Of a stretch of DNA of 45,916 nucleotides, positions 1 through 45,916 are shown one piece after another (the stretch's first letter is position 1; the number at the start of each line of letters is the position of its first letter). The stretch is from positions 1-45,916 of the forward strand of contig CASEPS010000010.1 in assembly GCA_949289855.1 (NCBI GenBank). Reading direction: 5' to 3'. The notes under the pieces are model-generated. The model saw only the letters and a list, made by a program, of their open reading frames with translations, ran no database searches and was not told where the DNA came from. The DNA is from an uncultured Erysipelotrichaceae bacterium. GTDB taxonomy: Bacteria; Bacillota_I; Bacilli_A; Erysipelotrichales; Erysipelotrichaceae. The translations under genes were made by a program, and so were the position numbers.

Positions 1-88
1 CCTCTGTCTCTTTACAACTATGATTATATTGATGGCAGGATGGATCTGTTAGTACACAATTTCCAATAAAATAGTACAATATTGTCAT
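1..88. other. left-edge region upstream of the AraC gene
   Basis: No complete gene is visible. On the minus strand there is a TATAAT at 28..23 followed by an AGAGG at the window edge, which could be the promoter and ribosome binding site of a divergent gene starting just outside. Alternatively two plus-strand frames read as short C-terminal tails ending at TAG 49-51 or TAA 67-69. The window does not allow a choice. A TACAAT hexamer at 75-80 is the likely -10 of the downstream AraC gene. Confidence 0.35.
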
Positions 89-952
89 ATGGAAGAATAT
101 AAAGAAAAAAGTGCCGGCGGTGTGATGCCGGTGGAGTTCCGGGCTGAGGATATTATGTGCTCAGACCGTGTCAACGGGATGTGGCATGAGGAAATGGAAT
201 GCGGGGTTGTTGTGGAAGGAAACCTGTCCTATCTCTATGAAAACGAGATTGTAAAGCTTTCAGCAGGAGATGGTTTCTTCATCAATGCCCTTACCCGTCA
301 TGGCATCATCAATCGCACAAAGGATTACTGCCTTGTGTATATGATCAAGTTTCATCCAAGATTAATCGGAGGAAGCCGGGACAGCATTTTCTGGGAAAAG
401 TATCTCTATCCTGTTTTGCGCAATACTTCTTTCAAAGGGATGATCATGAAACGGAAGGATGATCCCAAAATTCTGCGGGAAATACTTACGGCATGTGTTG
501 CGATGCGCGATAAAGAAATTGGTTATGAATTTGTTGTGCGCAATGCGTTGTCCAATGTGTTGTTTTCTGTTTATGAACGTCAGAATTTCGTATCCTCTGG
601 CCTTTCCAAAAAAGATGTATTGATGGAAGAAAGAATCAGAACTATGCTCGATTATCTTGAAAAACATTATATTGAAAGTGTAACCCTGGAAGATATTGCG
701 GAAAGTGCATCGCTTTCCATCAGTGAATGCATACGGTGTTTTAAAGCCATGGTGCATGTGACACCAGTTAATTTTCTCCGGCAGTACAGACTGGAAAAAG
801 CAGCAGATCTCTTACTGCATACAGACCTTTCCATTTCTGAAGCAGCTTCCTATTGTGGGTTTCAGGAAATGAGTTACTTTACTAGATGTTTCCGCAACCA
901 GTTCGGGGTAACACCTACTCTATACAGGCGCACATATAAAAAAGCAGAATGA
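89..952 (+). CDS. AraC-family transcriptional regulator
   Basis: A 287-residue one-component regulator. The N-terminal half (about residues 25-110) looks like the cupin-type ligand-binding domain of AraC proteins, with the pattern of a metabolite pocket such as GDGFFINALTRHG. The C-terminal 100 residues hold the two helix-turn-helix motifs (TLEDIAESASLSISE and SISEAASYCGFQEMSYFTR) and the usual ending FGVTPTLYR. The start is placed at ATG 89; a TACAAT hexamer ends 8 nt upstream, so the mRNA may be nearly leaderless, and no good ribosome binding site precedes it. ATG 125 is an alternative start. Its stop abuts the convergent PTS IIB gene. The ligand and targets are unknown; a divergent gene beyond the left edge is the natural candidate. 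Confidence 0.9.
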   Translation: MEEYKEKSAGGVMPVEFRAEDIMCSDRVNGMWHEEMECGVVVEGNLSYLYENEIVKLSAGDGFFINALTRHGIINRTKDYCLVYMIKFHPRLIGGSRDSIFWEKYLYPVLRNTSFKGMIMKRKDDPKILREILTACVAMRDKEIGYEFVVRNALSNVLFSVYERQNFVSSGLSKKDVLMEERIRTMLDYLEKHYIESVTLEDIAESASLSISECIRCFKAMVHVTPVNFLRQYRLEKAADLLLHTDLSISEAASYCGFQEMSYFTRCFRNQFGVTPTLYRRTYKKAE

Positions 953-1369
953 TCAGTTCTGCTTCTGTGCATCCAGCCATCTTCTGTGCGATGTCATCCG
1001 TCGGATGACAAGGGGATGTGGTTCATCCGGAAAGGTGACAACCGTTGTTGGATTGTCTTTCCAAAGGGCAATGATATCCTCTGCATCTTCAATAAAGCAT
1101 TCCGCATTCATGAGACCATAGAGTCTTGGGGGAATGAAGTAGAGTGGAGCAGGATACTTTTTGTCTTTCAGATTGCGCATTTCCATCTGTAAATGCGGAC
1201 ATAACATGGCAATGTCATACGGCTCTTTTCTGTCCTTGAGATGCAGAAAAGGCACAAATTCAAAGCTTACGACATCACTGAGGTGTTTTTCCTGCACCTC
1301 TTTTTCCATATGTGCCGCAAGGGCGCTGGAAGAGAAACCTCCTCCACAGCAGATCAGAATTTTTAACAT
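953..1369 (-). CDS. orphan PTS lactose/cellobiose-type IIB protein
   Basis: A 138-residue protein whose first 20 residues (MLKILICCGGGFSSSALAAH) match the phosphocysteine loop of lactose/cellobiose-family EIIB proteins, where a Cys just after the first beta strand accepts phosphate from EIIA. The start at 1369 is set by GAGGAAC just upstream. It is longer than the usual 100-residue IIB, with a proline- and histidine-containing C-terminal extension from about residue 85. No IIA or IIC gene lies nearby, so it may be a regulatory or divergent IIB rather than part of a sugar transporter. It converges with the AraC gene, with no bases between the stops. Family assignment is good; function is open. 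Confidence 0.75.
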   Translation of the reverse strand: MLKILICCGGGFSSSALAAHMEKEVQEKHLSDVVSFEFVPFLHLKDRKEPYDIAMLCPHLQMEMRNLKDKKYPAPLYFIPPRLYGLMNAECFIEDAEDIIALWKDNPTTVVTFPDEPHPLVIRRMTSHRRWLDAQKQN

Positions 1370-1423
1370 GAGCAGTTCCTCAACATTTCTGTTTGTATTG
1401 TAACATGAATCGGGACAGGTAGA

Positions 1424-1464
1424 ATTTGCAAATGACTTGCAAATGTTGGACGATTCTATATAAT
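1424..1464 (+). promoter_or_regulatory. fur-gene promoter with palindromic operator
   Basis: Perfect 8-bp inverted repeat: ATTTGCAA at 1424-1431 and TTGCAAAT at 1437-1444, separated by 5 bp. The right arm supplies a -35-like TTGCAA (1437-1442), followed after 16 bp by TATAAT at 1459-1464. A 21-bp palindrome over the -35 box is what Fur-family proteins typically bind, so autoregulation of this regulator/transporter operon is inferred. The ATG at 1475 lies only 10 nt past the -10. Confidence 0.7.
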
Positions 1465-1474
1465 TCTTCCCTGT

Positions 1475-1888
1475 ATGGCAAAAGAATATACAACAAAAGT
1501 GAAGACATGGCTCATGGATTATTTCCATGAACATAGTGAAGAAAGAAACAGTGCAAAGGATATTTCTGTAAAGATGAAGAAAGATGGACTTGTGGTCAAT
1601 CTTTCTACCGTTTATCGGAATCTTGAAAAACTGGTGGAGGAACATGTGCTTTCCTTTGAAGAAATTCCTGGGATGGAAGAAAGGAAATATGTTTTGCATA
1701 AACCGGAGATGGAATGCAGCCACCATCTGCATATGCATTGTGTGAAGTGTGGAAAGGTGTTTCATCTCAATTGCAGTTTTATGGATGAAATTGCCCATCA
1801 TCTGAATGAAGAACATGGCTTTGTGATCGATTGTGAGAAGTCGGTATTGATGGGCCTTTGTGAGGAATGCCGGAAGGAGGAAGAATGA
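1475..1888 (+). CDS. Fur-family metalloregulator (Fur/Zur/Mur type)
   Basis: A 137-residue Fur-family repressor. The N-terminal winged helix (about 1-80) includes the conserved NLSTVYRNLEKLVEE recognition helix region. The C-terminal dimerisation half has a His-rich metal segment (HHLHMH) and the paired structural zinc cysteines CVKC and CEEC. The start ATG 1475 sits about 10 nt after a TATAAT, so little or no leader is expected. The stop overlaps the downstream transporter start (ATGA), so the two are translationally coupled. Which metal it senses cannot be told from sequence; the coupled transporter, of a family annotated as putative manganese or arsenic exporter, favours manganese or zinc over iron. 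Confidence 0.9.
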   Translation: MAKEYTTKVKTWLMDYFHEHSEERNSAKDISVKMKKDGLVVNLSTVYRNLEKLVEEHVLSFEEIPGMEERKYVLHKPEMECSHHLHMHCVKCGKVFHLNCSFMDEIAHHLNEEHGFVIDCEKSVLMGLCEECRKEEE

Positions 1889-2760
1889 TGGAAGTGCTGA
1901 CACATGCTTTACTGCATGCCTTTGAAGATACGATAAAACTCATTCCGTTTTTGTTTGTGACATATATGGTTATGGAATGGCTGGAAAGAAAAACTCAGGA
2001 TAAACAGACCGCAATGTTGTCAAAGGTGGGAAGGCTTGGCCCATTGTTTGGTGCTTTGTCCGGTATCCTTCCACAATGTGGGTTTTCTGCAGCGGCTGCT
2101 TCATTATATGCCGGTGGAGTAATATCCATCGGTACGCTTGTAGCAGTGTTTTTCTCTACTTCAGATGAAATGTTACCGCTGCTCATATCCAATCATGTAC
2201 CAGCCGATAAAATAGCCTGGATACTTGGTATCAAGGTGCTGACTGCGCTGGTGAGTGGCTTTATGCTGGATGGCATATTGCGCTATACAAAGTACCGTCA
2301 TAAGACAGAAAAAAGAATACATGATTTGTGTGAAGCAGAACATTGCGGGTGTGAAGAGGAAGAGGGAAGCATCCTGCATTCTGCTCTTGTGCATACCATT
2401 CACATTGTCCTGTTTGTCTTTGCAATTACATTTGCCTTGACATTAGCAGTGGAATGGATTGGTGAAGAAACCTTGATGACATTGCTTTCTTCTCATCCTG
2501 CAGTTTCTATTTTTCTCAGTGCCCTTGTTGGCCTTGTGCCCAATTGTGCTTCTTCGATCATGATCACCCAGCTGTATCTCGATGGCATGCTTGGCTTTGG
2601 GGCAATGATGGCAGGGTTGCTGGTCGGTGCAGGTGTTGGTCTTCTTGTACTCTATCGTACAAATGCCCATCTCAAAGAGAATCTGAAGATAACCGGCATT
2701 CTTTATGCCGGTGGCGTATTCTGGGGTGTTGTGTTTACCATGGCTGGCATTGTCATCTGA
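1885..2760 (+). CDS. putative metal/metalloid transporter, ArsP_2-type
   Basis: A 291-residue polytopic membrane protein. Its two halves are similar: each contains a glycine/proline motif (GILPQCGFSAAAASLYAGG near residue 60 and GLVPNCASSIMITQLY near 220), as in inverted-repeat transporters of the family labelled putative manganese transporter or arsenic efflux (ArsP_2). Between the halves lies a charged cytoplasmic loop with Cys, His and Glu (EAEHCGCEEEE), plausible for metal binding. A strong GGAAGGAGGAAG precedes ATG 1885, which overlaps the Fur-family stop codon. Membrane location is clear; the substrate is inferred from family naming and the linked metalloregulator only. Confidence 0.75.
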   Translation: MMEVLTHALLHAFEDTIKLIPFLFVTYMVMEWLERKTQDKQTAMLSKVGRLGPLFGALSGILPQCGFSAAAASLYAGGVISIGTLVAVFFSTSDEMLPLLISNHVPADKIAWILGIKVLTALVSGFMLDGILRYTKYRHKTEKRIHDLCEAEHCGCEEEEGSILHSALVHTIHIVLFVFAITFALTLAVEWIGEETLMTLLSSHPAVSIFLSALVGLVPNCASSIMITQLYLDGMLGFGAMMAGLLVGAGVGLLVLYRTNAHLKENLKITGILYAGGVFWGVVFTMAGIVI

Positions 2761-2803
2761 ACATTGTGGAAATGTTCATACGAATGTCACTTTGCTTGTG
2801 TAG

Positions 2804-2823
2804 TATACTTGTTGGTGAGGTGA
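2804..2823 (+). promoter_or_regulatory. promoter -10 and RBS of the hydrolase gene
   Basis: TATACT at 2804-2809 and GGTGAGGTGA at 2814-2823. The ribosome binding site spacing favours ATG 2830 over the TTG at 2824. Confidence 0.5.
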
Positions 2824-2829
2824 TTGACG

Positions 2830-3483
2830 ATGTTTGTGCGTGTAAATGGAATACAGCTCTTTTATGAACAAAGCGGCATGGGCAGACCATTGATTCTTGT
2901 CCATGGCAATGGGGAAGATCATACTATCTTTGATGAAGCAGTTGATGTGCTCAAAGAGAGATATACATGTTATGCCATCGATTCAAGAGGGCATGGGAAA
3001 AGTGCATATGATGGGCAGCTGCACTATCAGGACATGGCAGATGACATTACGGCAATGATGGAAAAGCTCCATCTTGAAAATGTCATTTACTATGGTTTTT
3101 CCGATGGGGGTATCATCGGATTACTGGCGGCTGAACATTCCACCAGGATTAAAGATCTGATCATTTCCGGAACAAACCTGGAACCGGATGATATGAAACC
3201 ATGGCTGTATAAGACATTCAAGGCGATCAATTTTGTAAAGAAAGACGACAAGATCGGGCTGATGCTGCGGGAACCGCATATCACAGATGAAGTGTTATCG
3301 AACATCAGTGCAAGAACACTGGTACTTGCTGGCAGTAAAGATCTTGTGAAACAGGAAGTCACAGAACATATAGCAAAGACCATTCCGCATGGCGAGCTGC
3401 GTATTCTTGCCGGGGAAGGGCATGGCAGCTATATTGTGCATAACCGCAAGGTAGCGGATATGATCATGGCATTTGCCGGTTAG
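2830..3483 (+). CDS. alpha/beta-fold hydrolase
   Basis: A 217-residue hydrolase of the alpha/beta superfamily, complete in its short form. The oxyanion-loop motif HGNGEDH lies near residue 22, the nucleophile elbow GFSDGG puts the catalytic Ser at residue 91, the acid is the Asp of LAGSKD, and the His is in GEGHGSY near the C-terminus. There is no signal peptide, so it is cytoplasmic. It has its own promoter and is followed 15 nt later by the next gene. The substrate is not predictable; esterase or peptidase activities are both common in this family. Confidence 0.88.
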   Translation: MFVRVNGIQLFYEQSGMGRPLILVHGNGEDHTIFDEAVDVLKERYTCYAIDSRGHGKSAYDGQLHYQDMADDITAMMEKLHLENVIYYGFSDGGIIGLLAAEHSTRIKDLIISGTNLEPDDMKPWLYKTFKAINFVKKDDKIGLMLREPHITDEVLSNISARTLVLAGSKDLVKQEVTEHIAKTIPHGELRILAGEGHGSYIVHNRKVADMIMAFAG

Positions 3484-3498
3484 AAAGATGAGGGAAGA

Positions 3499-3921
3499 AT
3501 GGCAACATTAAATGAGCTGCATTTGCAGCTGGAAATGAAAGTACAAAAGTTTCTGGAAGATGAGAGCGATGAAAACAGTTCATTGATCATTGCAGAAATT
3601 ATCCGTTTACTGGCAATGGATGCGGAAGTGGTCATTGCTGGTAATCCTGTGGAAGGCAAGGAAGGATTGACTGATCCTGCCGGCTATTATGGGCCGGATG
3701 GCAGGTTCTACTTCCATATTTTTACAAGCAGGCTTCGCTTTAATGAAAGTGGTGCAGAACACCCCTATATGACAAAGCTGAAGTTCCTTCTTGAACAGGC
3801 ATTTACCAATGAAACAATTGGTGGTCTTTCTTTGAACTACAAGAAGGGAAAAGGAACGGTTGTTATCACAAAGGAAGATATCATGGAGGCTCTCAAACAG
3901 CTTTCAGGTGCTGCGGAATAA
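3499..3921 (+). CDS. hypothetical protein, possibly SseB-like
   Basis: A 140-residue soluble protein preceded by GAGGGAAG. It has an N-terminal helical part and then mixed alpha/beta sequence. The stretch around FYFHIFTSR and GGLSLNYKKGKGTVVITKEDI resembles the single-domain SseB N-terminal fold, which alternates a short regulatory domain with a late strand followed by a helix. That resemblance is weak and from memory. It probably forms a two-gene unit with the upstream hydrolase and ends at a clear terminator. Function unknown. Confidence 0.6.
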   Translation: MATLNELHLQLEMKVQKFLEDESDENSSLIIAEIIRLLAMDAEVVIAGNPVEGKEGLTDPAGYYGPDGRFYFHIFTSRLRFNESGAEHPYMTKLKFLLEQAFTNETIGGLSLNYKKGKGTVVITKEDIMEALKQLSGAAE

Positions 3922-3924
3922 TAT

Positions 3925-3948
3925 GGCTGCCGGTGTGCAGCCTTTTTT
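3925..3948 (+). terminator. rho-independent terminator
   Basis: GGCTGC at 3925-3930 pairs with GCAGCC at 3937-3942 around a 6-nt loop and is followed by six T. It separates the hydrolase unit from feoAB. Confidence 0.85.
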
Positions 3949-3952
3949 GTTG

Positions 3953-3958
3953 TATAAT
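3953..3958 (+). promoter_or_regulatory. -10 box of the feoAB promoter
   Basis: TATAAT directly downstream of the terminator, 30 nt before ATG 3989. No convincing -35 and no Fur-type palindrome are visible here. Confidence 0.5.
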
Positions 3959-3988
3959 AGCGTTGTTTTTTGGAAATGAGGTGCTGAA

Positions 3989-6337
3989 ATGACACTAGAT
4001 GAGTTGAAGACAGGTCAGTCAGCTGTGATAACTGCAGTGGGTGGTGAAGGAGAACTTCGCCAGCATTTTCTTGATATGGGTGTAATTCCGGGCATGGAAA
4101 TCACCCTTGTCAAGCTTGCTCCACTTGGTGATCCGATGGAATTCAGGATTCAGGGCTATGAACTGACATTGCGCAAAGACGATGCAAAAGAAATAGAAGT
4201 CAGGGATATTCATCCTGCGGATAAGAAAAAGGAAGTACACCACGATAAAGATCTCAAAGACCATCCAGGTCTTGGTGAAGGGGGACGGTATCATGTCAAG
4301 GCAGACGAACATCCGGTGAAAGAAGGAACGGTTCTGACGTTTGCACTGGCAGGCAACCAGAACTGTGGCAAGACAACATTGTTCAACCAGCTGACAGGTT
4401 CCAACCAGCATGTTGGTAACTTTCCAGGTGTAACAGTAGACAGAAAGACAGGTTCCATCAAAGGCCATCCTGATACAGAGGTGACCGACCTTCCGGGTAT
4501 TTACTCGCTTTCTCCTTATAGTGCAGAGGAGATTGTTTCCCGGGAGTTTATTCTTCAGTCGCATCCCCTTGGGATTATCAATATTGTGGATGCGACCAAT
4601 ATTGAACGGAATCTGTATCTGACCATGCAGCTGATGGAACTGGATATTCCGATGGTGCTTGCATTGAATATGATGGATGAGCTGACAAGTAATGGTGGTT
4701 CAGTGATGATCAACCGCATGGAGGAAATGCTCGGTATTCCGGTCATTCCAATTTCTGCAGCCAAAGGACAGGGCATCAGTGAACTTGTGGACCATGCCAT
4801 CCATGTCGTCCATTATCAGGAAAGACCTGGCAGAAAGGACTTTTGTCCAAAAGAAGCACATGGTGGTGCGGTGCATCGTGCCATCCATGGTGTAAGCCAT
4901 CTGATTGCCGACCATGCAGAAAGGGCAGGTATTCCTGTACGGTTTGCTGCGACAAAGGCAATTGAAGGGGATAGTGCAGTGCTCAAAGCACTGAAGCTTG
5001 ATGAAAATGAAAGTGAAATGCTTGAACATATCGTTCAGCAGATGGAAAAGGAAAGAGGTCTTGACCGTTCTGCTTCTATTGCGGATATGCGCTTTTCCTT
5101 TATCACCGACCTTGTTGCAAAAACCGTTATCAAACCGCATGAAAGTATGCAGGCAAAGCGTTCAGAGAAGATTGACCAGTTTCTGACAGGCAAATATACG
5201 GCTATTCCTGCCTTTATTGCTATCATGGCACTTGTATTCTTCCTGACATTCAATGTCCTTGGTCCATTCTTTCAGGACTGGTTAGAGGCGCTGATTGATC
5301 AGCTTGGCATAGTAGTACAAAATCTGATGGTACAGTGGAATGTGAATGCAACCATACAGTCACTTGTCATCGATGGCATATTTGGTGGTGTTGGCAGTGT
5401 TGTCAGCTTTTTGCCGATTATTGTCATCCTGTTCTTCTTCCTTTCGCTTCTTGAAGACAGTGGATATATGGCACGTATTGCCTTTGTGATGGACAAGCTG
5501 TTGAGAAAGATCGGCTTGTCAGGAAGAAGTATCGTACCGATGTTAATGGGATTTGGCTGTTCTGTACCTGCCGTTATGGCAAGCCGTACACTTTCTTCAG
5601 AAAGAGACAGGCGGATGACCATTCTGCTTACACCTTATTTCTCCTGTTCAGCAAAACTGCCGATCTATGGCTTCTTCTGTGCAGCCTTCTTTGGACAATA
5701 TGCAGGTCTTGCCATGATTTCCCTCTATGTCCTTGGCATTGTGGTTGCCATCATCATGGCTTTGTTGATGAACCATACGATTTTCAAAGGAGATGCGGTA
5801 CCATTTGTTATGGAACTGCCAAATTACAGATTGCCGGGCGTAAGAAATGTGTTGCAGCTGCTGTGGGAAAAGAGTAAGGACTTCCTGGAAAGGGCCTTTA
5901 CAATCATCTTCCTTGCGACTATTGTAGTCTGGTTCTTACAGACATTTGATTTCTCATTCAATGTAGTCACAGATTCTGAAAACAGTATTCTTTCCACCAT
6001 TGCCGGCTGGATTGCGCCAATATTCAAACCGTTGGGTTTTGGGGACTGGCGAATAGCAAGTGCATTGATTACTGGTTTTATGGCAAAGGAAAGTGTGGTC
6101 GCAACACTTGGTATGTTAATTGATACCACTGCCCTTGTCTCACTACTTTCCATCGGTTCAGTAGCAGCACTTCTCGTATTCTCCCTGCTCTATACACCGT
6201 GTGTTGCGGCTGTTACCGCAGTGAAGCGGGAACTTGGTACAAAGTGGATGTTCTTTGTCATTATCTGGCAGTGTGCGATTGCCTGGATTGTGGCATTTGT
6301 TGTGAAGATGTTATTTCTTCTGATTGGAGTATTATGA
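3989..6337 (+). CDS. feoB: FeoA-FeoB fusion ferrous iron transporter
   Basis: A 782-residue fusion. Residues 1-72 form a FeoA SH3-like domain (LRQHFLDMGVIPGMEITL). A His/Lys-rich linker (about 73-110) leads to the FeoB GTPase: G1 GNQNCGKTT at 122-130, G3 DLPG at 167-170 and G4 NMMD at 227-230. A helical regulatory segment and then a membrane domain follow, with Gate motifs around GFGCSVPAVMASRTL and CSAKLPIY. It imports Fe(II) across the cytoplasmic membrane. G1 carries Gln for the commoner Pro and Thr for Ser, both tolerated. ATG 3989 follows GAGGTGC. It overlaps the yccF start by ATGA. FeoA-FeoB fusions are known in anaerobes. Confidence 0.95.
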   Translation: MTLDELKTGQSAVITAVGGEGELRQHFLDMGVIPGMEITLVKLAPLGDPMEFRIQGYELTLRKDDAKEIEVRDIHPADKKKEVHHDKDLKDHPGLGEGGRYHVKADEHPVKEGTVLTFALAGNQNCGKTTLFNQLTGSNQHVGNFPGVTVDRKTGSIKGHPDTEVTDLPGIYSLSPYSAEEIVSREFILQSHPLGIINIVDATNIERNLYLTMQLMELDIPMVLALNMMDELTSNGGSVMINRMEEMLGIPVIPISAAKGQGISELVDHAIHVVHYQERPGRKDFCPKEAHGGAVHRAIHGVSHLIADHAERAGIPVRFAATKAIEGDSAVLKALKLDENESEMLEHIVQQMEKERGLDRSASIADMRFSFITDLVAKTVIKPHESMQAKRSEKIDQFLTGKYTAIPAFIAIMALVFFLTFNVLGPFFQDWLEALIDQLGIVVQNLMVQWNVNATIQSLVIDGIFGGVGSVVSFLPIIVILFFFLSLLEDSGYMARIAFVMDKLLRKIGLSGRSIVPMLMGFGCSVPAVMASRTLSSERDRRMTILLTPYFSCSAKLPIYGFFCAAFFGQYAGLAMISLYVLGIVVAIIMALLMNHTIFKGDAVPFVMELPNYRLPGVRNVLQLLWEKSKDFLERAFTIIFLATIVVWFLQTFDFSFNVVTDSENSILSTIAGWIAPIFKPLGFGDWRIASALITGFMAKESVVATLGMLIDTTALVSLLSIGSVAALLVFSLLYTPCVAAVTAVKRELGTKWMFFVIIWQCAIAWIVAFVVKMLFLLIGVL

Positions 6338-6690
6338 CGTTTCTTGGTAATATATTATGGATTATATTTGGTGGGCTTGAAAGCTGTCTTTCCTGGCTTT
6401 TGGCAGGACTCTTGTGTTGTCTGACGATTATTGGTATTCCATTTGGCATGCAATGTTTCAAGATTGCCCAGCTCTCTCTGTTTCCGTTTGGAAAAGAAGT
6501 CATCAGGAATGGTGGAGCTGTATCTTTTCTTGCCAATATTCTATGGCTGATCGTCGGCATACCACTTGCATTATTTCATCTGATATGGGGTGTATTGCTT
6601 TGCATTACCATCATTGGAATTCCGTTCGGGTTACAGTTTTTTAAACTTGCAGGCTTATCCTTATGTCCACTTGGAGCAGAGATTCTCTAA
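6334..6690 (+). CDS. yccF: YccF-domain inner membrane protein
   Basis: A 118-residue membrane protein made of two similar repeats, each with a hydrophobic helix pair and the family motif TIIGIPFG (residues about 30 and 92), as in the YccF/DUF307 family. The start ATG 6334 overlaps the feoB stop, so it is translated with the iron transporter. It has no assigned biochemical role; linkage suggests a membrane partner of, or insurance for, iron uptake, but that is speculation. It ends in a terminator. Confidence 0.85.
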   Translation: MTFLGNILWIIFGGLESCLSWLLAGLLCCLTIIGIPFGMQCFKIAQLSLFPFGKEVIRNGGAVSFLANILWLIVGIPLALFHLIWGVLLCITIIGIPFGLQFFKLAGLSLCPLGAEIL

Positions 6691-6706
6691 AGAGTCTCTG
6701 CTTTTT
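6676..6706 (+). terminator. rho-independent terminator
   Basis: GCAGAGA at 6676-6682 pairs with TCTCTGC at 6695-6701, with further inner pairing (CTCT with AGAG), followed by a run of T. It overlaps the end of yccF and of the convergent gene. Confidence 0.85.
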
Positions 6707-7301
6707 TAATTGCCTTCACAGGACAGTTTTCATAGCATCGTCCACAATGCAGACAGTGGGACTGTTCAATATGATATGGGTTTCCAGCAGTGATGCATTG
6801 TTGAGGGCAAAGGCTGGCACACTTTCCACAACCAATACATGTTTCAGAAATGATAAATCCTTTCGCTTTGACAGTTGTCTGTCCAAGCGGAAAGCTTTTG
6901 CGTTCAATTGGCTGATGGCCAAGATCAAACCATTCCACTGCGCCTGTATCGATATAAAATGGTTCAAGGATATATCGGCTTTGTCTGGGATAGACATCAT
7001 TCATGGACTTATTTTCCACAAAAATCCGATCAATCCATTTCTTCTGTTCTGTAAGATGTTTCGCTTTGCCCATAAGACGTACCATCTGATAATCACTGGT
7101 AAGACCTGTGATAGCAACGTTGCCATTGTGCATAAGCTGCTGGTAGAAGTCTTTTCCCCGCGCTGTACAGAAATGCAGTTTTCCTTCTTCCACCAGCATG
7201 ACATCAATGATGCGTACCTGTGGCATATTGTTTTCATCCACTGTCGCAAAGGCGGCATCTTTCAAAGAACGTAATAATGCGAGACAGGTTTGTGCATTCA
7301 T
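6687..7301 (-). CDS. pyridoxamine 5'-phosphate oxidase-like flavoprotein with two 4Fe-4S motifs
   Basis: A 204-residue redox protein. The N-terminal 130 residues follow the split-barrel FMN-binding pattern of the pyridoxamine 5'-phosphate oxidase family (SLKDAAFATVDENNMPQVR). The C-terminal 60 residues are a bacterial ferredoxin: CIGCGKCASLC and CLHCGRCYENC. Such fusions are thought to move electrons between flavin and iron-sulfur clusters in anaerobes. The start at 7301 follows GGAGGTTCAATT. It is divergent from an HxlR regulator that probably controls it. The physiological substrate is unknown. Confidence 0.88.
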   Translation of the reverse strand: MNAQTCLALLRSLKDAAFATVDENNMPQVRIIDVMLVEEGKLHFCTARGKDFYQQLMHNGNVAITGLTSDYQMVRLMGKAKHLTEQKKWIDRIFVENKSMNDVYPRQSRYILEPFYIDTGAVEWFDLGHQPIERKSFPLGQTTVKAKGFIISETCIGCGKCASLCPQQCITAGNPYHIEQSHCLHCGRCYENCPVKAIKKAETL

Positions 7302-7355
7302 AATTGAACCTCCTATACCAATTAGTAAAAGCTTGTACGGCTGTTTTGTGAAGTA

Positions 7356-7371
7356 AGCACAATAATGTGCT
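7356..7371. promoter_or_regulatory. palindromic operator candidate between flavoprotein and HxlR genes
   Basis: AGCACA at 7356-7361 and TGTGCT at 7366-7371 form a perfect inverted repeat with a 4-bp centre. The right arm overlaps a TATAGT hexamer (7371-7376), the likely -10 of the HxlR gene, so binding there would block its transcription. Binding by the HxlR protein is inferred. Confidence 0.5.
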
Positions 7372-7404
7372 ATAGTAACCAAAAAGAAACTAATGGAGGC
7401 TGCT

Positions 7405-7731
7405 ATGCAGGAAGTGAAGGAATTGCTGGCATGTCCGGTAGAAACAACATTGAGTCTGATTGGAAACAAGTGGAAGGTATTGATATTAAGGGATTTGCTG
7501 CCTGGCACAAAGCGGTTTGGAGAATTGCGGAAATCCATCGGCAATGTGTCGCAGAAAGTGCTGACTGCCCAGCTGCGTGATATGGAAGAGAAAGGACTTG
7601 TGCACCGCCATGTCTATGCCGAGGTTCCCCCAAAGGTGGAATACAGTCTTACTGAACTTGGCATGAGTCTCAAACCAATTCTGGATTCCATGCGGATATG
7701 GGGAGAGGAGTACAAAGCACAGCAGAAATGA
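7405..7731 (+). CDS. HxlR-family transcriptional regulator
   Basis: A 108-residue winged-helix regulator. The family signature is clear: CPVETTLSLIGNKWKVLILRD, then RFGELRKSIGNVSQKVLT as recognition helix, then DMEEKGLVHR and the wing. ATG 7405 is chosen over ATG 7393 because GGAGG lies at 7395-7399, at proper spacing for 7405. HxlR proteins often sense redox or electrophile stress through a conserved N-terminal Cys, here the Cys of LACPVE. It faces the flavin/iron-sulfur gene across a 103-bp region with a palindrome, a standard regulator-target arrangement. Confidence 0.92.
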   Translation: MQEVKELLACPVETTLSLIGNKWKVLILRDLLPGTKRFGELRKSIGNVSQKVLTAQLRDMEEKGLVHRHVYAEVPPKVEYSLTELGMSLKPILDSMRIWGEEYKAQQK

Positions 7732-7751
7732 AAAATGGAGCGGATGCTCCA
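7732..7751 (-). terminator. rho-independent terminator for the lectin-fold gene
   Basis: TGGAGC at 7736-7741 pairs with GCTCCA at 7746-7751. Read on the minus strand the hairpin is followed by TTTTT. It may also help end the HxlR transcript, though the T run on that side is poor. Confidence 0.7.
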
Positions 7752-7756
7752 TTATG

Positions 7757-8695
7757 TTAATCAAGAATTTCAAAATACAGGTTTTTGAAATATGCCATAG
7801 CACCAAGATCCATCCAGAAACCAAATTTACCGGATTCTGGTTTATGGAACATAGTATGTTCGAGAGAAAGGACGAGGTTATCATCCACATAGTATTTGGC
7901 AGTATCATCAATCAGTTCAATTCGGATGTGTGCCCATTCATCTAAAGCAATGGTAGAAACAGGTGCTTCATAGCCTTCATAGCCAAACTCTCTGAGATAA
8001 TGCCATACATATCCCGGGTAGGCAAAGTATTGGCAGCCATGGACTTTGCGGTATGGGTCAGTGCAGCCTTTTCCATTTGTTGGACGGATGTACAGACCTT
8101 CAAAATGGGAAGTGTTGTCTGATACCCGGAAACCCACACCATGGAATCCACGGGCAAGGGCAGGGGCATCCGGTAACAGTTCTGCTTTACTATCATATTC
8201 AATGATGGCATTTTTGAATTGGATACCATCGATCAGTACCAGGGAGTTACTGTCAGTGTCATCAATTTTATCTGTTTTGTATCCCCGGATTGTACCATCT
8301 TCCAGCTTTTCAAAAGCAGTATGGTACGCAGTGAGAGCAGCCTTTTCAAGATCGATTCTCTCCAGACAGGAAACAGCTGTCGCAACGACTGTACCTTCTG
8401 CTGTGCAGATGTTTCTTTCTTCAATATGGAGAGGGTCCTGGTGAGAGGTAATGGCATCTGTGCCTGTTTTGTCAAACCAGAGGATTGTTTCATCATTGTA
8501 TGATGTGATGGCAAGCATGCCGTTTTCTGGTGCGGTGAAACCGGATGGCTGCAGTTTGGTGATTTCAGCTTCTGTAAATGGTTTTGTAGTGGCTGGATTG
8601 ATTGGATTTGTAGAAAGGTATGCTTCTGTGAAAATGAGGGAACCGATGTTCAGTTCTTTGTTGTTCATGGTCATGACGGTAAATGTTTTGTTCAT
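7757..8695 (-). CDS. cytoplasmic concanavalin A/LamG-like domain protein, function unknown
   Basis: A 312-residue soluble protein with no signal peptide. The C-terminal half (about 130-312) has the pattern of a concanavalin A-like jelly roll as in LamG or 3-keto-disaccharide hydrolase-type domains: GFHGVGFRVSD, FEGLYIRPTNG, then WAHIRIELIDDTAKYYVDDN and a closing FGFWMDLGAMAYFKNLYFEI. The N-terminal 120 residues match nothing I recognise. The start at 8695 follows an ideal GGAGG with 7-nt spacing. It is divergent from a LysR gene. A role in sugar binding or modification inside the cell is possible but unproven. Confidence 0.7.
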   Translation of the reverse strand: MNKTFTVMTMNNKELNIGSLIFTEAYLSTNPINPATTKPFTEAEITKLQPSGFTAPENGMLAITSYNDETILWFDKTGTDAITSHQDPLHIEERNICTAEGTVVATAVSCLERIDLEKAALTAYHTAFEKLEDGTIRGYKTDKIDDTDSNSLVLIDGIQFKNAIIEYDSKAELLPDAPALARGFHGVGFRVSDNTSHFEGLYIRPTNGKGCTDPYRKVHGCQYFAYPGYVWHYLREFGYEGYEAPVSTIALDEWAHIRIELIDDTAKYYVDDNLVLSLEHTMFHKPESGKFGFWMDLGAMAYFKNLYFEILD

Positions 8696-8715
8696 AGTGA
8701 CCTCCTTGTTTATAA

Positions 8716-8731
8716 CAACATCATAGTGTTG
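8716..8731. promoter_or_regulatory. inverted repeat in the LysR divergent region
   Basis: CAACA at 8716-8720 and TGTTG at 8727-8731 around 6 bp. It lies just upstream of the minus-strand gene start, where its -10-like sequences fall. It is a candidate site for the divergent LysR protein; the T-N11-A rule cannot be applied uniquely. Confidence 0.35.
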
Positions 8732-8797
8732 CAAATTACGTTTGGGAAATTGTATTATTTTATCGATGATAACTTTTTGGAATAACAGGAGAATGAT

Positions 8798-9703
8798 ATG
8801 AATACAGTACAGCTGGAATGTTTTGTAACACTTTCAAGGACATTGAATTTCATGTTGACGGCAAAGGAAATGCATATTACCCAGCCGGCGGTGTCCAAAC
8901 AGATCAGGACTTTGGAAGAAGAACTTGGTGTGCGGTTGTTTTTCAGAACGACCCATCATGTGACGCTGACAGAAGAAGGCAGGTCATTTGTGAAAGACGC
9001 CGAGATGGTATTGAAGGTATTACAGGAAGCAGAGAACAGATTTCGTGTAGCAGAGAAAACAAAGGCAGGGAAGTTTGGTATCGGTTATACAGATCCTTGT
9101 GCAGCGACGCTTCTTTCGCGTATTCTTGCCGGGTTTCTGCAGGATACTGCTTTTGTGCCTTCTTTGCATATGGGAGAAACAACAGAAAATCTCGAAAGGC
9201 TGTCTTCATATCTCATCGATGTGGTTCTTGCTATCCGTGATGCCCGTTTTTCCAGTAAAGATATTTCTTTTTTGCGATTGTATGATGAACAGTTTTATTG
9301 TGTCATGCGCAAAGACCATCCTTTATTTCAAAATGACAGAACGACGATTTCAAAACATGATTTCTATGGTTACAGGGGCATATTCTATGTACCCCAATAT
9401 CTGCTCGATCATTCCTTTGCAAGAGGCAGAACACTTTTTCCGGTCAATGATGATCTCGAAAACATCTTTGTCAGTTCTGCCGAAGAAGCATTACTGCTCG
9501 TGCGGGCAGGGGCAGGTTTTGCCTTATTGCCATACTACCAGACAATGGGGGCAGATGATCTTGCGGTTATGCAGTGGATAGAAAGTCCAAAGGCTCCCTT
9601 TGGCATTTATTATCGTAAGGCGGATGTACGTGAGGAAGGTGTTGAACGGTTTATGCGTGTTGCCCGGGAGGTAACAAAAGAAAAAGGGACATTGTCCCTT
9701 TGA
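8798..9703 (+). CDS. LysR-family transcriptional regulator
   Basis: A 301-residue LysR regulator. The N-terminal helix-turn-helix is typical (MNTVQLECFVTLSRTLNFM, then ITQPAVSKQIRTLEEELGVRLFFRT). From about residue 90 comes the periplasmic-binding-protein-like inducer domain. ATG 8798 follows AGGAGA. It is transcribed away from the lectin-fold gene and probably controls it. Its last codons contain the hairpin that terminates the convergent Cof gene. Confidence 0.93.
   Translation: MNTVQLECFVTLSRTLNFMLTAKEMHITQPAVSKQIRTLEEELGVRLFFRTTHHVTLTEEGRSFVKDAEMVLKVLQEAENRFRVAEKTKAGKFGIGYTDPCAATLLSRILAGFLQDTAFVPSLHMGETTENLERLSSYLIDVVLAIRDARFSSKDISFLRLYDEQFYCVMRKDHPLFQNDRTTISKHDFYGYRGIFYVPQYLLDHSFARGRTLFPVNDDLENIFVSSAEEALLLVRAGAGFALLPYYQTMGADDLAVMQWIESPKAPFGIYYRKADVREEGVERFMRVAREVTKEKGTLSL
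9680..9701 (-). terminator. rho-independent terminator of the Cof gene
   Basis: AAAGGGAC at 9683-9690 pairs with GTCCCTTT at 9694-9701. On the minus strand it is followed by further T residues. The hairpin lies inside the 3' end of the LysR coding sequence. Confidence 0.7.
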
Positions 9704-10540
9704 TTAACGATTGAACCAGTGGTCTTCGAGATAATGGCCTATGCCATCATCATCTACCGGATGTTCGGTGATAGCCTGTGCGACGGCTTTGCTTTCGTCA
9801 CAGCCATTTAACATGCATACACCCCATCCGGCAGTATCGATGAGACCAATATCATTGTCCTGGTCACCAAATGCCATGACTTCACTGAGTGGAATGTTCT
9901 GGTGTTCGGCATATTTGCTTAATGCAACACCTTTATTGACATGTGGATCCTGGAATTCAAATGTACAATTGTCTTCATTGCGGAAGGTCTGCACCATGTT
10001 CCAGGCAGGATTTTCATTTTCTTTGATGGCCTTGAGAATGGCTTCGCGTTCTGTTTCCTTGAACTGCACTTCGATCTTTCCGGTATCAAATTCCGAAAGG
10101 ACATCGATACCACCAATGGTGACATGGGAATTGTTGCGCTTTTGGGAATCTCTCATGAAGTCATCCATACGCAATGCCCTGACTTCTTCATAGCCATCCA
10201 CATAGACGATGGCATTGATGTCAAACGGCGCAAGGAATGTAAGGATTTTGCGGACGTTTTCCTTGGATAACAGCCAGTACTTTTCTACTTTTCCTGTTTC
10301 TTTTTCATATAATTCGCCACCATTCATACCGATGGCAAAATCAAATTCAAAACCAAGTCCCCATTCTTCTGCCTTGGAAAGAATGCGCTTGTCTACCGGT
10401 CTTCCGGATGCTGGTCCAAACAGCACACCTTCATTATGCAGGCGGATGATGCTCTGCTTTGTTAATGGCATGAGCAGTTCACCCTTTGGACAGAGTGTTC
10501 CATCAATATCACATGCCAGAATTCTCATTTTCTCAATCAT
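9704..10540 (-). CDS. Cof-type HAD-superfamily phosphatase
   Basis: A 278-residue haloacid dehalogenase-like hydrolase of the Cof (IIB cap) class. Motif I is ACDIDGTL (Asp nucleophile about residue 10), motif II is FGPASGR, and motif IV is MAFGDQDNDIGLI near residue 240. These enzymes dephosphorylate sugar phosphates or flavin and cofactor precursors; the substrate here cannot be named. The start at 10540 follows AGAGGAAG; an internal ATG four codons in is possible. It is convergent with the LysR gene, with the stops adjacent. Confidence 0.92.
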   Translation of the reverse strand: MIEKMRILACDIDGTLCPKGELLMPLTKQSIIRLHNEGVLFGPASGRPVDKRILSKAEEWGLGFEFDFAIGMNGGELYEKETGKVEKYWLLSKENVRKILTFLAPFDINAIVYVDGYEEVRALRMDDFMRDSQKRNNSHVTIGGIDVLSEFDTGKIEVQFKETEREAILKAIKENENPAWNMVQTFRNEDNCTFEFQDPHVNKGVALSKYAEHQNIPLSEVMAFGDQDNDIGLIDTAGWGVCMLNGCDESKAVAQAITEHPVDDDGIGHYLEDHWFNR

Positions 10541-10645
10541 AGTATTCTTCCTCTTTATTTTTGCGATACATCCATCTTATCAGACAAATGAAAAGTTTTA
10601 ATAAAGAACTGTTGGAACATTTTTCCAGTTTGAAAAAGCAGGTGT

Positions 10646-11512
10646 TCAGCCTGCTGGTCTGCCCATGAAATCCGTGCGGATATCACGGGGATCATTGTAT
10701 TTGAGTATGCGGTAAGCAAGGCGCTGGGCATCATCATAGAGTTCTGGGAAGGAATCGCTGATGATGCGCGATTCATCAAAGAACATCGGATAGGAAGTGT
10801 GATGCAGGTTGATGACACGTCTTGGCTCATTGCCATGTAATATCATCCGGCCGGATTCAATTGGCGAACCCATGAAGAACTCTCCACCAAGGAAAATGTT
10901 GGAACCAACATAGTGGGGCCGTATGATGGGTGTCCACATGTTCAGTTCAATTAAGGCATGACGGATGCGGGCTTCGGATATCTCCAGAGAATAGACATCA
11001 AGAAACAGGTCATGGTACAGCCTTGCCAGTTTTTTTCTGTCACTGGAAGAAATGCGCATCATACTCCAGATATTGCGGGAATTGTTATCTTCAGGGTGTC
11101 TCTGGTGCAGCATCCAGACATCAATTTGAGATTCCATGCGCACATGGGTGGCTCCTTCATGGGAACCATCGTTGAGATGTTTGTATCTCGCAATGGAACA
11201 GATCAATGCATGGGCTTTGCAATCGAGTGCATAGTGGCAGAGATACCCATAGTAGTAACTTGTCAAAGCAGGGTCGCTGCGCGTGTAGTGTTCCATATAT
11301 AAAAGCTGTTCCCGGGTCTTTTCTTCATGCAGGATGTTGCCATATTTATGCAAAGAACCAGGCATGACGGACATGTGGGAAAAATAGAGGATGTCCGGTC
11401 CCTGGGTACCAATGAAAAACATCGGCATGTCAGTGATTTTGTTTCTGAGCTTTGCCGGAAGGGCATTCAATATATCTTTTCCAAACTCAACATGTGTTGC
11501 GGCTGCTGGCAT
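10646..11512 (-). CDS. zinc-dependent phospholipase C-like protein (paralogue 1)
   Basis: A 288-residue member of the zinc-dependent phospholipase C/S1-P1 nuclease-like family. It retains potential metal ligands at spaced positions: H7, D40 (QGPD), H62, H93, D97 and H101 (LCHYALDCKAH). It has no signal peptide, unlike secreted clostridial phospholipase C, so it is likely intracellular. The start at 11512 follows GGAGAGATTAAT. It is a paralogue of the protein encoded at 30827-31690, with identical ligand spacing. It stands alone, divergent from the glycosyltransferase gene. Catalytic activity is plausible but the substrate is unknown. Confidence 0.8.
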   Translation of the reverse strand: MPAAATHVEFGKDILNALPAKLRNKITDMPMFFIGTQGPDILYFSHMSVMPGSLHKYGNILHEEKTREQLLYMEHYTRSDPALTSYYYGYLCHYALDCKAHALICSIARYKHLNDGSHEGATHVRMESQIDVWMLHQRHPEDNNSRNIWSMMRISSSDRKKLARLYHDLFLDVYSLEISEARIRHALIELNMWTPIIRPHYVGSNIFLGGEFFMGSPIESGRMILHGNEPRRVINLHHTSYPMFFDESRIISDSFPELYDDAQRLAYRILKYNDPRDIRTDFMGRPAG

Positions 11513-11609
11513 ATTAATCTCTCCATCATTATCGTAGCGTTTTGTAAGGAGATTGAAAAGGGACTTTTTTGGAAAAGGAATGTTAAGAAAAAAAGAGTTG
11601 TTTTTAGCG

Positions 11610-11615
11610 TATACT
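11610..11615 (+). promoter_or_regulatory. -10 box of the glycosyltransferase gene
   Basis: TATACT ends 6 nt before ATG 11622, so transcription should begin at or next to the start codon. No ribosome binding site precedes the ATG. Confidence 0.5.
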
Positions 11616-11621
11616 TGAGAT

Positions 11622-13172
11622 ATGGAAAAAATAAGTGCATTTCTCAGAAGCAGAAAAGGACATCTGCTCGTCATTCTTCTTGGCGCATTGTTTACCATTG
11701 TGCCACTTTTTCATACCACGATCTGGTTTGATGAATCCTATTCTGTGGCAATTGCCCGCCATCCGTTTACGGAAATCTGGGCGATTGATGCCCACGATGT
11801 GCATCCGGTATTTTACTATTTCGTACTGCACATCCTGTATATGCTGTTTGGGGACAACATTCTTGTCTACAGACTGTTTTCCTGGTTATGCCTTGTGATA
11901 CTTGGGGTCTTTGGTTATACCCATATCCGCAAGTCGTTTGGAGACTGGGTTGGCGTATTGTTTTCTTTCTTTGTCTTCTTCTTTCCGGTAAATGTTGCCT
12001 ATGCTGGTGAAATCCGGATGTATACGCTGGTGATGCTGCTGGTGACTGTTGCCGGATATTATGCATGGCGTATTCATGAAGCAGAAGATAATGCTATACA
12101 GCCGTGGGTTCTGTTTTCTCTATATGCGATACTTTCTGCCTATACCCACTATTATGGATTGATTGCAGCTGCAGTGATGAACTGCTTCCTTCTGATAGAA
12201 AGTATTGTGGAATGTATCAGACTCAAACACATCAACAGGCGGCTTGGCATGTGGTTTATATTTGCCTTTGTGCAGATTGGGGCTTATATGCCATGGCTGT
12301 TGACACTGCTTTCCCAGATGGCAACCGTCAAAAACAGCTTCTGGATCACGTTTTATTTCCCATGGACCATTCTTGAAATGGCACAATTCCAAGTCAGCGG
12401 AAACCTCGATGGCGTATTCTATGTGCCTTCATGGCTGGTATATGGATTCCTCATTTTTGCGCTTTTGTATCTTGCATATTGCTTGATAAAAAGGAGAAAG
12501 AAGCAGGATGGTGTGCTTCTCTATAGTGGAGGGATTTATACAGGTGTCATAGCTGCAGCCTATGCGGCTTCAAAGCTCATGAACAGAATGATTGTCTATG
12601 CAAGATATCTGTTAGTTTGTACCGGTCTTCTCTTTCTCTTTGTGGCAAAACTGCTTGTGGAAGGAGGAAAGAAGATGGTGAATATCATCTTCTGTCTTGC
12701 TTTGTTTGTGATGTCCTGCATTGGTCTTATAGCAAATGTACAAATCAACTATGCACCGTCTAATGATGATATGGTGAATCTTGTCAGCTCAATGATGCAG
12801 GAAGAGGATGCCATCCTTGTGACAAACTATGACCAGGATGCAAACAGCTTCATCCCTCTGTCCTTGTTTCCCGGACACACGGTCTATTACTGGAATGTAT
12901 GTGAATGGAACCAGGAGAGTATTGAAGCCTATCGGGCTTATGGTGAGATGAACGTGATTGACTCCCTGGAAGAAATAAGAGGATATGAAGGAAGGCTGTG
13001 GCTGCTCTATGGAGATGGTGGAAATGACCAGTTCAATGCCCTGGCAACTGAAGTCAGTGACCAGGTAAGTGAAGCATTGGAGAGAGAACCTGTAGTACTT
13101 GAATATATTGCGACAGAGTATAAGCACATCCAGTACACAATTGCGCTGTACGAAGAGGGGAATGCGCGGTAA
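11622..13172 (+). CDS. GT-C family (PMT/GT39-like) membrane glycosyltransferase
   Basis: A 516-residue polytopic membrane protein. Its first periplasmic loop has the acidic GT-C motif TIWFDESYS (residues about 33-41) and then DAHDVHPVFYYFVLH, as in dolichyl-phosphate-mannose-type and ArnT-like transferases. About ten hydrophobic segments extend to residue 375. A soluble C-terminal domain of about 130 residues faces outside. It should transfer a sugar from a polyprenyl-phosphate donor to a surface acceptor. A TATACT lies 6 nt before the ATG. The next gene, an esterase, starts 33 nt after it ends and may belong to the same transcript. Confidence 0.85.
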   Translation: MEKISAFLRSRKGHLLVILLGALFTIVPLFHTTIWFDESYSVAIARHPFTEIWAIDAHDVHPVFYYFVLHILYMLFGDNILVYRLFSWLCLVILGVFGYTHIRKSFGDWVGVLFSFFVFFFPVNVAYAGEIRMYTLVMLLVTVAGYYAWRIHEAEDNAIQPWVLFSLYAILSAYTHYYGLIAAAVMNCFLLIESIVECIRLKHINRRLGMWFIFAFVQIGAYMPWLLTLLSQMATVKNSFWITFYFPWTILEMAQFQVSGNLDGVFYVPSWLVYGFLIFALLYLAYCLIKRRKKQDGVLLYSGGIYTGVIAAAYAASKLMNRMIVYARYLLVCTGLLFLFVAKLLVEGGKKMVNIIFCLALFVMSCIGLIANVQINYAPSNDDMVNLVSSMMQEEDAILVTNYDQDANSFIPLSLFPGHTVYYWNVCEWNQESIEAYRAYGEMNVIDSLEEIRGYEGRLWLLYGDGGNDQFNALATEVSDQVSEALEREPVVLEYIATEYKHIQYTIALYEEGNAR

Positions 13173-13205
13173 ACTTGAGGTAACAGTATAGGGAGGATTA
13201 TCATT

Positions 13206-14078
13206 ATGGCTTTGTTACATCTTGATTTTGAATCGATTTACATGGGGTGCAACCAGGATGTCAATATCATTGTCCCGGATGCGCCAAGAGACGTTACACC
13301 GGCTGAGTTCTATTCTGCAAAGAAGAAATACAAGGTACTCTGGCTGTTACATGGTACATTTGGCGGTTACAGTGACTGGATCCGCAAGTCCAACATTGAA
13401 ACGTATGCCTGTGAAAGAGAACTGATTGTTGTTATGCCAGGGGTTGGCAATACTGACTATGAAGCCTGGAATAATTTCACCCTTGGCCTTGATGCAGAAA
13501 AATATATCATGGAAGAACTGTTCCCGCTTGTGCATCACTGGCTGCCGGCAAGTGAGAAGCGGGAAGATAACTTTGTGGCAGGTCTGTCCATGGGAGGCGG
13601 TGGCGCATTGAAGCTGGCTTTGCGCTTTCCGGAACACTTTGCGGCATGTGCTTCCTTGTCCTGTGTCCCGGCTGATCCATCAGGTACAGAGGAAGAACTG
13701 GTAAAACTGTTTGCTATGAAACGCAGAGAAGTAGATGATCCAAAGGATGTTATGCATATGCGTTTACGCAAATATAATGTCATGCATAGATATGACAGTG
13801 TAGAGGAATATCTTGCAAGTCCTTCCAATCTCTATGGTCTCATTATGGAAAACATGGGAAAGGCTAATCTGCCACGGTTGTTTTTCTCTACCGGAACAGA
13901 GGATCCTTTGATGAAAGATGCCTTTGTTGCAATGAAAAAGAAGTTTGCGGAAAATGGCTGGAAAGCTGAATGGGTAGAAGGACCTGGCAGCCATGAATGG
14001 AGAGTCTGGGAAAGAGATATCCAGAAAGCGCTTGATTTCTTTGGTATGGAAAATGAAGAGAAAGGAAATGCGTTCTGA
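13206..14078 (+). CDS. esterase of the esterase D/tributyrin esterase family
   Basis: A 290-residue alpha/beta hydrolase. The early motif LWLLHGTFGGYSDW forms the oxyanion loop, the nucleophile elbow GLSMGGGG places Ser at 128, the acid lies in STGTEDPLMKD, and the His in GPGSHEWRVW. This pattern fits PF00756 esterases acting on short acyl esters. ATG 13206 follows GGGAGGATTATC. No signal peptide is present. Its TGA overlaps the ATG of the metallo-beta-lactamase-fold gene by one base, so the two are coupled. Confidence 0.9.
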   Translation: MALLHLDFESIYMGCNQDVNIIVPDAPRDVTPAEFYSAKKKYKVLWLLHGTFGGYSDWIRKSNIETYACERELIVVMPGVGNTDYEAWNNFTLGLDAEKYIMEELFPLVHHWLPASEKREDNFVAGLSMGGGGALKLALRFPEHFAACASLSCVPADPSGTEEELVKLFAMKRREVDDPKDVMHMRLRKYNVMHRYDSVEEYLASPSNLYGLIMENMGKANLPRLFFSTGTEDPLMKDAFVAMKKKFAENGWKAEWVEGPGSHEWRVWERDIQKALDFFGMENEEKGNAF

Positions 14079-14860
14079 TGCAGGATATCATTTTGAAAGA
14101 TAATGTGCATCGTGCTTCTCTCATCGATGCCCATACATGGAATATTTCCGAAGCAGATCTGTGCAACTGTTATCTTTTGGAAGGGGATGAACATGCCCTT
14201 TTGATCGATATTGGCTGTGGGGCAGGAGATTTGCGGAAATGTGTCAAACAGCTGACAAAGAAAAGCCTTTCGGTTTCGGTAACACACCGGCATCCGGATC
14301 ATGTGGGTGGATGTGGTCAGTTTGGGTTCTACTATGCCCATAAGGATGATTGTACAAAGCTGTACGATATGATGTGTCTGCCGATGTTCCGGATGAAGAT
14401 GATTCCGGAAAACCTTATTTTCAATCCTGCTTCAAAGAAGAAAACAGAAGTTGTCATCATGAAGGAGAATATGGAATTTGATCTTGGGGGAAGGATTATC
14501 CGCACAGAACATATTCCAGGCCATACAAAGGGCAGTGTGATGTTCATCGATGATGCAGGGAAATATATCTTTACAGGTGATGATGTCAATCCGGTACTCT
14601 GGATGCATTTGTCAGGCTGCACGTCCCTGAAGACGTGGCTTGCCGGAGCAGAGCGGGTTCTTTACTACCTCCATGAAGGCTATCAGGCATTTTATGGCCA
14701 TGGGGATGGCATACAGACAAAAGAACAGGTCGAGACAACGATCCGTCTTGTGAAACAGATAATCGCTGAGGATGAAAGTGGAAGAAAGTTCAAAGATGGA
14801 TGTCTTTGTGATGCGGACAGCGATATCCGGGTATTGTTTTCTCCAAAGAGAATACGATAA
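14078..14860 (+). CDS. metallo-beta-lactamase-fold hydrolase
   Basis: A 260-residue metal-dependent hydrolase. The zinc signature is HRHPDHVGG (H-x-H-x-D-H, residues about 70-78), with further ligands in the His of EHIPGHTKGS and the Asp of FTGDD. The final His may be in FYGHGDG. The first ligand region reads THRHPDH in place of the usual THxHxDH, so all key residues are present. Glyoxalase-II-like and lactonase-like activities are typical of such stand-alone proteins. It is translationally coupled to the upstream esterase. Confidence 0.9.
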   Translation: MQDIILKDNVHRASLIDAHTWNISEADLCNCYLLEGDEHALLIDIGCGAGDLRKCVKQLTKKSLSVSVTHRHPDHVGGCGQFGFYYAHKDDCTKLYDMMCLPMFRMKMIPENLIFNPASKKKTEVVIMKENMEFDLGGRIIRTEHIPGHTKGSVMFIDDAGKYIFTGDDVNPVLWMHLSGCTSLKTWLAGAERVLYYLHEGYQAFYGHGDGIQTKEQVETTIRLVKQIIAEDESGRKFKDGCLCDADSDIRVLFSPKRIR

Positions 14861-14876
14861 GGATATCTGATAACGC

Positions 14877-14905
14877 TTGACGGGGATTTCGAAAACCTGT
14901 ACTCT
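14877..14905 (+). promoter_or_regulatory. promoter of the DegV gene
   Basis: TTGACG at 14877-14882, 17-bp spacer, TACTCT at 14900-14905. The predicted start of transcription near 14912 gives a short leader before ATG 14931. Confidence 0.65.
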
Positions 14906-14930
14906 AAAAGAAAGATGAATGGAGTATTGT

Positions 14931-15767
14931 ATGAAGCGTAAACTGGCTGCAGATACAGGTGGAAGCCTGTATGAACTGGATAATATGGATTATACGGCAG
15001 TGCCGATGACGGTAACCCTGGATGGACAGGATGTGGTGGATGTCAAAGATGTGGACATCCCGGAGTTTGTGGCGATGATGTATGCATCGGACAAGAGTTC
15101 TACTGCCTGTCCTTCCGCAGGTATGTGGGAAGAAGCTTTTGGCGATGCGGATGAAGCATTCGCAGTAACGATTTCCAGTGGCCTTTCCGGCAGTTATAAT
15201 GCCGCATGTATGGGCAAGGACCTTTATGAAGAAGCACATGAAGACGCAAAGGTTCTGATTGTGGATTCTCTTTCCGCAGGACCCGAGCAGCAGCTGATCA
15301 CAGAAAAGCTTGCGGAACTGATGGGACTGGATATTTCCTTTGAGGAAATCAAAGAACGTATTATGAATTACCGTTCCCATACACATATTCTTTTCTCTCT
15401 GCAGTCATTTTCCAACTTTGCCAAAAATGGCAGGGTCAATCCGGTGATTGCCAAAACAGCACAGATGCTCGGCATCCGCATTGTTGCCTATGGCAGTGAA
15501 GAAGGCAAGGTGGAAATTGCCAAAACAGCACATGGTGCACGCAAGATGTTGTCCGTGTTGTTTGAAGAGATGAAAAAGATGGGGTTCAATGGCCGCAAGG
15601 TAATTGTTGGGCATTGCATGAATCCTGATGCCGCAAAGAATATCCGTGACAAGATTCTCGCTGAGTTTCCATTCTGTGATATACGGGTGGAAAACCTCGG
15701 GGCATTATGTTCCTATTATGCAGAGAAGGGCGGATTGCTTGTCGGCTTTGAAGATGGTGGTGCGTAA
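14931..15767 (+). CDS. DegV-family fatty acid-binding protein
   Basis: A 278-residue DegV protein, the family that binds fatty acids for the FakAB fatty acid kinase. The family start (MKRKLAADTGGSLYEL), the CPSAGMWEEAF loop and the SSGLSGSYNAA ligand loop are present. ATG 14931 is preferred over 14919 because TGGAG lies 7 nt upstream of it and family members begin with the first beta strand. It has its own promoter and terminator. A partner FakA kinase is not in the window. Confidence 0.9.
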   Translation: MKRKLAADTGGSLYELDNMDYTAVPMTVTLDGQDVVDVKDVDIPEFVAMMYASDKSSTACPSAGMWEEAFGDADEAFAVTISSGLSGSYNAACMGKDLYEEAHEDAKVLIVDSLSAGPEQQLITEKLAELMGLDISFEEIKERIMNYRSHTHILFSLQSFSNFAKNGRVNPVIAKTAQMLGIRIVAYGSEEGKVEIAKTAHGARKMLSVLFEEMKKMGFNGRKVIVGHCMNPDAAKNIRDKILAEFPFCDIRVENLGALCSYYAEKGGLLVGFEDGGA

Positions 15768-15791
15768 GGAGCGGGAAACCGTTCCTTTTTT
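15768..15791 (+). terminator. rho-independent terminator
   Basis: GGAGCGG at 15768-15774 pairs with CCGTTCC at 15779-15785 (one G-U pair) around a GAAA tetraloop, followed by six T. Confidence 0.9.
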
Positions 15792-15802
15792 GATGAGAAT
15801 GG

Positions 15803-15844
15803 TACAATAAGGAAGAAAGGAAAAAACTGTCTTTGTAAGACAGT
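15803..15844 (+). promoter_or_regulatory. -10 box and SOS-box-like palindrome before the UmuC operon
   Basis: TACAAT at 15803-15808 is a likely -10. Eleven or so bases past the expected start of transcription lies a perfect 8-bp inverted repeat, ACTGTCTT at 15826-15833 and AAGACAGT at 15837-15844, separated by TGT. The outer CTGT/ACAG half-sites recall proteobacterial LexA boxes, but with nine instead of eight central bases. It does not fit the GAAC/GTTC box of Bacillus LexA. As RNA it is also a stable hairpin between the AGGAAG-type ribosome binding sequence (15809-15822) and the ATG at 15856. Confidence 0.55.
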
Positions 15845-15855
15845 GTGATAGAACT

Positions 15856-16089
15856 ATGCAGAACAGACAAATCAGAAAAAAAGGTGTAAGAGTAGGGAAA
15901 AACGAAAGTGCGATGGATGCCCTGGTGGGCAGTGTACCTCATTGGATTCATCATAAAGTAGAAGCAGAAGGTTATATTGGCGGCTATAAGTATCTCCCGC
16001 AATGTGACTGTTCGGAATGTGGTTTCACATCCAATATAGAACATGATGTATGCCCGCATTGTGGGGCAAAGATGCATCTGATCAAATGA
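15856..16089 (+). CDS. small zinc-ribbon protein in the UmuC operon
   Basis: A 77-residue protein ending in a zinc ribbon: CDCSECGF and, 15 residues on, CPHCGAKM. The basic N-terminus (RQIRKKGVRVGK) suggests nucleic acid contact. No other in-frame start codon exists between the preceding stop at 15808 and ATG 15856, yet the purine-rich ribosome binding sequence is over 30 nt away and separated by a hairpin. Its stop overlaps the UmuC start (ATGA). A DNA-binding or polymerase-accessory role is inferred from position only. Confidence 0.75.
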   Translation: MQNRQIRKKGVRVGKNESAMDALVGSVPHWIHHKVEAEGYIGGYKYLPQCDCSECGFTSNIEHDVCPHCGAKMHLIK

Positions 16090-17561
16090 AGAACAGAATT
16101 TATGCGGCGATTGACCTGAAGTCTTTCTATGCTTCTGTAGAATGTCAGGAAAGGGGACTTGACCCCCTGCATGTCAACCTTGTTGTGGCTGATGAATCGC
16201 GTACGGACAGAACCATCTGCCTTGCGGTTTCACCGTCACTCAAGTCATTTGGTATACCGGGAAGACCAAGGTTGTTTGAGGTCAATGAGGCAGTGAAGAA
16301 GATCAACCGGAAGCGGAAGGAAAATATCGGTATGCAGGCCTTCCGAGGGATCAGTGCTGTCAAAGAAGAGCTGGGAAATGATCCTTATCTCGAATTTGGT
16401 TTTCATATTGCAAGACCCCGTATGGCACTCTATATGACATACAGCACACGGGTGTATGAAATTTATCTGCGTTACATTTCGGCAGCGGATATCCATGTCT
16501 ATTCCATTGATGAAGTGTTTATTGACCTTACGGATTATCTCAAGGTCTATGCGATGAATGCCCATGAACTGACGCGTTTTCTCATCAATGAAGTGTTACA
16601 GGAAACCGGCATTACCGCAACAGCCGGGATTGGGACAAATCTCTTTCTTGCCAAGGTTGCCATGGATATTGAAGCCAAGCATATGCAGGCGGACAAAGAT
16701 GGCGTGCGCATTGCCGAGCTTGATGAAATCACATACCGCAAAAAGCTCTGGCAGCATCAGCCATTGACCGATTTCTGGCGTATTGGACCAGGGATTGCTT
16801 CAAAACTGGAGAAATATGGTCTTGATACAATGGAGAAAATTGCGTCCTATGCTTTGAAAAGTGAAGGAGAAGACTTTCTGTTCAAGTTGTTTGGGGTCAA
16901 TGCGGAACTCATCATCGACCATGCCTGGGGCAGAGAAACATGTACCATGCAGGACATTCACACATATGAACCATCTGCTACATCTCTTGGGGCAGGGCAG
17001 GTTCTCTTTGAACCATATGAAAAGGAAAGAGCTGCTGTTATTGTCAAGGAAATGTGTGATCAGCTCGCCCTGGATCTGACTGAAAAGAAACTTGTCACAG
17101 ACAGCCTTATGCTGAGTGTTGGGTATCAGATGGGGGATGACCATTCGCCTGACTGGTATGGAAGACGTATGCCTTCTGGTGTGCATGGCAGTGTGCGGCT
17201 GGACAGAAGAACATCTTCAGCATCGCTTATCCGCAATTCTGTGGTTTCATTGTATGAAAAGATTGTCAGTCCATTGTATATGGTAAGGCGCATCAGTATT
17301 ACCGCATGCAATACAGTGGATGAGAAGGAAGAAGGATTAGTCCATATTCATGAGCAGATGGATCTTTTCTCTGATGCATCAGGAAAAGAAGAAACGTACA
17401 GAAAGCTGGATGAACAACTGCAGAAAGAAAAGAATATGCAGCGGGCAATCCTGCAATTGCGCAAGAAATATGGCAAAAACAGTGTTCTGAAAGGAACGGA
17501 TTATGAAGAAGGGGCAACGGGCAAAGAGCGCAATGAACAGATAGGAGGACATAAGGCATGA
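16086..17561 (+). CDS. Y-family DNA polymerase (UmuC-like)
   Basis: A 491-residue translesion polymerase. Catalytic carboxylates lie in AAIDLKSFYASVE (Asp about residue 9) and in VYSIDEVFIDLTDYL (SIDE motif). The helix-hairpin-helix region (FWRIGPGIASKLEKYGL) and the little-finger domain follow. The first shell residues FYASVE have the steric-gate aromatic typical of the family. At 491 residues it is longer than DinB and like the UmuC/UvrX group of Bacillota. It is coupled to the genes on both sides by ATGA overlaps. Expected to copy damaged DNA, probably on damage induction. Confidence 0.93.
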   Translation: MKNRIYAAIDLKSFYASVECQERGLDPLHVNLVVADESRTDRTICLAVSPSLKSFGIPGRPRLFEVNEAVKKINRKRKENIGMQAFRGISAVKEELGNDPYLEFGFHIARPRMALYMTYSTRVYEIYLRYISAADIHVYSIDEVFIDLTDYLKVYAMNAHELTRFLINEVLQETGITATAGIGTNLFLAKVAMDIEAKHMQADKDGVRIAELDEITYRKKLWQHQPLTDFWRIGPGIASKLEKYGLDTMEKIASYALKSEGEDFLFKLFGVNAELIIDHAWGRETCTMQDIHTYEPSATSLGAGQVLFEPYEKERAAVIVKEMCDQLALDLTEKKLVTDSLMLSVGYQMGDDHSPDWYGRRMPSGVHGSVRLDRRTSSASLIRNSVVSLYEKIVSPLYMVRRISITACNTVDEKEEGLVHIHEQMDLFSDASGKEETYRKLDEQLQKEKNMQRAILQLRKKYGKNSVLKGTDYEEGATGKERNEQIGGHKA

Positions 17562-17977
17562 AGGAAGAAGAACTTCTGTATTATCCGTATGCTGGTGTGA
17601 AAAGACATCCCCATATGAGCAATGCGAAGCGTGCTGCCCAGTTTGCGCCTTTTGCGGCATTGACCGGTTATGAGGAAGCCATTGAAGAAAGTGGCAGAAT
17701 AACAGAAGAAAGAAAGGAAATGCATGAAGATGCATTACGCATCATTCAGACAAAAACAGCGGTTCTCTGCGAACATATCAAAGAACAGCCTTATGTTGCT
17801 TTTACCGTTTTCAAGGAAGATACAAGCCGGCATGGAGGAACCTATAGAACAGAAGAAGGCAATTTAAAAACAGTGGATGAGGTCAACCGCCTGTTTGTGT
17901 TCAAAGACCGTCGTAAGGTCAATATGGACGATGTAGCTTCAATTGATTCACCACTGTTTGAAGGTTATGATTTCTGA
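17558..17977 (+). CDS. YolD-like protein
   Basis: A 139-residue protein with the family motif RAAQFAPFAALTGYEEAI (about residues 27-44). YolD-like proteins accompany Y-family polymerases in Bacillota and are regarded as functional counterparts of UmuD. The rest is charged and helical, with a C-terminal beta-like tail (FKDRRKVNMDDVASID). It overlaps the polymerase gene by ATGA and ends 13 bases inside the convergent RlmA gene. Confidence 0.85.
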   Translation: MKEEELLYYPYAGVKRHPHMSNAKRAAQFAPFAALTGYEEAIEESGRITEERKEMHEDALRIIQTKTAVLCEHIKEQPYVAFTVFKEDTSRHGGTYRTEEGNLKTVDEVNRLFVFKDRRKVNMDDVASIDSPLFEGYDF

Positions 17978-18729
17978 TAGATGCGGATAACAAACTCAGC
18001 CGTGAGATTTAATGTCTCAATCGTGCTGAGTTTTTCTTTGCCACGCTTTCCTGTCCGGTAAGCATAGGGTGTCATGGCAAACAGGTGCGAAAGCTGCCGG
18101 TTGTTACAAAGGAAAGAAGAAGAAATGGTTTCTTCATGGACAAGTGACAGGCTGGTTTCGAGGTCCTTATGCACATTGAGATAGGGTGTCTCATATAATG
18201 CCTCTTTGAGTTCATAGAGGTGACGTGGACCTGGGGTGACAAAGATGAACCTTCCGCCTGGTTTCAATACCCGTTCTATTTCTTCTTTGGCAAAGGGGGC
18301 AAAGCAGGTGAGGACAACATCTATGCTTTCATCTTCAAGCGGTGCATCGAAGATGGAAGAAAGCACCCATCTGATGGAAGGGTAATTCTTTGCGGCATGG
18401 ATTAAAGCATCTTTTGACATGTCGATGCCAATGATGTCTTTTGCCTGCATCCCACTTGTGTAATAGCCTTCTCCACAGGCAAAGTCCGCAAGGGTATCCG
18501 GACTTCCGGCAAGCTGAACAAGCTTATCTTTCAAAAAGGCATAGGCACCACTTTCAAGAAATGCAGTACGTGCTTTGACCATTTCCTTGTTATCACCATG
18601 GGCACCACCATTGCGCAACAGGTTCAGATATCCGCTCTTTGCTTCATCAAAATTGTGGCTGTTACAGCAACACCACGATTTATTCACCTTCTTCAGAGGT
18701 TTTCTGCATACAGGACATAGTAATTTCAT
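17965..18729 (-). CDS. rlmA: 23S rRNA (guanine-N1)-methyltransferase, RlmA-type
   Basis: A 254-residue SAM-dependent methyltransferase. The N-terminal zinc finger (CPVCRKPL...CCCNSH, residues 4-25) is the RlmA hallmark, followed by SAM motif I (LADFACGEGYYTSG) and the post-motif CFAPFAKEEIERVLKPGG. The family methylates G745 or G748 of 23S rRNA; which one is not resolved here, and in some members the latter affects macrolide binding. TATAAT (18741..18736) ends 6 nt before ATG 18729, so the mRNA should be leaderless. The promoter lies beside the TetR operator. Confidence 0.88.
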   Translation of the reverse strand: MKLLCPVCRKPLKKVNKSWCCCNSHNFDEAKSGYLNLLRNGGAHGDNKEMVKARTAFLESGAYAFLKDKLVQLAGSPDTLADFACGEGYYTSGMQAKDIIGIDMSKDALIHAAKNYPSIRWVLSSIFDAPLEDESIDVVLTCFAPFAKEEIERVLKPGGRFIFVTPGPRHLYELKEALYETPYLNVHKDLETSLSLVHEETISSSFLCNNRQLSHLFAMTPYAYRTGKRGKEKLSTIETLNLTAEFVIRIYQKS

Positions 18730-18735
18730 GTCAGC

Positions 18736-18796
18736 ATTATAACGGAAGTGAGTCTTTAAAACAACTATTGACTGGTGGTCAGTCAAGTGCTATTCT
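18736..18796. promoter_or_regulatory. divergent promoters with TetR-type operator
   Basis: Minus strand: TTGTTT (18764..18759), 17-bp spacer, TATAAT (18741..18736). Plus strand: TTGACT (18768-18773), 17-bp spacer, TATTCT (18791-18796). A perfect inverted repeat, TTGACTG (18768-18774) and CAGTCAA (18780-18786), covers the plus -35. It is the right size and form for a TetR dimer and lies 4 bp from the rlmA -35 box, so both genes may be repressed. Confidence 0.75.
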
Positions 18797-18813
18797 GTAA
18801 CCAGGAGGAAGCT

Positions 18814-19380
18814 ATGAGAGAAACAAAGGACAGCGATGAACGCAGAAAAGAATTTGTCGATGCGGCAGAGAAACTGTTCCGGGAAAATGGGATAGTAGAT
18901 ACGACAGTCAATAACATTGTCAGGGAACTGAATGTTGCCAAAGGGTTGTTCTACTACTATTTCAAATCCAAGGATGATGTCATCGATGCCATATCTGAGA
19001 AATATGCAGAAGCGTTCAATGAATCCATGCGCAAAAGCATGAGTGCGCCGGACTGGTCTTCCCGCATCAACCAGTTTACTGAAAACTGTGTGCTTTCTTT
19101 TACGGAGCTGAACAGACGCCTGAAAGGTGACAGTGAAGGGGTAGACTTGTCCCAGTTGACGATGCTTTCCATTGAGGAAGCGAGAATTGCTTCTTCAAGA
19201 ACATTGAAGAACCTGCTTGAAGAAGGCAACAGTAATGGTATGATTTCAGTAGATAATCCGGAGTATTATGCGGACCTGATTGTAGGAGGTATTTCCTACC
19301 TTGTTGCAAAGGGAAATACGGATACGGAAGAAATTAAAATGATTGTCAGAAATCTTTTGAAGAAGACAGGAAAGGAATAA
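18814..19380 (+). CDS. TetR-family transcriptional regulator
   Basis: A 188-residue TetR repressor. The helix-turn-helix is standard (AAEKLFRENGIVDTTVNNIVRELNVAKGLFYYYFKSKDDV, residues about 18-57). The ligand domain is unremarkable. ATG 18814 is set by AGGAGG at 18803-18808. The palindrome over its own -35 implies autorepression. It is followed after 4 nt by a small helical protein, so the two are an operon. The inducer is unknown. Confidence 0.92.
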   Translation: MRETKDSDERRKEFVDAAEKLFRENGIVDTTVNNIVRELNVAKGLFYYYFKSKDDVIDAISEKYAEAFNESMRKSMSAPDWSSRINQFTENCVLSFTELNRRLKGDSEGVDLSQLTMLSIEEARIASSRTLKNLLEEGNSNGMISVDNPEYYADLIVGGISYLVAKGNTDTEEIKMIVRNLLKKTGKE

Positions 19381-19384
19381 GAAA

Positions 19385-19717
19385 ATGACAGATTTTGAGA
19401 AACAGCTGAATGAATTCACGGACAAGATTGCAAAGGTTGTGACTGATGGTGTAAAGATTGCCAAAGATGTGGCAGATGAGCAGGCAGCAAAGCTCAAGCT
19501 GAAAGCGGAAATTGGTCAGAATGAAAGAGACATTACAAAGGCATACACTAGACTTGGTGAAGCTTACTATGAAGCAAAGACAAACAATGCGGAGATGTCT
19601 GATGTCAATGATGTGGTAGACCTCATCCGTTCCAAGAAGAAGCTGGTAGAACTGCTCAAGGAAAAGCTTGATACCATGAACCAGACCGAAGATTCTGCTG
19701 ATAACAGCGAAGAATAA
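19385..19717 (+). CDS. small coiled-coil protein of unknown function
   Basis: A 110-residue highly charged protein, nearly all helical, with heptad-like spacing from residue 4 to 97 (for example LNEFTDKIAKVVTDGVKIA and VVDLIRSKKKLVELL). There are no cysteines and no membrane segment. The tail is acidic (DSADNSEE). It is co-transcribed with the TetR gene and ends at a bidirectional terminator. I do not recognise the family; a structural or stress-linked role would be a guess. Confidence 0.65.
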   Translation: MTDFEKQLNEFTDKIAKVVTDGVKIAKDVADEQAAKLKLKAEIGQNERDITKAYTRLGEAYYEAKTNNAEMSDVNDVVDLIRSKKKLVELLKEKLDTMNQTEDSADNSEE

Positions 19718-19721
19718 TACA

Positions 19722-19745
19722 AAAAATGCCCGTGAGGGCATTTTT
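19722..19745. terminator. bidirectional terminator
   Basis: AAAAATGCCC (19722-19731) pairs with GGGCATTTTT (19736-19745) around GTGA. T runs on both strands let it serve the coiled-coil gene and queH. Confidence 0.9.
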
Positions 19746-20421
19746 ATTTGTGTCTTGCTGCATAGGAGTAAACACAGCCACAATAGTCCTGGTGATACAG
19801 GTTGTATTCTTCTACTATTTCATCACGTCTTACCTGTCCTCCACCTTTCTTGAAGTCTGAGACAAAGTAATGAACGTCAGGGAATTCCTTTTCCAGTTCC
19901 AGTCCGATTTTGTTGAGGACCTGGGAATCTTTCTGCCTTGAGATGGTCATGACGGTAGTGAAGTAGTCAAAGTGGTTGTCACTTGCATACTGGAAGGCTT
20001 CTTTCATGCGTACTCTGTAACAGCCAAAGCAGCGTTTCCAGCCTTCCGGATCATCCTTACGACTGGAGAGATATGTATTTGTATAGGAGATGTTATCATA
20101 GGGAGGAATGATGACATCAATGTCATCATAGCTGGCATCTTTAACAAGTCTTACCAGTTCATCTCTTCTTCTTTCGTATTCCTGTTGTGGCCATATGTTA
20201 GAGTTGTTGTAGTAAATGGTAATGGAAAATGCGTCATGCAGAAATTCCAGTGGCCATCCTGCACATGGTCCGCAACATGCATGTAATAGCAGTTTTGGCT
20301 TTGCGTCACGTTTCTGTATTTCTTCCAGTTCCTTTAATGATTCTCGGTAGTAGTTTGTCTTATTGGAACTTTTCCTTGAAGAAAGATAAGCACGGTATTC
20401 TACTTTTTCTAGATCATTCAT
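19744..20421 (-). CDS. queH: epoxyqueuosine reductase QueH
   Basis: A 225-residue QueH (former DUF208) enzyme, which reduces epoxyqueuosine to queuosine in tRNA. The characteristic cysteines are present: HACCGPCA (C49, C50, C53), RCFGCYRVR and the C-terminal DYCGC. QueH replaces cobalamin-dependent QueG in many anaerobes and binds an iron-sulfur cluster and a second iron. It begins 8 bases inside the end of queA and is the last gene of a tgt-queA-queH operon that covers all tRNA-level steps. Confidence 0.95.
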   Translation of the reverse strand: MNDLEKVEYRAYLSSRKSSNKTNYYRESLKELEEIQKRDAKPKLLLHACCGPCAGWPLEFLHDAFSITIYYNNSNIWPQQEYERRRDELVRLVKDASYDDIDVIIPPYDNISYTNTYLSSRKDDPEGWKRCFGCYRVRMKEAFQYASDNHFDYFTTVMTISRQKDSQVLNKIGLELEKEFPDVHYFVSDFKKGGGQVRRDEIVEEYNLYHQDYCGCVYSYAARHK

Positions 20422-21460
20422 GTGTCAGAAACATGCAGTCACCAAAGGAGAAGAAACGATACTTCTCTTCGACTGCTTCTTTATAGGCTTTCATGATGAG
20501 GTCATAACCACCAAAGGCAGAAATCATCATCAGTAATGTGCTCTTTGGCAGATGGAAGTTTGTCAACATGGCATCAATGGCATGGTATGTGTAACCTGGA
20601 TAGATGAACAGCTTTGTGTCGAGTGTGCATTCTTCAAATTTGTTGAATTTGTTATAGACAGATTCCAGTGTTCTGACACTGGTTGTACCGATGGCAATGA
20701 TTCTTCTGCCTTCTGCTTTTGCTTTATTTAAAGTGTCTGCAGCTTCTTTTGACATATGGCAGAGTTCACTGTGCATGTCATGGTCTTTGACATTTTCGGT
20801 GTCCATAGGACGGAATGTGCCAAGTCCGACATGTAATGTGACATCCACAATGGTTACGCCTTTTGCTTCTAATGCCGCAAAGATTTCCGGGGTGAAGTGA
20901 AGACCGGCAGTTGGTGCAGCGGCACTGCCTTCTACCTTGGAATAGACAGTCTGGTAACGTTCCTTGTCCTGTAGCTTTTCATGAATGTAAGGCGGAAGGG
21001 GCACTTCGCCGAGTTCATCGAGTATTTCATTGAAGATGCCATCATAAATCATTTTGAAAGTTCTGAGTCCCTTTTCTCCAATGGAAAGACATTCTGCTCT
21101 GAGTCTTCCATCATGGAAGCTGACAACAGTACCAACTTTGACAGCTTTGGCATTGCCAACAAGGCATTCCCATATATCATTTTCCATCTGTCTTAACAAC
21201 AGCAGTTCAACATGTGCACCAGTCACTTCCTTTGTGCCAAACAGGCGGGCAGGGATGACACGGGTGTTGTTACGTACAAGGACATCACCTTCATGGAAGT
21301 AGTCGATGATGTCATAGAAGTGTTTGTGTTCAAATGTTCCCTGATCAATATGAACAACCATCATGCGGGAAGTCTTGCGGTCAGTTAAAGGTGTCTGGGC
21401 AATGAGTTCCTTTGGCAGTTCATAGTCAAAATCACTTGTTTTGAGATTGTTTATATCCAT
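20414..21460 (-). CDS. queA: S-adenosylmethionine:tRNA ribosyltransferase-isomerase QueA
   Basis: A 348-residue QueA, which converts 7-aminomethyl-7-deazaguanine in tRNA to epoxyqueuosine using the ribosyl part of SAM. Family stretches are plain: FDYELPKELIAQTPL at the N-terminus, RVIPARLFG, PLPPYIHEKL, EGSAAAPTAGLHFT near the middle and TNFHLPKSTLLMMISAFGG near the end. Full length. It follows tgt after 2 nt, with GAGGG upstream of the start. Confidence 0.97.
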   Translation of the reverse strand: MDINNLKTSDFDYELPKELIAQTPLTDRKTSRMMVVHIDQGTFEHKHFYDIIDYFHEGDVLVRNNTRVIPARLFGTKEVTGAHVELLLLRQMENDIWECLVGNAKAVKVGTVVSFHDGRLRAECLSIGEKGLRTFKMIYDGIFNEILDELGEVPLPPYIHEKLQDKERYQTVYSKVEGSAAAPTAGLHFTPEIFAALEAKGVTIVDVTLHVGLGTFRPMDTENVKDHDMHSELCHMSKEAADTLNKAKAEGRRIIAIGTTSVRTLESVYNKFNKFEECTLDTKLFIYPGYTYHAIDAMLTNFHLPKSTLLMMISAFGGYDLIMKAYKEAVEEKYRFFSFGDCMFLTHE

Positions 21461-21462
21461 GG

Positions 21463-22596
<1,134 letters not shown>

Positions 22597-22619
22597 TCAG
22601 TTTCCTCATTTCCCGTAAT

Positions 22620-22679
22620 AGTATAGCAGAAACCAGTTGTTTCACAATTGAAGCACCGGGAAAACAAACATGATATACT
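22620..22679. promoter_or_regulatory. divergent promoters of tgt and the membrane-protein operon
   Basis: Minus strand: TTGTGA (22647..22642), 16-bp spacer, TATACT (22625..22620). Plus strand: extended -10 TGATATACT, with TATACT at 22674-22679, ending 6 nt before the GTG at 22686. Confidence 0.6.
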
Positions 22680-22685
22680 ATTGTT

Positions 22686-23144
22686 GTGAAATCACAGGTA
22701 ATTAAAACACGAAATCTTCCCGAGGATATTTCCCGTACCGCCTATGAAGTACATGTCAAGCCATGGTGGTTTCTGATTATTGTGCTGGTGGCGGATATTT
22801 TCATCATGATTCTCAAGCCGTATATGATATCTTTGTTTATCCCGCTTGTCATTTTGACCCTGTTTGCCTTATTTGGCATGCCGGATAAGGTACTTGTGCA
22901 GTTTATGCCTGACTATCTTGTGATGTATAACCGCAAGAGCAAAGATGAATGTACACTTGTGTATTGGGATGAGGTTGTTTCCTGGGTGTATGAATATCAC
23001 AATGCTGTGGATATTCTGAAACTGGAATTGACAGATGGCAGTATTGAAAGTGTGGAGATGTATTCGCGAAGATCGATTCGCAAGATGATGAACCTGTATG
23101 CAAAAGATAAGGAAAAGAAGAGAAGAAATGGCTCAACAGACTAA
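22686..23144 (+). CDS. membrane protein with two helices and a PH-like cytoplasmic domain
   Basis: A 152-residue protein beginning with GTG. Residues about 25-65 form two adjacent membrane helices, followed by a beta-rich domain (VLVQFMPDYLVMYNR, CTLVYWDEVVSWVYEY, DILKLELTDGSIESVEMYS) with the look of bacterial PH/YcxB-like domains, and a basic tail. The -10 box lies 6 nt before the GTG, so it is probably leaderless. Its 3' end overlaps the zinc-sensor gene by 17 nt. Function unknown. Confidence 0.75.
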   Translation: MKSQVIKTRNLPEDISRTAYEVHVKPWWFLIIVLVADIFIMILKPYMISLFIPLVILTLFALFGMPDKVLVQFMPDYLVMYNRKSKDECTLVYWDEVVSWVYEYHNAVDILKLELTDGSIESVEMYSRRSIRKMMNLYAKDKEKKRRNGSTD

Positions 23145-23469
23145 GATAACAGATGAAGAAGCAGTAGAGCAGTGCCGAAAGGAAATGCTCAGTGAGAAAG
23201 AATATGATGACATGAGCATGATTTTTGAGATGTTTGGTGATTCAACAAGACTCAAGATCATGAATGCCCTGTTTGTCAGAGAACTATGTGTATCCGATCT
23301 TGCGGCAGTGTTGGAAATGAGTCATAGTGCTATTTCCCACCAGCTGTCTTCTTTAAAGAAGACAAAGCTTGTCATCAGCCGGAAGGTTGGCAAGATGGTT
23401 TACTATTCCATGGCGGATGAACATATCAAACAGATTTACAAGATGGCACTGGACCATATACGGGAATGA
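23128..23469 (+). CDS. ArsR/SmtB-family zinc-type metalloregulator
   Basis: A 113-residue ArsR-family repressor. The recognition region LCVSDLAAVLEMSHSAISHQLSSL is close to SmtB. The alpha-5 zinc site is complete with SmtB spacing: D97, H99, H110, E113 (DEHIKQIYKMALDHIRE). C53 and D56 match two ligands of the second, alpha-3N site. Metal binding should release DNA. ATG 23128 follows AAGAGAAGAA. It lies between a membrane protein and an exonuclease, overlapping both, with no cation exporter in the operon. Its targets are therefore probably elsewhere. Confidence 0.9.
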   Translation: MAQQTKITDEEAVEQCRKEMLSEKEYDDMSMIFEMFGDSTRLKIMNALFVRELCVSDLAAVLEMSHSAISHQLSSLKKTKLVISRKVGKMVYYSMADEHIKQIYKMALDHIRE

Positions 23470-24026
23470 AAATAGCTGCAATAGATTTTGAAACCGCAAA
23501 TCGCTATCCTTCTTCTGTTTGTGCAATCGGTGTTGCCATTATGGAAGATGGAAAGATGAAAGAACCATACTACTCTTTGATCAGACCTGCTGAGAATGTG
23601 TTCTGGTTTGATGACTTCAATACGAAGATTCATGGCATCCGACAGGTAGATGTATTGGATGCGCCTTCTTTCAATACTGTATATGAAGAAGTAGCAGAGC
23701 TGGCAGAAGGGGCATTGTTCACTGCCCATAATGCCCGTTTTGATATGACTTGTCTTGTAAAGACGTGTCATAATGTGGATGTACCTGTACCGGATTTGAT
23801 GTACTTCGATACACTTGCATTATCACGGCGCATGTTTCCGGAAATGGCACACCATCGCCTCAATGACATGTGTGAAAGACTGGATATTCCTCTCAACCAT
23901 CATAATGCCTGTTCTGATGCGACAGGGGCACTGATGATTGTACAAAGGGCGATGGAGATGACAGGCATATGGGATATTGATCAGCTTCTATGCCATTTTG
24001 GATTGCGAAAGAGAGGACTTTATTGA
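23466..24026 (+). CDS. DEDDh 3'-5' exonuclease (DnaQ-like)
   Basis: A 186-residue exonuclease domain protein. The DEDDh residues are visible: D7 and E9 in AIDFETAN, Asp in AHNARFDM near residue 92, and His and Asp in HHNACSDATGA near 150. It is a stand-alone proofreading-type domain, as often seen beside helicases or as a repair nuclease. The start overlaps the regulator stop (ATGA). A hairpin terminator follows 1 nt after the stop. Confidence 0.93.
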   Translation: MKIAAIDFETANRYPSSVCAIGVAIMEDGKMKEPYYSLIRPAENVFWFDDFNTKIHGIRQVDVLDAPSFNTVYEEVAELAEGALFTAHNARFDMTCLVKTCHNVDVPVPDLMYFDTLALSRRMFPEMAHHRLNDMCERLDIPLNHHNACSDATGALMIVQRAMEMTGIWDIDQLLCHFGLRKRGLY

Positions 24027-24045
24027 ACCGGGAAACCGGTTTTTG
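24026..24045 (+). terminator. rho-independent terminator
   Basis: AACCGG (24026-24031) and CCGGTT (24036-24041) around GAAA, followed by TTTTG. Confidence 0.85.
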
Positions 24046-24066
24046 TTTTCCGGACAAATGATAACG

Positions 24067-24121
24067 GTTACATACGATGATTTTACATTTATTTTACATA
24101 TCGTGACTTTTGAACTTTACA
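24067..24121 (+). promoter_or_regulatory. Pho box cluster upstream of pstS
   Basis: TTTACA repeats at 24082-24087 and 24093-24098 (11-bp period) and again at 24116-24121, with GTTACA at 24067. This matches the TT(A/T)ACA-N5 direct repeat bound by PhoP/PhoB-type regulators. A like pair precedes the second phosphate operon. Confidence 0.75.
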
Positions 24122-24173
24122 TGGATTTTCAATAATACACGTGTACCAAATAAAAGGAGAGAAAGAAAACGGT

Positions 24174-25088
24174 ATGAAAAATTTCAAATTTGCTTCTGCA
24201 CTGCTCGCTGGTGTTACAGCTATGAGCCTTGTTGCATGTGGTGGAAACGAAGATGCTGCTAACACAGCTGATGCTTCTTCCACAGGTGATACAGCAGCTG
24301 AAACAGTATCTGGCTCTGTTACAGCTTCTGGTTCTTCTGCACTGCTTCCTCTTGCACAGGATGCAGCTGAACAGTTTATGGCAAAGAATCCTGACTGCAT
24401 CGTTACAGTCAACGGTGGTGGTTCAGGTACAGGTCTTCAGCAGGTTTCTGAAGGTTCTGTAGATATTGGTAACTCCGATGTTTATGCTGAAGAAAAGCTT
24501 GATGCTGCAGCAGCTGCTGAACTCGTTGACCACGAAGTTGCAGTTATCACAGTAGCACCAGTTATCAATCCAAATGTTGGTGTTACAGATCTTTCCAAGG
24601 AAGACCTCATCGGTATCTTCACTGGTGAAATCACAAACTGGAGCGAAGTTGGCGGTGAAGACATGGATGTCATCCTTGTTACAAGACCTTCTTCTTCCGG
24701 TACAAGAGCGCTGTTCTCTCAGTACGCACTCGATGGTGCTGAAGAAGCAAGCAACGCAGCTCTTGAGTCTGATGACTCCGGTACTCTGACACAGACAATT
24801 GCAACAACAGATGGTGCAATTGGTTACCTCGCTCTGTCTTACATCACAGACGATGCAGGTGTTACACCGGTTTCTATCGATGGTGTTGAACCAAATCTTG
24901 AAAACACATACAACGGTACATACACAGTCTGGGGCTATGAGCATATGTACACAAAGGGTGAAGCTGAAGGTGCTGTCAAGGCATTCATCGACTATATCTC
25001 TGGTGACGAATATGCTGAAAGCATGGAAGGCATGGGATATGGCGCTGTATCCAAGCTTTCCGAAGAAGCTGTAGCTAGCCACGAATAA
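24174..25088 (+). CDS. pstS: phosphate ABC transporter substrate-binding lipoprotein PstS
   Basis: A 304-residue PstS. The signal peptide ends in a lipobox LVAC with lipid-modified Cys at 22, so the protein is membrane-anchored outside the cell. An Asp/Thr/Ser-rich linker precedes the binding domain. Phosphate contacts are recognisable in ASGSSALLPLAQ, NGGGSGTGL and RPSSSGTRALF. ATG 24174 is preceded by GGAGAG. It is the first gene of pstSCAB and lies behind Pho boxes. A partial terminator follows it. Confidence 0.96.
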   Translation: MKNFKFASALLAGVTAMSLVACGGNEDAANTADASSTGDTAAETVSGSVTASGSSALLPLAQDAAEQFMAKNPDCIVTVNGGGSGTGLQQVSEGSVDIGNSDVYAEEKLDAAAAAELVDHEVAVITVAPVINPNVGVTDLSKEDLIGIFTGEITNWSEVGGEDMDVILVTRPSSSGTRALFSQYALDGAEEASNAALESDDSGTLTQTIATTDGAIGYLALSYITDDAGVTPVSIDGVEPNLENTYNGTYTVWGYEHMYTKGEAEGAVKAFIDYISGDEYAESMEGMGYGAVSKLSEEAVASHE

Positions 25089-25091
25089 TAA

Positions 25092-25143
25092 GACGGCTGA
25101 TGAGTCCGTCAGGGGCAGGCGTATATCGTCTGCCCTTGTTTTT
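25092..25143 (+). terminator. attenuator-like hairpins between pstS and pstC
   Basis: A small hairpin (GACGG 25092-25096 with CCGTC 25106-25110) is followed by a strong one (GGGCAGGCG 25113-25121 with CGTCTGCCC 25127-25135) and TTGTTTTT. Partial termination here would give more PstS than channel, as is common for binding-protein operons. Confidence 0.7.
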
Positions 25144-25160
25144 GGAAAGGGTAAAAGGAT

Positions 25161-26066
25161 ATGAAATCACGTAGAAAGTTTTCCGATAAGGCGTGGCGTA
25201 CGATTATCGTAGCTACCGGTATGCTGATTATCGTGCTGACCATTGCCATGGGTGCCTTCCTTGTCTACAGAGGTTCTGGTACCTTTACTATTTATGGTCA
25301 TTCCATCACAGAATTCCTGTTCTCTTCTGAATGGGCACCGAACGACAGTGCAACAGAAGGTGGTGGTTCTGTTGGTGCAGCAGTATATATTGTTGGTTCA
25401 TTGCTGACTTGTGGTCTTGGCCTTCTGATTGCCGTACCATTTGCCGTAGGTGCAGCTATCTTCATGGTTGAAATTGCACCGGAACTTGGTGAAAAGATTC
25501 TTCGTCCGGCAACAGAAATTTATGTCGGTATTCCATCTGTTGTCTATGGCTGGATTGGTCTGACTGTTCTTGTTCCATGGATCCGCGATACATTCAATGC
25601 CAAGATGGGCGGTTTCTCCGTCATTGCAGCAGCGATTGTACTTGCAGTAATGATCTTCCCGACCATCGCAACGGTTTCCGCCGATGCGCTCAAGGGTGTA
25701 CCGGATGCCTATCGTCAGGGTGCGTTTGGACTTGGTTCTACAAGATGGCAGGTTATCCGCAAGGTTGTCCTTCCTGCCGCAAAGCCTGGTATCTTTGTCG
25801 GTATCATCATGGGTCTGGCAAGAGCATTTGGTGAAGCACTTGCGGTTGCCATGGTTATCGGTAAGACACGTGCCTTCCCGACATCTCTGCTTTCCCCGAC
25901 AAACAACCTGACAGCAGCGATTGCTTCTGATATGGGTAATACAGCAAGTGGTGGTGAACATAACCTCGCCCTCTGGACGATGGCGTTGCTCCTGTTTATC
26001 ATCTCACTCATCTGCATTTTCCTGATTCATTCGATTTCTGGTAAAGGAGAGGCGAAAAAAGCATGA
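25161..26066 (+). CDS. pstC: phosphate ABC transporter permease PstC
   Basis: A 301-residue permease with about six membrane helices. The EAA loop that docks to the ATPase is in the second half (DALKGVPDAYRQGAFGLGSTRWQVIRKVVLPAA, residues about 175-207). An early conserved stretch, FLFSSEWAPN, marks the PstC subfamily. It forms the membrane channel with PstA. The start codon is preceded by AAAAGGAT. It overlaps pstA by ATGA. Confidence 0.96.
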   Translation: MKSRRKFSDKAWRTIIVATGMLIIVLTIAMGAFLVYRGSGTFTIYGHSITEFLFSSEWAPNDSATEGGGSVGAAVYIVGSLLTCGLGLLIAVPFAVGAAIFMVEIAPELGEKILRPATEIYVGIPSVVYGWIGLTVLVPWIRDTFNAKMGGFSVIAAAIVLAVMIFPTIATVSADALKGVPDAYRQGAFGLGSTRWQVIRKVVLPAAKPGIFVGIIMGLARAFGEALAVAMVIGKTRAFPTSLLSPTNNLTAAIASDMGNTASGGEHNLALWTMALLLFIISLICIFLIHSISGKGEAKKA

Positions 26067-26956
26067 AAGATAACAAAGAAAAAGTAATTGCCAGAGCGAT
26101 GTTCTTCGAACGCATCATGACATTTGTGTTCTGGGCAGTTGGTGCATTTGTGCTCGGCTTCCTCATTGTTCTGACAGGTTATATCATCATCAAGGGTATT
26201 ACTTCTTATTATCCTGGCATTCTCACAACGACCAGTGAAGGTATTCTCAACCAGTTGTGGAATACGGTTTATCTCGTATTGCTCTCTCTGGTTATCTCCG
26301 TACCGCTTGGTATTGGTGCAGGTATTTACATTGCGGAATATGCAAAGCCGGGAAAGCTTTTGAACTTCCTTAGCATCTGTATTGAAGCACTTTCTTCCAT
26401 TCCATCCATTGTTATTGGTTTGTTTGCTTACCTCGTATTCATTCTCTATACAGGAAGCTCATGGAATCTGTTCGCTGGTGCACTTGCCGTTTCAATTCTT
26501 TCTCTGCCTTTGATCACAACAACGACAAGAGACGCATTTGAAGCTCTTCCATCTGGTTATAAGGAAGGTGCGTTCGCACTTGGCGCAAATCACTGGGAAG
26601 TGATCCGCACAGTTCTGCTTCCTGCCGCTTTCTCAAGAATTCTCACCGGTATCATCATGGCTGCCGGAAGAGGCTTTGGTGAAGCAGCTGCACTGCTCTA
26701 TACAGCAGGTCAGAGTACTGCCATCAACTGGAACAACTGGAACCCAGGTTCTGTTACTTGTCCGCTCAACCCATTCAGACCTGGTGAAACACTTTCCCTG
26801 CATATCTGGGTTATGAGAACAGAAGGTTCCCTGAATCCACATTCCAATCAGATCGCAAGCTTTGCCAGCATGGTGCTTGTTCTGATTTCCCTGTCTGTTT
26901 CAATCGGTTTGAGAAGTTATTCCAGTCACCTGGAAAGAAAGAGGACCGGAAAATGA
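26063..26956 (+). CDS. pstA: phosphate ABC transporter permease PstA
   Basis: A 297-residue permease, about six helices. The EAA loop reads [33 protein letters not shown], very like that of PstC. The segment [16 protein letters not shown] in the last periplasmic loop is typical of PstA. Its ATG overlaps the pstC stop and its own stop overlaps the pstB start, so the three channel genes are coupled. Confidence 0.96.
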
Positions 26957-27708
26957 GTGAAAAGATTATTGAAGCAAAAGATTTTGATTTCTGGTATGGT
27001 GACTTCAAAGCGCTGTCCAAAATTACCCTGGATGTAGAAAAGAATGAAATCCTTGCCCTGATCGGTCCTTCCGGTTGTGGTAAGAGTACATTCCTCAAGT
27101 CCATCAACCGCATGAATGATTTCGTCAAAGGTACAAGAACCGGTGGAGAAATTAAGTTTGATGGTACGGATATTTACAAGAATATGAATACGATCATGCT
27201 GAGAAAGAGAATTGGCATGGTCTTCCAGCAGCCTAACCCATTCCCACAGAGCATCTATGATAATGTTGCGTATGGTCCACGTATCAATGGTATCCGCGAC
27301 AAGAAGACACTGGATGAAATTGTGGAGAAGGCACTCAGAGGTGTAGGTATATGGGATGAAGTCAAGGATCGTCTCAAGGATAATGCGATTGGTCTTTCCG
27401 GTGGTCAGCAGCAGCGTGTATGCATTGCCCGCACCATTGCGACAGAACCGGATATCATCCTGATGGATGAACCGACATCTGCACTTGATCCGATTGCGTC
27501 CAGTACGATTGAAGATCTGATCATTGATCTCAAGCAGAATTATACTATTGTCATTGTCACCCATAACATGCAGCAGGCTATGCGTGTGGCAGACAGAACG
27601 GCATTCTTCTACCTTGGAGAACTCATTGAAGTAGGGGATACAGAACAGATTTTCTCTATGCCACGTGAGCAGAAGACACAGGAATACATCGGTGGTGTAT
27701 TCAGCTGA
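26953..27708 (+). CDS. pstB: phosphate ABC transporter ATPase PstB (copy 1)
   Basis: A 251-residue ABC ATPase. Walker A is GPSGCGKST at 38-46, then the signature LSGGQQQR, Walker [14 protein letters not shown] and the switch His in IVTHNM. The motif [20 protein letters not shown] identifies PstB. It energises PstCA on the cytoplasmic face. No phoU follows; the operon ends at a terminator. A second PstB (43135-43884) sits with phoU and the two-component system. Confidence 0.96.
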
Positions 27709-27715
27709 TTGATGA

Positions 27716-27747
27716 GAAGGTACACACAGTGTGTATCTTCTTTTTTT
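27716..27747 (+). terminator. rho-independent terminator of pstSCAB
   Basis: A long stem beginning GAAGGTACACA (27716-27726), closed by TGTGTATCTTC (27730-27740), is followed by seven T. Confidence 0.9.
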
Positions 27748-27751
27748 AGTC

Positions 27752-27778
27752 TGAAAAAGTGGTACCGCAGTACCACTT
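27752..27778 (-). terminator. rho-independent terminator of the SPFH/RHH pair
   Basis: AAGTGGTAC (27757-27765) and GTACCACTT (27770-27778). On the minus strand the hairpin is followed by TTTTTC. Confidence 0.85.
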
Positions 27779-27973
27779 CTATTCGATGTCGATGTCTAAT
27801 GGCTGATCGAGATGTTCAGAAACATATTTGCCATTCTTTTCCCGTTGTCTTACACATTCTGTAAGAAGATACTCAATTTGTCCATTCACGGAACGGAAAT
27901 CATCTTCTGCCCATGCCGCAATTTCATTGTAGAGCTTTTCACTGAGTCTCAGCGGAATCTGTTTCTTGTTCAC
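27779..27973 (-). CDS. Arc-type ribbon-helix-helix protein
   Basis: A 64-residue protein beginning with GTG immediately after the SPFH stop. The pattern IPLRLSEKLYNEIAAWAEDDFRSVNGQIEYLLTECV is the beta strand plus two helices of Arc/MetJ DNA-binding proteins. It is the second gene of an SPFH-RHH pair often seen in Bacillota. It is too close to SPFH for an independent start, so translation is probably coupled. No toxin gene follows, so an antitoxin role is not supported. Confidence 0.82.
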   Translation of the reverse strand: MNKKQIPLRLSEKLYNEIAAWAEDDFRSVNGQIEYLLTECVRQREKNGKYVSEHLDQPLDIDIE

Positions 27974-28969
27974 TTAGTAGAGACTTCCTGAATTGACAAC
28001 AGGCTGGGCATCGTGATTACCACACAATACGACTAGCAGATTGGAAACCATGGCAGCTTTACGTTCTTCATCCAGTTCGATTGTTCCGTTTTCCTTTAAT
28101 CTCTCGAGTGCCATCTCCACCATACCGACTGCACCATCCACAATCATCTTGCGGGCATCAATCACCGCGGCGGCCTGCTGTCTTTGCAACATGGCGGCGG
28201 CAATTTCCGGGGCATAGGCAAGATAGGTAATTCTTGCCTCAAGGATTTCAAGACCAGCAATTTCTACCTTTTTCTGGATCATCTGTCTGATGCGCTCTGC
28301 AACAACAGTTGTAGAACCACGAAGACTTCCATCATCTGCCATACCATCGCCGGTTGTGTCGATGTTCTCTGCGACGTCATAGGGGTAGATCTTGACGATT
28401 TCACGTACGGCAGAGTCACACTGCAGGGAAAGATATTCCTTATAGTTATCAACATTGAAGACAGCCGCTGCAGTATCGGTAACCTTCCAGATAACCGCAA
28501 CACCAATTTCAATGGGATTTCCCAGCACGTCATTGACTTTCTGTACCGCATTGGACAATGTCATCTGCTTCAGGGAAATCTTTTTGCCTGCAATTTCTTC
28601 GGTGTTGATATTGATATTTGAGATGGCTGCACCGGCTTTGTCTACATCACCACTCTGACCGAGTTTTGTCTTTGCGGCAGGGTTGACTGCAGTACAGAAT
28701 GGATTGACAAAATAGAATCCCGGTTCCCGGATAGTACCGATGTAATCACCAAACAGGGTCAATACGACTGCTTCCTGGGGTTTGATTACCTTCAGGCCGC
28801 ATAATGGAATCCATAAGAGGCAGAATGCAACGATACTGATGATAATTGGCAGGAATGCATCATTCGCTGCGGAAATGATGAATACAGCAATGTCAAGGAC
28901 ATAGAGGGCAAGGATGGCAAGCAATACCACCATGCCGTTTTTCTTTGTTGAATAGATTTTCTCTTTCAT
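27974..28969 (-). CDS. SPFH (stomatin/prohibitin-like) membrane protein
   Basis: A 331-residue protein. Two hydrophobic segments lie at about 12-33 and 38-58, followed by the SPFH domain from residue 60 (GLKVIKPQEAVVLTLFGDYIGTIREPGFYFVNPF), then an Ala/Gln-rich helical part (AAAMLQRQQAAAVIDARK) typical of scaffold assembly. Such proteins form membrane microdomain scaffolds. The start follows AAGGAGTAACTCAT. A TATAAT at 29017..29012 is the likely -10. Its RHH partner is coupled directly downstream. Confidence 0.9.
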   Translation of the reverse strand: MKEKIYSTKKNGMVVLLAILALYVLDIAVFIISAANDAFLPIIISIVAFCLLWIPLCGLKVIKPQEAVVLTLFGDYIGTIREPGFYFVNPFCTAVNPAAKTKLGQSGDVDKAGAAISNININTEEIAGKKISLKQMTLSNAVQKVNDVLGNPIEIGVAVIWKVTDTAAAVFNVDNYKEYLSLQCDSAVREIVKIYPYDVAENIDTTGDGMADDGSLRGSTTVVAERIRQMIQKKVEIAGLEILEARITYLAYAPEIAAAMLQRQQAAAVIDARKMIVDGAVGMVEMALERLKENGTIELDEERKAAMVSNLLVVLCGNHDAQPVVNSGSLY

Positions 28970-29068
28970 ATGAGTTACTCCTTTTTGATATTAAAATGAT
29001 ATCACATTCATATTATACACGCAATGTGGTGTAAGTGGTATGAAAAATGTTTCTGAGAAATGAGAATG

Positions 29069-29097
29069 TTTACATAGGTGTGAAACAAGGGTATAAT
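29069..29097 (+). promoter_or_regulatory. promoter of the pyrophosphatase gene
   Basis: TTTACA at 29069-29074, 17-bp spacer, TATAAT at 29092-29097; GGGA-type ribosome binding site before ATG 29122. Confidence 0.75.
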
Positions 29098-29121
29098 AGT
29101 CTGGTAAAGGGAGTTTCATTC

Positions 29122-29514
29122 ATGACTGAAATTGAAAATAACGCATTTTTCTGGATGAAGATAGAAACACTTTTTCTTTCCGGAAAACTGAATCTCACAA
29201 AGAAAAAAGGAGAAGTCCATCCTGTTTTCAAAAATCTGATTTATCCGACAGATTATGGACATCTTGGAGATACAAAAAGTGTCTCTGATGAAGGGGTAAC
29301 CGTCTATGCTGGAAGTGGTGATCGCAACCAGATTACAGGACTTGCTATTGCGGCGGATATTCTGACAAAAGAACTGGATGTCAAGATGCTGATTGGATGC
29401 ACAGATGAAGAAACAGACCAGATATTACACTTCTTAAACCAGACTGATTATCAGAAAACAGTATTGATCAGAAGGGGTAATGAAGTACCTTCCTGGGCTT
29501 ATACGGACAATTGA
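29122..29514 (+). CDS. inorganic pyrophosphatase-like small protein
   Basis: A 130-residue protein resembling the short proteins labelled inorganic pyrophosphatase in clostridia. Shared features are KKGEVHPVFKNLIYPTDYGHLGDTKS near residue 30, close in form to the family I pyrophosphatase pattern, and KMLIGCTDEETDQI near 100. The many acidic metal ligands of full-length PPases are mostly lacking, so catalysis is not assured. The start is taken at ATG 29122, in good spacing to AAAGGGA; an upstream in-frame ATG is less likely. Confidence 0.7.
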   Translation: MTEIENNAFFWMKIETLFLSGKLNLTKKKGEVHPVFKNLIYPTDYGHLGDTKSVSDEGVTVYAGSGDRNQITGLAIAADILTKELDVKMLIGCTDEETDQILHFLNQTDYQKTVLIRRGNEVPSWAYTDN

Positions 29515-29534
29515 GGCAATATGCCTCTTTTTTT
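29513..29534 (+). terminator. rho-independent terminator
   Basis: GAGGCA (29513-29518) and TGCCTC (29522-29527) around ATA, followed by seven T. Confidence 0.9.
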
Positions 29535-29586
29535 GTTGTTTTGTTGTTCATAATCTGAAATAATGAAGGCAGGAAGGTAATGTATT

Positions 29587-30306
29587 ATGAAATTGATCAT
29601 TGAAGACACAGAAGAAAAGATGAGCGAAAGCTGCATGATGATTCTGCTTGGGGCAATGATGCAGGACAAGAGAGTGAATATTTCTCTCACATCCGGTCGT
29701 TCTCCACGCACAATGTACAAGATGATGATTCCGTATGTGAAGCATCAGGAAAAGTTCAAGGACATCCAGTACTACCTGTTTGATGATGCCCCATGTACGG
29801 GTGAAAAACATGGTCCAAACTGGAAGGAAATGCATGAAATTTTCTTTGATGATGCGGACATTCCGGATGAGCAGATCCACTGCATCGATGCGGAAAACTG
29901 GAGCACATATGACCGTGAAATTGCGGAAGCTGGTGGTATTGATGTCATGGTCATCGGCCTTGGCTGGGATGGTCATTTCTGCAGTAACTGCCCACGCTGC
30001 ACACCACTTGACAGCTACAGCTATGCCATGGAACGCGCAAAGAAAAGAGCAGTCAATCCAACCTATCCGGAGCGTCCGGAAGCACCAATCATCTATACCA
30101 TGGGTCCAAAGAGCCTGATGCGTGTAAAGCACCTGGTCATGATTGTTAACGGTAAGGAAAAGGCTGAAATTCTCAAGAAGGTTCTCGATTCTCCAATTTC
30201 CGATGAACTGCCTTCTACTGTTCTCAAGCTCCATCCAAATTTCACCATCATTGCGGATAAGGATGCGGCTTCACTCCTCAATCCTGAGGATTACAAAGAC
30301 TGGTGA
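29587..30306 (+). CDS. glucosamine-6-phosphate isomerase/6-phosphogluconolactonase-like protein
   Basis: A 239-residue protein of the NagB/SugP-isomerase superfamily. The phosphate loop is NISLTSGRSPRTMY (residues 31-44). The DGH motif at 128-130 (GLGWDGHFCSNCP) matches the catalytic DGH of NagB. The general-acid Glu five residues on is replaced by Cys (C135), and the NagB lid sequence is absent. It is therefore probably not a standard deaminase. It is a single gene with terminators on both sides. The ligand is likely a sugar phosphate. Confidence 0.8.
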   Translation: MKLIIEDTEEKMSESCMMILLGAMMQDKRVNISLTSGRSPRTMYKMMIPYVKHQEKFKDIQYYLFDDAPCTGEKHGPNWKEMHEIFFDDADIPDEQIHCIDAENWSTYDREIAEAGGIDVMVIGLGWDGHFCSNCPRCTPLDSYSYAMERAKKRAVNPTYPERPEAPIIYTMGPKSLMRVKHLVMIVNGKEKAEILKKVLDSPISDELPSTVLKLHPNFTIIADKDAASLLNPEDYKDW

Positions 30307-30313
30307 GAAAAAC

Positions 30314-30337
30314 AAAAGAAGTCCTCGGACTTCTTTT
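30314..30337. terminator. bidirectional terminator
   Basis: AAAAGAAGTCC (30314-30324) and GGACTTCTTTT (30327-30337), with T runs on both strands, between convergent genes. Confidence 0.88.
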
Positions 30338-30830
30338 ATTTTGTGATCTCTTGTACAACTTCCTGAATGGATTTGCCTGTGGTATCAATTTTAATGGTGT
30401 TTAGTTTCTGGTATAACGGTAACCTTGCCAGACTTCTTTCCAGGACATCCACTGTACGTATGCCACGTTCTACATCTTTTGAAATCCTGTTGCGTAGTGC
30501 TGTCTCATCCACCAGCAGGGAAATGCATCTGATTCTCACATTTTCTGTATGCAGGTTGTTGAGAATTGTATCGATGATATTCTGTTCATGCATGACCCAG
30601 CAGAAGATGATGTTTTCATATGCAGAACAGGCAAGAAAATTGTTGAGAACATGACATATATTGTCGATGACCATCGCTTTTGTTTCTTCAGTAACCTGAA
30701 AAGGATGGGCATCCCAGCACCAGTCTCCATCCAGAAATACGCTGTTGGGAAGATCTTTCTGCAATTGCTTTGAAACAGCTGTTTTGCCAACACCCATTGT
30801 TCCACCGATGAGATAGAGCATTTTCTTCAT
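30336..30830 (-). CDS. small P-loop kinase (AAA_33/nucleotide kinase-like)
   Basis: A 164-residue P-loop protein. Walker A is GGTMGVGKTA (residues 9-18), followed by FLDGDWCWD, a substrate-site pattern also seen in gluconate and shikimate-type kinases, and an R-rich lid (RNRISKDVERGIR near 110). Its start overlaps the stop of the upstream phospholipase-like gene (ATGA), so the two are translated together. The phosphoryl acceptor is unknown; a small metabolite or nucleotide is likely. Confidence 0.82.
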   Translation of the reverse strand: MKKMLYLIGGTMGVGKTAVSKQLQKDLPNSVFLDGDWCWDAHPFQVTEETKAMVIDNICHVLNNFLACSAYENIIFCWVMHEQNIIDTILNNLHTENVRIRCISLLVDETALRNRISKDVERGIRTVDVLERSLARLPLYQKLNTIKIDTTGKSIQEVVQEITK

Positions 30831-31690
30831 ATGACAGGTTCTCCACAGAATGTACGGGTAAAGTCTGTTGCATCATGTTTTGTGATGATCTTTACCGCAA
30901 AATGCAATGCCTTTTCATACAGGTCATCAAAAGAATCTGTATAGACAATACTGCCATCAAAGACCGGTGACCAGGGAAGGTGATTGGCATTCAGGGCTGT
31001 TTCCTGTTTGTTTGCACTTAACATCATACCGCTGACAAGTTTTGGGGCATGGAGTGTATTCTCAATAAAGTTCACGGTCGCAAATTTGAACTTTGAAGGT
31101 TTGAGAAGGCGGGTCATGAGGGAGACATCTTTAATACCCCGCATCAGCTTTGTGCGGGTGATGGAAATAGAAAATACTTTCTTTAACATACCTTCATAGA
31201 GAATGGCGAGTTTCTTTACATCGTTGTCAGAAAGGTGGAGGCTTTCGTAAACATTGTATTCCTTCCAGGAACGTCCTTTTTCTTTCAGAACATGGACATC
31301 ATATTCGCCTTCAATGCGGAAATGGATTTCTGTTTCATTTCTGCCGGTTTCTTTTGCTTCTTTAGAAGAAAAGCTATAGACGAGGGGATGGACGTTGGCA
31401 TCGAGTGCATAGTGGCATAAATAGCCATAGAAGTAGGAACGCAATGCATCATCGATCACTGCATGTTCATCAAAGTACTGGATGACTTCATATATCTTTT
31501 CATCATGCATCTTTCCACCAATCCATTGCATGGAAGAAGGCAATACGGAAAACCCGGAAAAGAACAACAGGTCAGGTCCCTGGGAGCCGATGAGGAACAT
31601 CGGCAGGTTCGTTACTTCTTTTTGCAGAGGGGATGGAAGCTGCAGATAAACATCTTTGGCAAATTCAACATGTGTAGTAGCTGCTGGCAT
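30827..31690 (-). CDS. zinc-dependent phospholipase C-like protein (paralogue 2)
   Basis: A 287-residue paralogue of the protein at 10646-11512. The N-terminus MPAATTHVEFAKDVY and ligand residues H7, D40, H62, H93, D97 and H101 are at identical positions (GYLCHYALDANVH). Like its paralogue it lacks a signal peptide. The start follows GGAGTAATT. Unlike paralogue 1 it is coupled to a small kinase downstream. Substrate unknown. Confidence 0.8.
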   Translation of the reverse strand: MPAATTHVEFAKDVYLQLPSPLQKEVTNLPMFLIGSQGPDLLFFSGFSVLPSSMQWIGGKMHDEKIYEVIQYFDEHAVIDDALRSYFYGYLCHYALDANVHPLVYSFSSKEAKETGRNETEIHFRIEGEYDVHVLKEKGRSWKEYNVYESLHLSDNDVKKLAILYEGMLKKVFSISITRTKLMRGIKDVSLMTRLLKPSKFKFATVNFIENTLHAPKLVSGMMLSANKQETALNANHLPWSPVFDGSIVYTDSFDDLYEKALHFAVKIITKHDATDFTRTFCGEPVI

Positions 31691-31706
31691 AATTACTCCT
31701 TATTTG

Positions 31707-31730
31707 AAAAGCGGAAACAGATGTTTCCGC
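31707..31730 (-). terminator. rho-independent terminator of the aminotransferase operon
   Basis: GCGGAAACA (31711-31719) and TGTTTCCGC (31722-31730). Minus-strand reading is followed by TTTTC. Confidence 0.8.
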
Positions 31731-31737
31731 ATATTGT

Positions 31738-32973
31738 TCATCCGAGGGTGGTGTCCATGATGGACTTCATCTTTGCGGCAAGTCCTTTGACTTTCTTTAC
31801 AGGCAGTGAACATACACCAACGCGAATGCCCTTGTTTACCTTGACAGTATAAATGTGGTTTGCCATGAAGGCATCATGAAGCTTGTCGCGGTCTTTGTTA
31901 TCCTCTATGCGCAATGTCACAAAGAAACCTTCTTTATATGGATAGGTATCAAGTTCTGCTTCTGCTGCTTCTTTAAGGAACAGATCACTTCTTTCCTTCA
32001 TCAGAGCGATGTATTTCTCCTTTTCTGCCAGGAAAATATCTCTTCCTTCTGTGACAGCCCAGACAAAGTTTGCCATGGCCGCATTAGGAATGTTGGACCA
32101 TGTAGCGCGGGCCTTCTTTTCCATGATGATTTCTACGTCTCTTACATCCTTTGCATTCTTTGCCAGGATGATGGCAGCACCGCAGCGAAGACCATAGCTT
32201 GTCAGTGTCTTGGAACAGGAGAAGCATACTTCAACCATGACGTTGTCACTCAGTTCTTTAAACAGCTTCATATAGGCGCGGGCATCTTCCATGGAACGGT
32301 TGGCATAGTCGATATAAGCAATATCATTGATGAGAACAATGTTGCAATCTTTCGCTTCTGCATTGAGCAGGCTGATCATTTCTTTCCATTCTTCTTTGGA
32401 TAGGGAATAGCCAGTCGGGTTATGGCATGGGTCATTGAGGACAATGACAACGCGGTCCTGTTTCTGTTTGACTTCTTCAATCTTCTCTTTGAGGGAAGTG
32501 AAGTTGAAGTGGTCACCATCGAAATTCTTGTAGGTAACATAGTCAATGCCATTTTCATGGCACATGAGTGTATAGGAACCCCAGGCAATTTCTGGAAGAA
32601 TGGCCGTTTCTCCCGCATCGAGGAATGTGGTAAAACCCATGGAGACTGCACCACTGCCACCCGGTGTGGCAATGACAGAGTGTGGCAGATCGAGGTTCTG
32701 CGTTACCCATGTATATACATTTTCCCGATAGTCCGGATTACCGGTAAAGCTCGACGCATAGGCTGCCTTGACGCGGTGGTCGATGGCGTCATAATGATCA
32801 AAGACAGTGTCGAAAGCAACAAGCTGTCCTTCTTCGTTGTACAAAGAACCGATGGTTGCGTCAGTGACGACATCTGCTCCATTTTCTGCAATGTCCTTTT
32901 TGGCAAGGGAGACAATCGCAAATACGGTATCGACGATTGGTGTAAGATCTGCACTTTTCTTTGTGAATGACAT
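31738..32973 (-). CDS. aminotransferase class I/II (aromatic or aspartate type)
   Basis: A 411-residue PLP enzyme. The PLP Lys is K255 in SCSKTLTSYGLRCG, the cofactor-stacking and Asn/Asp positions are in LNDPCHNPTG and LINDIAYIDY, and the C-terminal Arg lies in IRVGVCSLP. The fold-type I pattern GGSGAVSMGF near residue 105 binds the cofactor phosphate. Amino donor and acceptor are not resolved; aromatic or aspartate aminotransferases are closest. The start follows GAGGAGGATTAGAAT. It follows yggS by 3 nt, forming a PLP-related operon. Confidence 0.9.
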   Translation of the reverse strand: MSFTKKSADLTPIVDTVFAIVSLAKKDIAENGADVVTDATIGSLYNEEGQLVAFDTVFDHYDAIDHRVKAAYASSFTGNPDYRENVYTWVTQNLDLPHSVIATPGGSGAVSMGFTTFLDAGETAILPEIAWGSYTLMCHENGIDYVTYKNFDGDHFNFTSLKEKIEEVKQKQDRVVIVLNDPCHNPTGYSLSKEEWKEMISLLNAEAKDCNIVLINDIAYIDYANRSMEDARAYMKLFKELSDNVMVEVCFSCSKTLTSYGLRCGAAIILAKNAKDVRDVEIIMEKKARATWSNIPNAAMANFVWAVTEGRDIFLAEKEKYIALMKERSDLFLKEAAEAELDTYPYKEGFFVTLRIEDNKDRDKLHDAFMANHIYTVKVNKGIRVGVCSLPVKKVKGLAAKMKSIMDTTLG

Positions 32974-32976
32974 ATT

Positions 32977-33627
<651 letters not shown>

Positions 33628-33644
33628 GCAAGAATTATATCACC

Positions 33645-33666
33645 AAAAAAAGGTCCATTGACCTTT
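33645..33666 (-). terminator. rho-independent terminator of folT
   Basis: AAAGGTC (33649-33655) and GACCTTT (33660-33666). Minus-strand reading ends in a run of T. Confidence 0.85.
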
Positions 33667-34249
33667 ACTTGAAAGGAATGGGCCTTTGTTGTGCCGGGGT
33701 AATGTACTTTTTCTTTGAAAAGAAGGGGAGAAGGACATTGATAACAATGATGATCAGGATGATCTGTATCGGGAAGAGAATGGTGTTCTTATAGAAGCTG
33801 ACGGCCGCATATGCCCAATAACCTTTGGCGCCAACCATGAGATATGTCCAATAGGAACCGATCAATACATTGACGACATAGGATGACAGAAACTTGGCAA
33901 AGAATATTTTGAGGATGGTGATACGCTGTCCATAGAGAAACAGGGCATAGCATAGTACCCCAAGCATGGCAGAAAGCGTATAGCCGAAGAAGAAGCCATA
34001 GCCACTTGGAAACAAGAGGAACTGCAGAATGTCTTCGGTGAAGGCAAATACCATGCCGGCTACCGGTCCAAATAACATACCGGAAAGGGCGACGAGGATG
34101 AAGCTGAAGGAAATGGTCAGGTTTGTGGCAACCTGGATGGAGAATTGTGCCACCACAATGCGCAGGGCAAGGAATATTGCCATGATGGCAAGCCACTTGA
34201 TGGACTTCAGCTTGAGCAGAGATGACTTCCAGTTTTCTTTTATATTCAT
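33665..34249 (-). CDS. folT: ECF transporter S component, folate-specific (FolT-like)
   Basis: A 194-residue membrane protein with about six hydrophobic helices from residue 24 to 180. The start of helix 1 (IKWLAIMAIFLALRIVVAQ) and the segment VALSGMLFGPVAGMVFAFTEDILQFLLFP are typical of energy-coupling-factor substrate-binding subunits. It should bind the vitamin and pair with a shared EcfAA'T module encoded elsewhere. Folate specificity is inferred from the THF riboswitch in its leader. The start at 34249 follows AGGAGG, which can be hidden by a hairpin. Confidence 0.88.
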   Translation of the reverse strand: MNIKENWKSSLLKLKSIKWLAIMAIFLALRIVVAQFSIQVATNLTISFSFILVALSGMLFGPVAGMVFAFTEDILQFLLFPSGYGFFFGYTLSAMLGVLCYALFLYGQRITILKIFFAKFLSSYVVNVLIGSYWTYLMVGAKGYWAYAAVSFYKNTILFPIQIILIIIVINVLLPFFSKKKYITPAQQRPIPFK

Positions 34250-34255
34250 AAAAAT

Positions 34256-34375
34256 ACCTCCTTTCACCAATCCGTGAAGGAGGTCAGTATCACGTCTTGG
34301 GAATCGCAGTCTACCGCAAGATTTCTCTTTTCGTCCATAGCCTCCCCAGACTATGGCACTTGACGCAGACTGTTA
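34256..34375 (-). promoter_or_regulatory. THF riboswitch with ribosome-binding-site hairpin
   Basis: Transcribed leftwards. The aptamer is recognised by GCGTCAAGTG (34366..34357 region) and the distal ACGAAAAGAGAAATC and GCGGTAGACTGCG parts, matching the THF-I pattern GCGUUAAGUG and CGAAGCGAGAG/GCGGUGAAUCAU. P1 is CAGTCT (34372..34367) with AGACTG (34312..34307). The expression platform is a hairpin joining ACCTCC to GGAGGT (34284..34279 with 34261..34256), which traps the AGGAGG of folT and is followed by ATTTTT. Translational, or possibly terminator-like, control by tetrahydrofolate is expected. Confidence 0.85.
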
Positions 34376-34380
34376 TATGC

Positions 34381-34409
34381 AAGATACCATAAGGGCACAC
34401 ATAGCACAA
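34381..34409 (-). promoter_or_regulatory. promoter of the folT riboswitch transcript
   Basis: TTGTGC (34409..34404), 17-bp spacer, TATCTT (34386..34381). It starts the transcript a few bases before the riboswitch. Confidence 0.5.
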
Positions 34410-34427
34410 GCATAATGTGCAGTATGG

Positions 34428-34433
34428 TACAAT
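34428..34433 (+). promoter_or_regulatory. -10 box of the trhP1 operon
   Basis: TACAAT followed by GAAGGAGAAC before ATG 34456. A GCACA/TGTGC inverted repeat (34404-34420) lies upstream and overlaps the divergent -35. Confidence 0.5.
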
Positions 34434-34455
34434 GTGATGCGATGAAGGAGAACAT

Positions 34456-35331
34456 ATGAACGATTTAGTGATGACGGTGCTGGAAGATGTGCACAACCTT
34501 CCGGCTTTGATCAATGCCGGTGCAGATGTGTTTCTTGTGGCATTGGATGAATATAGTTTTACCGCCCAGAAGAAGCTGAAGAAGGAACAGCTTTCCTTTG
34601 TGGCACAGATGGCAGGTGGTTTCCATAAAGGCATTGCCTTATTGGTGAACAAACTGTTTCATGAAGGAGAAGTACAAAAGCTGGACAGCCTTTTTGAAAC
34701 AACAGGTATTCTGGATGTGTCATATATTGTGTTTCAGGACCCTGCCGTAATCATGAAAGCAAAGCAATATGGCTATTCTGGAAAATTCATCTATATGCCG
34801 GATACCCTTGTGACTAATTGCAGGGATGCGGATTTTTACCGCAAACAGGGCATCATACCTTCTGTTTCACCAGTGCTGACAAAGGAAGAAGTCAAAGGCA
34901 TCGTCCAGGATGGAGAAGCGATGGTGACGGTCTTTGGTCATACATTGTTATCCCGCTCTGCCAGACCATTGCTCAGTGCATGGAGTGAAAACTATGGCAG
35001 ACAGAGTCTTGTGAAGAACAAGGACCTTGTGCTTGTGGAAGAAAAGCGTGATGGCCGGATGCCGGTTTATGAAGATGAAGAAGGTACATGTATTTACAGT
35101 GATGAAGTGTTGATGGCATGTAAGGAAATGCAGGAAATTCATGTGGATCATCCAATGCTTTATTTTGTGGATGGGGTATTTCTGGAAAGGATTGCCCTGA
35201 TGGATGCTGTACATGCAGTAAAAGAAACATTAGATGGAAGAAGTGGGGAAGAAGTGGAAAAGGAATTCCAGGAAAAATATCCTTCACTTGTGATTGGAAA
35301 GGGGTATGCATATGCCAAAACCATCCTTTGA
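34456..35331 (+). CDS. U32 peptidase-like protein, TrhP1/YrrN-like
   Basis: A 291-residue protein of the U32 family, N-terminal barrel part only, without the U32 cysteine cluster of the partner gene. In Bacillus subtilis the YrrN/YrrO pair (TrhP1/TrhP2) acts in 5-hydroxyuridine formation at wobble position 34 of tRNA. The present gene is in the same order, overlapping the next gene. Features: GADVFLVALDEYSFTAQ near residue 20, DVSYIVFQDPAVI near 90. The role is by analogy with the Bacillus pair. Confidence 0.8.
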   Translation: MNDLVMTVLEDVHNLPALINAGADVFLVALDEYSFTAQKKLKKEQLSFVAQMAGGFHKGIALLVNKLFHEGEVQKLDSLFETTGILDVSYIVFQDPAVIMKAKQYGYSGKFIYMPDTLVTNCRDADFYRKQGIIPSVSPVLTKEEVKGIVQDGEAMVTVFGHTLLSRSARPLLSAWSENYGRQSLVKNKDLVLVEEKRDGRMPVYEDEEGTCIYSDEVLMACKEMQEIHVDHPMLYFVDGVFLERIALMDAVHAVKETLDGRSGEEVEKEFQEKYPSLVIGKGYAYAKTIL

Positions 35332-36535
35332 GAAAAAGATAGAATTACTTGCGCCAGCGGGGGATCTTTCCAGGGCAAAGACAGCCATTCTCTATGGTGC
35401 AGATGCCATATATCTTGGTGGGATGAACTATTCCCTTCGCTCACGGGCTTCCAACTTTACGATGGAAGATATCAGAGAAGTATGCCAGTTTGCCAGAGAA
35501 CATGGTGCACGTGTCCATGTGACAACGAATATCATTCCTCATGATGAGGATTTTGATGGTGTTGGGGACTATTTCAAAGCTTTACAGGACTATGGTGTTA
35601 CAGCGGTGATCACTGCATCACCTGCCTATATGCAGATTGCAAGGCAATGTGCACCAGAGCTTGAAATTCATTGTTCTACCCAGCTTTCCATTACCAATAC
35701 CCTTACAGCAAAGTATCTTTCAGAAATGTTACATGTCGACAGGGTAGTTCTCGCAAGGGAATGTACTCTTCCTGAAGTACAGGAGATTACAAAGCATTGT
35801 CCGGTGGAAACAGAGGCATTTATCCATGGTGGAATGTGTGTCAACTATTCAGGCAGATGTACACTCAGTAACCGCATGACATTGCGTGATGCAAACCGTG
35901 GAGGATGTGCACAGAGCTGCCGCTGGCAGTACCATTTATATGAAAATGACAAGGAACTGAGTGATGCGCAATCCATGTTTACGATGGGTTCCAAAGACCT
36001 CATGAGTGCTTCTGTTGTCAAAGATCTCATCCTTGCGGGTGTTTCTTCCCTCAAGATTGAAGGCCGCATGAAAACAGAATATTATGTGGCTTCGGTGGTG
36101 TCGGGTTACCGTCATCTGATTGATGCATTGTATGAAAAGAACTTTGCTTTAAGTGAAGAAGAGATGGTATATCATACAAAAGAAATCATGAAAGGGGAAA
36201 ACCGTGAGGTATGCAATGGGTTTTATGATGGCAGGGCTGAAGGAGAATCCATTATCTTCCATGCCTTTGATAATAACCATGTTTCCCATGACTTCCTTGG
36301 CAGGGTAAAAACAGTTGAGGATGGTACAGCATATCTTCTTACCCGCAATCCAATTGATATGGGAGATGTCATTGAAGTGTTATCACCAGGGAAAGAAAAC
36401 CGCAGGTTTACGGTTACGGGTATGAAGAATGACAAGGGTGAAAGTCTTGATAGAAGCCGCAGTCCGATGACTGTGATTTCCATGCCGGTACCTTTTGTGG
36501 TAGAAGAAGGCGACATCTTCAGGAGGGCAGGATGA
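35312..36535 (+). CDS. U32 family protein, TrhP2/YrrO-like tRNA hydroxylation factor
   Basis: A 407-residue U32 protein. The start region LLAPAGDLSRAKTAILYGADAIYLGG is the U32 barrel start, and GGMCVNYSGRCTLSN plus GGCAQSCRW supply the four cysteines of the family iron-sulfur site. A beta-barrel domain follows from about residue 320 (HDFLGRVKTVEDGTAYLLTRN). ATG 35312 is preferred: AAAGGGG is 7 nt upstream, and the preceding gene ends at 35331. It probably works with TrhP1 in ho5U synthesis, a prephenate-dependent reaction. The next gene overlaps by ATGA. Confidence 0.88.
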   Translation: MPKPSFEKKIELLAPAGDLSRAKTAILYGADAIYLGGMNYSLRSRASNFTMEDIREVCQFAREHGARVHVTTNIIPHDEDFDGVGDYFKALQDYGVTAVITASPAYMQIARQCAPELEIHCSTQLSITNTLTAKYLSEMLHVDRVVLARECTLPEVQEITKHCPVETEAFIHGGMCVNYSGRCTLSNRMTLRDANRGGCAQSCRWQYHLYENDKELSDAQSMFTMGSKDLMSASVVKDLILAGVSSLKIEGRMKTEYYVASVVSGYRHLIDALYEKNFALSEEEMVYHTKEIMKGENREVCNGFYDGRAEGESIIFHAFDNNHVSHDFLGRVKTVEDGTAYLLTRNPIDMGDVIEVLSPGKENRRFTVTGMKNDKGESLDRSRSPMTVISMPVPFVVEEGDIFRRAG

Positions 36536-37269
36536 TACAGGTAGAAGGCGGATTGAGTGTCAAGGCAGCAATGCTTGGTGGAAAGCGCATTGTGCATACT
36601 GTTTTTCTGGATGAAACAAGACATGATAAAGATGCCCACTTTATTGAACGTAAAGCAGAAGAGCTTTCCATACCAATGCAAAAGATGTCACGGCATGAAA
36701 TTGATGAAATGGCAAATGGCAGAACCCATGGAGGGGTACTTGCACATGTTGGAGAGAGAATGTACCAGACAAAGGAAGAAACAATACAGGGTACTCCATT
36801 ACTGGCACTTGTGGAAGGGGTGGAAGATCCTTTCAATCTTGGTTACATAATGCGCTCTTTATATAGTGCAGGCTGCACGGGTCTTGTTTTGCGAAACAGG
36901 GACTGGTCCAATGCGGAAAGTACTATTCTCAAATCGAGTGCTGGTGCCTTTGAATACCTCAATGTTGTGCTTTCGGATGATCTTTCCAAAGATGTGAAAT
37001 GGTATAAACAACAGGGTATTAAAGCCTGTGCGGCTATGCGTAAGGATGCTGTTCCGTATTGGAACAATTGTTATACAGAGCCGTGTCTGATTGCCATTGG
37101 TGGCGAGATGCGGGGCTTATCCAGTGGTGTATTGAAGGAAATGGATCAGAACATTTATATTCCCTATGCCAATGATTTCCGGGCAGCATTGAATGCGGCA
37201 GGAGCGTGTGCGGCAATATTCTTTGAAGCTTTTCGGCAAAGGGAAGCGGTTACATCAAAAATGCAGTGA
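36532..37269 (+). CDS. SpoU-type RNA 2'-O-methyltransferase
   Basis: A 245-residue RNA methyltransferase. Residues 1-85 resemble the substrate-binding domain of TrmH/RlmB proteins (VKAAMLGGKRIVHTVFLDE). The SPOUT core follows: LLALVEGVEDPFNLGYIMRSLYSAG (motif 1), LIAIGGEMRGLSSG (motif 2) and ALNAAGACAAIFFEAFRQR (motif 3). Motif 3 has Ala-Ala-Leu-Asn where Ser-Leu-Asn is usual, so the target pocket may be altered. It is coupled to trhP2. Confidence 0.9.
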   Translation: MIQVEGGLSVKAAMLGGKRIVHTVFLDETRHDKDAHFIERKAEELSIPMQKMSRHEIDEMANGRTHGGVLAHVGERMYQTKEETIQGTPLLALVEGVEDPFNLGYIMRSLYSAGCTGLVLRNRDWSNAESTILKSSAGAFEYLNVVLSDDLSKDVKWYKQQGIKACAAMRKDAVPYWNNCYTEPCLIAIGGEMRGLSSGVLKEMDQNIYIPYANDFRAALNAAGACAAIFFEAFRQREAVTSKMQ

Positions 37270-37284
37270 TACAACTGCATTTTT
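37257..37284 (+). terminator. rho-independent terminator
   Basis: AAAAATGCAGT (37257-37267) and ACTGCATTTTT (37274-37284). It overlaps the stop codon of the SpoU gene. Confidence 0.9.
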
Positions 37285-37287
37285 ACA

Positions 37288-37296
37288 TGCTAAACT
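37288..37296 (+). promoter_or_regulatory. extended -10 of the HprK/PEPCK-like gene
   Basis: TGCTAAACT directly after the terminator, with AAAGGAG before ATG 37321. No clear -35. Confidence 0.4.
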
Positions 37297-37320
37297 GTAC
37301 AAGTCAGAAAAGGAGTTACC

Positions 37321-39033
37321 ATGAAAGAAGCATATTATTTTCACGATGATACGGTCATCATCAACTATTCCAAGGTATATGTGAGAAATTCCCAGGAACT
37401 TCTCGATTGCGAAGGCTTTAATGCTTTCCTGCATCACTACATGCATTACCTTGAACATCGCCATTTTGACCTCCATGAGTATTTGTTCAAAGACCATGAG
37501 GGGATTGATGAAGTATGTGATGATATCATCACCGTCATGAAATTACTGCTCGTACTGGATTATGACCAGGTGGGACATCCATATGTCAGCGACCGCCATA
37601 TTCTGCTTGAAATTATTGAAGAAGGCTATCACTTCTGGAGAAGCATGCAAAGATATTCCTTCCTCTATACACAGAATGAAGAAGGCTATCAGATGCAGTC
37701 CTTTATTTCTGCAGATGGTGGATTCAATGCCACAGTTCTCGGTATGTACCGCCTTATCCAGCAGAAAGTACAGGGTTCTCCAAACAAGGTTTACCGTCAG
37801 CTGCAGGCTGGTACAAATGCGGCATTACTCTTGCAATATTACAAGTGGGATGTACCGGCAGGTTATGAAGCACTGGACGGTATTCCATTCATTCATGAAA
37901 TCATGATGCGCACACCGCTCATCGTTCATCCAAAGTCCAACAAAAGAACAAATGTATTCTCTGATGCGGACCATAATCCAATCGAAGACTTCATCCCGGG
38001 TGATGAAGAATGGGTATGTTTCCCGGCAAAGGTTGGTCAGCTGATGATCTTCTGTTACTTCCACAGAAATTACATCACTTCTGCAGTCGCAACCGCAAAC
38101 CTGTTTGAACTTGCTGGTATCAGAGATGTTGCCGGCACAAAACCAGATGCGATTATGATCTTCGGAAATCCGGATGGAAAAGACGATACCGTCTTCTACC
38201 AGGACAAAGCAAATGGCATCTGGGTAGCGAAGAATTCCGCAAGTGAAAAGATTGACTACTTTGGTTATACAAAGAAGACAATGTTAACATTGCATAACCT
38301 TGTCATGATGGAAAGAGGCTGGCTGCCAATCCATGGTGCCCTTGTCAACATCTACCTCAAGGATGGTACAAAGAAGGGTCTCATGTTCATGGGAGATTCT
38401 GGTGCAGGCAAGTCCGAGACCATTGAAGCTCTTTCTGCTGCGGCAAGTGATCTCATCGATCACCAGGAAACAGTCTTCGATGATATGGGAACCATTCATC
38501 TTGATGAAAATGGTGAAGTACGTGCACAGGGCACAGAAATCGGTGCATTTGTCAGACTCGATGACCTCGATAAAGGTACAGCGTATAAAGATATGGACCG
38601 TTCCATCTTCTTCAATCCGGAGAAGTCCAATGCCCGTGTCGTCATTCCGGCTGCACCATATGATGTGGTAACAACCGACCATAAGATTGACTGCTTCCTG
38701 TATGCCAATAACTATACCGACAAGCGCGGTATGCATTTCTTTGAAGATAGAAATGGTGCGGAAGAAGTGTTTGTACAGGGTAAGCGTTTTGCTCTTGGTA
38801 CAACCCAGGAAAAGGGTTATACAACAACCTTCTTTGCCAACCCATTTGGTCCAATGCAGAGACAGGAACAGTGCTCAAAGCTCATCACAAAGCTGTTTGA
38901 TGCCCTTTATGAGCAGAACATCCCGGTTGGTGAAATCTATACCTGCCTTGGTCTTCCAAATAAAGGAGACCATGGTATTGACAAGGCAGCGGAAGCATTG
39001 CTCGACTTTGTTAAAAACGGCAAGAAAAACTGA
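37321..39033 (+). CDS. HprK/PEPCK-superfamily P-loop protein of unknown function
   Basis: A 570-residue cytoplasmic protein. The core resembles HPr kinase/PEP carboxykinase: PIHGALVN at 336-343, Walker A GDSGAGKSE at 358-366, then an acidic FDDMG near 395 and GTEIGAFVRLDD near 415, then a region like FFANPFG. This P-loop form, with Lys-Ser-Glu, is that of HprK rather than of common kinases. The first 320 residues are unlike HprK (HHYMHYLEHRHF, then a helical domain). The protein is far longer than HprK (about 310) and shares little with PEPCK outside the core. It is a single-gene transcript. The phosphoryl acceptor and donor are unknown. Confidence 0.75.
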   Translation: MKEAYYFHDDTVIINYSKVYVRNSQELLDCEGFNAFLHHYMHYLEHRHFDLHEYLFKDHEGIDEVCDDIITVMKLLLVLDYDQVGHPYVSDRHILLEIIEEGYHFWRSMQRYSFLYTQNEEGYQMQSFISADGGFNATVLGMYRLIQQKVQGSPNKVYRQLQAGTNAALLLQYYKWDVPAGYEALDGIPFIHEIMMRTPLIVHPKSNKRTNVFSDADHNPIEDFIPGDEEWVCFPAKVGQLMIFCYFHRNYITSAVATANLFELAGIRDVAGTKPDAIMIFGNPDGKDDTVFYQDKANGIWVAKNSASEKIDYFGYTKKTMLTLHNLVMMERGWLPIHGALVNIYLKDGTKKGLMFMGDSGAGKSETIEALSAAASDLIDHQETVFDDMGTIHLDENGEVRAQGTEIGAFVRLDDLDKGTAYKDMDRSIFFNPEKSNARVVIPAAPYDVVTTDHKIDCFLYANNYTDKRGMHFFEDRNGAEEVFVQGKRFALGTTQEKGYTTTFFANPFGPMQRQEQCSKLITKLFDALYEQNIPVGEIYTCLGLPNKGDHGIDKAAEALLDFVKNGKKN

Positions 39034-39043
39034 GAGGAATAAG

Positions 39044-39069
39044 AAAAGCAACGGAATTCCGTTGCTTTT
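39044..39069. terminator. bidirectional terminator
   Basis: A 26-bp perfect palindrome with arms AAAAGCAACGGAA and TTCCGTTGCTTTT serves the convergent genes. Confidence 0.93.
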
Positions 39070-39075
39070 GTGTTT

Positions 39076-40071
39076 TTAGCGCAATGTTTCAAATGCTTTT
39101 ATTGGCCATGAGGAATCTTTGAGGATTATTCTTCCTGCCCCGATGAGGTCTGCAGCATTTTCCTCAAGCAGTTTCTCTGCCCCAGCAGCTGTGACAATTC
39201 CACCTGTCAGGATGACAGGGATCTGCACAGCCTGTTTGATTTCCTTTGTGACGGGTGAGAAGTAGCCTTCTTCTGTATGTCCTGGGATCATATAGCCGTT
39301 ATGACCACCAGAGATATCCAACAGGTCAATACCTGCTTCTTCAAACTTCTTTGCGGCTGAGATGGCATCTTCCAGGCTGGAACCACCATCCATGTAGTCA
39401 CATGCGCCAAGGCGAAGGGCAATTGGAACATTGTCACCAACAGCATTCCTCACAGCTTTGATGATTTCAAGATGCAGGCGGATGCGGTTGTCCAATGTGC
39501 CTCCATAGGTATCTAAGCGCTTGTTGGAAAGAGGGGAATAGAACTGGTTGAGCAGATAGCCATGGGCAGAATGGATTTCTACACCATCATAACCAGCTTC
39601 TATGGCACGCTTTGCACTTTCAGAAAATGCTTTGATAATGCGCTGGATGTCTTCCTCATCCATCTCTTTTTGGGCCATGTTTTTGCGGCGTGGCAAAGGT
39701 GTAAGGGATGGTCCGATGGAAGGTAAATTGAAAAGGGATGCTTCGGCTGCACCACCGGCATGGCTGAGCTGGGCAAAGACAGTGGTGTGGTTGTTGTGAA
39801 TCGCAGTGGTCAGTTTCTTTAAACCTTCAATGACACTGTCATCTGCTAAGGATAGTTGTCCTTTTGAAGCAATGCCTTCCTTTGCAACATACGCATGTTC
39901 GGTGATGACAAGACCAATCTTTTCGTTTTTAGTTTTGTCTTCGTAATAATCGATCAATGCCTCTGTAGGTGTGCCGTCTTCATTGGATTTGCCGGTTGCC
40001 ATCGGTGGCATGACAAGCCTTGATGAAAGAGTGAGTTCTTTGATCTGTAATGGTGAAAACAGTTTTGACAT
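39076..40071 (-). CDS. old yellow enzyme family FMN oxidoreductase
   Basis: A 331-residue NADH:flavin oxidoreductase with the OYE barrel. Markers are the N-terminal LVMPPMATGKS, GYDGVEIHSAHGYLLNQFYSPLSNKRLDTYGG near residue 170, and the FMN phosphate site VILTGGIVTAAGAEKLLEENAADLIGAGR. The C-terminal iron-sulfur and second flavin domains of 2,4-dienoyl-CoA reductases are missing, so this is the single-domain form, reducing alpha,beta-unsaturated carbonyls or similar. A promoter lies upstream. Confidence 0.93.
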   Translation of the reverse strand: MSKLFSPLQIKELTLSSRLVMPPMATGKSNEDGTPTEALIDYYEDKTKNEKIGLVITEHAYVAKEGIASKGQLSLADDSVIEGLKKLTTAIHNNHTTVFAQLSHAGGAAEASLFNLPSIGPSLTPLPRRKNMAQKEMDEEDIQRIIKAFSESAKRAIEAGYDGVEIHSAHGYLLNQFYSPLSNKRLDTYGGTLDNRIRLHLEIIKAVRNAVGDNVPIALRLGACDYMDGGSSLEDAISAAKKFEEAGIDLLDISGGHNGYMIPGHTEEGYFSPVTKEIKQAVQIPVILTGGIVTAAGAEKLLEENAADLIGAGRIILKDSSWPIKAFETLR

Positions 40072-40093
40072 ATGTGTGCCTCCTTAAATGTTC

Positions 40094-40122
40094 ATTTTAG
40101 ATAGCTGGTTGTTTTTCTTCAA
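40094..40122 (-). promoter_or_regulatory. promoter of the old yellow enzyme gene
   Basis: TTGAAG (40122..40117), 17-bp spacer, TAAAAT (40099..40094); AAGGAGG follows before the ATG. Confidence 0.65.
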
Positions 40123-40135
40123 TGAATATGCCCTT

Positions 40136-40159
40136 AGAAAAAGAACCTTGCGGTTCTTT
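40136..40159 (-). terminator. rho-independent terminator of the pstB2-phoU-phoPR operon
   Basis: AAAGAACC (40140-40147) and GGTTCTTT (40152-40159). Minus-strand reading continues in T. It overlaps the phoR stop codon. Confidence 0.88.
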
Positions 40160-41810
40160 AACGGGCAATCGGGAAGCGGACGGTGAAGGTCGAACCTTCA
40201 TCTGGTCTGCTTTTTACACTGATCTGTCCTTTGCATAATGACACAGCATGTTTGACAATGGAAAGGCCAAGTCCTGTTCCGCCAGTTGCGCGGGAATGTG
40301 ATTTGTCTACGCGGTAGAAACGCTCAAAGATGCGGTTGATGGCATCTTCCGGAATACCGATACCGGTATCAGTGACAGAGACGATGGCAGTATTGCCATC
40401 GGCATAGGTCTGTACGGTAACTGTTCCGTTTTCTTTGTTGTAGCGGATGGCATTGTCCATGAGGTTGAAGATGATTTCATAGACAAGTCTGTTATTGGCG
40501 CGGATCTTTGCCGGCTGCAAGTCCATATGCAGGGTGACACCTTTTTGTGAAGCAATGGTCATAACTGCTTCTTTTGCCTCATTTGCCATATCGGAAAGAT
40601 TGAGGATGTTCGCTTCGACTGGTGCACCTTCATCCAGCTGGGAAAGACGGATGATGTCATCGATGAGATTGAGCATCCGCTTTGCTTCAAGGCGGATCTT
40701 GTGGATGAAGTTGTCCTGATCCTTTGGCTGTACAAGATGGTTTTCCAACAGTTCTGCAGAGCCCATGATGGACTGCAATGGTGTTTTGAGTTCATGGGAG
40801 ACATTGGCCGTGAATTCACGCCTTGTCTGCTCTGCCTCATATTCCTCTGTGATGTCATAGGCGATGATATCAGCACCGGTCAATACACCATAAGAAGTGA
40901 TGGCATGGCCGGAAAGCTGCAGGCGCCTGCCACGGATGGTACATGTTGTTTCAGCGGAACCATGGATGAACAGATTCTTTACCAGTTCGCTCATTTCCGG
41001 AATCCGGCATGCCTGAGTGATGGTTTTCACCGTTGGATCGGTATGAAACATCTGCATGGCAGCACTGTTGATAGAAATGATTTCTTCATGGGTGTTGATG
41101 AGAATCAATCCTTCGTTCATATTGGATATGACGGAATTGAATTCTTTTTTCTTCTGGTGAAGCTGGTCGAGCTGTTCACGGATCTGGTCATTCTGCTTAT
41201 CAATTCTGACAAGCAGGGGCGCAATCTCCTCATAGGTGTCTGCTTCAAGAGGGTGGTCGAGGTCGATGGTGTTGATTGGATTTGCGATGGCTGATCCAAG
41301 CTTGTTGGCAATGAAACTGGATACGGCAATGGCACCAACCAGCACAATGAGAATTGGTGACAACATACGGAAGGTCACTATGCCGACCGTATCATAGTCT
41401 TCCGAAATGCGGATGACGGTACCATCATCAAGTCTGATGGCATGGTAGATGGTGCGAAGACCAATTGTTTCCGAGAGTCTTGTAGCACTGCCTTCACCAT
41501 CTGCGAAGGCTTCTTTGACTTCTTCGCGATCACCATGGTATTCCATCGTATTTTCAGTTGCGCTTGAATCATAGAGAACCGTACCATCGGTATCAATCCA
41601 TGTCAGACGATACCCGTCTGTATCAATATTGCTGAGGTAGGTTTCCGGATCGGTTTCCATACCAGCTGAAGCAAGTCTTGCTTCAGAGGCAAGGCGGCCT
41701 TGTTCACTTGTTAAAAAGTAGTTATTGAGAATATAAATGATAAGAGCCATGGACACACAGAGAATCAGTGCCATGGATCTTACCACATAACGGAAAATCT
41801 TTTTCTTCAT
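40158..41810 (-). CDS. phoR: PhoR-type sensor histidine kinase
   Basis: A 550-residue membrane kinase. One helix (about 8-30), an extracytoplasmic region (about 31-143), a second helix (about 150-170), a linker, and a PAS-like domain (about 222-330). The HisKA phosphoacceptor is H339 in FTANVSHELKTPL, and an ATPase domain with N box (IIFNLMDNAIRYN), G1 box VTDTGIGIP and G2 GGTGLGLSI. It should sense phosphate status together with PstSCAB-PhoU and phosphorylate the adjacent regulator, 3 nt upstream in the operon. Confidence 0.93.
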   Translation of the reverse strand: MKKKIFRYVVRSMALILCVSMALIIYILNNYFLTSEQGRLASEARLASAGMETDPETYLSNIDTDGYRLTWIDTDGTVLYDSSATENTMEYHGDREEVKEAFADGEGSATRLSETIGLRTIYHAIRLDDGTVIRISEDYDTVGIVTFRMLSPILIVLVGAIAVSSFIANKLGSAIANPINTIDLDHPLEADTYEEIAPLLVRIDKQNDQIREQLDQLHQKKKEFNSVISNMNEGLILINTHEEIISINSAAMQMFHTDPTVKTITQACRIPEMSELVKNLFIHGSAETTCTIRGRRLQLSGHAITSYGVLTGADIIAYDITEEYEAEQTRREFTANVSHELKTPLQSIMGSAELLENHLVQPKDQDNFIHKIRLEAKRMLNLIDDIIRLSQLDEGAPVEANILNLSDMANEAKEAVMTIASQKGVTLHMDLQPAKIRANNRLVYEIIFNLMDNAIRYNKENGTVTVQTYADGNTAIVSVTDTGIGIPEDAINRIFERFYRVDKSHSRATGGTGLGLSIVKHAVSLCKGQISVKSRPDEGSTFTVRFPIAR

Positions 41811-41813
41811 TGC

Positions 41814-42485
41814 TTATACGTCTTCACGGAAACGGTATCCGACACCACGGACCGTATCAATATGCTTTCCTTCTTCGCCAAGTTTCTGACGGAGGGTTCT
41901 GACATGGACGTCAATGGTTCTTGTCTCACCATCATATTCGGTGCCCCAGATTTCATTGAGGAGCTGTTCACGGGTGAATACAATTCCCGGGTGAGAGACG
42001 AGCAATGAAAGCAGGTCATATTCCTTGAGGGTCAGTTCAACTGTTTTTTCATTGACAAGGACTTCATGTTTGTCAAAGTCAATGCGGATGCCGCTGTTTT
42101 CAATCACCTTTCCGGATTCATGGCTTGTTCTGCGCAGAACGGCCCTGACTCTGGAAACCATTTCCATCATGCCAAATGGCTTGGCAAGATAGTCATCTGC
42201 ACCAATGTCCAGTCCCTGTACCTTGTCATATTCCGTTCCCTTGGCACTCGCCATGATAACAGGAATATTGCGGGTAGAAGGATCTTTTTTGAGTTTTCTG
42301 AGAATTTCTGTACCGTCTTCATCCGGCAGCATGATATCGAGAATGATGAGTTCTGGCTTTTTTTCCTTTAAAGCAGCAAAGAAGGCGGCTCCGTTTTCAA
42401 AACCAGCCGCCTCAAAGCCTGTGGAATGAAGCGTGTAGATCTCGATTTCACGGATACTTGCATCATCTTCAACACAGTAAATCAT
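41814..42485 (-). CDS. phoP: PhoB/PhoP-type response regulator
   Basis: A 223-residue OmpR-class regulator. The receiver has D50 as phosphoacceptor (LIILDIMLP), acidic residues at 7-8 (VEDD), and Lys in MASAKGT. The C-terminal winged helix includes YDLLSLLVSHPGIVFTREQLLNEIWG and RTIDVHVRTLRQKLG. It is a PhoP/PhoB homologue by context and is expected to bind the TTTACA-type direct repeats found ahead of pstS and pstB2. Confidence 0.93.
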   Translation of the reverse strand: MIYCVEDDASIREIEIYTLHSTGFEAAGFENGAAFFAALKEKKPELIILDIMLPDEDGTEILRKLKKDPSTRNIPVIMASAKGTEYDKVQGLDIGADDYLAKPFGMMEMVSRVRAVLRRTSHESGKVIENSGIRIDFDKHEVLVNEKTVELTLKEYDLLSLLVSHPGIVFTREQLLNEIWGTEYDGETRTIDVHVRTLRQKLGEEGKHIDTVRGVGYRFREDV

Positions 42486-42491
42486 ATGATA

Positions 42492-43130
42492 TTACTCCTT
42501 GCCGTTTACGCCCGTGATGGAATAGATGACCCATTGTGCAATATTCACAGCATGGTCACCGATCTTTTCGTAATACTTGGCAAGCATGACGAGGTCAACC
42601 ACAAAATCTGCCTTATCCGGAGAAGACTTGAACATATTGATGACTTCAGTCTTTGTTTCCTGGAAAAGTTTGTCCACTGCATCATCCTGGCTGATGACAT
42701 TGCGGGCAATGTCTTCATTGTGTCTGACAAAGGCATCGATGGCATGTCTTACCATGGCAGAAGTGTTGGCAGCCATCTGCTGCAGGGAATCCGGTGCATT
42801 ATCCTTTGCCATATAAGCGATGACATCGCTCATATCAGCAGAGATTTCACCGATTCTGTTGAGGTCTGTGACAAGTTTCAAAGCAGAGGAAACGGTACGC
42901 AGATCCTGTGCCATCGGCTGCTGCAGAAGCAGTAATCTCATACATACATTTTCAATGGACTTCTCATTGTGACGGATGGATTCCGCAAGGGAATGAATTT
43001 CTTCAAAATCCACTGTATCACGTGTCAGAAGAACATTGTTCGTAAGTGCAATTGCTTTTTCACACTGTCCGCCGAGGCGGATGATGTCATCATTGAGTTC
43101 ACGAAGCTGATTATCAAGTCTTGTACGCAT
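42492..43130 (-). CDS. phoU: phosphate signalling complex protein PhoU
   Basis: A 212-residue all-helical protein with two PhoU three-helix repeats. Metal-binding motifs lie in NDDIIRLGGQCEKAI (about residue 13) and KYYEKIGDHAVNIAQW near the end. It links the Pst transporter to PhoR and represses the regulon in high phosphate. The start at 43130 follows GGGAGG inside the end of pstB2, so it is coupled. Confidence 0.95.
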   Translation of the reverse strand: MRTRLDNQLRELNDDIIRLGGQCEKAIALTNNVLLTRDTVDFEEIHSLAESIRHNEKSIENVCMRLLLLQQPMAQDLRTVSSALKLVTDLNRIGEISADMSDVIAYMAKDNAPDSLQQMAANTSAMVRHAIDAFVRHNEDIARNVISQDDAVDKLFQETKTEVINMFKSSPDKADFVVDLVMLAKYYEKIGDHAVNIAQWVIYSITGVNGKE

Positions 43131-43134
43131 AATA

Positions 43135-43884
43135 TTAACCAAACCTCCCTGTAATATAGTCCTGCGTTCTCTTGTCTTTCGGGTTTCCAAACAGATCAGC
43201 AGTTGGCTGAACTTCAATCAGTTCACCGAGCAGGAAGAATGCTGTACGGTCAGAAATTCTTTCTGCCTGCTGCATGTTGTGCGTGACGATGACGATGGTG
43301 TAATTCTTTTTGAGTTCCATCGCCAGTTCTTCAATTTTCTGTGTAGCAATCGGGTCAAGTGCGGATGTCGGTTCGTCCATCAGAAGAACAGATGGGTTGA
43401 CCGCAATGGCACGGGCAATGCAAAGACGCTGTGCCTGACCACCGGAAAGCCCCAGGGCAGGCTTGCTGAGACGGTCTTTGAGTTCATCCCAGACGGCTGC
43501 TGCACGTAATGACTTCTCTACGATTTCATCGAGTTTTGCACGAGAGCGGATACCGGAAATACGTGGACCATATGCCACGTTGTCATATACGCTCATGCCA
43601 AATGGATTTGGACGCTGGAAAACCATACCTGCTGCTGTGCGCAGATCATCGGCAGACATTTCCTTATAAATATCTTTTCCATTGAGTGTGACAGTACCTT
43701 CAATGCGGATATTGCGGTAAAGGTCGTGCATTCTGTTAAGACTTCTCAGAAATGTGGATTTGCCACAACCGGAAGGTCCGATCAATGCTGTAATCTGTTT
43801 TTCAGGCATATCGAGATTGATATTTTTGAGAGCCTGTTTCTCACCATACCAGAGATTCAGATTTCTGGCAGACATTCCATTCAT
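43135..43884 (-). CDS. pstB: phosphate ABC transporter ATPase PstB (copy 2)
   Basis: A 249-residue PstB, parallel to the copy at 26953-27708. Walker [10 protein letters not shown], signature LSGGQAQR (the other copy has LSGGQQQR), [20 protein letters not shown] and Walker [13 protein letters not shown] are intact, so it should be active. It has no permeases beside it. It may serve PstCA from the distant operon, or provide a PhoU-specific signalling partner. The start follows GAGGAGAAATTT. Confidence 0.95.
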
Positions 43885-43946
43885 AAATTTCTCCTCTATA
43901 ACGCGCTTATCATACGTATCGATCGTAAAATCCGTAATCAGCAGTA

Positions 43947-43963
43947 TGTTAAATTTATGTAAA
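43947..43963 (-). promoter_or_regulatory. Pho box upstream of pstB2
   Basis: TTTACA (43963..43958) and TTAACA (43952..43947) in direct repeat with an 11-bp period, the PhoP-type site. A -10-like TATGAT lies downstream towards pstB2. Confidence 0.7.
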
Positions 43964-44030
43964 GCCGATATGATAGTTGAAAAATATACCCAAATCCTAT
44001 TTAATAACCACGAAAGAACAAGGGTGGCTT

Positions 44031-44762
44031 ATGGAAAGAATTAAATCACTGCAAAATGCAAAAGTAAAGAATCTGGTGAGACTTCATCAGAAGAAATATC
44101 GTGATGAGACGGGACTTTTCCTTGTGGAAGGGGACCATCTGATAAGCGAAGCCAGAAAGGCTGGCATATTGCATTACGTCATCACTGATGAAGATGACTG
44201 TCCGTATGAGAAATACCTTCTTGTGACACCGGAAATCATGAAGAAGATTTCCACAAATGTCAGTGCTGTACACCGCATTGGGGTTTGTGAGAAATGTAAA
44301 ATGACCGTAAAAGAACCAAAGCGGGTCTTATTGCTCGATGATGTGCAGGATCCTGGAAACCTTGGTACCCTCATCCGCACAGCGGTATCCTTTTCCTTTG
44401 ATGCCATCTGTTGTTCGAAACATACAGTAGATGTCTATAATGAAAAGGTTATCCGCTCTACCCAGGGAGCACTGTTTTACATCCCTGTGATTTACAGCGA
44501 TTTAACACAAACAATAGAGACATTGAAACACGATGACTTTACCATTGTTGGTACCTCCCTGCATGAAGCAAGTGGTATGCGTTCCTTTTCAGCACAAGAA
44601 AAAATGGCTTTTGTGCTTGGTAATGAAGGACAGGGTGTTTCAGATGAAATCCTTTCTCTTTGTGATGCAAAGCTCTTTATTGAAATGCAGGGCTTTGAAT
44701 CACTGAATGTTGCGGTTGCCGGTGGCATTGTGATGTATACTTTTCAGGGTCACCATGCGTGA
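44031..44762 (+). CDS. SpoU-type RNA methyltransferase (RlmB/TrmH-like)
   Basis: A 243-residue methyltransferase. Residues 1-90 are the substrate-binding domain (LQNAKVKNLVRLHQKKYRDETGLFLVEGDHL). The SPOUT part follows: LLDDVQDPGNLGTLIRTA, FVLGNEGQGVS and GFESLNVAVAGGIVMY, all complete. It 2'-O-methylates a nucleotide in rRNA or tRNA. ATG 44031 is chosen over an upstream in-frame ATG because the domain starts here. It converges with acylphosphatase, overlapping by 13 bases. Divergent from pstB2. Confidence 0.92.
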   Translation: MERIKSLQNAKVKNLVRLHQKKYRDETGLFLVEGDHLISEARKAGILHYVITDEDDCPYEKYLLVTPEIMKKISTNVSAVHRIGVCEKCKMTVKEPKRVLLLDDVQDPGNLGTLIRTAVSFSFDAICCSKHTVDVYNEKVIRSTQGALFYIPVIYSDLTQTIETLKHDDFTIVGTSLHEASGMRSFSAQEKMAFVLGNEGQGVSDEILSLCDAKLFIEMQGFESLNVAVAGGIVMYTFQGHHA

Positions 44763-45034
44763 CCATAGCCATAACCGAACCGCTTTTCCCCTTCGACGAC
44801 TTCTGTTTCTTTGATGCTCATATCATCCACCCGGATGAAGCGGTCACCTTCCTGTACTTTTGCCAGGAAGTAATCAATATCAGCAGGCTCTCCCTGCACA
44901 TAGATCTCGACCATTCCATTGTCGAGATTGGCTGCGCTGCCCGTCAGATGACGCTCCAAAGCAATGCGCATACAGAATCCACGGAAGCCGACGCCTTGTA
45001 CGCGTCCTTCCACAATGACATGATATCGTTTCAT
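44750..45034 (-). CDS. acyP: acylphosphatase
   Basis: A 94-residue acylphosphatase, which hydrolyses carboxyl-phosphate bonds. The active loop GRVQGVGFR places catalytic Arg at R18, and N36 lies in AANLDNGMVEI. Full length. AGAGG precedes the start at 45034. Confidence 0.95.
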   Translation of the reverse strand: MKRYHVIVEGRVQGVGFRGFCMRIALERHLTGSAANLDNGMVEIYVQGEPADIDYFLAKVQEGDRFIRVDDMSIKETEVVEGEKRFGYGYGHAW

Positions 45035-45101
45035 AGATTTACCTCTTCTTCCTTAATGATAACTGAAAACGAAGAAGAACACAGCACAATGGAGGAATTT
45101 C

Positions 45102-45818
45102 ATGGCAAACATTTTACTGAATATATCCAATTTTGATGAACCATGGGCATATGCCACCATGGAACAATACCTGCATCCTGATACAAATGTACTCATCCTG
45201 CCATTATCCTATGATGAAGGATGGATTACAGACCGTGAAGAATGGTATGACCGCTATGGCAGGGGACAGGAACATTATGAAGAACTCGTAAGACCATTCC
45301 GTGCCTTTGGCATAAAGGATGAACAGATTCACTGGGTCAACTATTATGAAGATGATCCATCTTCCGCAAAGCGAAAGATTGCCCAGGCAGATGTACTGTT
45401 CTTCACCGGTGGACTTCCAGACTGGATGATGCAGAGGCTCTATGACCTTGATATCCAGCAGGACATCCGCGACTATCAGGGTGTTGTCATGGGCACAAGT
45501 GCAGGTGCTTTGATCCAGTTACAGGAATTTCATCTCACTGAAGATGCCGACTACCAGTTTCAATACCAGTATGGCCTTGGACTGTTGGAAGGGTTTGACA
45601 TTGATGTCCACTATGAACAGAATGAAAAACACCTCTATGCCATCATCCGTTCTCTTGAAGACAAAGGTATGCCCATCATCTGTTATCCAAACCAGGGTGG
45701 TATTGTCATTGACCATGGACAGTATCAGTTATTAGGCGGCGCATTTGTTGTTACACCAGATGACCTGGATGAAGTCTATGCGGCATATGAAGATAGTAAA
45801 ACAGTTGGCTATTGGTAG
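45102..45818 (+). CDS. S51 family dipeptidase E-like protein
   Basis: A 238-residue protein of the class I glutamine amidotransferase-like fold. The nucleophile elbow is GTSAGA with Ser133, preceded by FTGGLPDWM, and a plausible His170 in DIDVHYEQ. That is the pattern of peptidase S51 (alpha-aspartyl dipeptidase or cyanophycinase-like). Cytoplasmic. ATG 45102 follows GGAGGAATTTC. The specificity is not known. Confidence 0.87.
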   Translation: MANILLNISNFDEPWAYATMEQYLHPDTNVLILPLSYDEGWITDREEWYDRYGRGQEHYEELVRPFRAFGIKDEQIHWVNYYEDDPSSAKRKIAQADVLFFTGGLPDWMMQRLYDLDIQQDIRDYQGVVMGTSAGALIQLQEFHLTEDADYQFQYQYGLGLLEGFDIDVHYEQNEKHLYAIIRSLEDKGMPIICYPNQGGIVIDHGQYQLLGGAFVVTPDDLDEVYAAYEDSKTVGYW

Positions 45819-45916
45819 TGAACTACTCCGACTTATAGAAGTCGGAGCTTCCAGGAAGCTTTTGACTTCCCTTTAAGACAATATGTAAAAGCCCTCCATT
45901 AACTTGCGTGTTCGAG
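45819..45916 (-). mobile_element. possible right end of an IS200/IS605-type (tnpB) element running off the window
   Basis: Read on the minus strand the end is a hairpin (CTCCGACTT with AAGTCGGAG, 45847..45826) preceded by GGAAG and followed by TAGTTCA. That resembles the 3' hairpin of tnpB-associated guide RNAs in Bacillota, whose tail commonly reads hairpin-TAGTTCAC. A second hairpin, AGCTTCC (45846-45852) and GGAAGCT (45854-45860), shares two bases with the first. Minus-strand frames close with a stop in this stretch. The tnpB body would lie right of 45916 and is not seen, so the call rests on recall of the motif. Confidence 0.45.

What the first reader, a model, noticed from the sequence alone, without database searches (positions are those of the whole stretch)
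37321..39033. Large HprK/PEPCK-like protein of unknown substrate
A 570-residue protein holds a core of PIHGALVN, GDSGAGKSE and FDDMG as in HPr kinase/PEP carboxykinase, but a long N-terminal half has no resemblance that I recognise. Known HprK is about 310 residues and is hexameric with a conserved signature after the P-loop. The gene is alone between a terminator and a bidirectional terminator. It may be a kinase for a small metabolite or for HPr, or a nucleotide-gated enzyme.
Basis: partly seen in the sequence, partly recalled or inferred. Interest (0 to 1): 0.6.

Follow-up and report, generated by a model that had tools for sequence, protein, structure and literature searches.

The report
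Divergent PEPCK-like enzyme, probably oxaloacetate-forming
This unannotated bacterial protein is a very divergent cousin of PEP carboxykinase with an extra front domain, and its gene neighbours suggest it makes the oxaloacetate these bacteria need to build aspartate and related amino acids.

Summary
The ORF and motifs are real: 570 aa, 37321-39033 (+). It belongs to a family found in 91 of 392 sampled genomes that no library names. It is not an HPr kinase; the genome has its own. Residues ~172-570 model as a whole PEP carboxykinase body (Z 20.7); only residues 1-170 are extra, and PEPCK's last ~70 residues are missing. Residues at the places of PEPCK's catalytic Tyr, Lys-Lys, His, P-loop, Asp-Asp and Arg are invariant in 110 of 110 members. 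Context points to oxaloacetate for aspartate: an adjacent aminotransferase, asparagine synthetase, glutamate dehydrogenase or threonine-pathway gene in 12 of 40, then 9 of 40 newly fetched loci, against 8/153 and 4/131 for distant genes. In the window's family no carrier has a recognisable PEPCK or PEPC (0 of 35), but 28 of 40 non-carriers have a PEPCK-type gene. Against simple replacement: another family carries both in 12 of 16 genomes. Best reading: a new divergent PEPCK branch, probably making oxaloacetate from PEP. Activity, nucleotide and direction are untested.

The parts
37321..39033 (+). gene of the PEPCK-like protein, 570 aa
   Evidence: family; conservation
37321..37830 (+). residues 1-170: extra, mostly helical N-terminal domain absent from PEPCK; invariant R144 (110/110), near-invariant R111, Y103
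   Evidence: AF2 models; no Foldseek match at E<=0.001; weak globin-like arrangement Z 6.2; conservation
37834..38253 (+). residues ~172-311: counterpart of the PEPCK N-lobe; holds invariant R209 (110/110), candidate for the substrate-binding Arg (R65 in E. coli, recalled numbering)
   Evidence: model range 172-570; exact R209 match not shown
38254..39033 (+). residues ~312-570: PEPCK kinase lobe (YFGYxKK 313-319, H338, P-loop 358-365, DD 387-388, NxR 437-439, ANPFGP 506-511)
   Evidence: hhalign E 8.9e-8, 273 columns
39044..39069 (.). bidirectional terminator-like hairpin
31738..32973 (-). class I/II aminotransferase; relatives of it lie directly beside this gene in other lineages
   Evidence: nearest solved relatives 4emy, 3rq1

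Best explanation
The protein is a highly divergent PEP carboxykinase-type enzyme with an added N-terminal helical domain of ~170 residues. In its cleft a metal held by Lys319, His338 and Asp388 and a nucleotide bound at the P-loop would interconvert PEP + CO2 + NDP and oxaloacetate + NTP. Its main job in these fermentative bacteria is probably carboxylating: making oxaloacetate that an aminotransferase turns into aspartate, for asparagine, threonine, lysine and nucleotides. Shown by computation: homology and fold over ~400 residues, invariant catalytic-type residues, gene neighbourhood, distribution. Inferred: the reaction itself, its direction, the nucleotide, the identity of R209 as the substrate arginine, and any regulatory role of the N-domain.
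For: Profile-profile match to canonical PEPCK: 273 columns, E 8.9e-8; E 2.1e-9 with a broader PEPCK profile. Fold: Foldseek best E 2.3e-14, and the 50 rows shown are all PEPCK; VIA Z 20.7, 346 aligned, 3.6 A, model 174-570 on 2pc9 residues 3-458. Two other family members (G197, G286) exceed Pfam's PEPCK_ATP cut-off on their own (28.8 and 29.8 bits against 26.5). Y313, K318, K319, H338, K364, S365, D387, D388, R439 and R209 are invariant in 110 of 110. In rat PEPCK, K244 (counterpart K319 by my alignment) coordinates Mn bound to oxaloacetate and Arg87 is catalytic (PMC7948413, passages). Counts: 12/40 against 8/153 distant genes, then 9/40 against 4/131 in loci fetched afterwards. Distribution: in the window's family, PEPCK-type genes in 0 of 35 carriers and 28 of 40 non-carriers (Fisher p 2e-11, not corrected for relatedness); in genus g78, PEPC in 3 genomes without it and this gene in 2 without PEPC.
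Against: In family f2, 12 of 16 genomes carry both this gene and a canonical PEPCK, and over all 392 genomes the two are positively associated (12 of 21), so it is not simply a replacement. The PEPCK R65 region (TGR motif, recalled) cannot be aligned with confidence and residues 198-210 have pLDDT under 50. The C-terminal ~70 residues of PEPCK, with adenine-binding residues (recalled), are missing. The model is middling (pLDDT 71, 16 sequences). The neighbour set was defined after looking at the first 40 loci, and 6 of the 9 hits in the second set are in genera or families where the same gene pair had already been seen. The window's own aminotransferase lies 4.3 kb away on the other strand, and its substrate is not known. 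'Same genus' is the tool's label: a sample gave a median identity of only 51% between G000 and the PEPCK-bearing G023 (34 pairs), so the contrast may reflect few evolutionary events.
Confidence: 0.74

Rival explanations
1. A true PEP carboxykinase-type enzyme, but running the gluconeogenic way (oxaloacetate to PEP), with the aspartate genes supplying oxaloacetate from aspartate.
For: Same active-site residues; canonical PEPCK is what it seems to replace in the window's family; aminotransferases are reversible.
Against: The thrC-thrB-hom-asd-lysC and AsnA neighbours are biosynthetic; in genus g78 it alternates with PEPC, a carboxylating enzyme; in f2 a canonical PEPCK is already present.
Confidence: 0.13
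2. A kinase or carboxykinase of the same fold acting on another substrate, for example another 2-oxo acid or a small metabolite of amino-acid metabolism.
For: Sequence is far from all PEPCKs; N-lobe substrate loop unrecognisable; C-terminal part missing.
Against: All mapped PEPCK catalytic positions of the C-lobe are invariant, including the NxR arginine; distribution alternates with PEPCK/PEPC in several lineages.
Confidence: 0.1
3. HPr kinase or other protein kinase, as first suggested.
For: Shared P-loop type; weak Pfam Hpr_kinase_C match, E 0.019.
Against: Genome has a separate full HprK; HprK models far below cut-off; fold match is PEPCK over ~400 residues; class-wide neighbours are amino-acid genes.
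Confidence: 0.03

Closest known systems
ATP-dependent PEP carboxykinase (PF01293, EC 4.1.1.49; e.g. 2pc9 T. thermophilus, 1ayl E. coli)
   Same: fold over ~400 residues, YxGxxKK, His, P-loop, DD, NxR positions
   Different: ~13% identity in the aligned structure; no TGR motif; extra 170-residue N-domain; no C-terminal ~70 residues; below Pfam cut-off (21.2 against 26.5 bits)
GTP-dependent PEP carboxykinase (PF00821; e.g. 4wou)
   Same: fold, Z 19.1 over 384 residues
   Different: 10% identity; weak Pfam match only in 9 of 16 close members, best E 0.035
DUF4914 (PF16260)
   Same: weak sequence match in 16 of 16, best E 8.4e-5; similar length (612 positions)
   Different: below cut-off (14.9 against 25.7 bits); function unknown; one literature search found no paper naming it
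HPr kinase/phosphorylase (PF07475, TIGR00679)
   Same: P-loop type and DD
   Different: ~310 residues, other N-domain (recalled), no long-range similarity; separate gene in this genome
PPi-dependent PEP carboxykinase (EC 4.1.1.38)
   Same: would catalyse the same carbon chemistry
   Different: described as not evolutionarily related to ATP/GTP enzymes (PMC8100219, passages)

Membership tests
ATP-PEP carboxykinase (PF01293) | profile match over the curated cut-off | tested here: not met
   window protein 21.2 bits against 26.5; two relatives, G197 and G286, do pass (28.8 and 29.8)
PEP carboxykinase superfamily (fold) | two-lobed PEPCK fold | tested here: met
   Foldseek E 2.3e-14; VIA Z 20.7, 346 aligned
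PEP carboxykinase superfamily (fold) | metal ligands Lys, His, Asp, P-loop Lys-Ser/Thr, Tyr and Arg of the C-lobe (E. coli Y207, K212, K213, H232, K254, D268, D269, R333; numbering recalled) | tested here: met
   Y313, K318, K319, H338, K364, S365, D387, D388, R439 in 110 of 110; column matches, DD fixed by eye
PEP carboxykinase superfamily (fold) | N-lobe substrate arginine (R65/R87) in the R-loop | tested here: inconclusive
   R209 invariant 110/110 but not aligned by profile and in a low-confidence loop
ATP-PEP carboxykinase (PF01293) | C-terminal segment that completes the adenine site (recalled) | tested here: not met
   model ends at the equivalent of residue ~458-470 of ~530
PEP carboxykinase (activity) | PEP + CO2 + NDP to oxaloacetate + NTP | not testable with these tools
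   needs an assay
HPr kinase/phosphorylase | match to PF07475 or TIGR00679 over cut-off | tested here: not met
   14.9 against 33.3 and 16.3 against 240 bits
DUF4914 (PF16260) | match over cut-off | tested here: not met
   14.9 against 25.7 bits
PPi-PEP carboxykinase | sequence relationship | not tested
   no reference sequence was compared
globin-like sensor domain (residues 1-170) | globin fold | tested here: inconclusive
   the first 26 rows shown are globins apart from row 7 (a stressosome) and row 12 (syNOS), but best Z is only 6.2, 112 aligned, 4.0 A; Foldseek no match at E<=0.001; no invariant His in residues 1-170

The most novel reading that the evidence does not exclude
A separate class of PEP carboxykinase, alongside the ATP, GTP and PPi classes, dedicated to the carboxylating direction and to aspartate supply across a whole class of reduced-genome and gut bacteria, with a non-heme globin-like N-terminal domain acting as an allosteric sensor, for example of aspartate.
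Probability: 0.25. Interest if true: 0.78.

Novelty: new variant of a known kind. Interest (0 to 1): 0.6.

Why it matters
In 72 of 91 carriers sampled, none of PEPC, canonical or intermediate PEPCK or PYC/OadA was found, so by these four models the source of oxaloacetate was a hole. If this family fills it, metabolic models of Erysipelotrichaceae and their relatives can be corrected, and a PEPCK that differs in its N-lobe, nucleotide end and extra domain shows how far this fold can drift while keeping its catalytic residues. It makes a concrete, cheap test possible (rescue of an E. coli ppc deletion).

Tried and rejected
HPr kinase: rejected. Very long frames holding the gene in genus g69 (1200-5775 aa): in the one looked at, L093 from G139, the frame runs into a stretch of N, so I read them as artefacts. 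G216, G395 and G003 were dropped from the carriers: their weak matches fall on intermediate or canonical PEPCK genes. PYC_OADA as a functional equivalent: set aside, because the genes sit in clusters with OadB, biotin carrier and, in four loci, citrate lyase genes, as in a sodium-pumping oxaloacetate decarboxylase (gene names from my reading of the sequences, not from a family search). Aligning the N-lobe by profile gave no trustworthy match for R209. PDB profile search by sequence found no PEPCK; best rows were P-loops of transporters at E 0.013. No relative in viral contigs. A ClpC match at residues 80-103 (E 0.73) is chance level. The global test over 392 genomes showed no avoidance of PEPC or PYC_OADA (p 0.59, 0.50) and a positive link with canonical PEPCK (p 0.0006); avoidance is seen only inside lineages. 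HprK did not appear among the 50 rows, which proves nothing by itself.

Literature: seen as search listings only unless stated. Searches that returned no paper on this family: (all 10 allowed). Passages read: PMC8100219, PMC7948413, PMC4370629; abstract start seen: PMC7181641. 'Not in print' is claimed only for these searches of an open-access library.

Full report
Observation. The reported ORF is there (37321-39033 +, 570 aa) with the three motifs quoted. Library searches give only weak matches for the window protein: PEPCK_ATP E 1.4e-4 (21.2 bits, cut-off 26.5), DUF4914 0.007, Hpr_kinase_C 0.019; NCBIfam best PRK09344.1-3 25.9 bits against 369. A proper HprK lies on another contig (195.7 bits). 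No PEPCK over the cut-off is in the genome; its two weak PEPCK matches are this gene and a paralogue on contig 83, 63% identical.

Family. A scan of genome contigs found 16 loci, all from Erysipelotrichaceae/Erysipelotrichia/Solobacterium/Lactimicrobium records, 58-78% identical. In a draw of 392 genomes of the phylum 93 matched; two of these (G216, G395) are matches to another PEPCK-like group, leaving 91. Most members match over most of the length at 35-65% identity, in many families of the class, some with TGA-reading genomes. None was found in viral contigs. Nothing outside this phylum was searched with the profile, apart from that scan, so its limits are unknown.

Fold and residues. A profile of 73 members aligned with five canonical PEPCKs from the same class over 273 columns (residues 253-541), E 8.9e-8. 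AlphaFold2 with 16 sequences gave pLDDT 71. Foldseek's best hits are PEPCKs (E 2.3e-14), and VIA-align places model residues 174-570 on residues 3-458 of T. thermophilus PEPCK, Z 20.7, 346 residues, 3.6 A. So the 'unknown N-terminal half' is two things: residues ~172-310, the PEPCK N-lobe, and residues 1-170, an extra helical domain. Folded alone (pLDDT 77) that domain has no Foldseek match at E<=0.001; VIA-align lists globins with Z about 6, below the level I would trust. PEPCK's last ~70 residues have no counterpart.

Active site. Among 170 extracted sequences, reduced to 110 distinct ones, Y313, K318, K319, H338, G358, G361, G363, K364, S365, D387, D388, R439 and also R209 and R144 are the same in all 110. 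By alignment these match the Tyr, Lys-Lys, His, P-loop, Asp-Asp and Arg of PEPCK; the Asp-Asp column was misplaced and is right. In rat PEPCK the corresponding K244 holds the Mn bound to oxaloacetate and R87 is catalytic (PMC7948413 passages). E. coli residue numbers are recalled. R209 is my candidate for R65/R87; this is not shown.

Gene neighbourhood. Gene calling was a simple longest-ORF method. All of the neighbour types were checked by NCBIfam: AsnA TIGR00669 (340 bits, cut-off 293), aspartate aminotransferase type Ic NF053594 (574, cut-off 435; its namesake Rv3722c is the main aspartate aminotransferase of M. tuberculosis according to the abstract of PMC7181641), thrC, thrB, asd, aspartokinase, homoserine dehydrogenase, NADP-glutamate dehydrogenase (571, cut-off 536). 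The class I aminotransferases in five loci and the two class V aminotransferases pass no specific cut-off, so their substrates are open. Non-homologous aminotransferases beside the same gene in different lineages argue that its product is transaminated. Distant genes in the same loci have such a neighbour in 8 of 153 cases. Because the gene set was chosen after seeing these loci, I fetched 40 further loci: 9 of 40 against 4 of 131 (labels there by similarity to the first set, not by NCBIfam). Six of those nine are in genera or families where the same pair had been seen; L161, L165 and L195 are new.

Distribution. Over 392 genomes: PEPC in 5, none a carrier; canonical PEPCK in 21, 12 of them carriers; PYC_OADA in 29, 5 carriers; intermediate PEPCK-like in 16, 2 carriers; 72 of 91 carriers have none of the four. 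The whole-set tests show no avoidance. Within the window's family the picture is sharp: of the 38 genomes labelled same genus (the window's own included), canonical PEPCK is in 0 of 9 carriers and 24 of 29 others, PYC_OADA in 0 of 9 and 23 of 29, PEPC in none. Adding the rest of the family gives 0 of 35 against 28 of 40 for PEPCK-type genes (Fisher p 2e-11 without correction for relatedness). One carrier (G024) has only a fragment. In genus g78 two carriers lack PEPC and three PEPC genomes lack this gene; in g92 the three carriers lack a canonical PEPCK, and the one genome that has it (G331) is not a carrier. The contrary case is family f2, where 12 of 16 carriers also have canonical PEPCK. 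A sampled identity check between the window's genome and a PEPCK-bearing 'same genus' genome gave a median of 51% over 34 reciprocal pairs, so that label is broad and the contrast may rest on few events.

Mechanism. The simplest account is a PEPCK-type enzyme making oxaloacetate from PEP, CO2 and a nucleoside diphosphate (conserving a high-energy phosphate), feeding aspartate and its derivatives. PEPCK is known to run in this direction in several fermenters (PMC8100219 passages). Where a canonical PEPCK is also present, a division of labour by direction or nucleotide would be expected. The invariant arginine of the extra domain (R144; near-invariant R111) suggests it is functional, perhaps a sensor. 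The reaction, direction, nucleotide and regulation are all untested.

Novelty. The family is not covered over cut-off by Pfam or NCBIfam for the window protein, and my ten literature searches found no paper on it. It is a member of the PEPCK fold superfamily but fails two defining features of the ATP-PEPCK family as tested, so I call it a new variant of a known kind.

Noticed in passing
34295-34384 (-): THF riboswitch (RF01831, 46.3 bits, gathering 36) just upstream of a folate-type ECF transporter S component (33668-34249 -, TIGR04518 over cut-off).
   Followed up: partly
L019 / G000:C83:10301-11998: Second copy of the PEPCK-like gene in the same genome, 63% identical, in another setting (beside a PRPP-synthetase-like ORF, named by eye); two copies also in G002, G033 and G034.
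   Followed up: partly
L084-L089, L149, L152, L153, L158: A further PEPCK-like group (~540 aa, 40-74 bits to PF01293, CHGGQKRF and DITVLHDDAF motifs) whose gene in some genomes sits next to an oxaloacetate-decarboxylase-type cluster; it shares an ANPF motif with the window family.
   Followed up: partly
L112, L113, L139, L140, L141, L160, L172-L175, L177: In one family (f14) the gene sits directly downstream of formate-THF ligase and often upstream of purE, a folate/purine setting I cannot explain except as housekeeping order (names read by eye).
   Followed up: no
G285, G335, G343, G393, G428: A second, much weaker PEPCK-like paralogue of ~480 aa (18-23% identity) occurs beside the main copy in the same genomes.
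   Followed up: no
34456-35331 and 35294-36535 (+): Two overlapping U32-peptidase-type ORFs; the second matches TrhP/UbiU-type models below cut-off.
   Followed up: no
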